64,000 nt of DNA from Haladaptatus paucihalophilus DX253 (lineage in GTDB: Archaea > Halobacteriota > Halobacteria > Halobacteriales > Haladaptataceae). Each line of letters starts with the position of its first letter. Positions within the stretch are counted from its first letter, which is position 1. The position numbers and the translations under genes are program-made. The notes under the pieces were generated by a model. The model was not told where the DNA came from and made no database searches. It saw nothing but the letters and a program-made list of their open reading frames with translations. This document shows, in pieces, positions 1 to 64,000 of this stretch. The DNA lies in contig NZ_AQXI01000003.1 in assembly GCF_000376445.1 (NCBI RefSeq), forward strand, positions 257,450-321,449, read 5' to 3'.

Positions 1-18
1 TCGCTCTGGCCGCCTTAA
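1..18 (-). rRNA. rrf: 5S rRNA, 5' end only (runs off the window)
   Basis: Read on the minus strand, the first 18 bases give the TTAAGGCGGCCAGAGCGA start typical of haloarchaeal 5S rRNA. The rest lies to the left of the window. It is the third gene of the rRNA operon, about 130 nt downstream of the 23S 3' end. Confidence 0.8.
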
Positions 19-82
19 CGTCAACTCACGGAATCGAACCGTGACGTGGATACCAATCGTTGATGGTTCGAACGAACCGTAG

Positions 83-118
83 TGTACGTGCAATCCAGTA
101 TACGCCTGGACTCACACA
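83..118 (-). other. pre-23S processing stem, 3' arm (bulge-helix-bulge)
   Basis: These bases are complementary to 3098-3133 on the other side of the 23S gene. The pairing is 16 bp plus 13 bp, interrupted by 7 nt on each strand. Those 7 nt fold as a 4-bp helix (ACGT with GCGT) with 3-nt bulges on opposite strands (CCA in the leader, ATA in the trailer). That is the canonical archaeal bulge-helix-bulge cut by the splicing endonuclease to release pre-23S. Confidence 0.88.
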
Positions 119-147
119 CGAGAGTGCGTGTGAAACCAGTATGCGGT

Positions 148-3063
<2,916 letters not shown>

Positions 3064-3097
3064 GTTGGAATAACTTGGTTTCACTGTTAACTCACGA

Positions 3098-3133
3098 TGT
3101 GTGAGTCCAGTGGACGTCTGGATTGCACGTACA
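3098..3133 (-). other. pre-23S processing stem, 5' arm (bulge-helix-bulge)
   Basis: Partner of 83-118. It sits about 35 nt upstream of the mature 23S 5' end. It supplies the 5' strand of the stem, including the 4-nt central helix and the CCA bulge. Confidence 0.88.
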
Positions 3134-3286
3134 TACGGTTGTCATTACACGACACGGTGGTCGCCGAGTGCGTGTATCGAACCCTTCCCAACCGCGTTTT
3201 CACGGGTTGGTGCATCGGTTTGTTGGGAGTAGTTCGTTTCGTCGCCCACTACTTAAGGGGCACGATTCGAACCGCCCCACGTGACG

Positions 3287-3351
3287 GCCTTCCACGGGAG
3301 TCGAACCCGTGAACCGCTGTCGAACAGCGGCGCTCACCAACGAGCGAAGGC
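3287..3351 (-). tRNA. shortened tRNA-like sequence in the 16S-23S spacer
   Basis: On the minus strand a cloverleaf can be drawn. It has a 6-bp acceptor (GCCTTC/GAAGGC), a D arm with GTTGGT loop, a 5-bp anticodon stem CCGCT/AGCGG with loop GTTCGAC (anticodon would be UCG after U33), and a perfect T arm ACGGG-TTCGACT-CCCGT. It is only about 65 nt. The two linker bases between acceptor and D stem (U8 and 9) are missing or merged, and position 7 mispairs. Haloarchaeal rRNA spacers usually hold tRNA-Ala(UGC), and I see no such gene here. It may be a decayed or highly unusual tRNA. Confidence 0.45.
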
Positions 3352-3379
3352 TACTCCCCCAAGAGGGGGAGATTGGGAC

Positions 3380-3408
3380 TAGCCTTGGTAGTTCAAAGGT
3401 GCCTCGTC
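3380..3408 (-). other. pre-16S processing stem, 3' arm (bulge-helix-bulge)
   Basis: Complementary to 5081-5108. There are 15 perfect pairs (3380-3394 with 5094-5108), a 3-nt bulge (3395-3397), a 4-bp helix GGTG/CACC, a 3-nt bulge on the other strand (5087-5089), then a further helix with one bulged base. This is the canonical bulge-helix-bulge that releases pre-16S. Confidence 0.85.
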
Positions 3409-3501
3409 GGAAGACGAGTGCTGTCTCGGCGTGTGTGCCAGTTCGTCAACGAAGTTGACGAGTTAAGGTGGGTTGGGCACGTCGGCCCAATCCCGGTCTT
3501 T

Positions 3502-4973
<1,472 letters not shown>

Positions 4974-5080
4974 GGTTGCCGAGCACAATGCTCGGTGGGT
5001 CTGGCGGAGACATGCTAATGCATGTATAGTGTCGCATATACGTTGGTCCGTCAGTTCGACGACCCCGAACCAAGTAACTG

Positions 5081-5108
5081 GACGGGTGTCACCGAACTAC
5101 CAAGGCTA
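5081..5108 (-). other. pre-16S processing stem, 5' arm (bulge-helix-bulge)
   Basis: Partner of 3380-3408, located about 110 nt upstream of the mature 16S 5' end in the leader. It contributes the ACA bulge and the GGTG strand of the central helix. Confidence 0.85.
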
Positions 5109-5289
5109 ACATCAGATTCCATCATATACGGCTGACCGCAGGGGTGGAATCCTCATTTCCTTCGGACTTGAGTAGAGGCGAGGAAGAGTATTAAACCCTT
5201 CGAACCTCGTTTGTCCGAGATTGTGAGACGAGTTGAACGCCTCACAGATCGCGTCTGTGTCTTTCTTCGCGTTTGTATCCTGACGACCC

Positions 5290-5605
5290 TATCATATAAG
5301 GGCGTCGGACTTCGCCCGCCCCCGGCCGGTTGTGGGCCGGAGGCGCTTCGTATTCAATCCGAGTGCCCCGTAGTACTTAAGGGCACCGGATTAGGTGTGT
5401 TCCGTCCGTCCCAAACCGCGGGACGTCGTGTACATCACATCCGAGTGCCCCCATACACTTAAGGGCATTGGATTGGGTTTTCGTTCGCCCGAACCCGGCA
5501 ATCGCATAGTTAAATGCGCCGGATTCGGGCGGCCACCTCGCGGGGCAAACCACGAGGCGTCGTTCGCATTCTATCGAAATGCCCGATAGAATTTAAGTAC
5601 GTCGA
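5290..5605 (-). promoter_or_regulatory. tandem rRNA operon promoters (about five)
   Basis: Five similar units face the 16S gene, each with a TTAAG/TTATA-type core at about 5297, 5378, 5461, 5512 and 5595 (spacing mostly 81-83 nt, one of 51). On the minus strand several share the pattern CCGGTGCCCTTAAGT followed about 10 nt later by GGGCACTCGGAT. Haloarchaeal rRNA operons are known to carry repeated promoters of this kind upstream of 16S. The transcription start sites themselves cannot be placed from sequence alone. Confidence 0.75.
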
Positions 5606-5639
5606 ATCGAAGGCGCATTGGGAAGTCCAGACACGTCCC

Positions 5640-6115
5640 ACGGTACAATAGCTCATTACTGTCCGACAAGCTCTCGATACCGGATTATATAGTGTTGTTT
5701 CGTGCGCGCGTGTGGATAAATAGTAGGGCAAATATCTGAGAGGATGTTGGGAGAGGAAATGACGCAATAGTGGAAGTTCGATCGGCATCCACGGGGCAAG
5801 ACGAACCGGATGGACGGACACGGAAGTTCCGGCAAGGGTCGAGACGGGATGGACCGAAGAGTCGGGTGACTCGGGGCGGTCAGTGTCGGGAATCACCGGA
5901 ACCAACGAGCTGTCAGACGCGGGACTGACGCGGTTTGAATATCGAGGCGGTTGAACGAACTCCTGATGGTGCGGCGTGCTCGTCGGGGGAGAGAATCGTT
6001 AGCGCAATGTTACGGCCGAACGACTGTTTCGGCGGCGATTGCCCGGAGAGTCGGCGGTGGAGGGATAAAAGAGACGTTCGTCGCCCGTTCGCCGGTTCAC
6101 TTCGAGCGCGGGGAT
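5640..6115. other. intergenic, no gene recognised
   Basis: Between the outermost rRNA promoter and the first protein gene. There is an AT-rich patch around 5680-5735 (possible promoter sequences), but the reading frames crossing it look non-coding, with basic and proline-rich composition. Confidence 0.5.
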
Positions 6116-6424
6116 ATGCGACGGGCGTACGGCTGGACGAGAACCATACTCACCGCGGCGGCGGTTGCGCTCGCGCTCGGGATGAGCCTCAGAGTGGTAC
6201 TGACCGGGCTGTTCGTCGCGTTCATCACGTCGGAACTGCTTCCGGTTATCGTGTTCAACGTCTGTGTGAGTGTCCTGGTCGGACGGTGGCTCCTCAGAGA
6301 GGTTCGAATCCATCCACCGAGGCATCGACAGGAATCGCGTGGGGGGAACTATCGCCCGGGGTCGCCGAGTTCCTCCCGACCAACCAGATCGTCCGCTATC
6401 GACCGTCTCTGGGCCCGTTTCTAA
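6116..6424 (+). CDS. small haloarchaeal membrane protein, function unknown
   Basis: 102 residues beginning MRRAYGWTRTILTAAA. Two hydrophobic segments at roughly residues 7-45 could span the membrane, followed by a hydrophilic, Arg/Ser-rich tail. The frame is open further upstream (a Met at 5951), but that extension is basic and low-complexity, so the ATG just before the hydrophobic stretch was chosen. Its stop overlaps the stop of the opposite-strand gene by about 3 nt. I do not recognise a family. Confidence 0.5.
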   Translation: MRRAYGWTRTILTAAAVALALGMSLRVVLTGLFVAFITSELLPVIVFNVCVSVLVGRWLLREVRIHPPRHRQESRGGNYRPGSPSSSRPTRSSAIDRLWARF

Positions 6425-6717
6425 CAGTTTGCACTCACGAGAGAATCGAACGCGGCGGGGTCCTCCCAGAGTTCACTCAGCGTTGCGGCCGCGAGGTAGC
6501 GGGTCGGGGCGGCGACCCACTCCGTGGTAATGCTATCGTCGGGGGCCGGTGCCGCTGCCTCGAACCACCACGCGACGTACCGGCCGTCGTCGAGTCTTGC
6601 GGTGGGATACATTTGTCCGTTTACGGCGACGTCCACGCGGGAGTTCGCCTCCACTTCAGGTGCATCCTCCGGGCAGTCGGCGACTAAAATCTCGATTTGG
6701 ACGGTCCGTTCGGTCAC
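6421..6717 (-). CDS. hypothetical protein
   Basis: About 98 residues using a GTG start (VTERTVQIEILVADC). The frame is open upstream to an ATG at 6789, but that extension is Arg/Cys-rich and unlike the acidic body. The visible content is beta-strand-like (QIEILVADC, VDVAVNGQMYPTARL) with a WW pair (YVAWWFEAAA) and a helical C-terminus ending in Cys. There are no membrane segments and no recognised domain. It is convergent with the small membrane protein gene. Confidence 0.55.
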   Translation of the reverse strand: MTERTVQIEILVADCPEDAPEVEANSRVDVAVNGQMYPTARLDDGRYVAWWFEAAAPAPDDSITTEWVAAPTRYLAAATLSELWEDPAAFDSLVSANC

Positions 6718-7223
6718 GCCGACGCACCCTCCTCTGTCGCGGCGAACTTGACGACGCATGCGACAGTTACGAATTCCATAGCAGACCATCGACGTTCACG
6801 TACAAGAAAGTCAGTCAGGCGCGTGTCTGACGCGAACCGAATCCGTCGAATCCCAGCACACGGGATACGTTTCCCCGAGGGGAGCGACCCACCTGTACTC
6901 ACTGCCGCTTATATACCCACAGGAAGTCAATCGCCAAAATCAGGTGAATTCGTAAATTCGCCCTTACTGCGGTCTCACGTTCCACTCCAATTATCAAATC
7001 AATCACGTATTTTGAAACACGTCGAACTTCTAGAAAACAGACTACTTTCCCCCAACTGTTCGGAGCAGCCGAATTCAATCGTCGAAATCCACGACAGTTG
7101 GCACGCTAAATATGTTCCACAAATGGACAGTGATCGACGCAAGGGAGACCGGAGTAGTCTACTATCGCTTATGGGGTTAGGGAGCCGAAAACCGGTTCAG
7201 AGTGATTAGAGAGCGTGAACGTT
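6718..7223. other. intergenic, no gene recognised
   Basis: About 500 nt, noticeably more AT-rich from 6900 to 7130 than the flanking genes. A plus-strand frame from 6697 to 7209 is open but has Ser/Arg-rich composition, no conserved motif, and overlaps the preceding gene antisense. No RNA gene was recognised. Confidence 0.45.
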
Positions 7224-7556
7224 TCACACCCAGTCGTCGGGGAGTTCGTCCCGATGGTTGTCGATCAGTTCAAGCAGAGGCTGTAACTCCTCAAACTGAG
7301 GGCCTCGGCACACGACGTTGTTCTCCCGGTCCCACTCGATAACGTCGTACGATTCCAATTTTGGGAGATGGGTGTGGGTCATCGTGATGAGCATCTGTTC
7401 CAGTTCCTCGTCGTCCGTGGTCAGGTCATCTGGGATGGCCGCTTCGTCCTCGGGATTGTGATCTAACAATGTCAGCAAAAGCCGCCGTCGGTACGGATTC
7501 GCCAAAAGACCATATGCATCTGAAGATATAAATGACGACGCTGGTTCAGGCTCCAT
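7224..7556 (-). CDS. small winged-helix regulator (ArsR-like, DUF7344 type)
   Basis: 110 residues. The middle reads as a winged-helix DNA-binding fold: AYGLLANPYRRRLLLTLL (helix 1), an acidic linker, MTHTHLPKLESYDVIEWD (recognition helix and wing), then a leucine-rich C-terminal helix (ELQPLLELID). This layout is common in short haloarchaeal transcription regulators. AT-rich sequence directly precedes the start, consistent with a leaderless transcript. It is co-directional with the HTH-10 regulator at 7683. The target is unknown. Confidence 0.75.
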   Translation of the reverse strand: MEPEPASSFISSDAYGLLANPYRRRLLLTLLDHNPEDEAAIPDDLTTDDEELEQMLITMTHTHLPKLESYDVIEWDRENNVVCRGPQFEELQPLLELIDNHRDELPDDWV

Positions 7557-7682
7557 AATAATAAAAAAGGACTATAGATGCAACCTCATTGCCGTTGGTA
7601 CTACCGTCTTTTAAACGTTCACGCCGTCTGGCAGGCCAGTACCGGACCCACACACGTGCTGCCAGCAACACCCTTCCCGGCG

Positions 7683-8336
7683 TCAGCTTTCTTTATTCAC
7701 GATGGCTTGCCCCACGACCGTATCGAGGGCGCGGCGCATCCGCTGAGAGGCAGCATTCGAACTGACCCCAATCAACTCGGCCAACTCCCCGAGTTGGATC
7801 TCACGGGGGACATGCCAGTAGCCGTTTTCGTGTGCGGTCGCAAGGATGTCGAACTGTTGGCTGCTGAGTTCGCCTTCTTCGAGGTCCTCGCCCGGAATCG
7901 TCGGGTTGTACAGGGCGTCCAGGTGAAACTTGATATCTTTATCCAGGCACTGTTGCCGGAATGCGGCCAACATCGACCGATTCGGGAACTGAAGTCTGAA
8001 CTGCCATTCGTCGACATCCCCCTTCGCCCAGAGGACTTCAGCACGACTCTCAATCATCGGGCGAATCAAGTGGTCGATCTCGGTGCTCCACCGAATTTCG
8101 AAGAGATACCGGTTGTCCGCCCGGGTCAATAGTTCGACCTCCTCGGTCAACGGATCGTCTCGAATCGTGGCTTTGATGTCGTCAGGATCCCCTCCGGTGA
8201 CCCAAAACAGGGGAATGATGCCGTCGCGCAGGGGGATGACGCGGACGAGTTCGATGTTGATGTCGGGAAATTCGTCGAGGAGCTTTCCGAGGGCGAATTT
8301 CTCGGCCGGAATGGTGATGTCTGTAATTACGGTCAT
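7683..8336 (-). CDS. HTH-10 (bacterio-opsin activator-type) transcription regulator
   Basis: 217 residues. Residues about 1-150 form an alpha/beta sensor region (MTVITDITIPAEKFALGKLL is the typical start of haloarchaeal Bat-like proteins). The C-terminus holds the HTH-10 domain: LSSQQFDILATAHENGYWHVPREIQLGELAELIGVS followed by NAASQRMRRALDTVV, the signature of this family. Proteins of this class activate or repress stress and metabolic genes in haloarchaea. The specific target is unknown. It stands alone, with a 126-nt gap to the next co-directional gene. Confidence 0.88.
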   Translation of the reverse strand: MTVITDITIPAEKFALGKLLDEFPDINIELVRVIPLRDGIIPLFWVTGGDPDDIKATIRDDPLTEEVELLTRADNRYLFEIRWSTEIDHLIRPMIESRAEVLWAKGDVDEWQFRLQFPNRSMLAAFRQQCLDKDIKFHLDALYNPTIPGEDLEEGELSSQQFDILATAHENGYWHVPREIQLGELAELIGVSSNAASQRMRRALDTVVGQAIVNKES

Positions 8337-8755
8337 AGCACCGAGTATACGCCCCGAAAACAGTTACGTCTGCTGATAGTTATCACAGCACTGAGCATAA
8401 ACACCGTTGGCACTGAGGCCATCCTTTTTACGTAACGTCTTACGTCGAGAGGCATGCGAGGCGTTGCACCACGAATTGCGCATATTTCGATTCGGGGGTA
8501 CCGGGGAGATTCCACTTCCGCTTATGGCCCTAATGGGAAGTTAGTGGACAGAGACAGAAAACGCAGAATTCAACGTCGAGACGGGGTGAAGATATCGAAT
8601 TCGAATTTATAAATTACATAGCGCGATATGAAATTGGAGGTGAGTCGTCCGAGCCGCCCCACCGAACGACAAGGGTGCGAGTCCGTGTGCGGACAAGAGA
8701 TTACTCGGAGAGATGGAGCGAAACGGACGTTTTCGAGCTTGGTCCACGAAACCGG
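8337..8755. other. intergenic, one possible tiny ORF only
   Basis: About 420 nt. There is a TTTATAAAT box at about 8606 and an ATG at 8628 opening a 43-codon frame that ends inside the 3' end of the next gene. The frame has no recognisable features. Nothing else supported was found. Confidence 0.4.
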
Positions 8756-9373
8756 TTAGCCGAGGAGGTTGTTGAGGCTCATACCGACGAAGAGAAGGAT
8801 GACGACCTCGCTGACGACCCACGAGTTATCGTTCATCCACTCCCGAGCCTTCGGCAGGAAGGCTTCGGCCCGTTCACCGAACGCGAGCAGGACAAGCGAC
8901 GGAAACGCCAAAATCAGCAGAGTAACGACGATGAATCCGAACGAATCCGTGAGCGGGAGCCCGTTCGAGGCGAGATAGGACCCGACGGCGACCGAGGTGA
9001 GGATGTCGGTCGGAAAGAAGCCGAGCAACAGGAAACCGAGTCGGAACGAGAACCGCGGGCTCGCGGACGTCAACTTCCCCATCCATTTCGGGGGTTCCGA
9101 CTCCTCCCGCGTCAGGTAGGTGTGCACCATGGCGGCGAGGAGGAGGACGAGAACGATGGCCGAGAGCGCGGTATTCGAACCCTGTTGACGGTTCGCCCCG
9201 ATACCGAGAAAGTACGTGAGCGAGACGAGAAGGGTGATAGAGAGCGCCGCGCCGAAGACGAACGCGGCGGAGTTCCGCCGCCAATTCTCGCTCGTGGCGA
9301 GGAAAATCGCACTGAGAAATTGGGGGCCAGCGATCATGACGAACGCCAGCGGGAGCACTTGGAGGAGACTCAC
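8756..9373 (-). CDS. GAP / SfLAP-family membrane protein
   Basis: 205 residues with about six transmembrane segments. It starts MSLLQVLPLAFVMIAGPQ, with an internal loop rich in charged residues (EESEPPKWMGKLTSASP, about residues 90-106) and a second half FRLGFLLLGFFPTDILTSVAVG. The layout and the PTD motif fit the GAP/sulfolipid-addressing family of LysE-like exporters. The substrate in archaea is unknown. It is preceded by an intergenic gap and divergent from the AI-2E protein. Confidence 0.75.
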   Translation of the reverse strand: MSLLQVLPLAFVMIAGPQFLSAIFLATSENWRRNSAAFVFGAALSITLLVSLTYFLGIGANRQQGSNTALSAIVLVLLLAAMVHTYLTREESEPPKWMGKLTSASPRFSFRLGFLLLGFFPTDILTSVAVGSYLASNGLPLTDSFGFIVVTLLILAFPSLVLLAFGERAEAFLPKAREWMNDNSWVVSEVVILLFVGMSLNNLLG

Positions 9374-9633
9374 CGCCCCGCCTCCCCGTTGAAACGGAGA
9401 TACCGTATCGATATCGGGCGCTCACGTCGGCATCCGTTCCCCCACCCACCGTGCGGCTTTGAACCAGTCATGTCGCTCCACCTGAACCACGACCGCGTGT
9501 GATAGCCGAGTCGTGTCGTTCAACATACGTAGGTCGTCTAACATGATAGCAGTTGTGGTGGCACATCCAACGAGAAGGGGCCGGTAACCCCACCGACGGC
9601 AGAGCTAACATCGTCCGAGGTGTATGTCACAAT

Positions 9634-10830
9634 ATGGCAGGGAGTGTGGGGGATTCGGAAGCGATGCGAGTTCGTATCGTGCGGCCGGGGATGAAGTGGT
9701 GGGTCCTCGGCTTGATAGTGTTCGGCATCATCGCCGCCGTGGCGTACATGTTTCTCCCGTGGGTCGTGTTCGGTCTGTTCGTCTACTACGTCGCACGGCC
9801 GATAAACCGGTACCTCGGCCGGCGAATCAAAGGGAAGAACCTCTCGGCGGCGTTGTCGCTGGTGCTCATCGTCGTCCCCGTGGTGCTCTTTTTGGGCGTC
9901 TTCTTCTCCATCGCCATCGGGCAGTTGGCCGCCTTCGCAAATACGGACGTGGCGGCGCGGCTCCTCGGCGGGTTGCCGACGACCACGATACCCAACGACC
10001 CGAACAAGTTGCTCGACACGGCGACCACGACGCTCCAGAAGCCGTCGGTGCAGTCGGCGCTCGCCGCCGTGCAAGCCTTCGTCGGGGGCATCGCGTCGAG
10101 CATCTTCATGCTGTTTCTCTCGCTGTTGCTGGGCTTTTTCCTCCTCGTGGAGGACGAACGCCTCGCTCGCTGGGGGAAAGAGCAACTTCTCGGGGACGAC
10201 CGGGTGTTCACCGACTACCTCGAAGCGGTCGATGCGGGCCTGAACTCCATCTACTTCGGCTACACGCTGACCATCTTCGTCATCATGATCCTGACCGCGG
10301 TCATCTACAATCTCTTCAATCTATTCGCGCCCGGAAACCTGCTCATTCCGGCGACGATACTCCTCGCGGTCATCACGGGCATCTTCACGCTCGTCCCGCT
10401 GGTGGGCCGGTCCGTCGTCTACCTCGCCATCGCGGCGTTCCTCGCGCTGGGGGCGATTCAGCGCGACCCGAACGCCCTCTGGTACCCGTTCGTGTTCTTC
10501 CTGTTCATGACGCTCGCGTTCGACAACGTGGTTCGAACCTACATCCGGCCGTACCTCTCGGGAAAGCTGTTCCACCTTTCGCTCGTCATGTTCGCGTACC
10601 TGCTCGGGCCGATACTGTTCGGTTGGTACGGCGTCTTTCTGGGACCGCTCCTGATGGTCATCGTCGTCCAGTTCCTCCAAGTGGCCGTCCCGCAGCTTCG
10701 CGGCAAGGAGCCGACCACCCCCCTCGACATCGGTCCGACGACGACCCGCGAGACGGACGAAGGGACCGACGATGCGAGACGCGGCGGTGAAGCGACCGAC
10801 GGCGGCGAGGACGAGGGAAGTCAGTCGTGA
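9634..10830 (+). CDS. AI-2E family transporter (PerM-like permease)
   Basis: About 398 residues with roughly eight transmembrane helices. N-terminal pairs (MKWWVLGLIVFGIIAA, FLPWVVFGLFVYYVARPI) are followed by a soluble stretch and a C-terminal bundle with GITGIFTLVPLVGRSVVYL and LSGKLFHLSLVMFAYLLG, which is the usual arrangement of this family. The C-terminus is an acidic, Gly/Glu-rich tail. Archaeal members include Na+/H+ exchangers, so the substrate is open. The start at 9634 is chosen over 9553 because the extra N-terminus is not conserved-looking; 9664 is also possible. It overlaps the PHP gene end to end by 10 nt. Confidence 0.85.
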   Translation: MAGSVGDSEAMRVRIVRPGMKWWVLGLIVFGIIAAVAYMFLPWVVFGLFVYYVARPINRYLGRRIKGKNLSAALSLVLIVVPVVLFLGVFFSIAIGQLAAFANTDVAARLLGGLPTTTIPNDPNKLLDTATTTLQKPSVQSALAAVQAFVGGIASSIFMLFLSLLLGFFLLVEDERLARWGKEQLLGDDRVFTDYLEAVDAGLNSIYFGYTLTIFVIMILTAVIYNLFNLFAPGNLLIPATILLAVITGIFTLVPLVGRSVVYLAIAAFLALGAIQRDPNALWYPFVFFLFMTLAFDNVVRTYIRPYLSGKLFHLSLVMFAYLLGPILFGWYGVFLGPLLMVIVVQFLQVAVPQLRGKEPTTPLDIGPTTTRETDEGTDDARRGGEATDGGEDEGSQS

Positions 10831-11600
10831 AAGCCCGGCGGCGCTATCGGCTCGATGTCGAGCGTTTCGAGGTGGTCGTCGAAGAAGTCGCGGCGGTGAC
10901 GGAGCTGTTCGGGGGAATGTGAGTCGGAGCCGACCGTGAACGGAACGTCGTACTCCCGGAGAATCGTGAAAAACCGCTCCGCGGGGTGGACGATACCCGC
11001 GTCGGTCAGGGCACGACCGGCGTTGATTTCGGGGACGGTTCGAGACGACGCGAACGTCCGGGCGAGCCGTCGATAGTGGTCGTCCGTCGCGCGGCCGCGG
11101 AGTCCGGGAGTCCGCTCTATCAGGTCGGCATGGGCGGCGATGTCGAACAGCTCTGACTCGACGAGGGCGGAGAGGGTCTCGAAATAGCGGTCCACGATAC
11201 CGTCCAACTCGTCGTCGGACATGTTCTCGAAGTTCGAGGGGACCTGCACGTTCATCTCGGCGATGTCGTGGACGCTGCCAATGGTGTAATCGAAGTCGGC
11301 CCGCTCAAAGAAGTCGCGTATTTCGGCCTCGTCGCGGGGGTCGTAGTCCATTTCGACGGCATCGTAAATCTCGACGTCGGCGTCCTCGCGCAACGATTCG
11401 ATGGCGCGCCGACGGCGTTCGTAGGTGACGTCCAGATTGAATCCCCTCGCCGCGCGGACGTCCTTCGTGTACTCGCGCGAGGAGACGGTGCAATGGTCGG
11501 TGACCCCGATTCCGTCGAGGCCCACCTCCTCGGCGGCGCGGACCATCCGGGAGAGAAACGTTCCGTCGGAGTAATTCGAGTGGGTGTGAAAATCTCGCAT
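10821..11600 (-). CDS. PHP-domain phosphoesterase (histidinol-phosphatase-like)
   Basis: 259 residues. The metal-binding PHP signatures are in place: DFHTHSNYSDG at residues 3-13, GVTDHC near 36, EMDYDP around 90, SVHDI and AAHADLIER in the middle, and FTVGSDSHSPEQL near the end. It probably hydrolyses a phosphate monoester in the cytoplasm. Histidinol phosphatase (HisJ-like) is the closest well-known activity, but no his genes are nearby. The start is the ATG just before the first motif; an upstream in-frame Met adds a non-conserved extension. Confidence 0.85.
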   Translation of the reverse strand: MRDFHTHSNYSDGTFLSRMVRAAEEVGLDGIGVTDHCTVSSREYTKDVRAARGFNLDVTYERRRRAIESLREDADVEIYDAVEMDYDPRDEAEIRDFFERADFDYTIGSVHDIAEMNVQVPSNFENMSDDELDGIVDRYFETLSALVESELFDIAAHADLIERTPGLRGRATDDHYRRLARTFASSRTVPEINAGRALTDAGIVHPAERFFTILREYDVPFTVGSDSHSPEQLRHRRDFFDDHLETLDIEPIAPPGFHD

Positions 11601-11798
11601 TCGATGGAAACGTGGACGAGGACGGATATAAAATCCGCTGGCGATGTCGGTGGAAGTGTCGGAAAGTGGCGGAGGCGACAATACATCACCCGACGATACG
11701 AGTGAGCGGCCGTCGTGGAGGATTGGTCAATGGGTCAACTAGTACACGAGGCGAACGATGCGGACGGTTTTTCCGTTCTCCGTCGGTAGGTTCATCCA

Positions 11799-13052
11799 AT
11801 GCGTACCCGAACGGTGGCGGTCGTCGCGGTCCTCCTCTTCTCCCTCGTCGGTGCCGGGGCGTACGCCGTCATGCAGCCGAATCAGCGGGGCCAACTGACC
11901 GAAAAGTGGGTCTCCGATACCTCGCGGAACACGGTCGGGAATCATCACGTTCCGGCGGTCGCGGAAATCGACGGATCGAAGCGAATCGTCGTCTCGGTCA
12001 ACGTCGAGCAGAACGACGGCACGTGCTCGCTCGTGGAGATGGACGCGAACGGGACGAAAGGGTGGCAGGAGGAGATGCCGACGGAGAACTGTAACATCCA
12101 CGGCTACGGCGACCCCATCTTCGCGGACTACGACGGCGACGGCACCCAAGACGTGCTGGTCGCGACGACCGAGGACAAAGTGCTCGGATTCACCTCGGCG
12201 GGGAAACAGGAGTTCGCGGGGAACCTCTCGTGGTGGGGTTACACCAAACCCATCGTGACCGACTTCACGACGGACCCCGGCAAGGAAATCGTCGTCACGG
12301 ACCTGAACGGGACCGTCTTCGTCTACTCGGCGGACGGAAGCCTCGTCTGGCGGAAACACATCGAGAACTCGGCCACCGTCGTGGCCGCACCGGCCGTCGC
12401 GGATTTCGACGGGGACGGCGCGCCGGAACTCGCCGTCGGGGAGAAAAAGGTCACCGTGTTCGAACGGGACGGGAGCGTGAAGTGGCAGACGGGAACCGCC
12501 GGGAGCGTTAACTGGATGACGACCGCCCAAACCGACGGCGACCCCGCGGTCGAAATCGTCGCGGGAACGTTCGACGGTCACGTCACGGTCATCGACGGGA
12601 AGACGGGCGATAAACAATGGTCGAAGTCGTTCGGGCGGATGGCCGCCGTGAAAGCCGTCGGCGACGGTGACGGCGACGGACAAGTGGAGGTGTACGCGTC
12701 CACGCTACAGGAGGAAGGGGACACCGACATCGGAAAGCTCAGGGCGCTCGACGCGAGCGACGGGAGCGTCGAGTGGACGACGACGCTGAGCACCGAGGAC
12801 GTGCAGACGATGCCGCCGTCGATGCTCGGGGACCTGAACGGGGACGGAAACAAAGAACTGGTCGCGGTCACCGAGACCGGTAGCGTGTCGGTCATCAATC
12901 CGGACAACGGGGCCGTCCTCGCGAGCTACGAGCGTAACGTGCCCATCTGGACCCACGTCAAACTGGCCGACATCGACGGTGACGGGAACCAAGAGATACT
13001 GGCCGTCTACGGCGACGGACGAGTCGTCGCGATGGGTTACAGCGAAAAATAG
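11799..13052 (+). CDS. secreted/anchored FG-GAP beta-propeller protein
   Basis: 417 residues. It has a signal peptide or N-terminal anchor (VAVVAVLLFSLVGAGAYAVM) followed by repeated propeller blades. Calcium-type DxDxDG loops recur (DYDGDGTQD, DFDGDGAPE, DGDGDGQVE, DLNGDGNKE, DIDGDGNQE), each leading to a beta-strand such as LVAVTETGSVSVIN. PQQ-like strands (GSLVWRKHIENS, GSVEWTTTL) alternate with them. The protein is extracellular by prediction and could bind polymers or act as an adhesion or scaffold domain; no enzyme motif is seen. It stands alone with short gaps. Confidence 0.85.
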   Translation: MRTRTVAVVAVLLFSLVGAGAYAVMQPNQRGQLTEKWVSDTSRNTVGNHHVPAVAEIDGSKRIVVSVNVEQNDGTCSLVEMDANGTKGWQEEMPTENCNIHGYGDPIFADYDGDGTQDVLVATTEDKVLGFTSAGKQEFAGNLSWWGYTKPIVTDFTTDPGKEIVVTDLNGTVFVYSADGSLVWRKHIENSATVVAAPAVADFDGDGAPELAVGEKKVTVFERDGSVKWQTGTAGSVNWMTTAQTDGDPAVEIVAGTFDGHVTVIDGKTGDKQWSKSFGRMAAVKAVGDGDGDGQVEVYASTLQEEGDTDIGKLRALDASDGSVEWTTTLSTEDVQTMPPSMLGDLNGDGNKELVAVTETGSVSVINPDNGAVLASYERNVPIWTHVKLADIDGDGNQEILAVYGDGRVVAMGYSEK

Positions 13053-13082
13053 CGAAAGAAGTAGCGAATCGACCGGAAGACG

Positions 13083-14042
13083 CTACGCCGACCGGTATCG
13101 CGGCACCGACAGCGCGTTTTTCAGCGGGAGATAGGCGTAGACGTGTTCGGTACCCAACGAGCCGACGCGGGGGAGTTTGCCGCCCTCGGGAGTGAGGCTG
13201 TGGGCCAGCGTGTAACAGAGCGCGTAGTTCAGCCGGAAGCTATCCCGAACCATCGTCTCCGGGAACGCCGTCGTCAGTCCCTCGAAGACGTCTCGGCCGC
13301 GCTCTTCGGCCGTCGCACAGCCGGGTTCGGGGAAGAACTTGCGCGAGAAGAAGGCGTAGGCGTGCGGGTCCTCGAAGAAGTCGGGGAGGATGTCCGTAAT
13401 CGAGGCCCCTCGGGCACCGATTCGGTCCTCGCGGATGCACGAAAGCGCCTCGACGGACCGCACTTCCGGCGCTGGTGCCTCCGGCGAGCGGTCCATGAAC
13501 GCGTCGATACAGCACTCGGGGTAGCCGTGGAGGCCGCCCTGATAGCGTTCGAACTCGCGTTCGGTGTCCTCCACGACGCCGACGACGTTTCGGCGGATTA
13601 TCTCCCCGGCGTCCGGCGCGTCGCCCTCGCGGAAGAAGTACGCCCGGAGGCCGAAGTCGATGCCGTTCCCGCCGGTCCGGACGAACTCGGGCACGGTGAG
13701 GCAGTCGCCGGGGAACGCCGACCGAAGCCGCTTCGTTTCGGGCATCGACCGGTACGTTTCGTGGACGTTGTTCGCCGCGTGTTCGAGCGTCCCGACGGAC
13801 AGCGAGTTCAAGTGTATCGAGGCGTTCTGGACGATTTCGTAGGATTCTTCGAGCGCCGCGATTCGGTCCGTGAAGGACGCGCTGTCGAGGTTTCGGAGCA
13901 CGGAGAGTTGGTTTTCGAAGTAGAGGTCGCTCATCTGGATGCTCGCACCGTCCTTGCGTCCCACGAGGACGGGCGCGGTTTCGAGCGCGGCGAATGCGGG
14001 AAGCGACGAGAGCGCCGTCGCGTCGAACGATGACGAAGACAT
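13083..14042 (-). CDS. DUF483-like cysteine-motif protein
   Basis: 319 residues, soluble and acidic. The distinctive motif GLHGYPECCIDAF near residue 170, with adjacent cysteines, resembles the (Y/F)PxCC.xAF signature of DUF483 proteins. Other Cys residues (LSCIRED, PGCATAEER, YALCYTLAHS) could bind metal or an Fe-S cluster. It is convergent with the propeller gene (30 nt) and divergent from the membrane protein at 14167. Function unknown; family assignment is from motif memory. Confidence 0.65.
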   Translation of the reverse strand: MSSSSFDATALSSLPAFAALETAPVLVGRKDGASIQMSDLYFENQLSVLRNLDSASFTDRIAALEESYEIVQNASIHLNSLSVGTLEHAANNVHETYRSMPETKRLRSAFPGDCLTVPEFVRTGGNGIDFGLRAYFFREGDAPDAGEIIRRNVVGVVEDTEREFERYQGGLHGYPECCIDAFMDRSPEAPAPEVRSVEALSCIREDRIGARGASITDILPDFFEDPHAYAFFSRKFFPEPGCATAEERGRDVFEGLTTAFPETMVRDSFRLNYALCYTLAHSLTPEGGKLPRVGSLGTEHVYAYLPLKNALSVPRYRSA

Positions 14043-14166
14043 GGCTGTGGGTTACCGGCACGGCCGCAAATACATTCTGGGTCGCAAAGCCGCGGGCGTG
14101 GTCCGGCGAGAATCGCGCGGCGAAGAACCGCAGTTGCTTTTCCCGTTCGGCTACTACGGGCGCACA

Positions 14167-15666
14167 ATGAACGGTGGACTCGGGGGGCGTTTCGGAATCG
14201 GGCGACGGTTCCGAATCGCGCTCACAGCCCTTCTCGCGGTCGGACTGGTGTCGGGGGTGGCGAGCGCACACCAAGTCCCGAGCGAGAAGTTCGCCTCGCC
14301 GCTTCCGCTGTCGCTGCTGTTTCTCGGTGCGGGCGCGACCGTCGCGCTGACGGCGGGGTGGCTCGCGTTCACCGAGCGGACGCCCGCGGAGGGGACGCGC
14401 CGGACCCGCGTTCTCACCGTCCCGGCGTCGATTTCGACCCCGATTCGGGTCGGGGTTCGGCTCGTCTTCTTCGCCGGGTTCGCCGCCGCGCTGGGTCTCG
14501 GCGTCGTCGGGCGACAGGTGCCGGTGGAGAACTTCGCAACCGTGTTCGTGTGGCCGGTCTGGTTCCGCGGGGTCGCCCTCCTCTCGATTCTCCTCGGGAC
14601 GGTGTGGGCCGTCCTCTCGCCGTGGCGAACCTTCTACGACGGACTCACGTGGCTCGAAGGAGAACGGGTGGCCGTCGCCGAATCCTATCCGAAATGGCTC
14701 GCCAGTCGGGCCGCGTTCGCCGGTTTCGTCCTCCTCTTGGGCATCTTCGAGAACCTGACCTACGTCCCCAACAGCCCGCGGTTGACGACGGGAGTCCTCG
14801 CGGTGTACACCATCCTGATGGTGCTCGGAAGCGTTCTGTACGGGGTCGAGTGGTTCCGCCGCGCCGACCCGCTTGCCGTCCTCTACCGCCTCTTCGGGCG
14901 GGTCGCGTCGATAGCTATCGAGCGGACGGACGAGGGCGGGACTGAAATCTCGCTCCGAGCGCCGTGGCGGGGGAGCGTCGAGCCGGTTCGGGACTTTTCG
15001 CTGGTCGCCTTCGTCGTCACCGCCGTCTACACCGTGAGCTTCGACGGCTTCACCAACACGCGGACGTACCAAGACGTGCTGTTCGACGCGCGCGACCTGC
15101 TCGGGACGGGACCCGAGACGAGCGTCCTGCTGTACGCCGCCGGTCTCGTCGTGTTCGTCGTCTCGTTCGCGCTCGCCAGTTGGCTCGTCGAACGCCTCGG
15201 CGAGCGCGAGCGAGGGACGCGCACCGCTCGTGCCACCGACGCGGAAACGGACGGCGGGCGGGTGTCCGCCGACGATGGCGCGCCGCTCCTGCCGGGGTGG
15301 CGCGGTGCCGCACGGGCCTTCGCGCCGACGGTGCTCCCCATCGCGGCGGCCTACGAGGTGGCCCACAACTACACCTACGTGTTCCGCAACCTCGGGCAAC
15401 TCGTCGCCGTGGCGCTCGAACCCGTCGCGCCGGGCGTTCAAGCCGTGAACCCGCTCGGATGGCTCTCGCTCCCGGCGTTCTGGGGGTCGCAAGTCCTCCT
15501 CATCGTGCTGGGACACGTCATCGCGGTGGTCGCCGCCCACTACGTCGCGGTCGAGCGGTTCGAAACCGCGTCCGCCGCGCGACGGGGGCACCTCCCGCTG
15601 GTCGTCCTGATGGTCGGCTACACGGTGCTCTCGCTGTGGATAATATCGCAACCGGTGGTCTCGTAA
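14167..15666 (+). CDS. large haloarchaeal multi-spanning membrane protein
   Basis: 499 residues with about 10-12 hydrophobic segments. It opens with a signal-like segment (IALTALLAVGLVSGVASAHQ) and ends VVLMVGYTVLSLWIISQPVVS. Conserved-looking charged loops include WLASRAAFAGF, GVEWFRRADPLAVLYRLF and AAAYEVAHNYTYVFRN, where His/Tyr-rich residues in or near a helix suggest a metal or cofactor site. No named family was recognised. The start is set at the ATG (14167) before the signal; the frame is open back into the divergent gene. Confidence 0.8.
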   Translation: MNGGLGGRFGIGRRFRIALTALLAVGLVSGVASAHQVPSEKFASPLPLSLLFLGAGATVALTAGWLAFTERTPAEGTRRTRVLTVPASISTPIRVGVRLVFFAGFAAALGLGVVGRQVPVENFATVFVWPVWFRGVALLSILLGTVWAVLSPWRTFYDGLTWLEGERVAVAESYPKWLASRAAFAGFVLLLGIFENLTYVPNSPRLTTGVLAVYTILMVLGSVLYGVEWFRRADPLAVLYRLFGRVASIAIERTDEGGTEISLRAPWRGSVEPVRDFSLVAFVVTAVYTVSFDGFTNTRTYQDVLFDARDLLGTGPETSVLLYAAGLVVFVVSFALASWLVERLGERERGTRTARATDAETDGGRVSADDGAPLLPGWRGAARAFAPTVLPIAAAYEVAHNYTYVFRNLGQLVAVALEPVAPGVQAVNPLGWLSLPAFWGSQVLLIVLGHVIAVVAAHYVAVERFETASAARRGHLPLVVLMVGYTVLSLWIISQPVVS

Positions 15667-15728
15667 CCGGGAAGCGAAATCGGGGTCGGGCCGAAATCAG
15701 GGTCGGGCAGGGGAGGGAGATGGGAGAA

Positions 15729-16136
15729 TCAGTCGGTAGTGAGCCACGCCATGGCGACGCCCAAGAACAGGAGTTCGACGGCTTTCGCCAGCACGCCCAT
15801 TGGTTCGAGGAGTTCCTCGGCTTCGGTCGCGGGCAGGCCGACGGTGCCGCGGGCGACGTACAGTACGACGGCGATGGCCGCGATGGCGACGCCGAGCCAC
15901 CATCCCCACCGGCGGTTCCGGTAGATTCCGACCGCGGCGACCGCCGCGGCGACGAAGTTCACGGCGAAGAGGACGCCGAGGTAGGTCGTTTCCTCCAGAT
16001 GTTCGGGTACCAAGACGAGGTGGATAACCCCCGTGAGGAGGATGAGTCCGGCACCGGCGATCACGAACAGGTGTCGTCTCGACTGGCGATTCGAGTCGGT
16101 GGCCGTCGTCTCGGCACGTTGTGTGGAAGTATCCAT
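15729..16136 (-). CDS. four-helix membrane protein, function unknown
   Basis: 135 residues with four predicted transmembrane helices (LFVIAGAGLILLTGVIHLVLV, YLGVLFAVNFVAAAVAAVGIY, WWLGVAIAAIAVVLYVARG, AVELLFLGVAMAWL). The HLVLVPEHL segment puts two His residues at a membrane edge. The start is the ATG at 16136, avoiding a Pro/Arg-rich extension. It lies downstream of the metal-ATPase gene on the same strand, but a 27-bp repeat array intervenes. Confidence 0.75.
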   Translation of the reverse strand: MDTSTQRAETTATDSNRQSRRHLFVIAGAGLILLTGVIHLVLVPEHLEETTYLGVLFAVNFVAAAVAAVGIYRNRRWGWWLGVAIAAIAVVLYVARGTVGLPATEAEELLEPMGVLAKAVELLFLGVAMAWLTTD

Positions 16137-16254
16137 AGTTGAGTAGTTTGAAACGGGGACGGGCGTCGGGTGAACCAGTCCGCCCCGTTGATTACCGATA
16201 GGACGGGGGCGAAGATAGCGACTATGGTACACGCATCGAATCTAACGGAAAAAA

Positions 16255-16389
16255 GTGACAGGGGTGGAAACGAACAGGAAGGTGACAGGGATGGGAACGA
16301 ACAGGAAGGTGACAGGGATGGGAACGAACAGGAAGGTGACAGGGATGGGAACGAACAGGAAGGTGACAGGGGTGGAAACGAACCGGAAT
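16255..16389. repeat. five tandem copies of a 27-bp repeat
   Basis: Units start at 16255, 16282, 16309, 16336 and 16363. Each reads GTGACAGGG, then ATGGGAACG or GTGGAAACG, then AACAGGAAG. The middle three are identical and the outer two share the same variant. The array ends one base before the stop codon of the metal ATPase gene, so it is its immediate 3' flank. A multiple of three keeps any frame open. No spacer structure, so not CRISPR. Confidence 0.95.
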
Positions 16390-16390
16390 G

Positions 16391-19168
16391 CTACTCTCGA
16401 AGGGACTGCGGCGTAATCCGCGACAGTCGCATCGCGTTACCCGTGATGGCCGTCGTCATGCCCGCGTCGCCGACGAGGACGGCAGCCCAGATGGGGACCA
16501 GACCGAACGGCACCGCGATTGCGAGCGCGGCCTTCGCGGCGAGGCTCGTCCAGACGTTCTGGCGGATGACGCCGTTCGCGTCGTGTGCGAGGTCGTAGAG
16601 GTACGGTAGTTTCGAGAGGTCGTCGGCCATCAACGCGATGTCGGCCGTCTCCAGCGCGGTGTCCGTTCCGGCGGCACCCATTGCGACGCCGACCGTCGCG
16701 GTGGCGAGCGCCGGGGCGTCGTTGATGCCGTCGCCGACCATCGCAACACCTCCGAACGAGGTTCGGCGGGACAACGACCGTTGCTCGTGAGCATCCCCGG
16801 ACGAGGACTGGCCCGACGACCGTTGCTCGCGCGGTCCGTCGTACCGCTCGCGGAGTTCCTCGATGGCTTCGACCTTCTGCTCGGGAAGCAGCCCGGCGCG
16901 GAACTCGTCCACGCCGACCTGCTCGGCGATGGCCTTCGCCGTTCGCTCGTTGTCGCCCGTGAGCATCACGAGGTGGTCGATACCGAGGTCGCGGAGGCGC
17001 TGTATCGCCGCTTTGGCGTCGGGGCGCACCACGTCCGCGACGGCGATCGCGCCTTCGAGTTCGCCCTCCGTCCCGCCGGATTCCATCCGACTTCCAGTCG
17101 GGCTTTGACCGACGCGGCCGACCAAGACGACCGTCTTCCCCTCGCGCTGGAGGGCCGGAACCGTTTCGTCGAGCAGGTCGAGACAGTTATTTCGCTCACA
17201 GAGGTCGCGGGTCGCCGTCGCTTCGACGCCCTCGTCCGTCGCGTGAACGTGGTTCAGGTCGAATCCGAGGTCCTCGAACAGGTCGGGTTTGCCCGCGTAG
17301 TGGGTCGTGCCGCCGAGGTCGGCGCGGACGCCCTTGCCGGTGAGGCTCTCGAAGTCGTCGATTTCGTGGTCAGCGACGCCCGCCCCGTCGGCTTCCGCGA
17401 CGATGGCCTCGCCGATGGGGTGTTCGCTCCGCGCTTCGAGGCCGCGCGCACAGCGGAGGACGTCCTCCTCGGAGTTCCCGTTGAGCGGAATCACGTCCGT
17501 GACGGTCAACTCGCCCTTCGTCAGCGTTCCCGTCTTGTCGAAGGCGACGGCTTCGACCTCGCCCATCGCTTCGAGGTGGTTGCCGCCCTTGATGAGGACG
17601 CCGTTTTTCGCGGCGCTGGTGATACCCGAGACGACGGTGACGGGGGTACTGATGACGAACGCGCAGGGACACGAGAGGACGACGAGCGTCAGGCCGTAAA
17701 CGAACCACGTCACCCACGGTGCGTCGAAGACGAGCGGCGGGACGGCCGCGACGAGCACCGCGAAGGCGAGCACGAGCGGGGTGTAGTAGTCCGCGAAGCG
17801 TTCCACGAACTGCTCGCGCTCGGTCTTGTTCCCCTGCGCGTCCTCGACCATCTCGACGATGCGCGAGAGGGTGTTGTCGCTCGCCTCGGAGGTGACTTCG
17901 ATTTCGAGATAGCCGCCCTCGTTGATGGTCCCCGCGAACACCTCGTCGCCGGGGGTCTTGTCCACGGGGACGCTCTCGCCCGTGATGGGGGCTTGGTTGA
18001 CCGCGCTCTCGCCGTCGGCGACCGTCCCGTCCATCGGGATTTTCTCGCCGGGGCGCACGAGCACCACGTCGCCGACGGCCACGTCATCGACGGGTATCGT
18101 CTCCTCCTCGCCGTTCCGCTTGACCGTCGCCTCGTCGGGCGAGAGGTCCATCAACTCCTGCAGGGAGTTTCGGGCCTTGTCCATCGAGTAGCGTTCGAGG
18201 AGTTCCGCGACGCTGAACAGGAAGGCGAGCGTCGCCGCCTCCAAGTAGAGCGATTTGCCGAACCCGATGCTCACCGCGAGCGCGCCGAGGATGGCGGTGC
18301 TCATCAGCAGGTCGATATCGAGGTTCCGATTTCGAAGGGAGTAGTAGCCGTTCGTGACGATGGCCTGCCCGCCGACGAGGACGGCCAGCAGGAACGCCGC
18401 GTCCGCGACCGTGATTTCGACGCCGCCGAGCGCGACGGCACCGCCAGCGCCGACGAGGGTGGCGTTCGCCCCAGTGAGGAGGAACTCGAACAGCAATCCG
18501 AGCGCGACGAAGACGCCGCTGGTCCACGTCTTGACGGCCCGCGTGCTCGTCCAGACGCTCTCCGTATCGAGCGACGCGTCGTCCTCGTCCGCGCTCGTCC
18601 CGGCGACGTCGTACCCGGCGTTTTCGATGGCCGCCGTCACGTCCGCCACGGACGCGGACTCGTCCGTGGAAACGGTGACGGTCCCCGCCGTGGGTCGCGT
18701 ATCGTACGCTCGAACGCCGGAAACGCCGTCGAGGGCGTTCTCGATTTTGCCCGCACAGGACGCACAGTCCATGTCCGGGACGGAGAACGTCGTCTCCGAG
18801 GCGTCGCGTTCGACCGCGTACCCCGCCTTTTCGACGCGGGTTTCGACGGCCGCGGCGTCCGTCGCCGTCGCGTCGTACTCGACGGTGAGCGTCCCGGTCG
18901 TGACTTGCGGGTCGATGGCGTCGATGCCGTCCAGTGTTCGAACGCTGCTTTCGACCTTCCCGGCGCAGGAGGGACAGTCCATGTCCGGGACGGACAACCG
19001 GACGACATCGGAATCGCCAGCGCCGTCGGTGACGACATCCGCGTCGGCCGATTCGTGGCCGTCGTCGTCGTGATGACCGTAATCGGCATCACAACCGTCG
19101 TCGGCGTCGCCACAGCCACACGAATCGGCGTCGGGGGGAATCGTCGAATCCGAACCCGTATCGTTCAT
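16391..19168 (-). CDS. P1B-type heavy-metal-transporting ATPase (Zn/Cd-like)
   Basis: 925 residues. A Cys/His/Asp-rich N-terminus (residues 15-45) is followed by two HMA domains (CPSC at about 65-68, CASC at about 132), eight transmembrane helices, the SCPCAFVIS ion-path motif near 500, the DKTGTLT phosphorylation site near 544, SEHPIGEAI and MVGDGINDAPAL. The last helix has VLVGDAGMTT, whose Asp fits Zn/Cd (P1B-2) rather than Cu pumps. It exports metal across the cell membrane. Two polar inserts are unusual for the family: QSPTGSRMESGGTEG, and a repeated EQRS stretch just before the hinge motif. Confidence 0.93.
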   Translation of the reverse strand: MNDTGSDSTIPPDADSCGCGDADDGCDADYGHHDDDGHESADADVVTDGAGDSDVVRLSVPDMDCPSCAGKVESSVRTLDGIDAIDPQVTTGTLTVEYDATATDAAAVETRVEKAGYAVERDASETTFSVPDMDCASCAGKIENALDGVSGVRAYDTRPTAGTVTVSTDESASVADVTAAIENAGYDVAGTSADEDDASLDTESVWTSTRAVKTWTSGVFVALGLLFEFLLTGANATLVGAGGAVALGGVEITVADAAFLLAVLVGGQAIVTNGYYSLRNRNLDIDLLMSTAILGALAVSIGFGKSLYLEAATLAFLFSVAELLERYSMDKARNSLQELMDLSPDEATVKRNGEEETIPVDDVAVGDVVLVRPGEKIPMDGTVADGESAVNQAPITGESVPVDKTPGDEVFAGTINEGGYLEIEVTSEASDNTLSRIVEMVEDAQGNKTEREQFVERFADYYTPLVLAFAVLVAAVPPLVFDAPWVTWFVYGLTLVVLSCPCAFVISTPVTVVSGITSAAKNGVLIKGGNHLEAMGEVEAVAFDKTGTLTKGELTVTDVIPLNGNSEEDVLRCARGLEARSEHPIGEAIVAEADGAGVADHEIDDFESLTGKGVRADLGGTTHYAGKPDLFEDLGFDLNHVHATDEGVEATATRDLCERNNCLDLLDETVPALQREGKTVVLVGRVGQSPTGSRMESGGTEGELEGAIAVADVVRPDAKAAIQRLRDLGIDHLVMLTGDNERTAKAIAEQVGVDEFRAGLLPEQKVEAIEELRERYDGPREQRSSGQSSSGDAHEQRSLSRRTSFGGVAMVGDGINDAPALATATVGVAMGAAGTDTALETADIALMADDLSKLPYLYDLAHDANGVIRQNVWTSLAAKAALAIAVPFGLVPIWAAVLVGDAGMTTAITGNAMRLSRITPQSLRE

Positions 19169-19270
19169 GGTCGAACGTAGTTACTACTGAGTTATTAATC
19201 CAGCTGCTATGAAGTGGCGTTCGGTTAGGAAGAGATTATTAAAATATAGGGATTGAGTTGTTATTCTGGG

Positions 19271-20011
19271 TTACGACGGGAGTTGCCCCGTCGCCATGAG
19301 GTACTGCAGTCCGAACAGCGTCGCGTTGTACGCGCCGTGGACGAGCATCGGAACCGCGAGATTGTCGGTGTACTCGTACAGGCTACCGAGGACGAGTGCC
19401 AGCGTGAACACGGTGGCGATGTAGACGAATTTACCGACGCTCCCGCCCAACAACGAGAAGAAGTGAATGGACGCGAAAATCGCGCTCGCCAAGACGATGG
19501 CCCGGACGGGATGGAACACCTTGCGGAGCATCCCCTGAATGAGTCCGCGGTACAGGAGTTCCTCGCCGGGGCCGATGAGCAGGAACGAGAGGGGAATCAA
19601 CAGCAGGTAGATGTCGGGATTGCCGCTCGCCATATCGACGATGGAGTTCTGCGCGGACTGAACCCCGAGGGCTTGCGTCACTTGGGAGATCAACTGGAGG
19701 AGTGCGAAAAGGGCGACGAATCCGGCGACTGCGATACCGATGTCACGAAGCGACGGGACGCGAATGTGGATAAAATCGAGTCCGAGGTTTCGATAGGAGA
19801 GGTAGCCGAGTGCGATACCACCGAACGTGACGCCTTGGAGCATGACGGCGCTGACCGCGAGGAGGAGCGCAGGTCGGTTCAGAATATCGATACCGACGGC
19901 CATGAAGGCGAGGACCGCGACCGCGGCGACGACTTGGCCGACGCCGTACGCCCCGACCGAGAGGAGGAGACCCACGCCGAACGACCGGAGCTGTGTTCCT
20001 GAATTACTCAT
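19271..20011 (-). CDS. CPBP-family intramembrane metalloprotease
   Basis: 246 residues with about eight membrane segments. Motif 1 GEELLYRGLIQG (EExxxR), motif 2 FASIHFFSLL and motif 3 MLVHGAYNATLF carry the Glu, His and Asn expected of the CAAX/CPBP (ABI, Rce1-like) protease family. The start is the ATG at 20011; seven more codons upstream are possible. Such proteins act in the cytoplasmic membrane, sometimes in peptide processing or self-immunity. No bacteriocin-like gene is adjacent. An AT-rich promoter-like gap separates it from the ATPase gene. Confidence 0.85.
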   Translation of the reverse strand: MSNSGTQLRSFGVGLLLSVGAYGVGQVVAAVAVLAFMAVGIDILNRPALLLAVSAVMLQGVTFGGIALGYLSYRNLGLDFIHIRVPSLRDIGIAVAGFVALFALLQLISQVTQALGVQSAQNSIVDMASGNPDIYLLLIPLSFLLIGPGEELLYRGLIQGMLRKVFHPVRAIVLASAIFASIHFFSLLGGSVGKFVYIATVFTLALVLGSLYEYTDNLAVPMLVHGAYNATLFGLQYLMATGQLPS

Positions 20012-20228
20012 CCGTAAGGAATACGAACGCACCCCTTCTGCGTCTTTCGGTTGCGGAACGAGAGCCGAACCGGAGCTCGAAACGCGCCGTGCGTCGTTAT
20101 TCGGGGTGAAAACGGTACGTACACGTCTCTTTCACATCCCGACCCCATTCATTTCATACGCTAAATTAAAAGTTGTTTGTCACGCTCGGTCAAAACCGGT
20201 ATATTTTCGGACGCAATAGAAGGGGGTA

Positions 20229-21674
20229 ATGGTATCAAAGCGGATGCTTCGGCTCTTCTTTGCCGGACTGGTGATACTATCCGGAGTCGCGGTCGTGAAC
20301 GCGTACGCCACGAACCCCGGAAGTTCCGCGGATTTCCGCGGCAAAACACAGTCCGAAATCAGGGCCGAAACGGGTCAAATGGTCCCCCCCCGTCAGAACA
20401 TAACGGTGATCGCAACCGACTCCAACTCCTGGCTCGGCCGTGAGGCGAGCGGCCCGCGAGCGCGGGCGGAACTCGTCGCGTTCAACCCGAACGGGTCGAT
20501 TCTGTACTACAACGACTCCCACACACGATACTGGGACGTCGACCCAGTGAAGGGAACGAAGACGACGGTCGAGTACTCCTACGCGGAGCACCTGAAGAAA
20601 GCGGAGTGTCCGACGGACTGGAACCTCTCGCGGCGCAACGTGGACCAGGAGACGTGGGACACGTACATGGACGTCCACGGCGAGGTCGGTGCCTGTACGC
20701 GGAACGGTATCGAGCGCGTCAACCTGACGACCGGCCACGTCACCCCCATCTGGTCGGAGGTCACGCCGGGGAAGGAAGCCACCCGGTATCACGACGTCGA
20801 CCGCCTGAACGAGACGCACTTCGTCGTCGCGGACATCTTCCTCGACCGCGTGTTCATCGTCAACACGACGAGCGGGACGGTCGGGTGGACGTGGAACGCG
20901 AGCGACGCGTTATCGACCAGCAAAACCGGCGGTACGTATCCTGACGACTGGACGCACATCAACAACGTCCAAGTCCTCGACGACGGCCGAATCGCGGTCA
21001 GCGCCCGGAACAACGACCGGGTGCTGTTCCTCGACCCCGGAAGCGGGTTGGAGAAGAACTGGACGCTCGGGAAGGAAGACGACTACGACGTCCTCTACGA
21101 GCAGCACAATCCCGACTTCATCAACGAGTCGAACGGCGGCCCGGCGGAACTCGTCGCCGACTCCGAGAACAACCGCGTGGTCGAGTATCAGCGCGAGAAC
21201 GGCTCGTGGGAGCGGACGTGGACGTGGCAGGATTCGAAGATGCAGTGGCCCCGCGACGCCGACCGCCTGCCGAACGGTCACACCCTCATCACCGACTCGA
21301 ACGGTAACCGCGTCTTCGAGGTGAACGAGAAGGGGAAAATCGTCTGGGACGTGCAGATAGCGTTCCCGTACGAAGCCGAACGTCTCGGCACCGGCGACGA
21401 GAGCGCGAGCGGCCTGAGCGCGCAGAAAGCGGCGCTCAAATCGAGGTCGAACGGCTTCGTCAATCAGTTCTGGATCGGCGTCAAAGACGCCATCCCCGGC
21501 AAGTACCTCAACGGTCTGATGTACATCACGCCGGTATGGATCGGCGTTCCCGAACTGTTCGCCATCCTCCTCGGGGCCCTGTCGCTCCTGACGTGGGGGC
21601 TGTTCGAACTGAAGTGGGCGGGCGTCTTCACGTCGGTCCGACAACGAATCGAGTCGCTGAACGAAACGCGATAA
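20229..21674 (+). CDS. arylsulfotransferase-like (ASST) membrane-anchored protein
   Basis: 481 residues. An N-terminal membrane segment (LFFAGLVILSGVAVVNAYA) is followed by a beta-propeller body with HDVDRLNETHFVVADIF, WTHINNVQVLDDGRIAVSARN, RDADRLPNGHTLITDSNGNR and IVWDV, the repeated pattern of the aryl-sulfate sulfotransferase family. A C-terminal helix (ITPVWIGVPELFAILLGALSLLTWGLF) would re-anchor it. The catalytic domain is therefore outside the cell. Whether it really transfers sulfate is uncertain; many haloarchaeal members are annotated only by fold. Confidence 0.82.
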   Translation: MVSKRMLRLFFAGLVILSGVAVVNAYATNPGSSADFRGKTQSEIRAETGQMVPPRQNITVIATDSNSWLGREASGPRARAELVAFNPNGSILYYNDSHTRYWDVDPVKGTKTTVEYSYAEHLKKAECPTDWNLSRRNVDQETWDTYMDVHGEVGACTRNGIERVNLTTGHVTPIWSEVTPGKEATRYHDVDRLNETHFVVADIFLDRVFIVNTTSGTVGWTWNASDALSTSKTGGTYPDDWTHINNVQVLDDGRIAVSARNNDRVLFLDPGSGLEKNWTLGKEDDYDVLYEQHNPDFINESNGGPAELVADSENNRVVEYQRENGSWERTWTWQDSKMQWPRDADRLPNGHTLITDSNGNRVFEVNEKGKIVWDVQIAFPYEAERLGTGDESASGLSAQKAALKSRSNGFVNQFWIGVKDAIPGKYLNGLMYITPVWIGVPELFAILLGALSLLTWGLFELKWAGVFTSVRQRIESLNETR

Positions 21675-21835
21675 GCTCGGCCATCGAACATATCGAATCG
21701 GCCGAAGAGAAGTAGAAGCACGGAACGAATCGGCGGGCGAACCGCCGGGCGAATCGGCAGACGAAACGACGTGACGGCCGGTCGCGCCGTCTTTTTCGGG
21801 ACGATAACGGCCAGAGCGGTCAGTGGCCGGAGGGG

Positions 21836-22867
21836 TCAGCGGTCAGAGTCGGCCGTGAGCGAGCGAAGCGCATCGAGGCGGTCGTCGATGGGAGGATGGG
21901 TTCGTACCGAAATCGGGAGCGATTCGAGCGCGCCGCCCTCGTCGCCGAACCCGCCGGGGAGGAAACAGAGCTGTTTCACGCCGTCCACGGCGCGGGCGTC
22001 TCGGTCGGACGCGGCCGGTGCGTCCTCGCCGAGCGTCCTGAGCGCACCGGCCATCGACGCCGGACTGCCCGAAAGCGTCGCGCCCGCCCGGTCGGCGATG
22101 AACTCCCGGTCGTGGGAGAGGCGACCGGCGAGCGAGACGACCGGCATCGCCAACAATCCGAGGGCGGCCCCGCCGAACAGCAGGACGAACGCGACGAGCA
22201 AGACGTAGGTGACGGTGTAGCGGACGCCGAACAGCGGCGCGTCGATGACGGCCGCGCTGGGAACGTAGAGGAGGACGATGGCGGCGAGCCAGACGGTCCG
22301 CCGGGCGGACCGAGACAGACCGAGGTCCTCCAGCAGGGAGTAGTCGTCCGCCAGTGCGGGGAGGAAGGTCGCCAAGGTCATCACCATCGCATCGCGGTTC
22401 TTGACGTGTGCGAGTTCGTGGGCGAGCACCGCGTCGAGTTCGTCGGCGGAGAGCGCGGCGAGCAAGCCGGTCGAAACGACGAGCGTCGCGCGTCGGGGCG
22501 TCCCGACGGTGAAGGCGTTGGGCACGTCCGTCTCGGCGACGGCGACGGTCGGAACCGCGACGTCCGCGCCGGTCGCAAGCCGTCGAACGGGGGCGAGCAG
22601 GTCGGGGTACTCCTCGTCGGTGACGACGGTGGCATCGACCGACGAGAGGGCTTCGCGGCGGGTGTATCGCAGTTGCGCCCACGCGACGACCGCGGTCGCC
22701 GGGACGACGAGCGCCAGCCATCCCAGTCCGGACGGGAGGGCGGTTGCGACGGGCGCGAGCCACGGGCGGAGGAGGAACGCGACACAACCCACGAGGAGGA
22801 AGTCTGCGAGCAGCACGCACGCGAGGGTGGCGATGATTCGCCGAGTCAGGGCGGGGTCTCGTGACAT
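21836..22867 (-). CDS. M48-family zinc metalloprotease (HtpX-like)
   Basis: 343 residues. The zinc site HELAHVKNRD is near residue 150, downstream of NAFTVG and LVVSTGLL, and the second metal ligand region EFIADRAGATL lies about 80 residues later. Two transmembrane helices precede the site and two follow. It probably degrades misfolded membrane proteins from the cytoplasmic side. The start at 22867 (MSRDPALTRR) is chosen over a 10-codon longer form. Divergent from the DUF4129 operon. Confidence 0.88.
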   Translation of the reverse strand: MSRDPALTRRIIATLACVLLADFLLVGCVAFLLRPWLAPVATALPSGLGWLALVVPATAVVAWAQLRYTRREALSSVDATVVTDEEYPDLLAPVRRLATGADVAVPTVAVAETDVPNAFTVGTPRRATLVVSTGLLAALSADELDAVLAHELAHVKNRDAMVMTLATFLPALADDYSLLEDLGLSRSARRTVWLAAIVLLYVPSAAVIDAPLFGVRYTVTYVLLVAFVLLFGGAALGLLAMPVVSLAGRLSHDREFIADRAGATLSGSPASMAGALRTLGEDAPAASDRDARAVDGVKQLCFLPGGFGDEGGALESLPISVRTHPPIDDRLDALRSLTADSDR

Positions 22868-22970
22868 GTCGTACGTAACTCGTCGTGGTCGCACCACATG
22901 AATGTTGGTTCAAAGACGTGTCCAGTTGGGAAGCAAGATATTTGCCTGATGGGAAAGAAACCCAACACCT

Positions 22971-24029
22971 GTGGAACGCAATCGCCTCCGCGCCGCCCTC
23001 ATCGCCCTCTGTGTCCTCGCGGTCATCTTCGGTGCGTCGCTGTTCCCCGCTACCGGATTCGGGTCGTATCCCGCCGGTCCGGGAGGCGGCAACCGCGCCG
23101 ATACACCGGGTGCGCCGAGCGCTGGCAGTCGCTCGACCGTCAGCGCCGGAAACCCGTCCGACCCGGGAACGGTCGCAACGACGACGGCGCAAACGACGAC
23201 GAACAGCGAATCGAGCGGCGGGTCGGCCGACTCGGAAACAGCCACGACAACGACGACGGCGGCGAGTGCGTCGCAATCGACGAGTAACGGGACCCCGCTC
23301 CTACAGATACTCGGGAAGGCGGTCGGAATCCTCGTCCTCGTCGGGGGCGCATTCCTCGCCGTCGGGTTCCGGAGAGGAACCCTCGCGCTGGACGGCGACG
23401 GCGCGATACCGCTCACGGTTCGCGGGATTCCCGTCGGCGAACTCGTCGGGAAGATACCCGCCAGAACGATGGGCCTTGTCGTCGGGTTCTCGGCGTCGAT
23501 TCCGCGACTCGCGGACGACGCCATCGGCCTGCTGGGCGAAGTTGGACGCGGCCTCGCCGCGAGCACCGTTGGACTCGGTTCGGCGCTCGGGAGGACGATA
23601 GCCGTCATGGGACGCGGCTTCAGCGGGACGCTCCTCGCCATCGGCAGCGTCGGAAGCGGCCTGTTCTCGATTCCCAAGACGCTCTCCCGACCCACCCTGT
23701 CCGGCCGTTCCGGCGGGAAATCGGAGAGTCGAACCGCGACGAACGAGGGGACCGCACCGGCGGAACCCGAAGAACGCGGCCCGCCGAGCATCGAAGAGGC
23801 GTGGGAATCCATGACCGAGCACCTCCCGGTCAGGCGTCGGCGAACGACGACGCCGGGAGAGTACGCACGCGAAGCGATTCAGCGGGGCTACCCCGCCGAC
23901 GCGGTGCGTCAGTTGACCGCCGCCTTCCGCGAGGTTCGGTACGGGAGCTTGCCGCCGACGGCGAACCGCACGAAACTCGCCCGCGCGGCGCTCGACAAAA
24001 TCGACCGCTTCAGGGAGGGTGACGAATGA
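22971..24029 (+). CDS. DUF4129 domain membrane protein
   Basis: 352 residues, GTG start. It has an N-terminal signal/anchor (LRAALIALCVLAVIFGASLF), then a long Ser/Thr/Gly-rich extracellular linker (about 35-110), a helix (AVGILVLVGGAFLAVGF), and a cytoplasmic C-terminus ending with EYAREAIQRGYPADAVRQLT and FREVRYG, the typical DUF4129 ending. An AT-rich TATA-like stretch (AAGATATTTG) about 30 nt upstream supports the start. First gene of an overlapping four-gene operon (ATGA, ATGA and GTGA junctions). In other prokaryotes DUF4129 accompanies MoxR/DUF58/transglutaminase sets. Confidence 0.85.
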   Translation: MERNRLRAALIALCVLAVIFGASLFPATGFGSYPAGPGGGNRADTPGAPSAGSRSTVSAGNPSDPGTVATTTAQTTTNSESSGGSADSETATTTTTAASASQSTSNGTPLLQILGKAVGILVLVGGAFLAVGFRRGTLALDGDGAIPLTVRGIPVGELVGKIPARTMGLVVGFSASIPRLADDAIGLLGEVGRGLAASTVGLGSALGRTIAVMGRGFSGTLLAIGSVGSGLFSIPKTLSRPTLSGRSGGKSESRTATNEGTAPAEPEERGPPSIEEAWESMTEHLPVRRRRTTTPGEYAREAIQRGYPADAVRQLTAAFREVRYGSLPPTANRTKLARAALDKIDRFREGDE

Positions 24030-24700
24030 TGCGTCTCGTCGGGCGCGCCGTCGGACGCGTCGCCGGGTACGTCGGCGGGACGTTCAGGAACCGCCGGAGC
24101 CGCGAACGCCTCCTGCTGACGGTCGGCGTCACCTCGCTGCTGCTCGCTTTCGTCGTCGTCTTCGCGCCGTGGGCCGTGCCGGAAGCGACCGTCAAACCGT
24201 TGGTCGGGTGGCTCGCGGACCCGACGACGGTGCTCCTCCTCGCGGGTGCGGGCGGACTGCTCGCCATCTGGTCGCTCGGCGACGGCGTGACGGACGAACG
24301 GGACGAAATCTGGCAGCCGCGAACCGACCCCGAGCGGGCGCACTACGACGAACACCGGACGAGCGGGTCGGACGTGGACGACGGCCTCGGCCTGTCCGGC
24401 AACCTCGGTCTGGAGTCCAGAGAGCGGCGCAGTCGGCGGGCGACGACGCGGCGACACGTCAGACGCGCCGCGGTCGAGACGCTCGCTGGCGACGGATACA
24501 CGAAAACCGAAGCCAGGGAGCGACTCGAAGACGGGTCGTGGACCGACGACCCGCGGGCGGCGGCCTTCTTCGGCGCATCGAGCGCCGACATCCCGCTTCG
24601 AACGCGCATCACCGACCGGGCGCGCGGCCAGACGTTCGACCGCCGCACGGAACGGGCAGTTTCCGAACTGCGAGAACGGAACGGCGGTGAATCGAAATGA
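24026..24700 (+). CDS. small two-helix membrane protein of the DUF58 operon
   Basis: 224 residues. Two hydrophobic helices (LLLTVGVTSLLLAFVVVFA and TVLLLAGAGGLLAIWSL) are followed by a long acidic/Arg-rich cytoplasmic tail with a helical region RRHVRRAAVETLAGDGYTKT. It overlaps its neighbours by 4 nt on both sides, so translational coupling is likely. This position between DUF4129 and DUF58 is conserved in haloarchaea (DUF7269-type, from memory). Function unknown. Confidence 0.8.
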   Translation: MMRLVGRAVGRVAGYVGGTFRNRRSRERLLLTVGVTSLLLAFVVVFAPWAVPEATVKPLVGWLADPTTVLLLAGAGGLLAIWSLGDGVTDERDEIWQPRTDPERAHYDEHRTSGSDVDDGLGLSGNLGLESRERRSRRATTRRHVRRAAVETLAGDGYTKTEARERLEDGSWTDDPRAAAFFGASSADIPLRTRITDRARGQTFDRRTERAVSELRERNGGESK

Positions 24701-25971
24701 GCGGCGGTCCCGAACTGAACGCCGGGATGACGGTGGCCCTGCTCGCCGGTGCGGCGGGCGTCGTCACCGGGAACACCGTGATGTTTCTCTCGTCCGTCGT
24801 CGGGTTCGTCTACGCGGCCTATCAGTTCACGTCGGGGACGCCGGCGCTGTCGGTCGAACTCGACCGCGAGATAGAAGAGCGGTCGCCGCGGCCGAGCGAG
24901 GACGTGACGGTCACGCTCACGGTGGAAAACGAGGGCGACGACGCGATTGCGGACCTTCGTATCGTGGACGGCGTGCCGGAACGGCTCGCAGTGGTTGACG
25001 GGTCGCCGCGCCACGGGACGAGTTTGGGACCGGGCGAAACCGTGTCGTTTTCCTACGCGGTTCGAAGCCAGCGCGGGACCCACGAGTTCGGCCCGACGAC
25101 GCTCGTCGCGAAATCCATGAGCGGGACGCGGGGAGTCCGCGAGGAGCGGACCCTTCCGGCCACCATAACCTGTGATACGTTCGTCGAGGACGTGCCGCTA
25201 TCGCAGTTGACCACCCCGACGCCGGGGCACATCGAGACGGACGCGAGCGGCGAAGGCATCGAGTTCCACTCGACGCGGGAGTACCGGCCGTCGGACCCGA
25301 TGAGCCGAATCGACTGGAAGCGGTTCGCCCGGACGAAGGAACTGACGACGGTGAACTTCCGCGAGAGTCGAGCGGCGGCGGTGTTACTCCTCGTGGACGC
25401 CCGCTCGGCCGCCAGCATCGCTCGGCGGTCCGGCGAACCCGACGCCATCGACCTCTCGGTGTACGCCGCGGAGCGAATCGCGAACGCGCTCGTCCGGCAG
25501 AACGACCGCGTCGGCGTCGCGCTGTACGGGTCACAGCAACTGTTCCTCCCGCCGGGCGGCGGGCGGGAACAGGTCGTCCGCGTCCGTGCGACGCTGGAAG
25601 AGGTGGAGACGCCGAAAGAGCTGTCGAGTAGCAGCGGGCTATTCGGGTCGTCGCGCAACGAGCGAACGATGGAGCGGCGGTTCAAACGGCTTCGAAAACG
25701 GCTGTCCTCGGAGACGCAGGTGATATTCCTCTCGCCGCTGGCCGACGATACCGCCGTGGACGTGGCGAAGCGGTTCGACGCGTACGGACACGCGGTGACG
25801 GTCGTCACCCCGGACATGACGGGAACCGAAACGCCGGGCGGTGCGGTGTCCGAAATCGCCCGGACGGAGCGACTGAACGAGATTCGACGCGGGAACATCA
25901 GGGCCATCGACTGGTCGCCGGACGAACCGCTTGCGACGGCGGTCGAAAAGAGCGCGAGGTGGTCGGCGTGA
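24697..25971 (+). CDS. DUF58 domain protein (vWA-like, MoxR-associated type)
   Basis: 424 residues. Two hydrophobic segments at the N-terminus precede a CARDB/DUF11-like beta domain (VTLTVENEGDDAIADLRI). Then comes the DUF58 signature STREYRPSDPMSRIDWKRFARTKEL near residue 190 and a vWA-like region (AVLLLVDARS, VGVALYGSQQLFLPP). Proteins of this type are thought to assemble or mature membrane complexes together with a MoxR ATPase, which is not in this cluster. ATGA overlap with the gene before and GTGA overlap with the gene after. Confidence 0.9.
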   Translation: MSGGPELNAGMTVALLAGAAGVVTGNTVMFLSSVVGFVYAAYQFTSGTPALSVELDREIEERSPRPSEDVTVTLTVENEGDDAIADLRIVDGVPERLAVVDGSPRHGTSLGPGETVSFSYAVRSQRGTHEFGPTTLVAKSMSGTRGVREERTLPATITCDTFVEDVPLSQLTTPTPGHIETDASGEGIEFHSTREYRPSDPMSRIDWKRFARTKELTTVNFRESRAAAVLLLVDARSAASIARRSGEPDAIDLSVYAAERIANALVRQNDRVGVALYGSQQLFLPPGGGREQVVRVRATLEEVETPKELSSSSGLFGSSRNERTMERRFKRLRKRLSSETQVIFLSPLADDTAVDVAKRFDAYGHAVTVVTPDMTGTETPGGAVSEIARTERLNEIRRGNIRAIDWSPDEPLATAVEKSARWSA

Positions 25972-27452
25972 ACGAGGAGGTCAACCACAGTTCGACGCGC
26001 TTCGGCGGCGCATTGGCAAGCGTCATCGCGGCCTGTACCGCGCTCCTGCTCGGGTGGGGGACCGGCAACCTCGGCAGCGTCGCGGCGGGCGTCGTCGGCG
26101 CGGTCAGCATCGCGCTCGGTGCGATGGGAATGCAGTCGGCGGCGAACGAACGGCGAGCGGCCGGAAGCCTCGGCATCGTCGGGGGGGCGATAGCGCTCAC
26201 CGTGTCCCTCGGACTCGGGACGCCGCCGCTGTTCTCGCTCCTGCTCGGACTCGGCGTGACTGCCGTCGCACTCAACGCGACCGTCTCTCTCTCGTCGGGA
26301 GTCAGCTTTCCGGTGTATCTCATGCTCCGTCGGTCCCTCGCGGTGCTCGTCGTCGGAACGCTCCTCGCGGCGAGCATCCACGCAACGGTCTTCCGAACGC
26401 TCGGACGGGTCGGGAGCGCGATACTCGTCGGAAGCGCCATGTCGAGCACGCTCGCCATGCTCGTCACCCTCCAGATAGGGTGCCTGGTGGCCGTCGAGTT
26501 GCTCTACTGGGTCGTCCCGATACTGGACGACTGGCGTCCGGCGACGGCGGACCTCCGCCACCGGATTCTCGAACCGTTCGGCTTCCGACTCGAAACCGTG
26601 CCGACGCCGTACTGGATGTTCCTCGCGCTGCAGGTCGTCGTCGTGTTCTCCGGTTGGGGACCGCGGTGGTTCGAGAGCCTGCTCACGGCACTGTCGGTGT
26701 TAGGCGATGTCGTCCGGTTCACCATCGGTTCGGGAATCCTTCAGAGCGTCGTGGGCGTCGTCATCCTGTTCGAACTGGTGGTCCTCGCCGCGAGAGGAGC
26801 ACAACACGTCATCATCGCGTGGATGGGTGACGAACCGCCGCAAACGCTCGCGTTCGCAACGGGCGGAATCGCCGCGGTCGCGTTGGCTGGCGTCGTCGCC
26901 GTGGTGTCGATGCTGGTCCCCGCGGTCGGGTCGCGGTTCGCGGCCGCTGAGCCGTGGCAGTTGGTCGAGCAACTCGGCCCGGCGACGGTCATCACGGGCA
27001 GCGTCACCGGCGTGCTGTTGTCGCTCGTGATGGTGCAGGTGATGGCGGTCCTGACCGTCCGCCCGTGGGTCGCGCTCGATTCGGCGAGCGGGTTCGCGTT
27101 CGGCGGCGCGACACTCTTCCTCGGGGCGCTCGTCGCCGCGGGATTGGGCGCGTCGCCGGTCGTGGTCTTCTGTGCGGTCGGTGCCGCCCTCGTCGTCCGG
27201 GACGTCGGCGACCACGCGGCGGAAGTCGGCTTGCAAATCGGCCGGACCGCGGAAACAAGGCGCGGCGAAATCGCCCACGCGACCGGCGGGCTGCTCGTCG
27301 CGGGTCTGGGCGTCGGTCTCGCGGTCGGAACCCTTTCGTTCGTCGGGCCGGTGTCGCTCCCGACGAGTTCGTGGCGAGGGTACCTCGCGCTCGCGCTGCT
27401 GTTGGTCGCGGTCGTTTCGTTCACCCTGCTGCTTGCGACCGACACGGAGTGA
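25968..27452 (+). CDS. polytopic membrane protein of the DUF58 operon
   Basis: About 494 residues with 12 or more hydrophobic segments, rich in Gly, Val and Ala. It uses a GTG start in a GTGA overlap with the upstream stop, matching the ATGA overlaps earlier in the operon; a GTG nine bases upstream is possible. It is the last gene before a 40-nt gap. It belongs to the haloarchaeal family usually found behind DUF58 (DUF7519-type, from memory). No enzymatic motif is visible. Confidence 0.8.
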   Translation: MNEEVNHSSTRFGGALASVIAACTALLLGWGTGNLGSVAAGVVGAVSIALGAMGMQSAANERRAAGSLGIVGGAIALTVSLGLGTPPLFSLLLGLGVTAVALNATVSLSSGVSFPVYLMLRRSLAVLVVGTLLAASIHATVFRTLGRVGSAILVGSAMSSTLAMLVTLQIGCLVAVELLYWVVPILDDWRPATADLRHRILEPFGFRLETVPTPYWMFLALQVVVVFSGWGPRWFESLLTALSVLGDVVRFTIGSGILQSVVGVVILFELVVLAARGAQHVIIAWMGDEPPQTLAFATGGIAAVALAGVVAVVSMLVPAVGSRFAAAEPWQLVEQLGPATVITGSVTGVLLSLVMVQVMAVLTVRPWVALDSASGFAFGGATLFLGALVAAGLGASPVVVFCAVGAALVVRDVGDHAAEVGLQIGRTAETRRGEIAHATGGLLVAGLGVGLAVGTLSFVGPVSLPTSSWRGYLALALLLVAVVSFTLLLATDTE

Positions 27453-27492
27453 CGAAACATTTATTTCGTTGGTTGTGTGAGTTTGATATAAC

Positions 27493-28146
27493 ATGAGTTC
27501 CGGCTGGCCACGATTTGCCGACTCCCCGCGCCAGTTCGTGCGCTATCTCCGCGAGCTAAAGAAACGGGGAAGCAACCTGCTTATCACCGGGGACGTGCCC
27601 GATACCGTCACCGCACGGGCGACCCAAACCCTGTTCGGGGAGGGCGACCGGCGTTACCGCGTTCTCGCACTCCTCGATACGACCAGCCGGATTCCCGACT
27701 CGCTCTCGGTGGCCGACGACCGTCTCTGGGTCGTCGAGCGAGCGGGGGAAAAGCGCTCGGCCAGGCCGAGCGCGTCGAGCGACGTGTCGGTGAGGGAAAC
27801 CGACGATATGGACGGGATTCGACGGGAAATCGGTGCCGCGGCCGATTTCTACGACGACGAGTTCGACGGACTCGACCCGGCCGAACTCCGCATCGGCGTC
27901 GATTTGGGCGTTCGAGACGACCGGGATTCGATACGGGAGTTCGTCGAAGGGACGGCCGAAATCGTCGCCGACCATCGCGGGATGGCCCATTACCACTTAC
28001 CCAAGCCGGACGATGACCCGCTCGTCGACGAGCTTTCGCCGCTGTTCGACGCCCGTATCGAACTCAGGCAGGTACCCGGACAGCCGCCCGAGCAGCGGTG
28101 GCACGTCCCGGCGTTCGATAAAACGACTATATGGGTGCGCTTGTAA
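27493..28146 (+). CDS. haloarchaeal DUF7504-type protein, probable P-loop-like fold
   Basis: 217 residues, acidic, soluble. The opening RELKKRGSNLLITGDVPDTV and the alternation RYRVLALLDTT / RLWVVERAG / RIGVDLG suggest a Rossmann/RecA-like alpha-beta fold without a proper Walker A lysine motif. The C-terminus MAHYHLPKPDDDPLVDELSPLFDARIELR resembles the end of haloarchaeal DUF7504 and DUF835-like proteins. It lies 15 nt upstream of the CHAT protease gene and is surely cotranscribed with it. A TATA-like GATATAA precedes the start. Function unknown. Confidence 0.7.
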   Translation: MSSGWPRFADSPRQFVRYLRELKKRGSNLLITGDVPDTVTARATQTLFGEGDRRYRVLALLDTTSRIPDSLSVADDRLWVVERAGEKRSARPSASSDVSVRETDDMDGIRREIGAAADFYDDEFDGLDPAELRIGVDLGVRDDRDSIREFVEGTAEIVADHRGMAHYHLPKPDDDPLVDELSPLFDARIELRQVPGQPPEQRWHVPAFDKTTIWVRL

Positions 28147-28161
28147 CCCGTCACCGTTTGA

Positions 28162-30201
28162 ATGGAGTTCGAAACGCTCACCCGACGGACCGGGCTCGAA
28201 ATCAGCGACCCAATTGAGAACACCCGGTTCGAACTGTACGTTCCCGCGCCGATAACCCCGGTACAGACGAGGACGGGCAGATTTTATTTTCCCGTCGACG
28301 CCGCCGTCGGATTCGAAACCGCGAGCGTCGAGATTCCGAAACTCGTCTCGCCGCTCGTCTGGACGCAATCCGGCGAGCTCGTCGCCGATAGCACGAGGAT
28401 AGACGGCAACGAGTTTCCGGCGGGCGACTACCTCCTCGAACTCAACAGCACGTCGATGAAGCTCTACCTCGCGTTCGAGAGTGGATTTCGACTCGAACGG
28501 GGGGAAACCGCGGTAACGGTTCGCTGTGAGGGAACGACGCGCATTCGCGTCGGCGCGCGCTCGCTTCACGAGCACCCGGCGGGGACGATAACCGTCACGG
28601 ACGAGGTACGCGATGTGATGCGCGCCGTCTCCCTGTTCGGGTCCGCGCTGAAGACGCTCTCGCCGGAGCGGTCGTTCCCCACCTTGCGCGGACATCCGCC
28701 GCTCATCGAACGCGGGGAGACGTTCTCGGTTCCGGGCGAAATCGAGCCGCCGGAAACGGACGTGACGCTCGTCCTGCCGCCGGAGCGAACGCGGGTGTAC
28801 ACCGCGTCGTCGCTGGCCTACTATCTCGGTGCGGAAATCATCGCGGGGGACGAACCACGGCTCATCGCTGGGAATTTCGAGCAGTCGCTCGACGGACCGG
28901 ACGGCTACGAGGCGACGGTCAATTCGATACTCCGACGAACGTTTTTCTTCGACTGTCTCGCCCGGACGGAGGGCTTCTACGATGTCGAGCTGTACGAGCG
29001 AAAACGGGTTGAGTCGAGGATGGACGTCGATCTCGAGTCGTTGTACGACGCGCCGCTCGCCGACCGGGTGGAGAGGGCGCTTTCGCTGCCGTTCGAACGG
29101 GTCGAATCGGTAGCGATGGACTGGAATCTGACGACGGATATCGTGCCGACGAAGGCGAACGTCGAAGCGCTTCCGTTCGTCGCGTACGACCTTTCGTTCT
29201 GTCGAACACCGTCGAATCCGACGGAAAGGAACGTCACCGAACCTCCCAAAGCGTTCGACGACTTTGCCAGGAATGCGAGCGACTGGCGGTGGGACGACGA
29301 CGACTTCTTTCAGGTGGCGTCCGCACCGACTGCGGAACACGCGTGGATAGGGAACGGCTATCCCCTGGGGGTGAACAAACTCACGCTCGAATCGCTGTAC
29401 CGACGTCTCGACAGACCCGACCCCGACGACTCGACGCTAACCGTTCACGTCGTCTGCAACGACGAGACGATGGAGGACGAAAAGGACGTAGCGGAACAAT
29501 ACGGCGTCCGGGATTTCGTCGAATCGAACGTATCAGTACACCATCAATTGGCTGGCGACGAGTTGTCCGAACTGCTCTCCCTGCCGTCGGATTTCGTCCA
29601 CTTCATCGGCCACGTGGATTCGGACGGCTTTCGGTGCCCGGACGGGCATCTCGATGCCGAATCGCTGTCGAGCGTCGAGACGAACGCGTTCCTGCTCAAC
29701 GCCTGTCGCTCGTACGAACAGGGTACCGCGCTGATAGAAAAGGGAAGTCAGGGCGGCGTCGTCACGATGTCGCCCGTGCTCAACTCCGCCGCGACGCGGG
29801 TCGGGAAGGCGCTCGCCCGGTTGCTCAACGCGGGATTCCCGCTTCGGGTGGCGCTCGAAATCGCACGAACGCAACTGGTAGATAGGCATCGCTACCTCGT
29901 CGTCGGCGACGGGGCGTTGACCCTGTGTCAGAGCGAAAGCGGACAGCCGATTCGCTTGGACGTGGAACCGAACGGGGACGGTTACGTCGTCACTCCAGTC
30001 GCGTATCCGACGCAAACCTACGGTCTCGGAACGGTTCTCTCGCCGATGTTCGACGAACAGAGATACATCGGGTCGGGAACGGTTCGGGCGTTCGAGTTAT
30101 CGGCTGACGAACTCGATGCCGCGCTCGGCGCGGAGGTGATGCCGGTCGAAGCGAACGGTACGCTCCACTGGAGCGACGAGCTATCGACGTCGGACCTGTA
30201 A
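28162..30201 (+). CDS. CHAT-domain (caspase-like) cysteine protease
   Basis: 679 residues. The C-terminal part carries the caspase-like dyad: His484 in FVHFIGHVDSDG and Cys515 in LLNACRSYEQG, 31 residues apart, with GGVVTMSPVLN and GKALARLLNAGFPLRVALE after it, as in CHAT domains. Residues 1-400 form a haloarchaeal N-terminal region (beta-rich, ELYVPAPITPVQTRTGRFYFP) of unknown role, perhaps the sensor or substrate binder. No signal peptide. The 15-nt gap to the preceding gene suggests one operon. CHAT proteins elsewhere execute regulated proteolysis or abortive infection; its trigger and substrate are unknown. Confidence 0.85.
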   Translation: MEFETLTRRTGLEISDPIENTRFELYVPAPITPVQTRTGRFYFPVDAAVGFETASVEIPKLVSPLVWTQSGELVADSTRIDGNEFPAGDYLLELNSTSMKLYLAFESGFRLERGETAVTVRCEGTTRIRVGARSLHEHPAGTITVTDEVRDVMRAVSLFGSALKTLSPERSFPTLRGHPPLIERGETFSVPGEIEPPETDVTLVLPPERTRVYTASSLAYYLGAEIIAGDEPRLIAGNFEQSLDGPDGYEATVNSILRRTFFFDCLARTEGFYDVELYERKRVESRMDVDLESLYDAPLADRVERALSLPFERVESVAMDWNLTTDIVPTKANVEALPFVAYDLSFCRTPSNPTERNVTEPPKAFDDFARNASDWRWDDDDFFQVASAPTAEHAWIGNGYPLGVNKLTLESLYRRLDRPDPDDSTLTVHVVCNDETMEDEKDVAEQYGVRDFVESNVSVHHQLAGDELSELLSLPSDFVHFIGHVDSDGFRCPDGHLDAESLSSVETNAFLLNACRSYEQGTALIEKGSQGGVVTMSPVLNSAATRVGKALARLLNAGFPLRVALEIARTQLVDRHRYLVVGDGALTLCQSESGQPIRLDVEPNGDGYVVTPVAYPTQTYGLGTVLSPMFDEQRYIGSGTVRAFELSADELDAALGAEVMPVEANGTLHWSDELSTSDL

Positions 30202-30211
30202 GCGACGTCGC

Positions 30212-30346
30212 TCAGGGACCGGGACTGATGTCCGCGAAGTTCGCGGCGACACACTGTACTTGGAGCAAAATGAGGGTCGCAGCGAACAGGACACCGAGCA
30301 ATCGGGGGTTCGATTTGACGCGCTCCGATAGCGAATTTATTTTCAT
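30212..30346 (-). CDS. 44-residue single-span membrane peptide (DUF7503-like)
   Basis: ATG at 30346 opens MKINSLSERVKSNPRLLGVL, continues through a hydrophobic stretch (FAATLILLQVQCVAAN) and ends FADISPGP. A short basic N-terminus, the NPRLLGVLF motif, one membrane span and the terminal Gly-Pro match a family of tiny haloarchaeal proteins (DUF7503-type, from memory). AT-rich sequence lies upstream of the start. It is on the opposite strand, 10 nt after the CHAT gene, and faces away from the regulator at 30499. Function unknown. Confidence 0.65.
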   Translation of the reverse strand: MKINSLSERVKSNPRLLGVLFAATLILLQVQCVAANFADISPGP

Positions 30347-30498
30347 GCAATATTATATCCGAGAATAAAGCACTTAATAGTTACTGAAGCTAACAGACAG
30401 AAGAGGGAGCGAGTCCGGGGAACCATCACCGACCGTGGACCCGTACGACAGCGGGAAAATCTAGCGGTTTTAACGGGTAACGCGCGAACGAATCCGCT

Positions 30499-31233
30499 AT
30501 GCAGTCCATCGACGAGGTACATATCGCTCCGCTCGGATTCGAGTACGACCGAATCTTGGGTCCCGTGAAGCAACACGGGGTAGACATCCTCTATCTCCTC
30601 GAACACGATAGTCCGGGAAGTCCCGACTATCACGACGCGTTGAAGGAGGAACTCGACGCGGAAGGTATCGAGGTTCGGTCGCGGACGGTCGATCTGATGG
30701 ACATCTACGACGTTCTGGGAATCGTCACGACGCTCGTCTCCGAACACGAGGACGACATCGTTCGGGTGAACGTCGCGAGCGGGTCGAAGCTCTCGGCGGT
30801 CGGCGCGGCCATCGCCTGCATGGCGACCGATGCGACGGCGTACTACGTCCACCCCGAAGGCTACGCGTACGCGGACCGAAACGAACGCCAGAGTTACGGA
30901 TACGTCGGCGAGGAGGTGCTACCGACCTACCCCATCGAATCGCCGACGCACGACCAAGTGTCCGTCATGCACTACCTCGAAGAGGCGAACACGGACGTGT
31001 ACACCCCGAAGAAAAAGGACCTCATCAGCTACGCCGAGGACGAAGAGTTGTCGTTCATCGCCGACAGTAACCCGGCGAACGACAAGGCGAAGTTCGCCCT
31101 GCTGAACGCGAACATCGTCGACCCGCTGGAACGCGACGGCTACATCGAAGTTAGAAAGGTCGGACGGCAAAAGCAGGTGACGCTGACCGAAACCGGCCAC
31201 GACGTGCTGCGTGCGTTCCGACACAAACTGTAA
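30499..31233 (+). CDS. HFX_2341-type (DUF6293) regulator: CARF-like domain plus winged helix
   Basis: 244 residues. Residues 1-150 form a Rossmann-like domain (VHIAPLGFEYDRILGPV, ILYLLEHD, IVRVNVASGSKLSAVGAAIACM), with the NVASGSK loop where CARF domains bind cyclic oligoadenylate. The C-terminus is a winged-helix region with FALLNANIVDPLERDGYIEVRK and RQKQVTLTETGHDVLRAF. Architecture resembles Csa3 regulators, although no CRISPR or cas gene is in the window. It is probably a ligand-responsive transcription factor; whether it controls the adjacent CHAT operon is unknown. Confidence 0.83.
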   Translation: MQSIDEVHIAPLGFEYDRILGPVKQHGVDILYLLEHDSPGSPDYHDALKEELDAEGIEVRSRTVDLMDIYDVLGIVTTLVSEHEDDIVRVNVASGSKLSAVGAAIACMATDATAYYVHPEGYAYADRNERQSYGYVGEEVLPTYPIESPTHDQVSVMHYLEEANTDVYTPKKKDLISYAEDEELSFIADSNPANDKAKFALLNANIVDPLERDGYIEVRKVGRQKQVTLTETGHDVLRAFRHKL

Positions 31234-31711
31234 CGACGGAAATCGAACGACGGCGAGGTAGTGTTACGAGTTAGAATCGAATAGTGAGTTGAAACAGGGT
31301 CGTGAGTATCGATAGTATGGTGAGTTGCAATACTATCGACAGTCACATGGTAGAACTGAATTATCTATCCCCAGAAGAACTAATCGATGACGACGTAGCG
31401 CCCCATCACACCCACCCTCCACGGTCGTCTCTCCTGATGACCCGCTTCGGCCCTCGCCGCCTCGGCTGTTCGGTTCTACCGACAGCCATCCCCGCGGTCG
31501 TCTCCCCCGACGACCCGCTTCGGCCCTCGCCGCCCAGTGGTCCCATGCTGCCCCATGGTTCCCGGTGGGGCGCGTACGCATCGTCATCTACTCTCCTTCG
31601 ACGGCCGCCGAACCCACAGCTCCGAGCGACGGGAGCAAAATAGGCTCGACGCAAGAGAAGGCAAAACAGAAATCTTCGAAACTCGGCGGTATCTCGGAAG
31701 TCCCGTTCAGG
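31234..31711. other. intergenic with a 40-bp direct repeat
   Basis: About 480 nt without a credible gene. Positions 31422-31461 and 31496-31535 are 40-bp direct repeats differing at three positions, each ending CGCTTCGGCCCTCGCCGCC. The second contains a 7-bp hairpin (GGTCGTC, then GACGACC). Reverse-strand frames through them give an EGRSGSSGETT peptide twice, but are otherwise low-complexity. Confidence 0.7.
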
Positions 31712-32092
31712 TTAGCGGTTCATGCGGATGTATTCCATCAGACCGCGTATCGTCGCCTGCAAGTCCGCCTTATCGACCGGCTTTTCGAGGATGGTCTGTG
31801 CACCTCGGCTGACCGCCTTTTGGCGCATCGCGGGCGGAATCTGTGCCGCGAGGACGAGCATGGGAATGTCGCGGTCGTTGAGTTGTTCACAGCGCTTCCA
31901 GATGTCCTCGGTGAAGCCGTCCACGTCCAAAACGGCGAGGGCAACGTCGTCACGCTGTTCGAGCAGGGCGTCGAACTCGTCCATGCTGGTCGCGATTTCG
32001 ACGTCGTAGCCGCCGTTTTTGAGGAGGTCGGCGAGGAGTTCGAGGTTTCGCTCCCGTTTTCCCAGCGCGAGGATGAGGGCCGCCTCACTCAT
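31712..32092 (-). CDS. single-domain response-regulator-like protein
   Basis: 126 residues forming one receiver domain: ALILALGKRERNLELLADLLK (beta1-alpha1), AVLDVDGF with the phospho-acceptor-like Asp, MLVLAAQ, and LEKPVDKADLQATIRGL (Lys-Pro near the end). The acidic pocket after beta1 is not the usual DD pair (it reads ALGKRERN), so phosphorylation is doubtful. Its start codon lies inside the 3' end of the upstream kaiC-like gene (8-nt overlap), so the two are translationally coupled and probably work together. Confidence 0.82.
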   Translation of the reverse strand: MSEAALILALGKRERNLELLADLLKNGGYDVEIATSMDEFDALLEQRDDVALAVLDVDGFTEDIWKRCEQLNDRDIPMLVLAAQIPPAMRQKAVSRGAQTILEKPVDKADLQATIRGLMEYIRMNR

Positions 32093-33560
32093 TGGCCGAC
32101 TCCGAACGTTCCCGTGCCAACTCAGGAGAGCCGGAGAGAACGCCGCTGAGTTCGGTCAGCGGTTCGCCGACTTTGAGACCGTGTTCCGTGATCTGGAACT
32201 CGCGGAGCATCCGTTCGAAGTCGCTGGTTCGTTTTTTCAGCACGCCGATGGCCTTGCGCATCTCGCCGGAAACTTCGAGATGCCGGAGGAAAACGATATT
32301 GTCGGCGAGATAGCTGATTCCCGCCTCCGTCGCCTGAAACTCGCCGGTTACGGTGTCGATTTCGTCCACCAGAATGACGGTGATACCCATGTTCTTCAGA
32401 TAGCGACAGAGGGTGTGGAGTTTGCGGACCAGTACGCGGTCGTCGTCGTCACGGAGCGACAGTTTGTAGCCGTCGATACCGTCTATCATGACGATACTGG
32501 TGTCGTTCTCCTCGACGTCCGTTCGAACACGGTGGGCGAACTCGGTCGCCGAGCAGTCGAGGGGTTTCATCTCCTCGACGGAGAGCGACCCCTGTTCTTC
32601 CATCCGCCGAACCGGGATGTTGATGTTCTCGCTCCGTTCGCGGAACGTCTCCAGCGTCTCCTCGAACATGTACATGACGGAGCGTTCTCCCCGCCCGGCG
32701 GCCTCCTTCATGAACTGCGTTCCGACGGTCGTCTTCCCGACGCCGGTCGGACCGCTGAGGATGGTGATGGTGCCGCGCTCGAAGCCGCCGTGGAGGAGTT
32801 GGTTAACCTCTGGGACGCCGGAGGAGATGGATTCCAACTCGAACTCCCCGGAGTGATTTGCGGGGTTCAGTTCGGGAAACACCGCGATACCCCCGTCCGT
32901 AATGCGCATCGCGTGGTTGCCCTCGTTGACCGACGACCCGCGGAACTTCGGCACGCTGATGGTGCGACCGTACGCGGAGTGTTCGAGTTCGATAGTGCCG
33001 TCTGTCATGTACTGCAGGTCGTCGTCGGACGACTCGTCGCTGTGTTGGGACGTGAACAGGACCGTCGCACCCTGCTCTTTCAGGTAGTGCATGAACGCGA
33101 TGACCTGCTTTCGGAACTGGTACTCGTCGGACGTGAGATGGCGAAGACGAGTGAGCGGGTCGATGAACACCCGGTCCGGGTCGATGGATTCGACACGCTC
33201 GGTTATCGCCTGCGTGAGCGGTTCCTGTTCGACCTCGCTCGGCGTGAAGATGTCGTAGGATTGCTCGTCCACGAACACGTCCGAATCCGGGCTCAAATCG
33301 AGAAAGTGAACGTTCGAAAGGTCGATATCAAGCGTCGAAGCGTTGTCGCGGATGTCGTCTTCTGACTCCTCGAGATTGACGAACAACACCGTCTCGTCCG
33401 ACTCGACACCGGCGGTGAGATACTTCATCCCGAGAATCGTCTTCCCCGTCCCCGGGTCGCCACGAAGGAGATAGCTTCGTTCCGCGATAAACCCCCCGCG
33501 TAGAATCTCGTCGAGACCCGGTGTTCCGGTCGATATTTTTGTCAGATTTGAATCACTCAT
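32085..33560 (-). CDS. KaiC-like RecA-superfamily ATPase, two domains
   Basis: 491 residues, two KaiC domains in tandem. Domain 1 has Walker A GDPGTGKTILG (about 33-42), catalytic Glu pair NLEESED and Walker B RVFIDPLTRL. Domain 2 has GPTGVGKTTVG (about 269), MFEETLETF and IVMIDGIDGYKL. The PGLDEILRGGF and VPEVNQLLHGGF starts are family hallmarks. Archaeal KaiC-like proteins act in signal transduction rather than in a full clock; no KaiA or KaiB is near. A TATA-like ATATTTATAG lies about 20 nt upstream. Cotranscribed with the receiver protein. Confidence 0.9.
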   Translation of the reverse strand: MSDSNLTKISTGTPGLDEILRGGFIAERSYLLRGDPGTGKTILGMKYLTAGVESDETVLFVNLEESEDDIRDNASTLDIDLSNVHFLDLSPDSDVFVDEQSYDIFTPSEVEQEPLTQAITERVESIDPDRVFIDPLTRLRHLTSDEYQFRKQVIAFMHYLKEQGATVLFTSQHSDESSDDDLQYMTDGTIELEHSAYGRTISVPKFRGSSVNEGNHAMRITDGGIAVFPELNPANHSGEFELESISSGVPEVNQLLHGGFERGTITILSGPTGVGKTTVGTQFMKEAAGRGERSVMYMFEETLETFRERSENINIPVRRMEEQGSLSVEEMKPLDCSATEFAHRVRTDVEENDTSIVMIDGIDGYKLSLRDDDDRVLVRKLHTLCRYLKNMGITVILVDEIDTVTGEFQATEAGISYLADNIVFLRHLEVSGEMRKAIGVLKKRTSDFERMLREFQITEHGLKVGEPLTELSGVLSGSPELARERSESANE

Positions 33561-33710
33561 GCGCGCGTTGCTATAAATATCTATCCTCGCGATATATTTC
33601 TATCGAAACACAGAATCCGTAATCGAAGGGGCGAGTGGTAGTTATACAGGGATTTAAGTGAAAACGCGAGCGGCGGGACTTTACCGCGACGACGCGAAAA
33701 CCGGGCGAGG

Positions 33711-34394
33711 ATGTTCCGCGATTGTACCCATCCCTTGACCCCCGCGACAACGGTGTACCCCGGCGACCCGACGTTCGAACGCACCCCGCACGCGACGCAC
33801 GACGAGGACGGCTACTGCGTCACCCGACTCGAACTCGGAACCCACAGCGGGACGCACGTCGATGCGCCGAGTCACACCGAACCCGACGGTCGAACCCTCG
33901 ATTCGTTTCCCGTCGAGACGTTCGCCTTCGACGCCCTCCGCATCGACGTCCGCGATAAGGCGCCGCGCGAACCCATCGAACGGGCCGATCTGCCCGACCC
34001 GACGGACGACGAGTTGCTCGTCTTCCACACCGGATGGGACGACCACTGGGGGACGGACGCCTACTTCGACCACCCGTATCTCACGGCCGACGCGGCGGCG
34101 TGGTGCGCCGACCGCGACTACCACGTCGCCATCGACGCCCTCAACGTGGACCCCACGCCGACCGAGAACGCGAGAGACGACGAACCCGACGGCGTGCCCG
34201 CCCACCACGAGCTCCTCGGCGCGGACCACCTCATCGTGGAGAACCTGACGAACCTCGACGGCCTTCCCCGACGGTTTCGACTTTCGGCGTTTCCGCTGGC
34301 AGTGGAAGACGCGGACGGCGCGCCGATTCGAGCGGTTGCGGAGTTCTGGGGAGAGGAGAACGTAGCGAGACGAACTGACGAACCGACAGATTGA
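33711..34394 (+). CDS. cyclase-family metal-dependent hydrolase (KynB-like)
   Basis: 227 residues. The HSGTHVDAPSH motif near residues 45-55 is the metal site of the cyclase/arylformamidase family, supported by LTPATTVYPGDP at the N-terminus, LLVFHTGWDDHWG in the middle and HHELLGADHLIVENLTNLDGL near the end. It hydrolyses an amide or lactone; kynurenine formamidase is one known activity, but no tryptophan-degradation genes are nearby, so the substrate is open. Divergent from the kaiC-like gene. Confidence 0.87.
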   Translation: MFRDCTHPLTPATTVYPGDPTFERTPHATHDEDGYCVTRLELGTHSGTHVDAPSHTEPDGRTLDSFPVETFAFDALRIDVRDKAPREPIERADLPDPTDDELLVFHTGWDDHWGTDAYFDHPYLTADAAAWCADRDYHVAIDALNVDPTPTENARDDEPDGVPAHHELLGADHLIVENLTNLDGLPRRFRLSAFPLAVEDADGAPIRAVAEFWGEENVARRTDEPTD

Positions 34395-34419
34395 ATCCCG
34401 GTCGAAAATATCGGGATTC

Positions 34420-34659
34420 ATGGATGACGCCTTCCGAATTCGACTGAACCTCATCGTCCTCCTGTTGCTCGTCTGCGCCTCGTTCCTCGGAGCCATCGCC
34501 GTCGGCGTGACGGGTGGGGAGGCGCTCGGTACGGCGATGCTCTTTTTGGCCGTGTTCGCCGGACTCTGCCTCCTTCTCGTAGAGGAGTGGAAGTCCGGCG
34601 TCGAGGACGAGTTGAAACCTGCCGACGGTGCAAACGCCGAGGAGTCCGAAAGCGAATAG
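34420..34659 (+). CDS. small two-span membrane protein
   Basis: 79 residues: two hydrophobic helices (LIVLLLLVCASFLGAIAV and ALGTAMLFLAVFAGLCLLLV) and an acidic tail ending EESESE. It lies 25 nt downstream of the cyclase gene on the same strand and convergent with the permease gene. No family recognised. Confidence 0.65.
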   Translation: MDDAFRIRLNLIVLLLLVCASFLGAIAVGVTGGEALGTAMLFLAVFAGLCLLLVEEWKSGVEDELKPADGANAEESESE

Positions 34660-34718
34660 CGAGAACTGATTTCGAACCGAAGAGCGGAGAAAAACGTCGA
34701 AAACCCGCTCTCGTCCGG

Positions 34719-35786
34719 TCAACCTTCCATGCCGCCGAACGAGAGCCCGCTCTCGATGTAGCGCTGGGCGAACAGGTACACGAGCACGATGGGCGTGGCG
34801 AACGTCAGCGCGAAGGCCGAGAACCGCGCCCACGGCGTCGAGTACTGTCCGACGAGGCTGTACAGGCCCACGGGAAGGGTGTACTTGCTCGTGCTGAGCA
34901 GGAGTTGCGCGACGATGAACTCCGTCCAGCCGGTGAGGAAACTGAAGACGAGCACCGTCGCCAGCCCCGCCTTCGACAGCGGGATGATTATCTCCCAGAC
35001 GATGCGCCACGAGGGAGCGCCGTCCATCATCGCGGCCTCCTCGTACGAGGTCGGGATGTTGTCCATGTAGGTCTTCAACAGCCACGTGTTGAACGGGACG
35101 GCCGTCGCCGCGTAGTAGGCCGCCAGCGCCAGTTTGCTGTTGTCGAGGCCGAACTGGACGAACGTGGCGTAGAGCGCGATGAGCGCCGCTACGCCGAGCC
35201 CGCCGCCGATTTGGGTGAACAGGACGTACAGGTAGAGCACCTTCGACCGGAAGAGGAACTTTCGGCGCGAGAGCGCGTAGGCCGCCGGAATAACGATGGC
35301 CATGGTCAGGATGACGGTCGGCACCGCGACGGTGAAGCTGTTCCAGAGGAACAGCGGGAACTCCGAACAGCCGTCGAAGCGCGCGCAGTTCACCGTGGTC
35401 GAGACGCCGGGCGTGTGCAACGCGATTTCCGTCCCGAACAGGTGGATAGCGACGGTGTAGCTCGGAATCTCCATCCCGCCGAGCACCCAGAGGTACGCGT
35501 CGAACGAGGGTTTCTTCGGGAGGAGATGGATGCCGCTCGAACTGTAGAGCGACCCGCCGCTTCCCGAGAGCGAGGCGAGGAAAATCCAGTAGATGGGGAA
35601 CAGCAACGCGCCGACCATCAGCAGCGCGAACGCGGTGGCGAGGAGCTTCGCCGCGACGAGACGCGGCGACACCTCGCCGGTCCGAAGGCCGACGACGGTG
35701 TACCGAACCGATTCGAGGGTGCGACCCGGTGCGCCGAGGGCGTGTCGAACGTCGTCCGCGAACCCGCCGAGAATGCCGTCGCTCAT
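34719..35786 (-). CDS. malG: sugar ABC transporter permease (MalG-type)
   Basis: 355 residues. After an extra N-terminal region of about 45 residues, the first helix is AAKLLATAFALLMVGALLFPIYW. The cytoplasmic EAA loop (EEAAMMDGAPSWRIVWEIIIPLS) contacts the ATPase, and the C-terminus reads GLSFGGMEG, typical of MalG-like permeases. A periplasm-side insertion between helices 1 and 2 (about 75-150) includes Cys residues (CARFDGCSE). Its start overlaps the end of the upstream permease gene by 4 nt. It forms the membrane channel with that partner. Confidence 0.9.
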   Translation of the reverse strand: MSDGILGGFADDVRHALGAPGRTLESVRYTVVGLRTGEVSPRLVAAKLLATAFALLMVGALLFPIYWIFLASLSGSGGSLYSSSGIHLLPKKPSFDAYLWVLGGMEIPSYTVAIHLFGTEIALHTPGVSTTVNCARFDGCSEFPLFLWNSFTVAVPTVILTMAIVIPAAYALSRRKFLFRSKVLYLYVLFTQIGGGLGVAALIALYATFVQFGLDNSKLALAAYYAATAVPFNTWLLKTYMDNIPTSYEEAAMMDGAPSWRIVWEIIIPLSKAGLATVLVFSFLTGWTEFIVAQLLLSTSKYTLPVGLYSLVGQYSTPWARFSAFALTFATPIVLVYLFAQRYIESGLSFGGMEG

Positions 35787-36775
35787 TCGTCCACCCCCTC
35801 GGCGAGGCGGCCGCGTTTGACGTTCAGGAACATGAAGCCGCTGATGACGACGAGCGTCGCGGTCATGATTGCGGCCCCTTTGCCGTACTTGTCGAAGCGG
35901 AACGCCTCGCGGTAGCCGTACACGATGAGCAGTTCGTTCTGGCGGAGCGGACCGCCCTTGTTCATCACGTACGGGATGAGGAACTGCTGGAACGACGCCG
36001 CCGCCGTCAGAATCGACGCGAAGAGGACGGGGCGTTTGATGGACGGGAGCGTGACGTGCAGGAATCGGTTGAAGAAGCCCGCGCCGTCAACCATCGCCGC
36101 GTCGTGGAGTTCCTCGGGAACGTCCTGGAGCGCGCTGACGATGATGATGACCATGAACGGGTAGGCCAACCACGCCTCGGTGATGTTGTAGGCCAGAAAC
36201 GCCGTCCAGCGCTGGTCGAGCCACAGTATCGGCTGGAGGTGGAGTCCATTCAACACCTGATTCGCCAACCCGTACCGGGCGTTGCTGAAGATACCGCGCC
36301 AGACGGTGATGGTGAAGATGGTGGGAAGCCCCATCGGGATGATGATGAGCGAGCGCATGTAGCGCCGACCGATGACGTAGGGGTTGGTCAGCACGAGCGC
36401 GATACCGATGCTCAGCGCGACCTTGAGCGAGACGCTGGTGGCGACGAAGAGCCACGAGATACCCATCGAGTTCCAAAAGCCCTCGTTGAGCGGGAGGGTT
36501 GTGCTGAACCCGAAGAGGACCAACTTGAAGTGCGGCGCGCCGAACAGCACGTTCGCGTAGTTCTCGAAGCCGACGAACGAGAAACTGTTCGTGAACAGCG
36601 TCAGGTTCGTCGCGTCCGTGAACGACAGGTACACCGAGTAGAGGATGGGATAGAACATGAACGCCGAGAACAGAAACAGCCCCGGCAGTACCAGTAGTAG
36701 GGGCAAATCGTCCCGGTCGAACACGGGGTTTTCCAGCGCTTGCGCGCCGCGTGTGAACGTCGAGCGAATACTCAT
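35783..36775 (-). CDS. malF: sugar ABC transporter permease (MalF-type)
   Basis: 330 residues, about six membrane helices (LPLLLVLPGLFLFSAFMFYP first). The EAA loop reads LQDVPEELHDAAMVDGAGFF and then RFLHVTLPSIKRPVL, the usual MalF form, ending with a short basic tail. It is 9 nt downstream of the binding-protein gene and overlaps the second permease by 4 nt, so the three genes form one operon in the order binding protein, MalF, MalG. Confidence 0.9.
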   Translation of the reverse strand: MSIRSTFTRGAQALENPVFDRDDLPLLLVLPGLFLFSAFMFYPILYSVYLSFTDATNLTLFTNSFSFVGFENYANVLFGAPHFKLVLFGFSTTLPLNEGFWNSMGISWLFVATSVSLKVALSIGIALVLTNPYVIGRRYMRSLIIIPMGLPTIFTITVWRGIFSNARYGLANQVLNGLHLQPILWLDQRWTAFLAYNITEAWLAYPFMVIIIVSALQDVPEELHDAAMVDGAGFFNRFLHVTLPSIKRPVLFASILTAAASFQQFLIPYVMNKGGPLRQNELLIVYGYREAFRFDKYGKGAAIMTATLVVISGFMFLNVKRGRLAEGVDE

Positions 36776-36784
36776 TGCGAGGCC

Positions 36785-38068
36785 TTATTCCCAGTTCTGC
36801 TTGATGGTCGTTTCCGCCTCTTCGAAGGCCGGTTTGGCGTCCTGCTTGCCTTTGAGCACCTTGAGGAAGGCGTTTTTCACCGGGTCCCACACCTTGTTCA
36901 TGTGCGGGGCGGTCGGCATGGGTTCACCCATAGTGACGGATTCGGAGAAGCCTTTGACCGCCGCCGGGAGGTCGTCGCTTCCCGCGAGGTCCTTGTGGAC
37001 CGGGATGAAGCCGTGGTCCTCGGCGAGTCCGAGGAGGAGGTCGGTGTTCGTGGTGTGCCACTCGGCGAACTTCCGACCGGCCGTGGCGTTCTTGCCACCC
37101 TCGTTCATCTTCTTGACGAAGTACCACATCTTGACGCCGGTGTACGGTTTGGGCTCGCCACCCTTCGGTTTCGGTAACGGAGCGACGCCGACGTCCAGAC
37201 CGGCGTCCCGGACGGTGCCGAGGTACCACGGGCCGTTGATGGCGAACGGGGCGTTGCCCTCGTTGAACACGGCGGCCTGCGGGTCGTACTTCTGGTCTTT
37301 CGGCGAGTATTTCGCCAGTTCGTCGCGCACGAACCGGAAGCCCTTGAGCGTCTCCGGTTTCGTGAGGCCGAGTTCGTCCTTCTCCTCGTCGTAGTAGAAG
37401 CCGCCGAACGATTGCGCGTAGCCGCTGATGAAGTAGGGGTCGATGGGGTACGAGAGGCCGTACTTTCCGTTCGCCGGGTCGTGGTGCTCGTCCATGATGG
37501 ACTGCATCTCGCTCACCGTCTCGGGCGGTTCGTCCACCATGTCCTTGTTGTAGAGCAGCGCGACCGTCTCCGCGGCGTACGGCAGGCCGAGCGTCTCGCC
37601 GTTGAACTGGACCGCCCGTGCCGCCGCGCTGGTGTACGTCGATTCTGGGTCGACCGAAAGCTTGTCACTCTGGTCCGAGAGGAACCCGGCGAGTTGGTAC
37701 TCGCCGACCCAATCGTGAGCCCACTGGAACATGTGCGGTCCCTTCCCGGCGGGGAGTTTGTTCTCGATGGTCTTCTGCAGGTCCGAAATTTCGGAGAGTT
37801 GTATCGAGTCGCCGGTCTTCTCGTGGAACGCCGTCACGTTCGCTTCGAGACTCTTTTTCGGTCCCTTCGGGCGCGAGTGCCAGAGCTGTGCGGTCCCGCC
37901 GTTCGTCTGGTCGTTCCCGCCGTTGCCGTCGCCACCGTCTCCGTCGCCGTTCGACGTTTCCTCGCCGCTCGCGTCCTTGTCGTCGTCGTTCACGCTGATA
38001 CAACCCGCGAGGGTGATACCGGCCAGTGCACCGCCTGTCTGTAGGAATTTCCGCCGTGGGTACGACAT
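36785..38068 (-). CDS. malE: sugar-binding lipoprotein of ABC transporter (MalE-type)
   Basis: 427 residues. The N-terminus YPRRKFLQTGGALAGITLAGC combines a twin-arginine motif with a lipobox, so the protein is likely Tat-exported and lipid-anchored at Cys21-22, as is usual in haloarchaea. An acidic, Gly/Asn-rich linker (about 25-60) is followed by a solute-binding fold (AQLWHSRPKGPKKSLEANVT, GKYGLSYPIDPYF, GNAPFAINGPWYLG). It probably binds malto-oligosaccharides or trehalose, given the amylases nearby. First gene of the permease operon; an inverted-repeat operator candidate lies just upstream. Confidence 0.9.
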   Translation of the reverse strand: MSYPRRKFLQTGGALAGITLAGCISVNDDDKDASGEETSNGDGDGGDGNGGNDQTNGGTAQLWHSRPKGPKKSLEANVTAFHEKTGDSIQLSEISDLQKTIENKLPAGKGPHMFQWAHDWVGEYQLAGFLSDQSDKLSVDPESTYTSAAARAVQFNGETLGLPYAAETVALLYNKDMVDEPPETVSEMQSIMDEHHDPANGKYGLSYPIDPYFISGYAQSFGGFYYDEEKDELGLTKPETLKGFRFVRDELAKYSPKDQKYDPQAAVFNEGNAPFAINGPWYLGTVRDAGLDVGVAPLPKPKGGEPKPYTGVKMWYFVKKMNEGGKNATAGRKFAEWHTTNTDLLLGLAEDHGFIPVHKDLAGSDDLPAAVKGFSESVTMGEPMPTAPHMNKVWDPVKNAFLKVLKGKQDAKPAFEEAETTIKQNWE

Positions 38069-38081
38069 GAGTTATCCGTTA

Positions 38082-38210
38082 TGAAATATGACTTCACGTA
38101 TTTAACCGTTAGGGATTTTCGTGTCGTTTTTGAATCGACATATTCGAGAGAAGCAGTTAGGCGGTCGATTTTGCCGCCTAAAAGTGATATGAAATATCCC
38201 ATCACAGATT
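38082..38210. promoter_or_regulatory. divergent malE/malK control region with repeated operator-like elements
   Basis: Two similar 21-bp elements lie here, 38082-38102 and 38190-38210. Both begin TGAAATAT; the first contains the inverted repeat TGAA-N7-TTCA. The first sits 13 nt before malE, just after a TTAAATA-like box; the second sits 48 nt before malK. A further perfect inverted repeat TTAGGCGG-N9-CCGCCTAA lies between them (38157-38181). A near-identical copy of the 21-bp element occurs before the amylase genes (42189). These are probably regulator-binding sites (TrmB or another). Confidence 0.6.
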
Positions 38211-38258
38211 TGGCGCGATGGGAAAGAACTTTACCGTGGTACGACACCACACGAGGTA

Positions 38259-39386
38259 ATGGCAAAGCTTCGACTGGAGACCCTCAGAAAGGAGTTCGAC
38301 CGCGGGCAGATCGTCGCGGTGGACGACCTCAGCCTCGACATCGAGGACGGGGAGTTCGTCACGCTGGTCGGCCCGTCCGGATGCGGGAAGACGACGACGC
38401 TCCGCATGATCGCCGGATTGGAAAGCGCCACCAGCGGTCACATCTACATCGGCGACGAGGACGTGACGGACGTCCACGCGAAAAACCGCGACGTGGCGAT
38501 GGTGTTCCAGAACTACGCGCTCTACCCGCACAAGACCGTCGAGGAGAACATGGGCTTCGGCCTCCGGATGAGCACCGACCTCTCGAAGGAGGAACGGCAC
38601 GAGCGGGTGTACGAGGCCGCCGAGATGATGGGTATCGAGGACCTTCTCTCGGACAAACCCGACGAGTTATCCGGCGGGCAGAAACAGCGCGTGGCGCTCG
38701 GCCGCGCCATCGTCCGCGAACCCGACATCTTCCTCTTCGACGAGCCGCTCTCGAACCTCGACGCCAAACTCAGGACCACGATGCGCACCGAAATCCAGCG
38801 CATCCAGCAGGAACTCGGGATTACGTCGGTGTACGTCACGCACGACCAAGAGGAGGCGATGACGATGGGCGACCGAATCGTCATCCTCCGCGACGGCGAA
38901 CTCCAGCAGATGGGCGCGCCGACGGACGTGTACGACCGGCCGACGAACCGCTTCGTCGGCGGCTTCATCGGCTCGCCGAGTATGAACTTCATCGACGTCG
39001 ACGCGACGCGCGAGGGCGGGACCGTCGTCCTCACGGACCGCGACGGCTCGTTCTCCTGCCGTCTCCCGTCGTCGTTCGCCGACCGAATCCGGGACGTGGA
39101 CGGGGCGTTCACCGTCGGCATCCGCCCGGAGGACATCTTCCCCGCGAGCGAGCGGGACGAAAACGTCCTCACGACCACCGTGGAGGTCGTCGAACCCATC
39201 GGAAGCGACAACTACCTCTATCTCGACGCGGCCGAGGACTTCATCGCGCGGGTCGATTCCGACGTCGAACCGGAACCCGGCGAGACGATTCGAGTCACGT
39301 TCGCGGAGGACGACGTGCACGTCTTCGACGGCGAGAGTGGTGGGGTCATCCGAAGCGAGAAAGAAACCGCAAAAGCGTCGGTCTGA
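38259..39386 (+). CDS. malK: sugar ABC transporter ATPase (MalK/UgpC-type)
   Basis: 375 residues. Walker A GPSGCGKTT (residues 38-46), Q-loop VFQNYALYPH, signature LSGGQKQRVALGR, Walker B IFLFDEPLSNLDAKLR and H-loop VYVTHDQEEAMT are all intact. The C-terminal TOBE/OB region (FTVGIRPEDIFPASERD, then EVVEPIGSDNYLYLD) is the MalK-type regulatory domain. It energises the permease pair encoded divergently. The start is ATG after a weak GAGGT. Confidence 0.93.
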   Translation: MAKLRLETLRKEFDRGQIVAVDDLSLDIEDGEFVTLVGPSGCGKTTTLRMIAGLESATSGHIYIGDEDVTDVHAKNRDVAMVFQNYALYPHKTVEENMGFGLRMSTDLSKEERHERVYEAAEMMGIEDLLSDKPDELSGGQKQRVALGRAIVREPDIFLFDEPLSNLDAKLRTTMRTEIQRIQQELGITSVYVTHDQEEAMTMGDRIVILRDGELQQMGAPTDVYDRPTNRFVGGFIGSPSMNFIDVDATREGGTVVLTDRDGSFSCRLPSSFADRIRDVDGAFTVGIRPEDIFPASERDENVLTTTVEVVEPIGSDNYLYLDAAEDFIARVDSDVEPEPGETIRVTFAEDDVHVFDGESGGVIRSEKETAKASV

Positions 39387-39543
39387 GGTTCGAATCCGGG
39401 AGCATCCGCGATTTTCGGAGGCGGTGAGCTAGCCGTTCGTAGATAGTAGCGTGGTCGAGATGGGTGATTTCCATCTTGGTCTGCCACGGTAGAATCGCGT
39501 AACAGGAAGCGTATTATGCTATCAAAATAGACTGCAATTTATC

Positions 39544-39864
39544 ATGAGTATAAACTCCCTACGCGCTGATGGATGGCAAGACGCTGCTGGGTTTCTCCTG
39601 ATGGCGATAGTGGCAGTGTATTTTTGGTATATGAATGATATATACCTGAACTGGCTAGTACTTGTTGCCGGTATTGGCGCGGGTGTTCTGATATATAAAT
39701 TATATAAAATTCCTGAAGATTACCCCGTGGCTGCATTTCCTATCACAATAGTGGTCATCGTTGCTATAATCACGATGATGATGATAAAATCATTGGTCAT
39801 CGGTGTCGTCGCCGCATTAACGGTTGCAACGACGATCAAAGTGTACGAAGTGTACCTGTCGTAA
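39544..39864 (+). CDS. small AT-rich membrane protein
   Basis: 106 residues with three or four hydrophobic segments (AAGFLLMAIVAVYFWY, WLVLVAGIGAGVLIYKLY, FPITIVVIVAIITMMMI, LVIGVVAALTVATTI). Base composition and codon use (many ATA, TTA, AAA) are clearly more AT-rich than the surrounding genes, which suggests recent acquisition. There is an AT-rich promoter-like region before it. No family recognised. Confidence 0.65.
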   Translation: MSINSLRADGWQDAAGFLLMAIVAVYFWYMNDIYLNWLVLVAGIGAGVLIYKLYKIPEDYPVAAFPITIVVIVAIITMMMIKSLVIGVVAALTVATTIKVYEVYLS

Positions 39865-40105
39865 CGAGTGCGGCGCTACCGTCGGCAGCGAAAACCGTAC
39901 ACTGCTCTTGTGAAGGAGATGGTCAATGGAGCGAGCGGGAGTTGAAAATCGAAGCGGGCACAGTGCACCGTGCCTGCGATGCCCGATACGTTGCGAGTAA
40001 TTTCGTATTTTGTCCGGGGGGCGAGCAGCAAACGCATGGCAGTAGTGGCACTATCCGGCGCTTAGACGGCCACAAACGCCTAAAATCGCCCTACGGACAC
40101 CGATT

Positions 40106-42151
40106 TCAGTCCAGCGACGATTTCACTTCTTCGGATTCTAACGCGTCCCGTTCGTCCAGCGCCGCGACCGTCGCCAGTCGAATCGCGTGGGGCCACCCGA
40201 GCGGCGTCGCGCTGTCGGCCGCGCCCGCGTCGAAGAACTGTTCCGGGAGGTAGCCGCTGTCCGCACAGAGCGGTCCGTCCGGCAGGAGAAGCGCGAGCAG
40301 GTCGCGGGAACGGCGCGAGAACGCCTCGGCGCGCCGGTCGTCGCGGTCGGAAAGGAGGGTCGAGAGTTCGCTCGCGGCGTTGGCACCCCACGCCGTCGAA
40401 ACCGTCCAGATTTTGGGTGCGTCCTGTTCGCGGACTCGCCAGTCGTCGCGCTCGAATCGGGCGAGACCGCGAACGGGGCTTTCATTCGGGTCGCGCCATA
40501 GGCCGTCGAGGACGGCCTCGGTGTGGGAGACGATGCGGTCCACCTGTTCCGCGTCGAGGGCGACGACCGCCGCCGCGGCGCGGTGTGCGGCGGCGAGTGC
40601 CAGCGCGCTGGAGTCCAGTCGTTCGTCGCGTTCGCCGTCGACGAGTCGAAGCGCGTAGAACTCGCCCGTCCACAGTTCGTCCAGTCCGTCGAGGACCGCG
40701 TTCGCGCCGTCCAACGCGCGGTCCCGTAGGTCGTCGGCCACCGGCGCGCGGGCGAGTTCGGCGTACGCTTCGAGGTACGTCGCCGCTGTGTGGGCGAACC
40801 GTCCGGTCATGTTCTCCCACGCGTTCTGGCAGTGGATCGGCAAGCCGTCGGCTTCGAGCGTGTCGTCGAGACCGTCGAGCGCCGCCCGGAGCGTCTCCCG
40901 AACCGTCGATTCGAGGTCCGAATCGAGATTCCGCGTTCGGAGGTAGGTAGCGAGGAACGCGATGACGCTCCCCGTCTGGTCGGCCTGATAATCCGCCCCG
41001 TCGCCCGCCTCGACGCGGGCGTTCGCCCACCCGGGTGCGATGGTTCCGTCGCGGGGCCAGACGCGGTGGGGCCACGTGCCGTCGTCGCGTTGCGTTTCGC
41101 AGTAGAGGCGCGCGCTTCGGGCGTGCCAGTCCGACAGCGAGAGGTCGAAGTGGCCGTCCGCGGCGAGCAGGAACCGCGAGATTTCCGCGTCGTCGCGGAA
41201 CCACGTGTAGCCGTAGCCGCCGGAGTAGCGGTAGAACGGGTCGAAATCCGGCCCGGCGATGCGCGCGCCGGTATCGGCCGAGAGGAACGAGAGAACGCGC
41301 AAATCGTCGGTGACGGCGGTCGCCGTCGGCGCGTCGAGCGTCGCGTCGGGAGACCGTCCCGGGGACCGTTTCTCGGCGGCGGCGCGGAGCGCCTTGGCCG
41401 AGTCGTACTTCGATGCAAGTTCCCGAACGCGGGAAAGCGCGTCCTCGCGCGGCGTTTCGCCGTGGTCGGCGAGCAACGAGGCGAGCGTGGCACCCCCGTC
41501 GAGCGCGAGCGAGACGACGAGTTCGCCGCTGAGTCTGCTCTCCTCGTATCGTCCTGCGTCGCCCATCGGGGGAACCTCCTGCGGGCGGTCCGAGAGGAGG
41601 GTTTCGAAGTTCGCGGGAACGAGACCGTCGATTGCGCTCGGCCGGGGTGCCGCGGCGAGGTAGTCGTGTTCTTCGGCGTGAAACACCTCGACCGCATCGC
41701 CGTTGCGGAGTTGGCCGATTCTGTCGTCGCGGCCGTCGGGCGCGAACCCGAGGTAGGCGACGAGTTCGGCGTCGTCTGGTATCCCTTCATTCTCGACGAA
41801 ACACGTGAGGTGAGCGTCGTCGAGCGTCAGGTCGTACTGGGTGAGCGACCAGCCTTCGGCCTCGTGTTCGGTGACGACGAGGGCGGTGCCGTCGTCGTAG
41901 CGCTGCGTCGAGTCGAGCGAGTCGAACCAGACGAGTTCGCCGTTCCGCCGAACGCCGAACCGGGAGCGGTCGATACCGTAGCGGCCGGAGAGCGGGTAGG
42001 AGTAGTCGCGGAGCGACCCGTGCGGGCCGACGTGGACGAGACGACCGCCGAGACCGGAGAATCGGCCCGCAGTCGTCCGGCGCTCACCGGGGAAACGGGT
42101 CGCGTTCCCGCGGTGACGTTTGAAATCGGAAAGTGCGTCACGGAGCGTCAT
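40106..42151 (-). CDS. GH15 glucoamylase-family glycoside hydrolase
   Basis: 681 residues. The N-terminal beta-domain (LRDYSYPLSGRYGIDRSRFGV, DSTQRYDDGTALVV) is followed by the alpha6/alpha6 barrel with YRYSGGYGYTWFRDDAEISRF, GTWPHRVWPRDGTIAPGW and YQADQTGSVIAFL, conserved in archaeal GH15. A region near KIWTVSTAWGANAASEL and SGYLPEQFFDA carries the second catalytic acid area. No signal peptide is seen, so it probably acts in the cytoplasm on imported malto-oligosaccharides, releasing glucose. Divergent from the alpha-amylase, sharing a control region. Confidence 0.88.
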   Translation of the reverse strand: MTLRDALSDFKRHRGNATRFPGERRTTAGRFSGLGGRLVHVGPHGSLRDYSYPLSGRYGIDRSRFGVRRNGELVWFDSLDSTQRYDDGTALVVTEHEAEGWSLTQYDLTLDDAHLTCFVENEGIPDDAELVAYLGFAPDGRDDRIGQLRNGDAVEVFHAEEHDYLAAAPRPSAIDGLVPANFETLLSDRPQEVPPMGDAGRYEESRLSGELVVSLALDGGATLASLLADHGETPREDALSRVRELASKYDSAKALRAAAEKRSPGRSPDATLDAPTATAVTDDLRVLSFLSADTGARIAGPDFDPFYRYSGGYGYTWFRDDAEISRFLLAADGHFDLSLSDWHARSARLYCETQRDDGTWPHRVWPRDGTIAPGWANARVEAGDGADYQADQTGSVIAFLATYLRTRNLDSDLESTVRETLRAALDGLDDTLEADGLPIHCQNAWENMTGRFAHTAATYLEAYAELARAPVADDLRDRALDGANAVLDGLDELWTGEFYALRLVDGERDERLDSSALALAAAHRAAAAVVALDAEQVDRIVSHTEAVLDGLWRDPNESPVRGLARFERDDWRVREQDAPKIWTVSTAWGANAASELSTLLSDRDDRRAEAFSRRSRDLLALLLPDGPLCADSGYLPEQFFDAGAADSATPLGWPHAIRLATVAALDERDALESEEVKSSLD

Positions 42152-42188
42152 CAGGTACCACCACGAGAAGCGACGGTAAAAGGCTTGG

Positions 42189-42209
42189 TGAAATAGTCCT
42201 TCACAGATT
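42189..42209. promoter_or_regulatory. operator-like element between glucoamylase and amylase genes
   Basis: A 21-bp element starting TGAAATAG and ending TTCACAGATT, with core inverted repeat GTGAA-N7-TTCAC. It matches 18 of 21 positions of the element at 38190-38210 and about 16 of 21 of that at 38082-38102. It lies 37 nt before the glucoamylase start and 47 nt before the amylase start. Confidence 0.6.
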
Positions 42210-42256
42210 ATCGTCGGAGCGCAAGATAGTTAATCCTCCTCTGCGCCGTGGAACAC

Positions 42257-44371
42257 ATGCACAGTGTAGCTCCTCCGCGGTTTACCACGGTCGGCCAGTC
42301 GGTGGAACTGGCACCGCGCGACCCGGACCCGGACGTTGATTCGGAGTACAGTTGGACCGTCGAAGCACGTCCGAACGGAAGTTCGGCGGTGGTCAGCGAC
42401 GATGCGGTCGTCCACTTCGCGCCCGACGTTCCCGGCCTCTATCGACTTCGCCTCACCGCGCCCGACGGCGAGCGCGAACGGCTCGTTCGCGCGTTTCCCG
42501 ACGTGCGCCGCACCGCGCGGTTCGAGTTGCCGCTGCCCGACCTCCCGATACCCCACGAGGAACTGGAGTCCATCTGTATCATGGGACCGTTCAACGAGCA
42601 ACTCGTGGGACGGGACCGCCCGACCTACGAGGACGGGGCGTACGTGTACGAGACGAAACTGCCGCCCGGGGAGCATCCCTACGGATTCCTGCTGAACAAC
42701 GACCTCACCGAGCAGGTTCGGGGGACGCTCTCGGTTCCGGGACCGAGACGGCCGCGAATTCGTCTCGACGCGGAGCGGGAGGCGGGAGACGTCCTCGTCA
42801 CGGCCGACGCGAAAGCCGCACCCGACAGCGACTACGCGGACGACGAACTTGCCGTGGAGTTCTACATCGGCGAGCGCGCTCCCGGCGCGCTCGCCAGCGG
42901 GGAGAAACGCGTTCATCGAGTCGAAAGCGACGGACGAACCGTCCGAATCCCGCGCGACGAAATCGCCGACGCGCGACGGGTTCACGCCGTCGCGGTCGGC
43001 GAGCGCCACAGCATCGCCGAGCGCGTGGAGATTCGCGGCGACGACGAAGCGGGTCGAAATCGGAACGCACGGACGCGAATCCACCGACCGAACGACCCGC
43101 CGGAGTGGGCGGCGTCGCCGACGGTGTACGAGATTTTCGTCCGGTCGTTCGCGGGGGAGACGGTCGATACCAGCTTCATTGAACTGGAGCGCCGAGTCCC
43201 CTACCTCGAATGGCTGGGGGTGGACTGCGTGTGGTTGACCCCGGTTCTGGGGAGTCCGACGACGCACGGCTATCACACGACGAACTACTTCGAAACGGCG
43301 GACGACCTCGGCACGCGCGCCGAATTCGAGTCCTTCGTCGCCGCCTGCCACGACGCCGGGATTCGCGTCATCTTCGACCTCGTTATCAACCACTCCTCGC
43401 GCGACCACCCCGCGTTCCAGATGAGCGCAGCGGGCGTACCCGAGTACCGGGATTGGTACGTCTGGGAGGAGGATGGGGAAACGGGAGAAGCGAAAGCCCA
43501 GCGCTACTTCAACTGGGAGCGGATTCCGAACTTCAACTTCGATTCGCTCGCGGTCCGGCGCTTCCTGCTCGACGTGGTGGACGAGTGGGCGGGACTCGTG
43601 GACGGGTTCCGATGCGACGTGGCGTGGGGCGTCCCCCACGAGTTCTGGAAGGAGGTCGCCGACCGCGTGCCCGACGATTTCCTGCTCCTCGACGAGACGA
43701 TTCCGCGCGACCCGGCCTACCACGAGGGCGAGTTCACGATGCACTACGACACGACGCTGTACGGTACGCTGCGCGACATCGGGACGGGCGAAAAACCCGC
43801 CTCCGACGTTTTCGACGCACTTGAGGACGCGAAACGCGTCGGGTTCCCCGACAGTGCGGTCCATCTGAGGTACGTCGAGAACCACGACGAATCGCGCTAC
43901 CGCGAGGAGTGCGGACGCGACGCGCTGAAAGCCGCCGCGGCGGCGACGTTCACGCTCCCCGGCGCGCCGATGATGTACTACGGCCAAGAGCGCGGCATGA
44001 CCGAATACCGGGGCACGATGCGCTGGGACGACGGCGACGAGGAGTTGACGACCTTCCACCGCTCGCTGTGCGAAACCCGCGACGAGTTGTCCGTCCTTCG
44101 GGACGGAACGGTCGAGCGAGTCGAATGGGAGAGCGATTCGGAAGCGGTCGTCGCGTTCGCCCGCGAGATGGACGCCGAACGCGTCGTCGTGGCGCTGAAC
44201 TTCTCGGAACGGCCGCAATCGGTTCGAATCGACGAACGAATCGAAGCCGAAGACCTGGTAACGGGAAGGCGGATTCCGACGGCGAGACGAGACGACGGCG
44301 GAACGCATTCCGGGACCGAACTCCTCGTTTCGGATGTCGTCGTCGTTCGAGCCACCGGGGAAAGTAAATAG
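42257..44371 (+). CDS. GH13 alpha-amylase / cyclomaltodextrinase-like hydrolase
   Basis: About 704 residues. An N-terminal CBM48-like/E-set region comes first (EYSWTVEARPNGSS, then YIMGPFN-type fold, EHPYGFLLNND). The TIM barrel begins at PTVYEIFVRSFAG; conserved regions are VIFDLVINHSS (I), GFRCDVAWGV (II, nucleophile Asp), FLLLDETIP (III, acid Glu) and YVENHDESRY (IV, stabiliser Asp). No signal peptide, so it is likely intracellular and works on oligosaccharides. It starts at the ATG at 42257 (a GTG 9 bases upstream is possible). The trmB-type gene follows 14 nt later. Confidence 0.9.
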   Translation: MHSVAPPRFTTVGQSVELAPRDPDPDVDSEYSWTVEARPNGSSAVVSDDAVVHFAPDVPGLYRLRLTAPDGERERLVRAFPDVRRTARFELPLPDLPIPHEELESICIMGPFNEQLVGRDRPTYEDGAYVYETKLPPGEHPYGFLLNNDLTEQVRGTLSVPGPRRPRIRLDAEREAGDVLVTADAKAAPDSDYADDELAVEFYIGERAPGALASGEKRVHRVESDGRTVRIPRDEIADARRVHAVAVGERHSIAERVEIRGDDEAGRNRNARTRIHRPNDPPEWAASPTVYEIFVRSFAGETVDTSFIELERRVPYLEWLGVDCVWLTPVLGSPTTHGYHTTNYFETADDLGTRAEFESFVAACHDAGIRVIFDLVINHSSRDHPAFQMSAAGVPEYRDWYVWEEDGETGEAKAQRYFNWERIPNFNFDSLAVRRFLLDVVDEWAGLVDGFRCDVAWGVPHEFWKEVADRVPDDFLLLDETIPRDPAYHEGEFTMHYDTTLYGTLRDIGTGEKPASDVFDALEDAKRVGFPDSAVHLRYVENHDESRYREECGRDALKAAAAATFTLPGAPMMYYGQERGMTEYRGTMRWDDGDEELTTFHRSLCETRDELSVLRDGTVERVEWESDSEAVVAFAREMDAERVVVALNFSERPQSVRIDERIEAEDLVTGRRIPTARRDDGGTHSGTELLVSDVVVVRATGESK

Positions 44372-44385
44372 ATACCCGAGAAACC

Positions 44386-45456
44386 ATGAGCCAAGAAATG
44401 GACGACCGTACGCTCTCAGGACTCCTCCGCCAGTTCGGTCTCTCGGAGAAGGAAGTCGATACGTATCTCGCGATTCTCGAACAGGGTGAAGCCAAAGCCA
44501 GCACCATCGCCGACGACGCCGGGGTGTCGAAGCGGTACGTCTACAGTACCAGCGAGAAGTTGGCGGAACGCGGGTTCGTGGAGGTGAACGACCACGTCGT
44601 CCCGACCATGATTCGTGCCAACCCGCCCGAGCGGGTCATCGGCACGCTCGCCGACCGGGTGGAGACGATGCGGCCCGCCCTCGACGAGCGATACTCGGCG
44701 ACGACCAGCGAACCCGACCAGTTCGAGGTCATCAAGTCCCGCGTCACCGTCATCAAGCGGATTCAAAACCGGCTCGCGGCGGCGAACGAGGAGGTGACGC
44801 TCTCGATTCCCTACGAACACCTCCCCGAGGTCGCGGGCGAACTCGAAAGCGCGGTCGAGCGCGGGGTGCTCGTGTTGCTCGTCCTCAGCGGCGTCCACCG
44901 GGACGACGTGGACGAGGCGGAGTTCGAGGGACTCGCCAGCACGGTCCGCGTGTGGCGCGAACCGATGCCGACGACGCTCACGGTTGACAAGCAGTTCGGC
45001 CTCGTCGCGCCGACGGAGATGATAGTCCGCTCGAACAGCGACAAGCAGGCCATCACGTTCGCACAGGAACAGCTCGTGCCGGTCCTCGTCGGGTCGTTCT
45101 TCGGCAACTACTGGCCCATGGCGAACGAGGTGTACGCGACGGAACCGGTGGCGCTGCCGAAGACCTTCGACGACTTCCGCTCCGCCGTGTTGCAAGCGAC
45201 GCTCCACCTCAGGAAAGGAAACAGCATCACCGCGCGCGTCACGGGACGGCCGGTCGGCGAGGAGGCGGACCCCACGACGGTCGAAGGGAGCGTCATCGAC
45301 GTCCGCCAATCGCTGCTCGAACCGGCGTCGAACGCGTTTCCGGTCGAAGCGGCGCTCGTCCTCGAAACCGAGGACGGCGAAGTGACGGTCGGCGGTTCGG
45401 GGTCGTTCGTGGAGGACTTCGAAGCCGAGGCCGTGACGCTCGAGTTCGCTCAGTAA
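44386..45456 (+). CDS. trmB: TrmB-family sugar-responsive transcription regulator
   Basis: 356 residues. The N-terminal winged helix reads LRQFGLSEKEVDTYLAILEQGEAKASTIADDAGVSKRYVY. A coiled region with VIKRIQNRLAAANEEVTLS and the sugar-binding TrmB_C-like domain (residues about 115-245, then a beta domain GNSITARVTGRPVG) follow. It is 14 nt downstream of the alpha-amylase gene and probably cotranscribed. TrmB proteins repress or activate sugar uptake and central carbon genes. It is the natural candidate regulator of the mal/amylase genes; its binding to the repeated elements here is inferred only. Confidence 0.88.
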   Translation: MSQEMDDRTLSGLLRQFGLSEKEVDTYLAILEQGEAKASTIADDAGVSKRYVYSTSEKLAERGFVEVNDHVVPTMIRANPPERVIGTLADRVETMRPALDERYSATTSEPDQFEVIKSRVTVIKRIQNRLAAANEEVTLSIPYEHLPEVAGELESAVERGVLVLLVLSGVHRDDVDEAEFEGLASTVRVWREPMPTTLTVDKQFGLVAPTEMIVRSNSDKQAITFAQEQLVPVLVGSFFGNYWPMANEVYATEPVALPKTFDDFRSAVLQATLHLRKGNSITARVTGRPVGEEADPTTVEGSVIDVRQSLLEPASNAFPVEAALVLETEDGEVTVGGSGSFVEDFEAEAVTLEFAQ

Positions 45457-45821
45457 CGCTCGACGTGTCGTTCGATGAGGGCCCGGTTCTTCCGATTCGC
45501 CTTCCACGCCGCGTCGAAAACAGAACCGAGTACGGGAACCGACCCGCCGAACGTGTCGATTGCGACGTTTGCGAGCATTCGCGCGAGCACGTGACGCGGA
45601 ACGTCCATTCGGTACCCTTCGAGCGCGATATAGAGCGAGATGAGCGCCGAGGCGAGGTCGCCGCCGACGGGAAGCAAGCCGAGAATCGGGTCCAGACCGA
45701 CGCGAAACTGGGTCCCGGGGATGCGAAACGCCTCGTCGAGGAGGCGGCTCACCGTTCGTACTCGCTCGATGGATTTCCGCTTACGGCGAGGGAGCGTTTC
45801 GGGGATGTCGGCGGTGTTCAT
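45450..45821 (-). CDS. DUF4112 family protein
   Basis: 123 residues. KSIERVRTVSRLLDEAFRIPGTQFRVGLDPILGLLPVGGDLASALISL is the family's conserved N-terminal half, followed by PVLGSVFDAAWKANRKNRALIERH. One or two membrane-associated hydrophobic segments. Starts at the ATG at 45821; upstream residues are not coding-like. Convergent with trmB, overlapping by 7 nt. Function unknown. Confidence 0.8.
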   Translation of the reverse strand: MNTADIPETLPRRKRKSIERVRTVSRLLDEAFRIPGTQFRVGLDPILGLLPVGGDLASALISLYIALEGYRMDVPRHVLARMLANVAIDTFGGSVPVLGSVFDAAWKANRKNRALIERHVERY

Positions 45822-45984
45822 GGAGGTATATCCAGGCACTCCGTCGGGATAGGCGTTCCGGCAGTCAGGCGGCCGGGAGGAAGGCGCTCCGGCGGTCGAG
45901 CAGGATAAGTCGGCAGTCCAGTAGTCGGGGCATCCGACAGTTCGGCCGGTTCGTTTACGGAGAGGAGTACCGTCAGCGTCGGCC

Positions 45985-46710
45985 ATGCGCGAGGTCGAAA
46001 TCACGTCGATACATCGGATGACGCCGCGAGTCAAGCAGTTCGAACTCGTCGCGGACGAAGCGTTCGAGTACGAACCAGGCCACCACACCCACCTCCACTT
46101 CGAACGGGAGGGCGATGACGGTGATGGAGAAACGGAAGACGGGGAAGTCGTCCGGCCGTACACCGCGACCGGGTTGCCTGGGACGAACAGCATCACGCTG
46201 GCGATAAAGCGCTACGACGACGGGACCGCCTCGGTGTACATGCACGACCGCGAACCCGGGGACACCATCGAAATCGAGGAGTTGGACGGCAACCTCTATC
46301 TCCGAGACCTCGATTCCGACGTTGCCTTCGTCTCGACTGGAACAGGAATCACGCCGATGATGGCGATGGTGAAACAGTATCTTCGGGACGGGACCGGCCA
46401 CGCGACCTTCCTCTACGGCGAAAAGACGCAAGAGGACGTGATGTACCGCGAGACGCTGGACCAACTCGAAGCGGAACACGAGAACCTGACCGTGGTCTAC
46501 TCGCTCTCGGACGAGGACTGGAGCGGCCGAACGGGACACGTCCAAGCGCACATCGAGGACGTCGTTCCGGACCCCGAAGCGACCGATTTCTACTGCTGTG
46601 GCGTCCCGGGAATGGTCGTCGAAACCACGGAGAAACTGGCCGACATCGGCGTCCCGGACGAGCGAATATACAGCGAAGGATGGGAGAAGGACGAAGTTTC
46701 CGAAGAGTGA
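45985..46710 (+). CDS. FAD/NAD(P)-binding ferredoxin-reductase-like oxidoreductase
   Basis: 241 residues. FAD-binding beta barrel (residues 1-105) with RPYTATGLP, which binds flavin, then the NAD(P)-binding domain with STGTGITPMMAMVKQYL, FLYGEKTQEDVMYRE and FYCCGVPGMV (usual CGP motif is CG-V-P here). No iron-sulfur domain is present. It resembles ferredoxin-NADP reductases and the reductase halves of oxygenases; the electron acceptor is unknown. Confidence 0.82.
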   Translation: MREVEITSIHRMTPRVKQFELVADEAFEYEPGHHTHLHFEREGDDGDGETEDGEVVRPYTATGLPGTNSITLAIKRYDDGTASVYMHDREPGDTIEIEELDGNLYLRDLDSDVAFVSTGTGITPMMAMVKQYLRDGTGHATFLYGEKTQEDVMYRETLDQLEAEHENLTVVYSLSDEDWSGRTGHVQAHIEDVVPDPEATDFYCCGVPGMVVETTEKLADIGVPDERIYSEGWEKDEVSEE

Positions 46711-46731
46711 TTTCGGAGCGGCACGGCGACT

Positions 46732-47139
46732 CTACCCGTCGAACTCCCAGTAGGGGTTCCACGCGACTTCCCAGAGGTGTCCGTCCGGGTCGGCAAAGTA
46801 GCCGGAGTAGCCGCCCCACTCGGTTTCCGTCGCTGGTTTTACGAGGTCACCGCCCGCCGAAACCGCGTCGCCGAGGACGGAATCGACCTGTTCTCTCGAT
46901 TCGACGTTGTGGGCGAGTGTGATGCCGTCGAAGCCACGTCCATCGGACGAAACGGTCGCGTCGTCCGCGAGTGCCGTCCGCGGGTAAAGCGCCAGCCACG
47001 TTCCGGCGAGTTCGAAAAAAGCGATGTCTGCGCCGTCCTCGGACTCCTGCATCGGGAGTTCGAGTCCGTCGCGGTAGAACCGAACTGACTCGCCGAGGTC
47101 GGCGACGCCGAGCGTGACGATGCTGATTCTGGGGTCCAT
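46732..47139 (-). CDS. VOC-superfamily (glyoxalase/dioxygenase-fold) protein
   Basis: 135 residues. Starts ISIVTLGVADLGESVRFYRDGL, with the paired beta-alpha-beta-beta-beta repeats, and ends GGYSGYFADPDGHLWEVAWNPYW, the typical VOC C-terminal motif with the metal-ligand Glu in LWEVAWN. The substrate is unknown. It is convergent with the reductase gene. Confidence 0.85.
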   Translation of the reverse strand: MDPRISIVTLGVADLGESVRFYRDGLELPMQESEDGADIAFFELAGTWLALYPRTALADDATVSSDGRGFDGITLAHNVESREQVDSVLGDAVSAGGDLVKPATETEWGGYSGYFADPDGHLWEVAWNPYWEFDG

Positions 47140-47165
47140 GACGCGAATCCGACAGGGATGAAGAT

Positions 47166-47246
47166 AAACGTGGCTGTGGTCGTACGGGAACATACGTGGC
47201 TGTGGCCTCGGGGAAATGGGGATACACGTAGCTGTGGTGTGGTCTC
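47166..47246. repeat. three imperfect direct repeats
   Basis: ACGTGGCTGTGG recurs at about 47167 and 47193, then ACGTAGCTGTGG at about 47225, at spacings of roughly 26-32 nt, between the VOC gene and the ThuA gene. There is no coding role. They could be part of an operator, or mere local duplication. Confidence 0.6.
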
Positions 47247-47298
47247 GGCGGAGTGAGCTTCCGAAACACCCAATCGAGCGGCCGGTGAGAGACGAGAC

Positions 47299-48021
47299 AT
47301 GGACGACACGCGCGTCACGGTGTGGAACGAATTCCGGCACGAGCGAGAGGACGAAGCGAGCGAGGAGTGCTATCCCGACGGCATCCACGCGGTGCTCGCC
47401 GAAGCGTTCGAGGAGCGAGGTTTCGCTGTCGAAACGGCGACGCTCGACGAACCCGAGCACGGGCTGACGGAGGAGGTGCTCGACGAGACGGACGTACTCA
47501 CGTGGTGGGGGCACACAGCGCACGACGAAGTGGAAGACGAAGTCGTCGAGCGGGTACAACAACGCGTCCTCGACGGGATGGGGCTCATCGTCCTCCATTC
47601 GGGTCACTTCTCGAAGATTTTCAAGCGGTTGATGGGAACGAGTTGCGACCTGAAGTGGCGGGAAGTGGGCGAGCGAGAGCGCCTGTGGGTCGTCGAATCC
47701 GGCCACTCCATCGCAGACGGAATCGAAGAGCAAGTCGTCGTTCCGAACGCGGAGATGTACGGCGAACGATTCGACGTTCCGGCCCCCGACGAACTCGTCT
47801 TCGTCAGTTGGTTCGAGGGCGGGGAAGTGTTCCGAAGCGGATGTTGTTACCGCCGCGGGTCGGGACGCATCTTCTACTTCCGACCCGGCCACGAAACGTA
47901 CCCGATTTACAGACAGCCCGAGATTCGGCGTATCTTGGGGAACGCCGTCGAATGGGCCGCCGCCGGGAGCGGTGCCCGCCCCGAGTTCGGGAGGGCTCCC
48001 GAGCCACCCGAAAAACGGTAG
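47299..48021 (+). CDS. ThuA-domain protein (trehalose utilisation family)
   Basis: 240 residues of glutamine-amidotransferase-like fold: [11 protein letters not shown] at the start, [20 protein letters not shown] in the middle, [22 protein letters not shown] around residue 95 and [16 protein letters not shown] near the end. These are the standard ThuA signatures. ThuA is linked to trehalose/sucrose catabolism in bacteria. Here it stands alone, though the mal/amylase cluster lies a few kb upstream. Substrate unknown. Confidence 0.87.
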
Positions 48022-48198
48022 CTCGGTAGTCACAACGACGAGCCGAACACGTAGACTGGACCGAAATGGACGTACAACGAGTAGGCAATTGGTGTGAAAC
48101 GATAGACGGGATAAACCGGGATACGTGAATTATGTAATGTATCCAAGATGACGAGGACAAAGTTATATATTGGTCACATACGAGACGTGTAATGTAGA

Positions 48199-49815
48199 AT
48201 GGAAGGTCGCCCGATTCGGGTGCTCCACGTCGAAGACAACGAGTTCTTCGGAACGATCGCGTCGGAAATCCTTCAACAGGAGATAGAGAGCGTGACCGTT
48301 CGCACGGAGACCGTCCCAACGGACGCGCTGGCCCGCCTCGAACAGGAGCAGTTCGATTGCGTCGTTAGTGACTACGAGATGCCGGAGATGGACGGCCTCG
48401 AACTGCTCGACGCGGTTCGAGAGCGAGCACCCGAAATGCCCTTCATCCTCATGACGGGTGGCGGAAGCGAAAAAACAGCGAGCAAAGCGATTTCCGCTGG
48501 AATTACCGACTATCTCAGGAAAGGGACCGGAAAGAGACAGTTCGTCGCCCTCGCAAACCGAGTCGAGAACGCGGTCGCACATCGACGTGCGGAGCAGACG
48601 GTCCGACGTCAGATAGCGATCAACGAACTCATCTGGGGCATCAGCCAATCGCTTCTCGAAGCATCGACCCGCGGGGAGATAGAAGAGTCCGTGTGCGAAC
48701 GACTCGCGGCGTCCGAATCGTACCGCCTCGCGTGGATCGGAAAAGCAGACGACGACGGACGAATCGTTCCCCGCGTCTCCGCGGGAGTCGAGGAGGGATA
48801 CCTCGACGACGTACTCCACACCGATTCGGAAGGATATCACTACACGCCGCTCGCACGCGCCGTCGAAACGGGACAGATGCAGATAACACAGAATATCGGC
48901 ACGGATTCCTCCGACGAGGAGTGGCAGCGGAAGGCCCGCAAGCGCGGCTATCGGTCGAAGGCAACGATACCCCTCAGATACGAAAGCACCCTCTACGGGG
49001 TGTTGAACGTCTACTCTTCTCACCCGCACGCGTTCGACGAAACGGAGCGACACGTCCTCTCGAAGTTCGGCAACAGCATCGCGTACGCCATCAACTCCGT
49101 TCGGACGCGACAGGAGTTGCTCCGTCGTGAACAACGCCTCCAAGTGTTCAATCGCATCCTCCGACACAACCTTCGAAACGACCTCAACGTCGTTCTCGGA
49201 CACGCGGACAACCTGATAGAATCGGTCCCCGAGGCGACCGAAAGCGCCGAAATCATCAAACGAAAGGCGACAGACCTGATAGACGTCAGCGAAAAGGCCC
49301 GCGAGGTCGGTCGGACGCTCGACAAACCCAGCGGGACGCGGGCCGCCATCGAAATCACGGGTCTCATCGAACGGACGTGCTCTGATCTCCGAGAAGCGTA
49401 TCCTTCGGTCGAGCTCTCCGCTGATCTCCCCGAGAGGGCGTGGGTATATGGCGACAAAACGCTCGATACGGTCGTCAACGAGGTCGTCGAAAACGCCATC
49501 AAACACAACGACCGCGAACGACCGACGGTGACGCTTTCGGTAACGACCGTCGAGGAGGACGAGAAACGGTGGGTAGAGATCGTCGTTGCAGACGACGGAC
49601 CGGGAATCCCGGAGGAAGAACAGGCGGTGCTTATCGAAGGGAGGGAAACCGCCCTCCAACACGGTAGCGGACTCGGATTGTGGCTGACGAACTGGATCGT
49701 CGGTAAGTTCGGAGGCGAGCTACACTTCGGTACCAATCGACCGATGGGGAGCATCGTGACGATTCGACTCAAACGCGCCGATCCGTCGGTCGGGGAGTCG
49801 AAACCTGTCGGATAG
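48199..49815 (+). CDS. hybrid sensor: receiver-GAF-histidine kinase
   Basis: 538 residues. Receiver domain at 1-125 (VLHVEDNEF, VVSDYEMPEMDG with the phosphorylatable Asp, FILMTGGG, DYLRKGTG). GAF-type sensor domain at about 150-310 (YRLAWIGKADDDG, GYRSKATIPLRYESTLYGVLNVYS). HisKA-like helix with RILRHNLRNDLNVVLGHADNL and HATPase with NEVVENAIKHND, VADDGPGIPEEEQ and GSGLGLWL. Typical haloarchaeal soluble two-component sensor, probably cytoplasmic. TATA-like TTATATAT about 26-34 nt upstream. Partner regulator is not adjacent. Confidence 0.9.
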   Translation: MEGRPIRVLHVEDNEFFGTIASEILQQEIESVTVRTETVPTDALARLEQEQFDCVVSDYEMPEMDGLELLDAVRERAPEMPFILMTGGGSEKTASKAISAGITDYLRKGTGKRQFVALANRVENAVAHRRAEQTVRRQIAINELIWGISQSLLEASTRGEIEESVCERLAASESYRLAWIGKADDDGRIVPRVSAGVEEGYLDDVLHTDSEGYHYTPLARAVETGQMQITQNIGTDSSDEEWQRKARKRGYRSKATIPLRYESTLYGVLNVYSSHPHAFDETERHVLSKFGNSIAYAINSVRTRQELLRREQRLQVFNRILRHNLRNDLNVVLGHADNLIESVPEATESAEIIKRKATDLIDVSEKAREVGRTLDKPSGTRAAIEITGLIERTCSDLREAYPSVELSADLPERAWVYGDKTLDTVVNEVVENAIKHNDRERPTVTLSVTTVEEDEKRWVEIVVADDGPGIPEEEQAVLIEGRETALQHGSGLGLWLTNWIVGKFGGELHFGTNRPMGSIVTIRLKRADPSVGESKPVG

Positions 49816-50132
49816 TTAGGAATTGTCGGATACTCGGAACCTCGAAACCCGTCGGATAATCGGAACCCGTTTTCTTGCTGTCGGGACGGGACAATCCGAC
49901 CGGCAGTTGCGCGCGCCTGCTGCAAACAACCAGTTACAATCCCGCTCACAACCTCTGTCACAATCTCGCTCCCAGTACCGCCTTCACTTCCCGTACCGCC
50001 CTCACTCCAATGGATGGTGACCTCACTCGAATTGAGAATCCATTCTGCTTCCGTTAGTTTCTCGCTTTTTTAATACCATCGACAACATTCAACAATAAAT
50101 ATATAGTGGTGAAGGAAAATGATTGGAATGAA
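49816..50132. other. intergenic, short direct repeats
   Basis: About 320 nt. The first 70 nt carry repeats of GTCGGATA and TCGGAACC, and the middle has repeated CACAA..CTCGCTCCC-like stretches. Near the end is an AT-rich block (AATAAATATATAG) placed about 30 nt before the next start, so it is a probable promoter. No RNA or protein gene recognised. Confidence 0.5.
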
Positions 50133-50939
50133 ATGAGCACTGAACTCCCACGTACCATCGACCGCTTCCGACAGCCGGAGTACACGGGTGAAAATCGCTG
50201 TACACCCTGTACGATAGTCAACGTCGCTATCGCCGTCGTCGTCAGTACGATACTGACGTTTCCAGCGATGCCGCTCGGGATCGCGTTCTTCGCGTTCAGC
50301 ATGGCCGCGATTTATCTCCGCGGGTACCTCGTTCCCGGAACACCGTGGTTTACGAAAACCTACTTCCCCGACTGGTTGCTTCGAAAGTTCGACAAGCACG
50401 AAATGCCGACCGCGACACCGGAACCGACGGACCGCGAGCCGGAGGACGTCCTCTCCGAGGCGAACGTCGTCGAACCCTGTGCCGAAATCGACGACCTCTG
50501 CCTCGACGAGAAGTTCCGCTCGGCGTGGCACGAGAACATGGAGCGCGTCATGGCGGACGGTGCAGAAAAGCGGGACTTGAGTCGAATTCTTGGCGCGGAC
50601 GAATCGGAGTTGGAGTTCGAAGAGCACGACTCCGCCTTCATCGCCCGAATCGAGGGCCGCCGACTCGGCCAATGGGAATCTCGACCCGCGCTGATCGCCG
50701 ACCTCGCGGCCGCCCGCGAGCTGAGCGACCGATACGATCACTGGGATGACCTCTCCGTCGACAACCAAAGCCGCATCCTTAGCGGCCTTCGTATCTTCCT
50801 CGATACCTGCCCGGAATGTGGTGATAATATCACGGCGGAGCAGGAAACCGTCGAGTCCTGCTGCCGGTCGATGGAAGTCGTCGCCGCCACCTGTGAAGGG
50901 TGTGACGCACGTATCCTCGAAGTCGAACAAACCGAATAA
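50133..50939 (+). CDS. membrane protein with C-terminal zinc-ribbon-like cysteines
   Basis: About 268 residues. After a 30-residue lead come two hydrophobic helices (VNVAIAVVVSTILTFPAMPLG and IAFFAFSMAAIYLRGYLV), then an acidic soluble domain, then cysteine pairs CPECGDN and CEGCDARI near the C-terminus with CC between, likely a zinc ribbon. Starts at the ATG at 50133. It is transcribed toward the origin region. Function unknown; the zinc ribbon might contact nucleic acid or protein. Confidence 0.75.
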   Translation: MSTELPRTIDRFRQPEYTGENRCTPCTIVNVAIAVVVSTILTFPAMPLGIAFFAFSMAAIYLRGYLVPGTPWFTKTYFPDWLLRKFDKHEMPTATPEPTDREPEDVLSEANVVEPCAEIDDLCLDEKFRSAWHENMERVMADGAEKRDLSRILGADESELEFEEHDSAFIARIEGRRLGQWESRPALIADLAAARELSDRYDHWDDLSVDNQSRILSGLRIFLDTCPECGDNITAEQETVESCCRSMEVVAATCEGCDARILEVEQTE

Positions 50940-51082
50940 GAACCCCGTTATTCGGCCTGTTTCTACCGAACGACGTAACAATCGACCTTCTTCCAGTTCC
51001 GCTTCAAAGCACAGTGTCAACGGGTGTGTCGGTGGAAAGGCGGGTCGATTCGATGGAGATGAGGATTCGATGGAGATGGGAA

Positions 51083-51192
51083 TTTGATTGGGATTTGATG
51101 GGGATTTGATTGGAGTTTGATGGAGATTTGATGGGGATTTGATGGAGATTTGATGGGGATTTGATGGGGATTTGATTGGAGTTTGATGGGGA
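51083..51192. repeat. ten tandem 11-bp repeats
   Basis: Consensus TTTGATGGGGA, with variants TTTGATTGGGA, TTTGATTGGAG and TTTGATGGAGA. Ten units run head to tail. Two related TTCGATGGAGA units precede them (51049 and 51066). The period is close to one helical turn, so the same face would be presented to a bound protein. Confidence 0.95.
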
Positions 51193-51660
51193 CCGAATTG
51201 GAATGAGAATCGAATAAATGGGAGAACGAGCCGAAGTCGTGGTTCTCAGAGCCACACCACTGTTTCCGTTGTTTCCACGCCCGACAGACCGAATTCGGAG
51301 ATCATAACTACATTGATTTACTAGGAGAAAAAACGTCGCAGAACGAATGAGAACCCAACTGATGGGAGAAACCCACAGATACCGAGAACTCGTTGACTCC
51401 TCTATTTCCGCTGTTCACTCTCCCGAGCAGCGATGGAATTGTTTCGAGGAGGTTATAAGCGACCCCGTGATTTCCGCTGTTTCCGTCGCTTCGTCGAATT
51501 ACTCGACGACCCCATGATTTCCGCTGTTTTCAACGGGACCACCGTGTGTTCTGTCGGTGCTGTGGCTGCCGTATCGTCACTGTTTCCTCGCCGTTGTGGG
51601 AGCGATTTCTCGCCGTCGGTGAACCAGTCGGTACTGTCGGACAAGTCGTTCTGTTGGACT

Positions 51661-51739
51661 GGTCGTTACGGCGAATCGGTCGTTATGGTGGACTGGTCGT
51701 TACGGCGAATCGGTCGTTATGGTGGATTGTCGTTACTGG
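51661..51739. repeat. 34-bp tandem duplication
   Basis: A 34-bp unit beginning GGTCGTTACGGCGAATCGG is present at 51661-51694 and 51695-51728, with a partial third copy after it. It lies within the origin region between ORB-like repeats. Confidence 0.9.
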
Positions 51740-52120
51740 TATATCCTCGCTACAGTCGTAGTCTCTTCGTGACCCGTATTGTGGAACTCGTGTTGCTATC
51801 GTTCGCGGTAGGCGAGTAGTGGGTGAGTAGTAGATAAGAAGTAGGTGAGTAGTGAGCCGTGCTATGATAGCAGAATGGTGAACATCACAATCCGTGCTGT
51901 ATCTCATCTCGACTGTACCGTTCAGCCTGAGATATCCATCGTCCCCTTGCTGCTGCCGACCCGAATCGAAGTACACGGTCATGCCCGAGATCGAAGTACA
52001 CGGTCCTACACACCCCACGATTTCCGCTGTTGGACGAATGAAACGTGCGGTGCCACCAAACGGAATGAGAATATGGGTAGGGGGACACCCACCCCATGAT
52101 TTCCGCTGTTTTGGTGGGAA

Positions 52121-52172
52121 AGGGTGGGTGGGGGGGAGGGGGTGGGATAGGGTGGGGTGGGAGAGAGGAGGG
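52121..52172. other. G-rich run in origin region
   Basis: Many GGG and GGGG runs within 50 nt on the plus strand immediately after the ORB-like copy at 52099. The runs are enough for a G-quadruplex in principle. G-strings are a known companion of archaeal origin boxes. Confidence 0.7.
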
Positions 52173-52439
52173 AAGAGAAGTTCAGTCCTATCAACACGTG
52201 AACATCTGTGACGAACAGCGGAAACAGAGGAGTTTCTGCCGTACAGAGAACGGGCAAAAAAGACGGGAAAGTCGGGGTAAAAGCGTCCCTCGTTGCTGAT
52301 AAGGCAGTTCAGCTGGGATATGAGTCGAGAAGAACGAGAATAACCCACTAGTTAGACCCATAGATTATCTTTGAATAAGCTTCTAAAAACGGGGTGAGAA
52401 CCAACCCGGAAACGTCTTGGAAAAACCTCGGAAAACGAC

Positions 52440-52580
52440 TGGAAAAGTCACAAAAGAGGTAATGTTAAATATAATATATTTATAGGCTATGCTTACTTGA
52501 ACTACAGTCTAGTTTGATAGAATTATTAAGTTATTCTTTTCTGCTACTACGGGTACTATTATACGATATGGATAATAAAA
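52440..52580. other. AT-rich tract, candidate DNA-unwinding element
   Basis: About 140 nt strongly AT-rich in a GC-rich genome (for example ATGTTAAATATAATATATTT at 52462-52481 and AATTATTAAGTTATTC). It lies between ORB-like repeats on both sides, as unwinding elements do in archaeal origins. Function inferred from position and composition. Confidence 0.55.
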
Positions 52581-52839
52581 GTACCGCCTTCTAGAGACCG
52601 CCTTCCTCCACCCCCACCATCCCTTCTCCCAAAGACTCCGGAAACCATGGGGTGGGTGTCCGTTTATAAAGGACTCGTGTCTTTTCAACATCTCGCCATC
52701 AGATAAACACGCGAATTCTACGGCCAAATGACCTCTTCCTCGATTCTACTCGGATAAATCCACTTCGTCATTTTCTCCAACCCCACCGTTTCCGCTGTCT
52801 ATCTCACCTCTTCTCCGACGTGTTCACATTCCGTGATTC

Positions 52840-52985
52840 TCCGTGACTCCCTGTTTCTCGTCCGTGATCTCCTTCTTCTGAGTTTCCCTTTCCGAGTTTC
52901 CCTTTTCGGATTTCTCTTCTCGTTCCTCCTTTCCGTTCTCCCTTTTCGCTCCCCCTTTCCGGTTTTTCGTCTCCAAGTTTCCAAA
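52840..52985. other. pyrimidine-rich stretch
   Basis: Repeated CCCTTTCCG / CCCTTTTCG blocks make one strand nearly all pyrimidine. No gene; the reverse-strand frames are Lys/Arg/Glu repeats without family features. It may be a spacer or a strand-asymmetric part of the origin. Confidence 0.5.
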
Positions 52986-53090
52986 TCCCGGAATTACCGA
53001 AACCCCCGCGGACAACGGAAACGATGCACCGTGACAAATCCTGAAAGGGCTTAAATCATTCGGAACAAAAGAAACAAAGGACGGCCCAGT

Positions 53091-53098
53091 TTTATATA
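53091..53098 (+). promoter_or_regulatory. TATA box of orc1/cdc6
   Basis: TTTATATA, centred about 27 nt before the ATG at 53122. The spacing fits a leaderless haloarchaeal transcript. Confidence 0.65.
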
Positions 53099-53121
53099 CT
53101 CGACCGTGAATACGTTGTGTA

Positions 53122-54363
53122 ATGACCTCGTTTAGTTTCGACCGGGATAACTCCCTTTATAAAAATCGGGACGCCCTTTTGGAGGAGTACACGCCGAATA
53201 ATCTGGTCGGTCGGGACGACGAACTCGAAGAGTATCACGCCGCACTGCAACCGATAATCAACGGGGAAGCGCCGTCGAACATCTTTCTGTACGGGAAAAG
53301 TGGGGTCGGAAAAACCGCCGCGACGCGATTTCTTCTGAACCAACTGCAGGAAGACGCCGCTCGGTACGACGATATCACCCTTTCCGTCGTCGAGATCAAC
53401 TGCGACGGTCTCAATTCGAGCTACCAGGTCGCGGTTCGGCTCGTCAACACGCTCCGCGATCCGGCTGATCAGATCAGCAACACTGGCTATCCGCAAGCAC
53501 AGGTCTACAGCTTCCTCTGGGACGAACTTGACGAACTCAACGGCACTATCATCATCGTTCTGGACGAGGTAGACCACATCAACGACAATTCCATTCTCTA
53601 TCAAATCCCTCGCGCGCGGAGCAATGGATACCTCGAACACGCCAAAATCGGCCTTATCGGCATCAGCAACGACCTCTCGTTCCGCGATTCGCTCTCGGCG
53701 AAAGTTCGCTCCTCGCTCTGTGAAAAGGAAGTCTCGTTCCCGCCGTACGACGCGACGGAACTCCAGAAGGTGCTTTCCCAGCGTGAACAGGTCGCGTTTC
53801 ACGAGAACGCCCTCGCGGAAGACGTGATTCCGCTCTGTGCGGCGTACGGTGCACAGGACGCCGGTGACGCACGACAGGCGCTGGACTTGCTCCTGGAAGC
53901 GGGGGACCTCGCGCGAAAGGACGCGGCGGAACAGGTCGTCGACCATCACGTTCAAGAGGCACGCCGGAAACTCGAACGCGACCGGATCATGGAGGGCGTC
54001 GCGGATCTCACCCAACACGCGCGTCTCATCCTCTACGCCCTCACGTCCCTCGAAGCGGAGGATAACTCCCCTGCCCGTTCGCGAGACATCCGCCCTCGGT
54101 ACGAGCAGCTGTGTAATCACATCGGCACCGAAGCGCTCACGAGCAGGCGAATGCGCGACCACCTCGCCGACCTTGCGATGCTCGGCGTCATCTCGTCAAC
54201 CGAGAAAAACGAGGGAATGTCCGGCGGGAAGTACCGCGAACATGCGCTCAAACAGGACCTCCATCTCGTCGTGAGCGCCCTCGAAGAGACCATCGAACTC
54301 GCTGGCGTCCACGAAAGTATCCGCCCGTACTATCAGTCACTGCTCGACGAGCGCGAGGACTGA
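53122..54363 (+). CDS. orc1: Orc1/Cdc6 replication initiator ATPase
   Basis: 413 residues, normal length. AAA+ domain: LVGRDDELEEYHAAL, Walker A YGKSGVGKTAATRF (about 55-65), Walker B IIIVLDEVDHIN (about 140), sensor 1 IGLIGISNDLSF, sensor 2 region GDARQALDLL. The C-terminal winged helix spans about 300-410 (RLILYALTSLE, RMRDHLADLAMLGVIS). It binds origin boxes and loads the MCM helicase. Flanking ORB-like repeats on both sides suggest that it serves its own adjacent origin. Confidence 0.95.
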   Translation: MTSFSFDRDNSLYKNRDALLEEYTPNNLVGRDDELEEYHAALQPIINGEAPSNIFLYGKSGVGKTAATRFLLNQLQEDAARYDDITLSVVEINCDGLNSSYQVAVRLVNTLRDPADQISNTGYPQAQVYSFLWDELDELNGTIIIVLDEVDHINDNSILYQIPRARSNGYLEHAKIGLIGISNDLSFRDSLSAKVRSSLCEKEVSFPPYDATELQKVLSQREQVAFHENALAEDVIPLCAAYGAQDAGDARQALDLLLEAGDLARKDAAEQVVDHHVQEARRKLERDRIMEGVADLTQHARLILYALTSLEAEDNSPARSRDIRPRYEQLCNHIGTEALTSRRMRDHLADLAMLGVISSTEKNEGMSGGKYREHALKQDLHLVVSALEETIELAGVHESIRPYYQSLLDERED

Positions 54364-54391
54364 GAAAGAGGTGTACACGAGAGGCGAGCAT

Positions 54392-54442
54392 GGGTGAGGA
54401 GTGAGAATGAGTGAGGAGTGAGAATGAGTGAGAAGTGAGAGT
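54392..54442. repeat. three tandem 17-bp repeats after orc1
   Basis: Units of the form GAGTGAGGAGTGAGAAT at 54392-54408, 54409-54425 and 54426-54442, the first and last slightly diverged. Located about 30 nt after the orc1 stop, part of the right flank of the origin. Confidence 0.9.
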
Positions 54443-54510
54443 GAACGTCGACTGCGGAACGAGGCTGTACGAGGAACGAAGGATAACGCACGTCCTCACG
54501 CCTAACACCA

Positions 54511-54630
54511 TCGTTGCCGTTGTTATGGTAACGTCACTGTAGTCGAATTAACTCCACAATTTCCGTTGTTTTTCCGATGCCGGGTTTTGAGTCCCGTATA
54601 TAACCGCTCAACCCCTCCATTTCCGCTGTT
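54511..54630. repeat. ORB-like origin repeats, right cluster
   Basis: Copies ATTTCCGTTGTT at 54559-54570 and ATTTCCGCTGTT at 54619-54630, in the same orientation as most left-cluster copies. A weaker variant CGTTGCCGTTGTT begins near 54512. The 54619 copy is preceded by ACCCCTCC. With the left cluster they bracket the initiator gene. The whole 54364-54716 gap has no gene. Confidence 0.75.
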
Positions 54631-54716
54631 CTTCGCAGCTCATTCTCCGAATCCCGCCCTTCTCTCCTTTCTACCGTTCTTTGTTCTCCGAATCTCTTCT
54701 CCGTCGGCTCTCCGAC

Positions 54717-55790
54717 TCACTCCACGCCGACGCTGATGCCGCCGCGTCCGGGTGCTTTCGGTCGCTCACCGAGAACGACCGTCTCCGACAGCCGTTGCCC
54801 GTTTCGGACGAGTTCGACCTCTGCCTCCTCTCCCGGTCGCGCTTCGATGAGGAGGTGTCGCATCAACTCCTCGTGTGAACGTACCGCTCGTCCGTTCATA
54901 CCGACGATGACGTCTCCACCGACCGGGACGTCGCGTCCGCGCAGCGTTCGCACCGATTCGCACCCCACGAGGGCACCGCTCGCCGGACCGAGGCGCACGT
55001 CCACGACGAGAACCCCGCGCGTCTCCGCTAACTCGTTCGCCTCGGCGACGAGCGGCGACACGTCTACCGTCGAGATTTTAAGGTACGGATGGCGGTAGGT
55101 GCCGGTTTCTATCAGCGTCGGTACGACCCGCGAGACGATGGCTCCCGAGATGGCAAAGCCGATGCCGTCCCCCTGTCGAGCGCGGTTGACGCCGACGACT
55201 TCCCCGTCGAGCGTCACGAGTGGCCCGCCGCTGTTTCCGGGATTGATGGCCGCGTCGGTCTGTACCGTATCGGGAATGGCGAAGCCGTTCCCGGTGGGGA
55301 GCGAGCGATTCGTCCCGCTGACGATACCCGTCGTAATCGTTCCGTCGAGACCCATCGGGTTCCCGAGCGCGGCGACCCGCTGTCCCGGCGTCGGCGCATC
55401 CGCCGCGACGGGGAGCGGCTCGGCGTACGCCGGAAGGTCGGTGACTTCGACGACCGCGAGGTCGGTTCCACCGTCTCGTCCGACGACGCGTCCGGTTCGC
55501 CAGTCGCCCTCGCTGAATCGGAGTTCCACCTCGTCGATACCGCCGACGACGTGCCCGTTCGTCACGACATATCCGTCCGGCTCCCGCTGGGCGTCGTGGT
55601 CGTATATGAATCCCGACCCCGCGCCGCTCCTCGTCGGGCCGCTCACGTCCTGCGGCGTGACGTACACCGACACGACCGACGGAATCGTTTCGTCGTACAA
55701 TCGTTCGTATAGCGACTGTTCGTTTATGGGATGTCTATCTGCCGACTGCTCGTCCGTTTCGTATTTGTCGTCTGACTCGTGTTCGTTCAT
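54717..55790 (-). CDS. HtrA/DegP-type trypsin-like serine protease with PDZ domain
   Basis: 357 residues. Protease triad: His in VVTNGHVVGG, Asp in GGTDLAVVEV, Ser in INPGNSGGPLV. The C-terminal PDZ domain covers about 255-340 (ETRGVLVVDVRLGPASGALVGC, then GDVIVGMNGRAVRSHEEL). There is no clear signal peptide; the N-terminus is acidic and disordered, so a cytoplasmic location or a Tat-independent route cannot be decided. HtrA proteins degrade or hold damaged proteins. Confidence 0.9.
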   Translation of the reverse strand: MNEHESDDKYETDEQSADRHPINEQSLYERLYDETIPSVVSVYVTPQDVSGPTRSGAGSGFIYDHDAQREPDGYVVTNGHVVGGIDEVELRFSEGDWRTGRVVGRDGGTDLAVVEVTDLPAYAEPLPVAADAPTPGQRVAALGNPMGLDGTITTGIVSGTNRSLPTGNGFAIPDTVQTDAAINPGNSGGPLVTLDGEVVGVNRARQGDGIGFAISGAIVSRVVPTLIETGTYRHPYLKISTVDVSPLVAEANELAETRGVLVVDVRLGPASGALVGCESVRTLRGRDVPVGGDVIVGMNGRAVRSHEELMRHLLIEARPGEEAEVELVRNGQRLSETVVLGERPKAPGRGGISVGVE

Positions 55791-55949
55791 GCTTCGTTCG
55801 ACTCTCGAACGTGCGGCCGCTGTTTGCCGACTCGCTCGATGCTCGCCACCGCTTTGCGATTCGGAGGCGACGACATCCGGGCCGCGGATCGATAGCCGAA
55901 TTCACGATAGGTTAGTGCCGAACACGGTTAAGCACGTCACTTGCTATCA

Positions 55950-58112
55950 TCAATCATTGCTCGCTCCGGATACCTCCTTCGTGACCGTCACGGGAACGTG
56001 TTTGTACGTCGGAATCTTCGATTCGGGGTCGAGTTCGTCACCAGTGAGTCGATTGACGAGCGGTTCGGCGAAGTGGAACGTCAGGAACACCACGCCGGAA
56101 CGAATCGATGGCGTGACCGTCGCACTCGCTTCCACCCGACCGTGCTCGCTCTCGACGACGACCGTTTCCCCGTCCTCGATTCCTCGCTTTCTCGCGTCGT
56201 CGGGGTGTATCTGCATCGCGTCGGTGCTCCGAAGGCGCGTCAACACGTCGGATCGTCGGGTGACGACCCCGCTGTTGAAGTGCTCGATGACGCGCCCGGT
56301 CGTCAATACGAGTTCATCCTCGTCGTCCGGTTCCACGAGTTCGACCGGGACGAGCGGCACGCGTCGGTGTCCGTTGGCGAACGTCTCCCGGTGGAGGACA
56401 CCGGTTCCTTCGCTCGCTCCTTCCGGTAACGGCCAGCGTTGACTTCCCTCCCCGATTTCCGCGTACCGCATCCCGGCGTACTGCGGCGTCACCCGCCGTA
56501 ACTCCTCGAAGACGGCCGCCGCCCCGTCGTAGTCGAACGTCCCTTCCGACGCCTCGTTTTCGGTCGCTTCCTCGTTTCCCGTCGGCCGCATTAGCCTTCG
56601 GCCGAGTTCCCGGAGAACGTCTAAATCGGCGCGCGCGTTCCCCGGTGGGGAGGCGACGGGACGCATCCGCTGTACCTGTCGGTCGGTGTTGGTCACGGTT
56701 CCCTCCTTCTCCGCCCACGAACTCGCCGGGAGCACGACGTCCGCGTGTTCGACCGTCCTCGTCGGGAAGATATCCTGCACGACGAGACAGTCGAGCGAAT
56801 CGAGTTCTCGCGCCGTTCGACTCGCGTTCGGTTCGGTCGCCGCGATGTTCTCGCCGAACACGAACGCGCCGCGAATTCCGTCGCCGAACTCGTGTGTCAT
56901 CTCGACTTCCGTCAGACCGGGTTTCGACGGCGGTTCGACACCCCACACGTCTCCGATAGCGGTCCGGGCGTCCTCGTCCGTGACCGAGCGGTAGCCCGGG
57001 AGCACGTCGGGTAAACAGCCGACGTCGCTCGCGCCTTGGACGTTGTTCTTTCCGCGAAGCGGGTTGACGCCAGCACCGCGCTTTCCGATATTTCCGGTGA
57101 CCAGCGAGAGGTTGAGAAGCGCGTGGACGTTCGTCGTCCCGTAGCGATGCTGGCTCATTCCCATGCCGGTGAACGCCGCGGCGCGGTCCACGGTGGCGTA
57201 GACGCGCGCGGCCTCTCGGAGGTCGTCCTCCGCGATGCCCGCGAGTTCCGCACACGCGCTCACGTCAACGTCGGCGATGAATTCCCGAAACGCGGTGACC
57301 TCGGACACGCGTTCGCGGAGAAACCCCTCGTCCTCCAACCCTTCCTCGAAAATCACGGCGCACATCGCGTTCAACAGCGGGATATCGTAGCCGGGTTTGA
57401 CCGGCAAGTGGTGGTCCGCGATGGCGCTCGTTCGGTTGGTTCGCGGGTCGATTTGGATCACCGTCGTCCCCTCTTTCGCGGCCGGTGCGAGGTACGAACT
57501 GAAGATTATCGGGTGCTGTTCGGCGGGGTTCGAGCCACAGATGAGAAAACAGTCGGCGTCCCCGAGGTCCGAAAGCGTGTTCGTCATTGCACCGGCACCG
57601 AACCGACTCGCCATCGCCGCGACCGTCGAGGAGTGACAGAGCCGAGCGCAGTTGTCCACGTTGTTCGTGCCGAGGGTCCGAGCGATTTTTTGAAGCAGGT
57701 AGTCCTCTTCGTTCGTACACCCTGAGGAGGAGAAAAATCCCAGCGCGTCCGGTCCGTGTTCGTCCACGATGCGGGCGAATTCGGTTTCGATTCGGGAGAA
57801 CGCCTCGTCCCACGAAACGCTCACCAACTCCTCGTCGCGGCGAACCTGTGGCTCGGTCAACCGCTCGTCGTGGCCGACGACTTCGTAGGCGGCTACCCCC
57901 TTCGGACAGAGTTCACCGCGGCGGTTCACCGGCGCGTGCCACCCTCGTCCCCGTGCGGATTTCCCGGACGTGCCCGTTTTCGCTGGTCGAACGCCGCACC
58001 CGACGCCGCAGAAGGGACAGATGCTTTTCGCGTCCCGTTCGATGGTCCGCTCGCCTCCGCCACCGGTTTGCTCACTTCCGCCACCGGTTCTCTCCCTCGA
58101 GTTCTCTCCCAT
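55950..58112 (-). CDS. fdhA: formate dehydrogenase alpha subunit (molybdopterin oxidoreductase)
   Basis: 720 residues. The 4Fe-4S motif CPFCGVGCGV with the later Cys in GELCPKG is at about residues 32-70. The Mo/W ligand region DNCARLCHSSTV has Cys where selenocysteine sits in bacterial FdhF. The molybdopterin-binding regions (FLICGSNPAEQHPI, GMGMSQHRYGTTNVHALLNL) and the C-terminal dinucleotide domain (LTTGRVIEHFNSGVVTRRS) are intact. It oxidises formate, or a related substrate. The usual beta/gamma subunits and accessory genes are not adjacent. Confidence 0.88.
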   Translation of the reverse strand: MGENSRERTGGGSEQTGGGGERTIERDAKSICPFCGVGCGVRPAKTGTSGKSARGRGWHAPVNRRGELCPKGVAAYEVVGHDERLTEPQVRRDEELVSVSWDEAFSRIETEFARIVDEHGPDALGFFSSSGCTNEEDYLLQKIARTLGTNNVDNCARLCHSSTVAAMASRFGAGAMTNTLSDLGDADCFLICGSNPAEQHPIIFSSYLAPAAKEGTTVIQIDPRTNRTSAIADHHLPVKPGYDIPLLNAMCAVIFEEGLEDEGFLRERVSEVTAFREFIADVDVSACAELAGIAEDDLREAARVYATVDRAAAFTGMGMSQHRYGTTNVHALLNLSLVTGNIGKRGAGVNPLRGKNNVQGASDVGCLPDVLPGYRSVTDEDARTAIGDVWGVEPPSKPGLTEVEMTHEFGDGIRGAFVFGENIAATEPNASRTARELDSLDCLVVQDIFPTRTVEHADVVLPASSWAEKEGTVTNTDRQVQRMRPVASPPGNARADLDVLRELGRRLMRPTGNEEATENEASEGTFDYDGAAAVFEELRRVTPQYAGMRYAEIGEGSQRWPLPEGASEGTGVLHRETFANGHRRVPLVPVELVEPDDEDELVLTTGRVIEHFNSGVVTRRSDVLTRLRSTDAMQIHPDDARKRGIEDGETVVVESEHGRVEASATVTPSIRSGVVFLTFHFAEPLVNRLTGDELDPESKIPTYKHVPVTVTKEVSGASND

Positions 58113-58253
58113 GCACGTCCATGCAACCGGGCAGTGCTAATGCTTGTCGGGGAATCGAACGCCGAGCGAGTCGAGTCACGGAGTACTCACGGCCGCCCGT
58201 CGTCGTGACCTTTCGTTACCACCACCGGTCGCCATGGCCGTAACCGACGGTCA

Positions 58254-59057
58254 TCACGACTCTCCGTTGCCATCTCGACCGTCCGCATCGGAACCTTCCG
58301 CATTGAGGTGGTCGTGAAGTGCCGCTATCGCCGGGTCGAGGAGTTTCGGCTGTACGTTCTCGTACTCGATGCCGGGGTCCCACTCCTCCCCGGTCAGTAG
58401 GTCGCCGATATCGAAGACCGCGGCCGCATCTACGCCGCGAAATTCGGCGACCGCGAACAGGGCCGCCGCTTCCATCTCGACGCTGACGACCCCCGCATCC
58501 GCGTACTCCTCGATTTCGGCCACCGTCTCGCGGTAGAACGCGCTCGTCGTCCACGTGGTCCCGCGGTGCGTCGGTACCTCGCTCTCCTCGAACCGCGCTT
58601 CGAGGCGCTCGGTGAGTTCCGGCGAGGGTTCGGCCTCGGCTTCCGGCGGGAGATAGTGATACGAGACGCCTTCATCCCGGATCGCCTCGTCGGAGATTAT
58701 CGCGTCCGTGGGTTCTATCGAGCGCTGGAGCGTCCCGCTCCCGCCGACGATACAGAGTGCTTCCGCGCCCGCCGCGATGAGGTTCTCGGCGACGGTGCCC
58801 GTCGCGGGCGCACCGATACTGAACCCGACGACGACGCCGACCGTTTCGTCGATGGGGTGCACCTCGAAATCCCGAACGATTGGTATCGGGTCGCCCGTTC
58901 GCTCCGCGAGTATCTTCTCGAAGAAATCACGTTGGTAGGTGATGATGACTGCCTTCGGAATCTCCACTCCGGTGTCGCCGCCCTGTCCGTCGATGGCGTC
59001 CGCGGCGGAGAACAGCGCCGGGGAATCGTACTTGTCGCCGTTGTTCGGAATCGGCAT
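58254..59057 (-). CDS. nucleoside phosphorylase (uridine/purine type)
   Basis: About 267 residues. VVVGFSIGAPATGTVAENLIAAGAEALCIVGGSGTL contains the phosphate-binding and base-side motifs. SVEMEAAALFAVAEFRGVDAAAVFDIGD is the conserved ribose-binding MEAA region followed by the family's final Asp. It splits nucleosides to base and ribose-1-phosphate. Start at 59057 (MPIPNNGDKYDS); a Met nine residues earlier (59084) is possible. Confidence 0.87.
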   Translation of the reverse strand: MPIPNNGDKYDSPALFSAADAIDGQGGDTGVEIPKAVIITYQRDFFEKILAERTGDPIPIVRDFEVHPIDETVGVVVGFSIGAPATGTVAENLIAAGAEALCIVGGSGTLQRSIEPTDAIISDEAIRDEGVSYHYLPPEAEAEPSPELTERLEARFEESEVPTHRGTTWTTSAFYRETVAEIEEYADAGVVSVEMEAAALFAVAEFRGVDAAAVFDIGDLLTGEEWDPGIEYENVQPKLLDPAIAALHDHLNAEGSDADGRDGNGES

Positions 59058-59270
59058 GTTGTTTATCTCGGTTAGATATGGCAAATAAGATATTGATACA
59101 TGGTGACATCTTTCATCGGATTGCTCGTCAGCGTCCTCGAAAATTCCGTAGTCCCCCCGGTAATCCGCTGTGTCACTTCGCCGAAATCGGTGCGACCGTT
59201 CGGCGGTCCATCGAACTGATGGCGTGAAAATCGGACCGACTCGCCGTCCTACCGTCGCCTTACCGTTACC

Positions 59271-59837
59271 CTACCGTCGCGCGACCAGCACGAACGTCTC
59301 GGGGCGCTCGCGTCCCGATTCCACCTCGAACCCGGCGGCGGTGAGGAGTTCGCGCGCCGTTTCGAGGTCGTAGCGCTCTTCGACCGGCGGCCCGCTTTCA
59401 CCCCGCCCGTCGGCGCTCCAGTCGGCGACGACTAACCGGCCATCGGGTCGAAGGACGCGTCCGACCTCCGCGAGCGCGTCCTCGCTCGCGAACTCGTGGA
59501 ACGTCATCGTCGAGAACGCGGCGTCGAGTTCGTCGTCGTCGAACGGAAGGTCGTCGATGGTCGCCGTCACGAGTGCGACGTTCTCTGGGACGCCCTTCTC
59601 TCGATAGTAGTCGTGCATCGCGTCCTGCATGTCAACCGCGTACACCCCGACGTTCGACGCCTCGCCGAAGTCGGCGACGTCGTCCGTGTAAAATCCGGTC
59701 CCGCTCCCGAGGTCGGCGACGGTTTCGTCGGCACCGAGGGGGAGCCGCGCCAGTAACTCCTCGCGTGAGACGTACCGATACCGCCCTGCGTCTTCGAGCT
59801 TTGCCGCCTTCTCGGGGTCGAACGTGTGAAAACCCAT
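59271..59837 (-). CDS. class I SAM-dependent methyltransferase
   Basis: 188 residues. SAM-binding motif I VADLGSGTGFYTDDVA is at about 40, acidic loop GVYAVDMQDAM follows, then motif ALVTATIDDLPFDDDELDAAFSTMTFHE and RVLRPDGRLVVADW. Substrate unknown. It lies 40 nt downstream of the thioredoxin gene on the same strand, possibly cotranscribed. Confidence 0.87.
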   Translation of the reverse strand: MGFHTFDPEKAAKLEDAGRYRYVSREELLARLPLGADETVADLGSGTGFYTDDVADFGEASNVGVYAVDMQDAMHDYYREKGVPENVALVTATIDDLPFDDDELDAAFSTMTFHEFASEDALAEVGRVLRPDGRLVVADWSADGRGESGPPVEERYDLETARELLTAAGFEVESGRERPETFVLVARR

Positions 59838-59877
59838 CTCGTTCTCCTGTTGTGACCGGTCGAATAAAGAACCCCGT

Positions 59878-60276
59878 TTAGGCGAACTGGTTGACGAGAT
59901 TCATCAACGTCGCCTGGTCCTGCATCCCGACCATCCGCTTTGCGACCTCGCCGTCGGCGTACAACTGGAGCGTCGGCACGCCGCGCACGCCGTTCTGCTG
60001 TGCGAGCAGTTGGTGTTGGTCGATGTCTACCTTGGCGACGACGGCTTCGGTCTCTTTCGCCACGGCTTTGACCACCGGTTCGAGCATCTTGCACGGGCCA
60101 CACCAGTCCGCGTAGAAGTCCACCAACACGACGTCGTTCGTCTTCGTAAGCTCGTTGAGGTGCGACTCACTCTCGACGTGAACCGGCTCTTTTGGGGTTC
60201 CTTCGTCTTCTTCCGTCGTTCCGTTCATCAATTCTTCCCGTTTTTGTTTCCTGATTTCGCTGATTTCGTCCGTCAT
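59878..60276 (-). CDS. trxA: thioredoxin
   Basis: 132 residues. After an acidic, extended N-terminus (about 35 residues) comes VVLVDFYADWCGPCKMLEPVV, with the redox WCGPC site, and RGVPTLQLYADGEVAKRMVG with the cis-proline. It reduces protein disulfides in the cytoplasm. A shorter start (Met17, at 60228) is possible. Confidence 0.92.
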   Translation of the reverse strand: MTDEISEIRKQKREELMNGTTEEDEGTPKEPVHVESESHLNELTKTNDVVLVDFYADWCGPCKMLEPVVKAVAKETEAVVAKVDIDQHQLLAQQNGVRGVPTLQLYADGEVAKRMVGMQDQATLMNLVNQFA

Positions 60277-60372
60277 CTACCCCACGATAGGGACCCATCC
60301 GACTTAACGGTTTTGCACTAATCGTACAATTCAACTTCTCGTCGTCGCTCGGTGCTTCGTCACACCTAATGG

Positions 60373-60492
60373 AGAAACTATCCCGAATTCTCGCTTGAAA
60401 TTCTATCTAGAAACCTTCCCGAACAGCTCTACAGAAATCTATTCAGAATTATTTTCGTATTTCTTGGAAGATTTCTATCGAGATATCCGCAA
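60373..60492. repeat. array of about ten degenerate 12-bp repeats, 3' of the par operon
   Basis: Laid out in steps of 12 from 60373: AGAAACTATCCC, GAATTCTCGCTT, GAAATTCTATCT, AGAAACCTTCCC, GAACAGCTCTAC, AGAAATCTATTC, AGAATTATTTTC, GTATTTCTTGGA, AGATTTCTATCG, AGATATCCGCAA. Consensus about AGAWATCTATCT. The same period and similar sequence occur upstream of parA (61819-62125), so the operon is bracketed by two arrays. Confidence 0.75.
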
Positions 60493-60505
60493 GCAGAAAG
60501 CGCCG

Positions 60506-60922
60506 TTACCGCCGACCGTATCCCCACTCTTCCATCACTCGGCGCACGTCGTCCACGTTCTCCAACCCCGCGCGGATGAGGGCTTCGCGCACGTCGAGGG
60601 CCATCACTTTGTCCCCATCGAACGTTTGACTCAGGTCCCGTTCCAGTTCGTCGATCTCGGTCGCCGTTTGGTCTTGTACGTACACCGGAACAGCGTCCCG
60701 GTCGGCTTTCACGGTTCGCCGCGCGAAGATGAACGGTAACGGGTCGGAACTCGTGGCCGTCGAATCCGTGGTCGAATCGGTACTATCCGCCTCGGAGGCG
60801 TTCGATTCTACCGTTTCGGTCTCCCCGCTCGAATCCGTTGTCGTAACGGTTTCCGTGCCGTAGCCGTCGAGGTCGTCGCTGTAATCGTCGTCCGTCGCGC
60901 CGTACCTGTCGTCCTTGGTCAT
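60506..60922 (-). CDS. ParA-operon partner protein (putative DNA-binding centromere protein)
   Basis: 138 residues. The first about 65 are acidic, Ser/Thr/Asp-rich and probably disordered. The C-terminal half (PFIFARRTVKADRDAVPVYVQ, then TATEIDELERDLSQTFDGDKVMALDVREALIRAGLENVDDVRRVMEEWGYG) is a compact strand-helix-helix unit that could be a ribbon-helix-helix-like DNA binder. It overlaps parA by 4 nt (ATGA). By analogy with two-gene partition operons it should bind the flanking 12-bp arrays; not proven. Confidence 0.7.
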   Translation of the reverse strand: MTKDDRYGATDDDYSDDLDGYGTETVTTTDSSGETETVESNASEADSTDSTTDSTATSSDPLPFIFARRTVKADRDAVPVYVQDQTATEIDELERDLSQTFDGDKVMALDVREALIRAGLENVDDVRRVMEEWGYGRR

Positions 60923-61755
60923 GCCTCGACCTCCACCGCGTCGACCGTTCCCTGTTGGACGATTCGCGCCAACTGTTCGAAGTTCGCGAGCAGATCGCCT
61001 TCGTACTCGCGGAGGTCACGGGTTTCGTCGCTTTCCGCGAACTCGAACAGGTTCATTTGGTTCTTCCACGCTTCCTTCAGCACGTCGCGCTTTCGAACAC
61101 CGAACGGCGTCACCGGTTTCCCGTCCGTTTCGAGTTCCTCGCGCGTATCGCGGTAGATGTTCGAATCCCCGACTTCGTTCGGGACGACGGCGAGGATGCC
61201 CAACTCGAAGCTGTCGTCGAACTTCTTGAACCCACGTTCCATGCTGTCGAGGGTGTCTTCCAGCCCTTCGATGGAGATACTCCCTTTTCGGGTGAGTTCG
61301 ATGGGAATGAGTACGTTTCGTGCCGCGACGAGCGCGTTGTCCACGAGGACGTTCAGCGTCGCTGGCGGGTCGATGATGAAGTAATCGTACTCCCCGGCGA
61401 CGGATTTGAGGGCGGACCGCAGTTGGAACTCCCGAAGCGACGTGTTCCGCGCGGCCATCTCGCTCTCGATGTTCGCAAGCCCTTCGTGGGACGGTACGAG
61501 ATCGAAATCCTCCGTTTCGACGATGAGCGAGCGGATGTCCTTTTCGTCGTCCAGCAGGACGTGCCCGAGGTGGTCGCGGTCGCCGGTTTTCAACTCTTGG
61601 TAGCCCACGTGGTCGGTCAGACTTCCCAGTTGGGGGTCCAGGTCGATGACGAGAACCCGCTCGTCCTGTCGGCCCAGCGCGGCGGAGACGTTGGTCGCCA
61701 TGGTCGTCTTGCCGACCCCGCCGGACTCGCTCCACAGTGTGATGGCCCGTTTCAT
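60919..61755 (-). CDS. parA: ParA/Soj-family partition ATPase
   Basis: 278 residues. Walker A region TLWSESGGVGKTTMATN is at about 6-22; the normal deviant signature lysine (KGGVGKT) is Ser here. The switch region VLVIDLDPQLGSLT, Walker B FIIDPPATLN and the later IELTRKGSISIEGLED and FGVRKRDVLKEAWKNQ match ParA proteins that drive plasmid or chromosome segregation. An AATTTATGA box lies about 30 nt before the start. It is followed, overlapping by 4 nt, by the partner gene; an array of 12-bp repeats lies upstream. Confidence 0.85.
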   Translation of the reverse strand: MKRAITLWSESGGVGKTTMATNVSAALGRQDERVLVIDLDPQLGSLTDHVGYQELKTGDRDHLGHVLLDDEKDIRSLIVETEDFDLVPSHEGLANIESEMAARNTSLREFQLRSALKSVAGEYDYFIIDPPATLNVLVDNALVAARNVLIPIELTRKGSISIEGLEDTLDSMERGFKKFDDSFELGILAVVPNEVGDSNIYRDTREELETDGKPVTPFGVRKRDVLKEAWKNQMNLFEFAESDETRDLREYEGDLLANFEQLARIVQQGTVDAVEVEA

Positions 61756-61818
61756 ACAGTCGGTCGATATACGCTTCCCCCTCATAAATTCTCGTCAGAC
61801 AACTGGGCGAAACTATGC

Positions 61819-62125
61819 GGATAGCTATCTGGATAGCTATCTCTATGGGAATATTTCTAGATATCTCTGCAGATTTCTGGGTGGGTGTTTGGGTGGCGGC
61901 GGCGGGTTCCCTGTAAATCTCGTCCCGAATTCTCTGAAACGTGCGTTTCACACCGTCTCGGTTTGGGTTTCTATTTGGATATCTTTGTGGATGTCTCTCT
62001 AGAAAGCTATCTGGAAATCTTTCTTCGGCTAGCTCTGTGTGATTTCTCCACCTCCGCGGCGATCCATTTGGATATCTGGATGGGTATCTGGCTATCTATC
62101 TAGGTGGCTCTCCAGATGGCTGTCT
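61819..62125. repeat. blocks of 12-bp periodic repeats upstream of parA
   Basis: Three blocks. Block 1 (61819 on): GGATAGCTATCT twice, then TTCTAGATATCT, CTGCAGATTTCT. Block 2 (61977-62024): GGATATCTTTGT, GGATGTCTCTCT, AGAAAGCTATCT, GGAAATCTTTCT. Block 3 (62070-62125): GGATATCT, GGATGGGTATCT, GGCTATCTATCT, AGGTGGCTCTCC, AGATGGCTGTCT. About 13 units in all, consensus GGATATCTATCT. The whole 61756-62171 gap has no other gene. Candidate centromere and/or parA operator. Confidence 0.8.
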
Positions 62126-62171
62126 GACAATATGTCCGCACAACCCCACGAAGGAGCCCGCCGGTCGGTCG

Positions 62172-63149
62172 TTACAGTTCGACTTCCTCGCCGGTCCCCG
62201 CCTCGCTCGCTCGTTCGAACACGAACTCGCTCGCGGCCGCGTCGAGCACGGCCGACCCGACGCTTTCGACCACGACGATTTCCGAGTCCGAACTTCGACC
62301 GTCCCACCCCTCGAACACGTCGGAGAGCGGAACGAAATCGTCGGCGTCGAGGTCGGTCGCTCGAACGTCGCCGATTTCAGCCACCTCCTCGGGAACGTCG
62401 CCGAACGTCTCGTCGGCGCGGGCGAACGTCTCCCGGTCGAGTTCCCGCATCTCCGCGCTGTACGCGCCGACCGCGATGACTAGCGTTCCGGACTGAAGCG
62501 ACTCGCCGGAGAAGACCGGGCTTGTCGCGGTCGTCGCGGTGACGACGACCGTCGCGTCCGCCACCGCTTCGTCCGCCGATTCGACGGGTGTGGTCGGTAC
62601 TCCGAGTTCCGACTCCAGTTCCGCCGCGCACTCCAGTTTGGAATCGCTCGGTGAGTAGACTCGAATCGACTCGACGTCGGTCGCGGCCGCGATACAGCGC
62701 GCTTGCCACCGGGCTTGCGTCCCCGCCCCGATGACGGCGAGTTGTATCGGCGTGGCGGCGGCGAGGTCGGCGGCCGCGAGTCCGCCGATGCATCCGGTCC
62801 GCGCGTTCGTGATTCTCGTCCCCGCGACGAACGCGGCGGGACGTCCCGTTTCGGCGTCAGTCAGCGCGATTTGGGCGTTGACAGTCGGCAGCCCTCGGTC
62901 GGCGTTCCCGCCGTGCACGCCGACCAGTTTCGTGGCGTAGTGTGCCGCCCCGTGGATGTACGCGGGCATGACGAGGCCGGTTCCGAGCGGCGCGTCACCC
63001 GCGAGTCCCGCGCCGACCGGGAAGTGGGGTCTGTCGGGGCGTTCGACGTCGCCGCGTCCCTGCTTGACGAACGCGTCGCGGACGACCGGCAGCAACGATT
63101 CGATTTCGAGGACCGACGCCACGTCTGCGTCGGAGAGGATTCGAACCAT
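62172..63149 (-). CDS. ornithine cyclodeaminase / alanine dehydrogenase family protein
   Basis: 325 residues. YATKLVGVHGGNADRGLPTVNAQIALTDAETGRP is the substrate-side signature, and IQLAVIGAGTQARWQARCIAA is the NAD-binding GxGxxA fold. GAYSAEMRELDRETF and SDVFEGWDGR complete the mu-crystallin/OCD pattern. The enzyme may be ornithine cyclodeaminase, alanine dehydrogenase or an imine reductase; sequence alone does not choose. Followed by the FAD oxidoreductase on the other strand (about 72 nt away). Confidence 0.85.
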   Translation of the reverse strand: MVRILSDADVASVLEIESLLPVVRDAFVKQGRGDVERPDRPHFPVGAGLAGDAPLGTGLVMPAYIHGAAHYATKLVGVHGGNADRGLPTVNAQIALTDAETGRPAAFVAGTRITNARTGCIGGLAAADLAAATPIQLAVIGAGTQARWQARCIAAATDVESIRVYSPSDSKLECAAELESELGVPTTPVESADEAVADATVVVTATTATSPVFSGESLQSGTLVIAVGAYSAEMRELDRETFARADETFGDVPEEVAEIGDVRATDLDADDFVPLSDVFEGWDGRSSDSEIVVVESVGSAVLDAAASEFVFERASEAGTGEEVEL

Positions 63150-63221
63150 GGCGGATGTTCTGTGCGAACGTGCTTATTTCCCGACGATGGAACCATTATC
63201 CAGGAGGTCATTTTCCGATTC

Positions 63222-64000
63222 ATGCGAGTCGTCGTGGTCGGTGGCGGTATCGTCGGTTGTTCGAGCGCGTACTACCTCTCGGAACGCGGGGCCGATGTGG
63301 TCCTCTGCGAGCGCTCGAACATCGGCGCCGGAAGCACCGAACGCTCAGCTGGCGGTATCCGTGCACAGTTCTCGACCCCCGTCAACGTCGCGCTCTCCCG
63401 TGCCAGCATGCGGGTCTGGGACCGGTTCGAGGAGGAGTTCGACGCCGACATCGCGCTCCGTCGTTCCGGGTACCTCTTCCTCGCCAGGGACGAGGACTCC
63501 GCGGACGAACTCGCGGAGACGGTCGCGATGCAAAACGAACAGGGCGTCCCGAGCGAACTCCTCACGCCCGAGGAAGCGCGCGAGGTCTGCCCCGGACTCC
63601 GCACGGACCTGTTCCGCGCCGCGACGTACTCCCCGAACGACGGGTTTGCGGACCCACACTTCGCCCTGCAGGCGTTCGCCGCTCGCGCCCGAGAGGTCGG
63701 GACGGACGTCCGAACCGGGGTCGAGGTGACGGACGTGCTCGGCGACGCCGGTGGTGTCACGGGCGTCGAAACGACCGACGGAACCATCGATGCCGATTTC
63801 GTCGTCAACGCGGCCGGGCCGTGGGCGAGCAGCGTCGCCGAGATGGCGGGCCTCGACCTTCCGATTTCACCCGAGCGTCGCCAAATGGCGGTCGTGGATC
63901 CGGAGACGCCGGTCGCCGAATCGGTTCCGCTGACCATCGACCTCGATACGGGGTCGTACTTCCGCCCGGAACGGGAAGGGGCCGCGCTCGTCGGCGGGCA
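63222..64000 (+). CDS. FAD-dependent amino-acid oxidoreductase (DAO family), 3' end outside window
   Basis: At least 259 residues, cut off by the window edge. Starts MRVVVVGGGIVGCSSAYYLS (Rossmann GxGxxG), with ERSAGGIRAQFSTPVN and the DAO-type FADPHFALQAFAARAREVG and DFVVNAAGPWASSVAEMAG. A strong Shine-Dalgarno AGGAGGT at 63202-63208 lies 13 nt before the ATG, unusual where most genes here look leaderless. It is divergent from the cyclodeaminase-family gene; both may act on amino acids. Confidence 0.88.
   Translation, partial: MRVVVVGGGIVGCSSAYYLSERGADVVLCERSNIGAGSTERSAGGIRAQFSTPVNVALSRASMRVWDRFEEEFDADIALRRSGYLFLARDEDSADELAETVAMQNEQGVPSELLTPEEAREVCPGLRTDLFRAATYSPNDGFADPHFALQAFAARAREVGTDVRTGVEVTDVLGDAGGVTGVETTDGTIDADFVVNAAGPWASSVAEMAGLDLPISPERRQMAVVDPETPVAESVPLTIDLDTGSYFRPEREGAALVGG

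Follow-up and report, generated by a model that had tools for sequence, protein, structure and literature searches.

A CHAT protease gene and a convergent DUF7503 mini-gene as a putative peptide-receptor pair of haloarchaea

Organization of the locus

The window, a stretch of 64,000 nucleotides from Haladaptatus paucihalophilus DX253 (contig NZ_AQXI01000003.1), carries a DUF7504 gene, a CHAT protease gene on the same strand and, opposite to both, a mini-gene for a DUF7503 peptide precursor (Table 1). The DUF7503 and DUF7504 matches lie above the Pfam cut-off (55.6 and 145 vs 27 bits each), and the CHAT profile (PF12770) scores 14 bits, under its cut-off of 24 bits, as a divergent subfamily. 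A sequence-only reading of this DNA had already described the CHAT gene with its His484/Cys515 dyad, and both residues are indeed present in the open reading frame 28162-30201(+). The spacings that it gave are also exact: the CHAT start lies 15 nt past the stop of the DUF7504 frame, and 10 nt separate the CHAT stop codon from that of the tiny antisense gene, a 44-residue DUF7503 frame. Its term "membrane peptide" overlooks the signal-peptide-like layout. The observation is thus correct, yet understated. In the annotated records examined, the CHAT genes are listed as hypothetical, caspase family or CHAT-domain, and the small genes are hypothetical or unannotated; a literature search on DUF7504 and CHAT in haloarchaea returned nothing.

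Table 1. Features of the CHAT/DUF7503 locus (window coordinates)
Feature	Position	Strand	Basis or remark
DUF7504 gene	27493..28146	+	217 aa; Pfam PF24336, 145 bits, 3.9e-42
CHAT protease gene, proposed peptide receptor/effector	28162..30201	+	679 aa; predicted fold and dyad
Catalytic His484 codon	29611..29613	+	Invariant alignment column
Catalytic Cys515 codon	29704..29706	+	Invariant alignment column
CHAT C-terminal domain, residues 590-679	29929..30198	+	Hypervariable among close orthologues; co-divergence with core
DUF7503 peptide precursor MKINSLSERVKSNPRLLGVLFAATLILLQVQCVAANFADISPGP	30212..30346	-	44 aa; Pfam PF24335, 55.6 bits, 3.9e-15
Predicted core NFADISPGP, last 9 residues, after AxA-like site, GP end	30215..30241	-	Homologue conservation
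Leader: NPR motif, hydrophobic segment, AxA-like c-region	30242..30346	-	Charge distribution in homologues
Inferred specificity cassette: CHAT C-terminal domain, intergenic and peptide core	29929..30241	.	Nucleotide identity profile, Haloarcula
TATA-like TTTATT, upstream of peptide ATG	30364..30369	-	Sequence; AT-rich element in homologues

Directly downstream (30499-31233) lies a gene for a CARF-type HFX_2341-like protein (PADLOC CARF3, 1.7e-98), which was rejected as a partner since it does not recur beside other CHAT loci; the upstream DUF58/DUF7519 genes were set aside on the same ground. In the clustering of flanking genes, DUF7504 aside, no conserved neighbour family stands out, and no AgrB, AgrC or AgrA components are found. 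Farther along (31712-33560), a response-regulator gene is located beside a two-domain KaiC-type ATPase.

The CHAT protein and its relatives

The AlphaFold2 model of the CHAT protein (pLDDT 87.8) combines a beta-rich part with a caspase fold and contains no helical repeat array of the TPR type. Compared with known structures (VIA), it matches gingipain RgpB with Z 21.0 (rmsd 2.6, 239 residues), and also SAVED-CHAT (Z 18.8), separase (17.5) and the Craspase TPR-CHAT (about 14); a search of solved structures with the full-length sequence gives no match. An alignment of 230 CHAT homologues shows no substitution at H480, H484, N513, C515 and S517, and the invariance of H484 and C515 indicates strong constraint on the protease. 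Dyad and fold point to a caspase-like enzyme with predicted proteolytic activity. Neither a SAVED nor a TPR sensor is found in the protein, the N-terminal region being its own, and sequence analysis reveals neither a signal nor a transmembrane segment.

The source genome encodes 10 CHAT proteins (nine paralogues in addition to the locus copy) together with 16 DUF7504 and 6 DUF7503 copies, and CHAT homologues occur in 51 of 59 relatives, with up to about 22 per genome. About 50 of the 255 CHATs on the tree are without a recognised peptide. One array (L086; G001, C28) has three tandem CHAT genes behind one DUF7504 and no recognised peptide, and a peptide-less CHAT clade (L082, L240, L256, L023) resembles it. 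Outside Halobacteria, four genomes of family f25 have CHAT homologues (L306-L309); these lie within or close to a conserved group of small genes, and none of the homologues is accompanied by a GP peptide.

Linkage and spread in haloarchaea

Across the same 292 haloarchaeal genomes, CHAT is present in 271 and DUF7503 in 250, and DUF7503 is missing from every CHAT-less genome listed. Among loci chosen by DUF7503, 95 of the 96 DUF7503 copies stand tail-to-tail with a CHAT gene within 300 nt, with stop-to-stop gaps mostly between -4 and +20 nt. The sequence-only reading had proposed tabulating the conservation of the gene set, and had named absence of linkage to either neighbour as the result that would speak against it; CHAT neighbours DUF7503 in the proportion just given and DUF7504 in 81 of 155 loci, so that the genes are clearly not unlinked.

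The upstream gene, which that reading had paired with the CHAT gene, is often a neighbour, though not always: the latter count covers CHAT and peptide loci with enough flanking sequence, and it identifies DUF7504 as accessory and not obligatory. The AlphaFold2 model of DUF7504 (pLDDT 88.6) has a KaiC-type RecA fold (Foldseek, KaiC, E 5e-7); despite this match, a Walker A motif (GxxxxGK[ST]) occurs in 0 of 105 CHAT-linked DUF7504 copies. Nine further DUF7504 genes of the source genome (L069-L077) are without CHAT neighbours.

As for the function once suggested, a proteolytic signalling or defence module, the signalling half fits and the defence half is unsupported. None of the three proteins matches a PADLOC profile and no CHAT relative is present in the viral and phage collections, on which grounds a defence role and a viral origin were set aside; the near-universal presence in haloarchaea likewise lends no support to defence.

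Anatomy of the peptide precursor

The 183 distinct DUF7503 homologues are mostly 41-48 residues long and share one layout: an (H/N)P(R/K) motif, a hydrophobic stretch, small residues and a variable 9-residue end. The C-terminus is Gly-Pro in 169 of the 183 (14 are without it), and Ala occupies position -10 in 135, as in a signal-peptidase-like AxA site. Lys and Arg are distributed very unevenly around the hydrophobic segment, with 386 in the N-flank vs 23 in the C-flank over the whole set, which predicts an N-in/C-out topology. The cores are short, uncharged and rich in Gly, Ser and Asn, and 172 distinct 7-residue versions are counted. The pN/pS ratio is highest in the core (0.40-0.55), lower in the hydrophobic leader (0.14-0.26) and close to zero at the GP end (0.00-0.04). 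In addition, an AT-rich promoter-like element lies at a constant distance from the peptide ATG. The number of homologues, the low leader and GP pN/pS and the fixed promoter-like element exclude a chance antisense frame. The layout is that of a secreted peptide-signal precursor, for which export and processing are predicted.

Two clades depart from the common form. One (L027, L028, L030, L032, L035, L246) has CxxC cores such as GCPTCTATGP, the cysteines of which may be modified or disulfide-forming; the other (L206, L255, L260, L261, L266, L267, L268, L084) has lost GP and ends in sequences of the GTIR/GTIG/GTIS type.

Multi-core and divergent precursors

In genus g56, all six genomes without a Pfam DUF7503 hit carry, at the same place, a leaderless tandem-core open reading frame. 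The number of units is 4 in L135, 5 in L269, 7 in L129 and L270, 10 in L271 and 13 in L133; the unit is of the DGN(G/S)(G/S)GISGP type (AGN in the first unit of L270), and the last one ends at the stop codon. In L133, the 13 cores differ from each other at many synonymous sites with zero amino-acid changes, and the linker alone varies (Y/F/S). An ordinary DUF7503 precursor, MSETDSGTVATYL..., is present in the sister species L146, and its N-terminus MSETDSGTV is shared with the multi-core frames (MS..DSGTV); most likely, then, the multi-core gene derives from a DUF7503 gene. Since the g56 precursors have no hydrophobic leader, export is not universal.

A Gly-Pro end also recurs beside the 71 CHATs that have no DUF7503 match: it terminates 22 of 73 convergent frames vs 0.5% of control frames, an excess whose p value (2e-33) ignores relatedness, and the frames in question have several unrelated leaders. 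Collectively, the multi-core genes and the GP ends behind unrelated leaders indicate that the short GP-ended peptide is the shared functional element. In a divergent CHAT subfamily (L045, L046, L285), the convergent frames end in AKR(I/V)STYGGP behind unrelated N-termini, possibly another class of peptide, marked by a dibasic site.

Co-divergence of the core and the CHAT C-terminal domain

In 83 independent pairs of related loci, the core has a mean divergence of 0.43, compared with 0.24 for CHAT and 0.21 for the leader. Once CHAT and leader divergence are controlled for, the divergence of the core follows that of the C-terminal region of CHAT alone, with a partial r of 0.55 at residues 601-630 (0 of 2000 permutations), and leader divergence does not track that region (r -0.1). 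Synonymous sites of CHAT 592-679 diverge in step with the core as well (r 0.3-0.42), which points to exchange of an adjacent DNA block as a source of part of the coupling; the amino-acid effect nevertheless persists under local synonymous control (r 0.45, p 2e-5). Among pairs with 75% or more identity over CHAT 1-580, the cores grow more alike, from 0.43 to 0.93 identity, as C-domain identity goes from below 0.5 to 0.8-0.9, and leader identity stays steady at 0.79-0.89. The pair L190/L110 is an extreme example: CHAT 1-580 is 89% identical, residues 590-679 30%, the leader 88% and the core 0%. By orthologue cluster, the correlation between core and C-domain is positive in 10 of 11, the CxxC-core clade giving -0.42. 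A global Mantel scan of CHAT regions against the core, which treats non-independent loci, yields weak partial correlations of up to 0.12, and the independent-pair design resolves this weak signal.

The same pattern is readily apparent within Haloarcula (genus g21, 15 species). Up to column 600 the CHAT proteins are 93% identical (median), beyond it 43%; at the nucleotide level, an identity of about 0.87 gives way to 0.33-0.66 across the C-domain, the intergenic stretch and the core, and the leader is back at 0.86-0.95. C-domain identity averages 0.78 in the 6 same-core pairs vs 0.44 in the 99 different-core pairs, the corresponding values for the N-part being 0.94 vs 0.88. With one outlier removed, the partial r between core and C-domain given the N-part is 0.57 (0 of 5000), and the r between core and N-part is 0.08. 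Species sharing NNSSYIGP, NNSTYIGP, NNSAYPGP or NNNIYIGP have C-domain types in common. The DX253 copy was compared with distant orthologues only (N-part at most 60% identical, C-domain 32-44%), and the co-divergence pattern consequently rests on relatives and not on this copy.

Hypervariable segments of a putative ligand and receptor that co-vary in this way are a pherotype pattern, with specificity groups, as judged from sequence comparison. The pattern also offers a reason for the conserved tail-to-tail layout, in which the matched segments of the putative ligand and receptor form one contiguous cassette. Predicted coupling between ligand and receptor is well supported by these comparisons.

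Proposed mechanism and alternative explanations

Beside the observed linkage, precursor anatomy, active-site conservation, fixed GP end, multi-core precursors and co-divergence of core and C-terminal domain stands a mechanism in which the locus is a cognate peptide-receptor pair; that a secreted peptide is read by a protease receptor is the most likely explanation, and a reasonably probable one. The peptide, with its variable C-terminal core, is better read as a cognate ligand than as a substrate or an inhibitor. Most likely, the secretion machinery would recognise the DUF7503 leader, and a cut near AxA would set free some 9 C-terminal residues with the Gly-Pro end. The peptide would then re-enter the cell. 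Here lies a point against the mechanism: CHAT is devoid of signal and transmembrane segments, so a secreted peptide would have to be taken up again, and the peptide/CHAT pair has no linked transporter. Inside, the C-terminal domain of CHAT (about 590-679) would recognise its own peptide by direct binding, which would switch the caspase-like protease so that it cleaves cell proteins, with DUF7504 as a putative accessory regulator at roughly every second locus. Every paralogue would be matched by a peptide of its own, and orthologues across species would form specificity groups, as bacterial pheromone loci do. The output may be density or kin sensing.

An unlikely alternative keeps the peptide inside the cell, where the GP-ended tail would inhibit the CHAT protease as a pseudo-substrate, or else activate it, the core and the C-domain co-evolving as inhibitor and target; it may be securin-like, given the separase-like CHAT fold, or membrane-tethered as a guard of membrane integrity. 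The leaderless multi-core precursors, the cis-linkage and the co-divergence would all be covered without export or import. However, the charge bias of 386 vs 23 places the tail outside, an AxA-like motif closes the leader, and hypervariability between closely related species fits signalling or self-recognition better than an inhibitor that acts within the cell.

It is improbable that the peptide is a secreted antagonist of the microhalocin kind, with CHAT as its cognate immunity or processing protease. The secreted-type precursor, the paired hypervariable specificity and the many paralogues per genome would suit such a role, but the genomes listed contain peptide-less CHATs and no CHAT-less peptide, the short, uncharged Gly/Ser/Asn-rich cores are not toxin-like, and no export cassette recurs beside the pair.

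Very improbable, in turn, is that peptide and protease do not interact at all, the core and the C-domain diverging together solely as neighbouring stretches of a hot spot of recombination or mutation. The tail-to-tail arrangement does make them contiguous, and the synonymous divergence of CHAT 592-679 follows the core; yet the signal peaks at CHAT 601-630, which is not the part closest to the peptide, the coupling survives the local synonymous control (r 0.45), the leader and promoter just past the core stay 86-95% identical, the GP end is fixed, and purifying selection keeps the core repeats within a precursor identical.

Very improbable as well is a scenario, suggested by the framing of the sequence-only reading, in which the peptide is a CHAT substrate turned into a membrane-acting effector, as in gasdermin-like suicide defence: CHAT and caspase-like proteases do act on adjacent substrates in known systems and the precursor is hydrophobic, but variability is located at the very C-terminal end, the hydrophobic part has been dropped and the core multiplied in one genus, no defence profile matches, and the system is near-universal in haloarchaea.

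Comparison with known systems

The closest functional analogues of the proposed ligand-receptor pair are the RRNPP/Alo/arbitrium systems and the agr-type pherotypes, and the locus is a member of neither, as it has no TPR receptor and no histidine kinase. In the RRNPP/Alo/arbitrium systems of Firmicutes and their phages, the precursor has a hydrophobic N-terminal signal and the mature peptide lies at its extreme C-terminus; Alo precursors are open reading frames of 32-50 residues adjoining the receptor gene, more than 25 paralogous pairs occur in some Paenibacillus, and orphan receptors and one leaderless precursor are known (PMC7425212). The haloarchaeal locus is similar in its short precursor beside the putative receptor gene and in its many paralogues, the sequence layout also fits a predicted N-terminal export signal and a predicted C-terminal mature peptide, and g56 is likewise leaderless. 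It differs in that the putative receptor is a CHAT protease with no TPR, the peptide gene is convergent, Gly-Pro is fixed and the host is archaeal.

In agr and comQXPA, a hypervariable ligand core and an adjoining hypervariable receptor region lie between conserved flanks and define specificity groups. The present locus has the same combination of hypervariable core and putative receptor segment, conserved flanks and specificity groups, whereas no histidine kinase and no modification or export enzyme is found, and a soluble protease is the putative receptor. With SAVED-CHAT, Craspase TPR-CHAT, separase and gingipain it shares the catalytic fold and the His/Cys dyad; unlike SAVED-CHAT and Craspase, it has an N-terminal region of its own in place of a SAVED or TPR sensor, a hypervariable C-terminal domain and a small-peptide partner.

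Among haloarchaeal cell-cell signals, the quorum-sensing "disk-forming signal" of Haloferax volcanii is small, survives autoclaving and proteinase K and is described as a small molecule (PMC12240190), in contrast to the gene-encoded peptide proposed here. The archaeal signals reported in the literature are AHL-like, AI-2-like or small molecules of unidentified chemistry. The papers searched describe no archaeal peptide signal that is encoded by a gene and paired with a receptor of its own, and we know of none.

The lock-and-key change of peptide and protease domain between species suggests archaeal peptide communication or self-recognition of an undescribed kind. The chances are about even that the full proposal holds, namely that most haloarchaea possess a gene-encoded system of peptide pheromones or self-recognition in which a genome has up to about 20 paralogous receptor genes, pherotypes exist at the species level, a caspase-like protease is the receptor, and the receptor domain and core are joined in one exchangeable tail-to-tail cassette. 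If so, peptide reception by a caspase-fold protease would be new, and cell-cell recognition would be tied to regulated proteolysis. As the system is present in most haloarchaea, including genetically tractable ones, mutual sensing in Archaea is directly testable with synthetic 9-mers.
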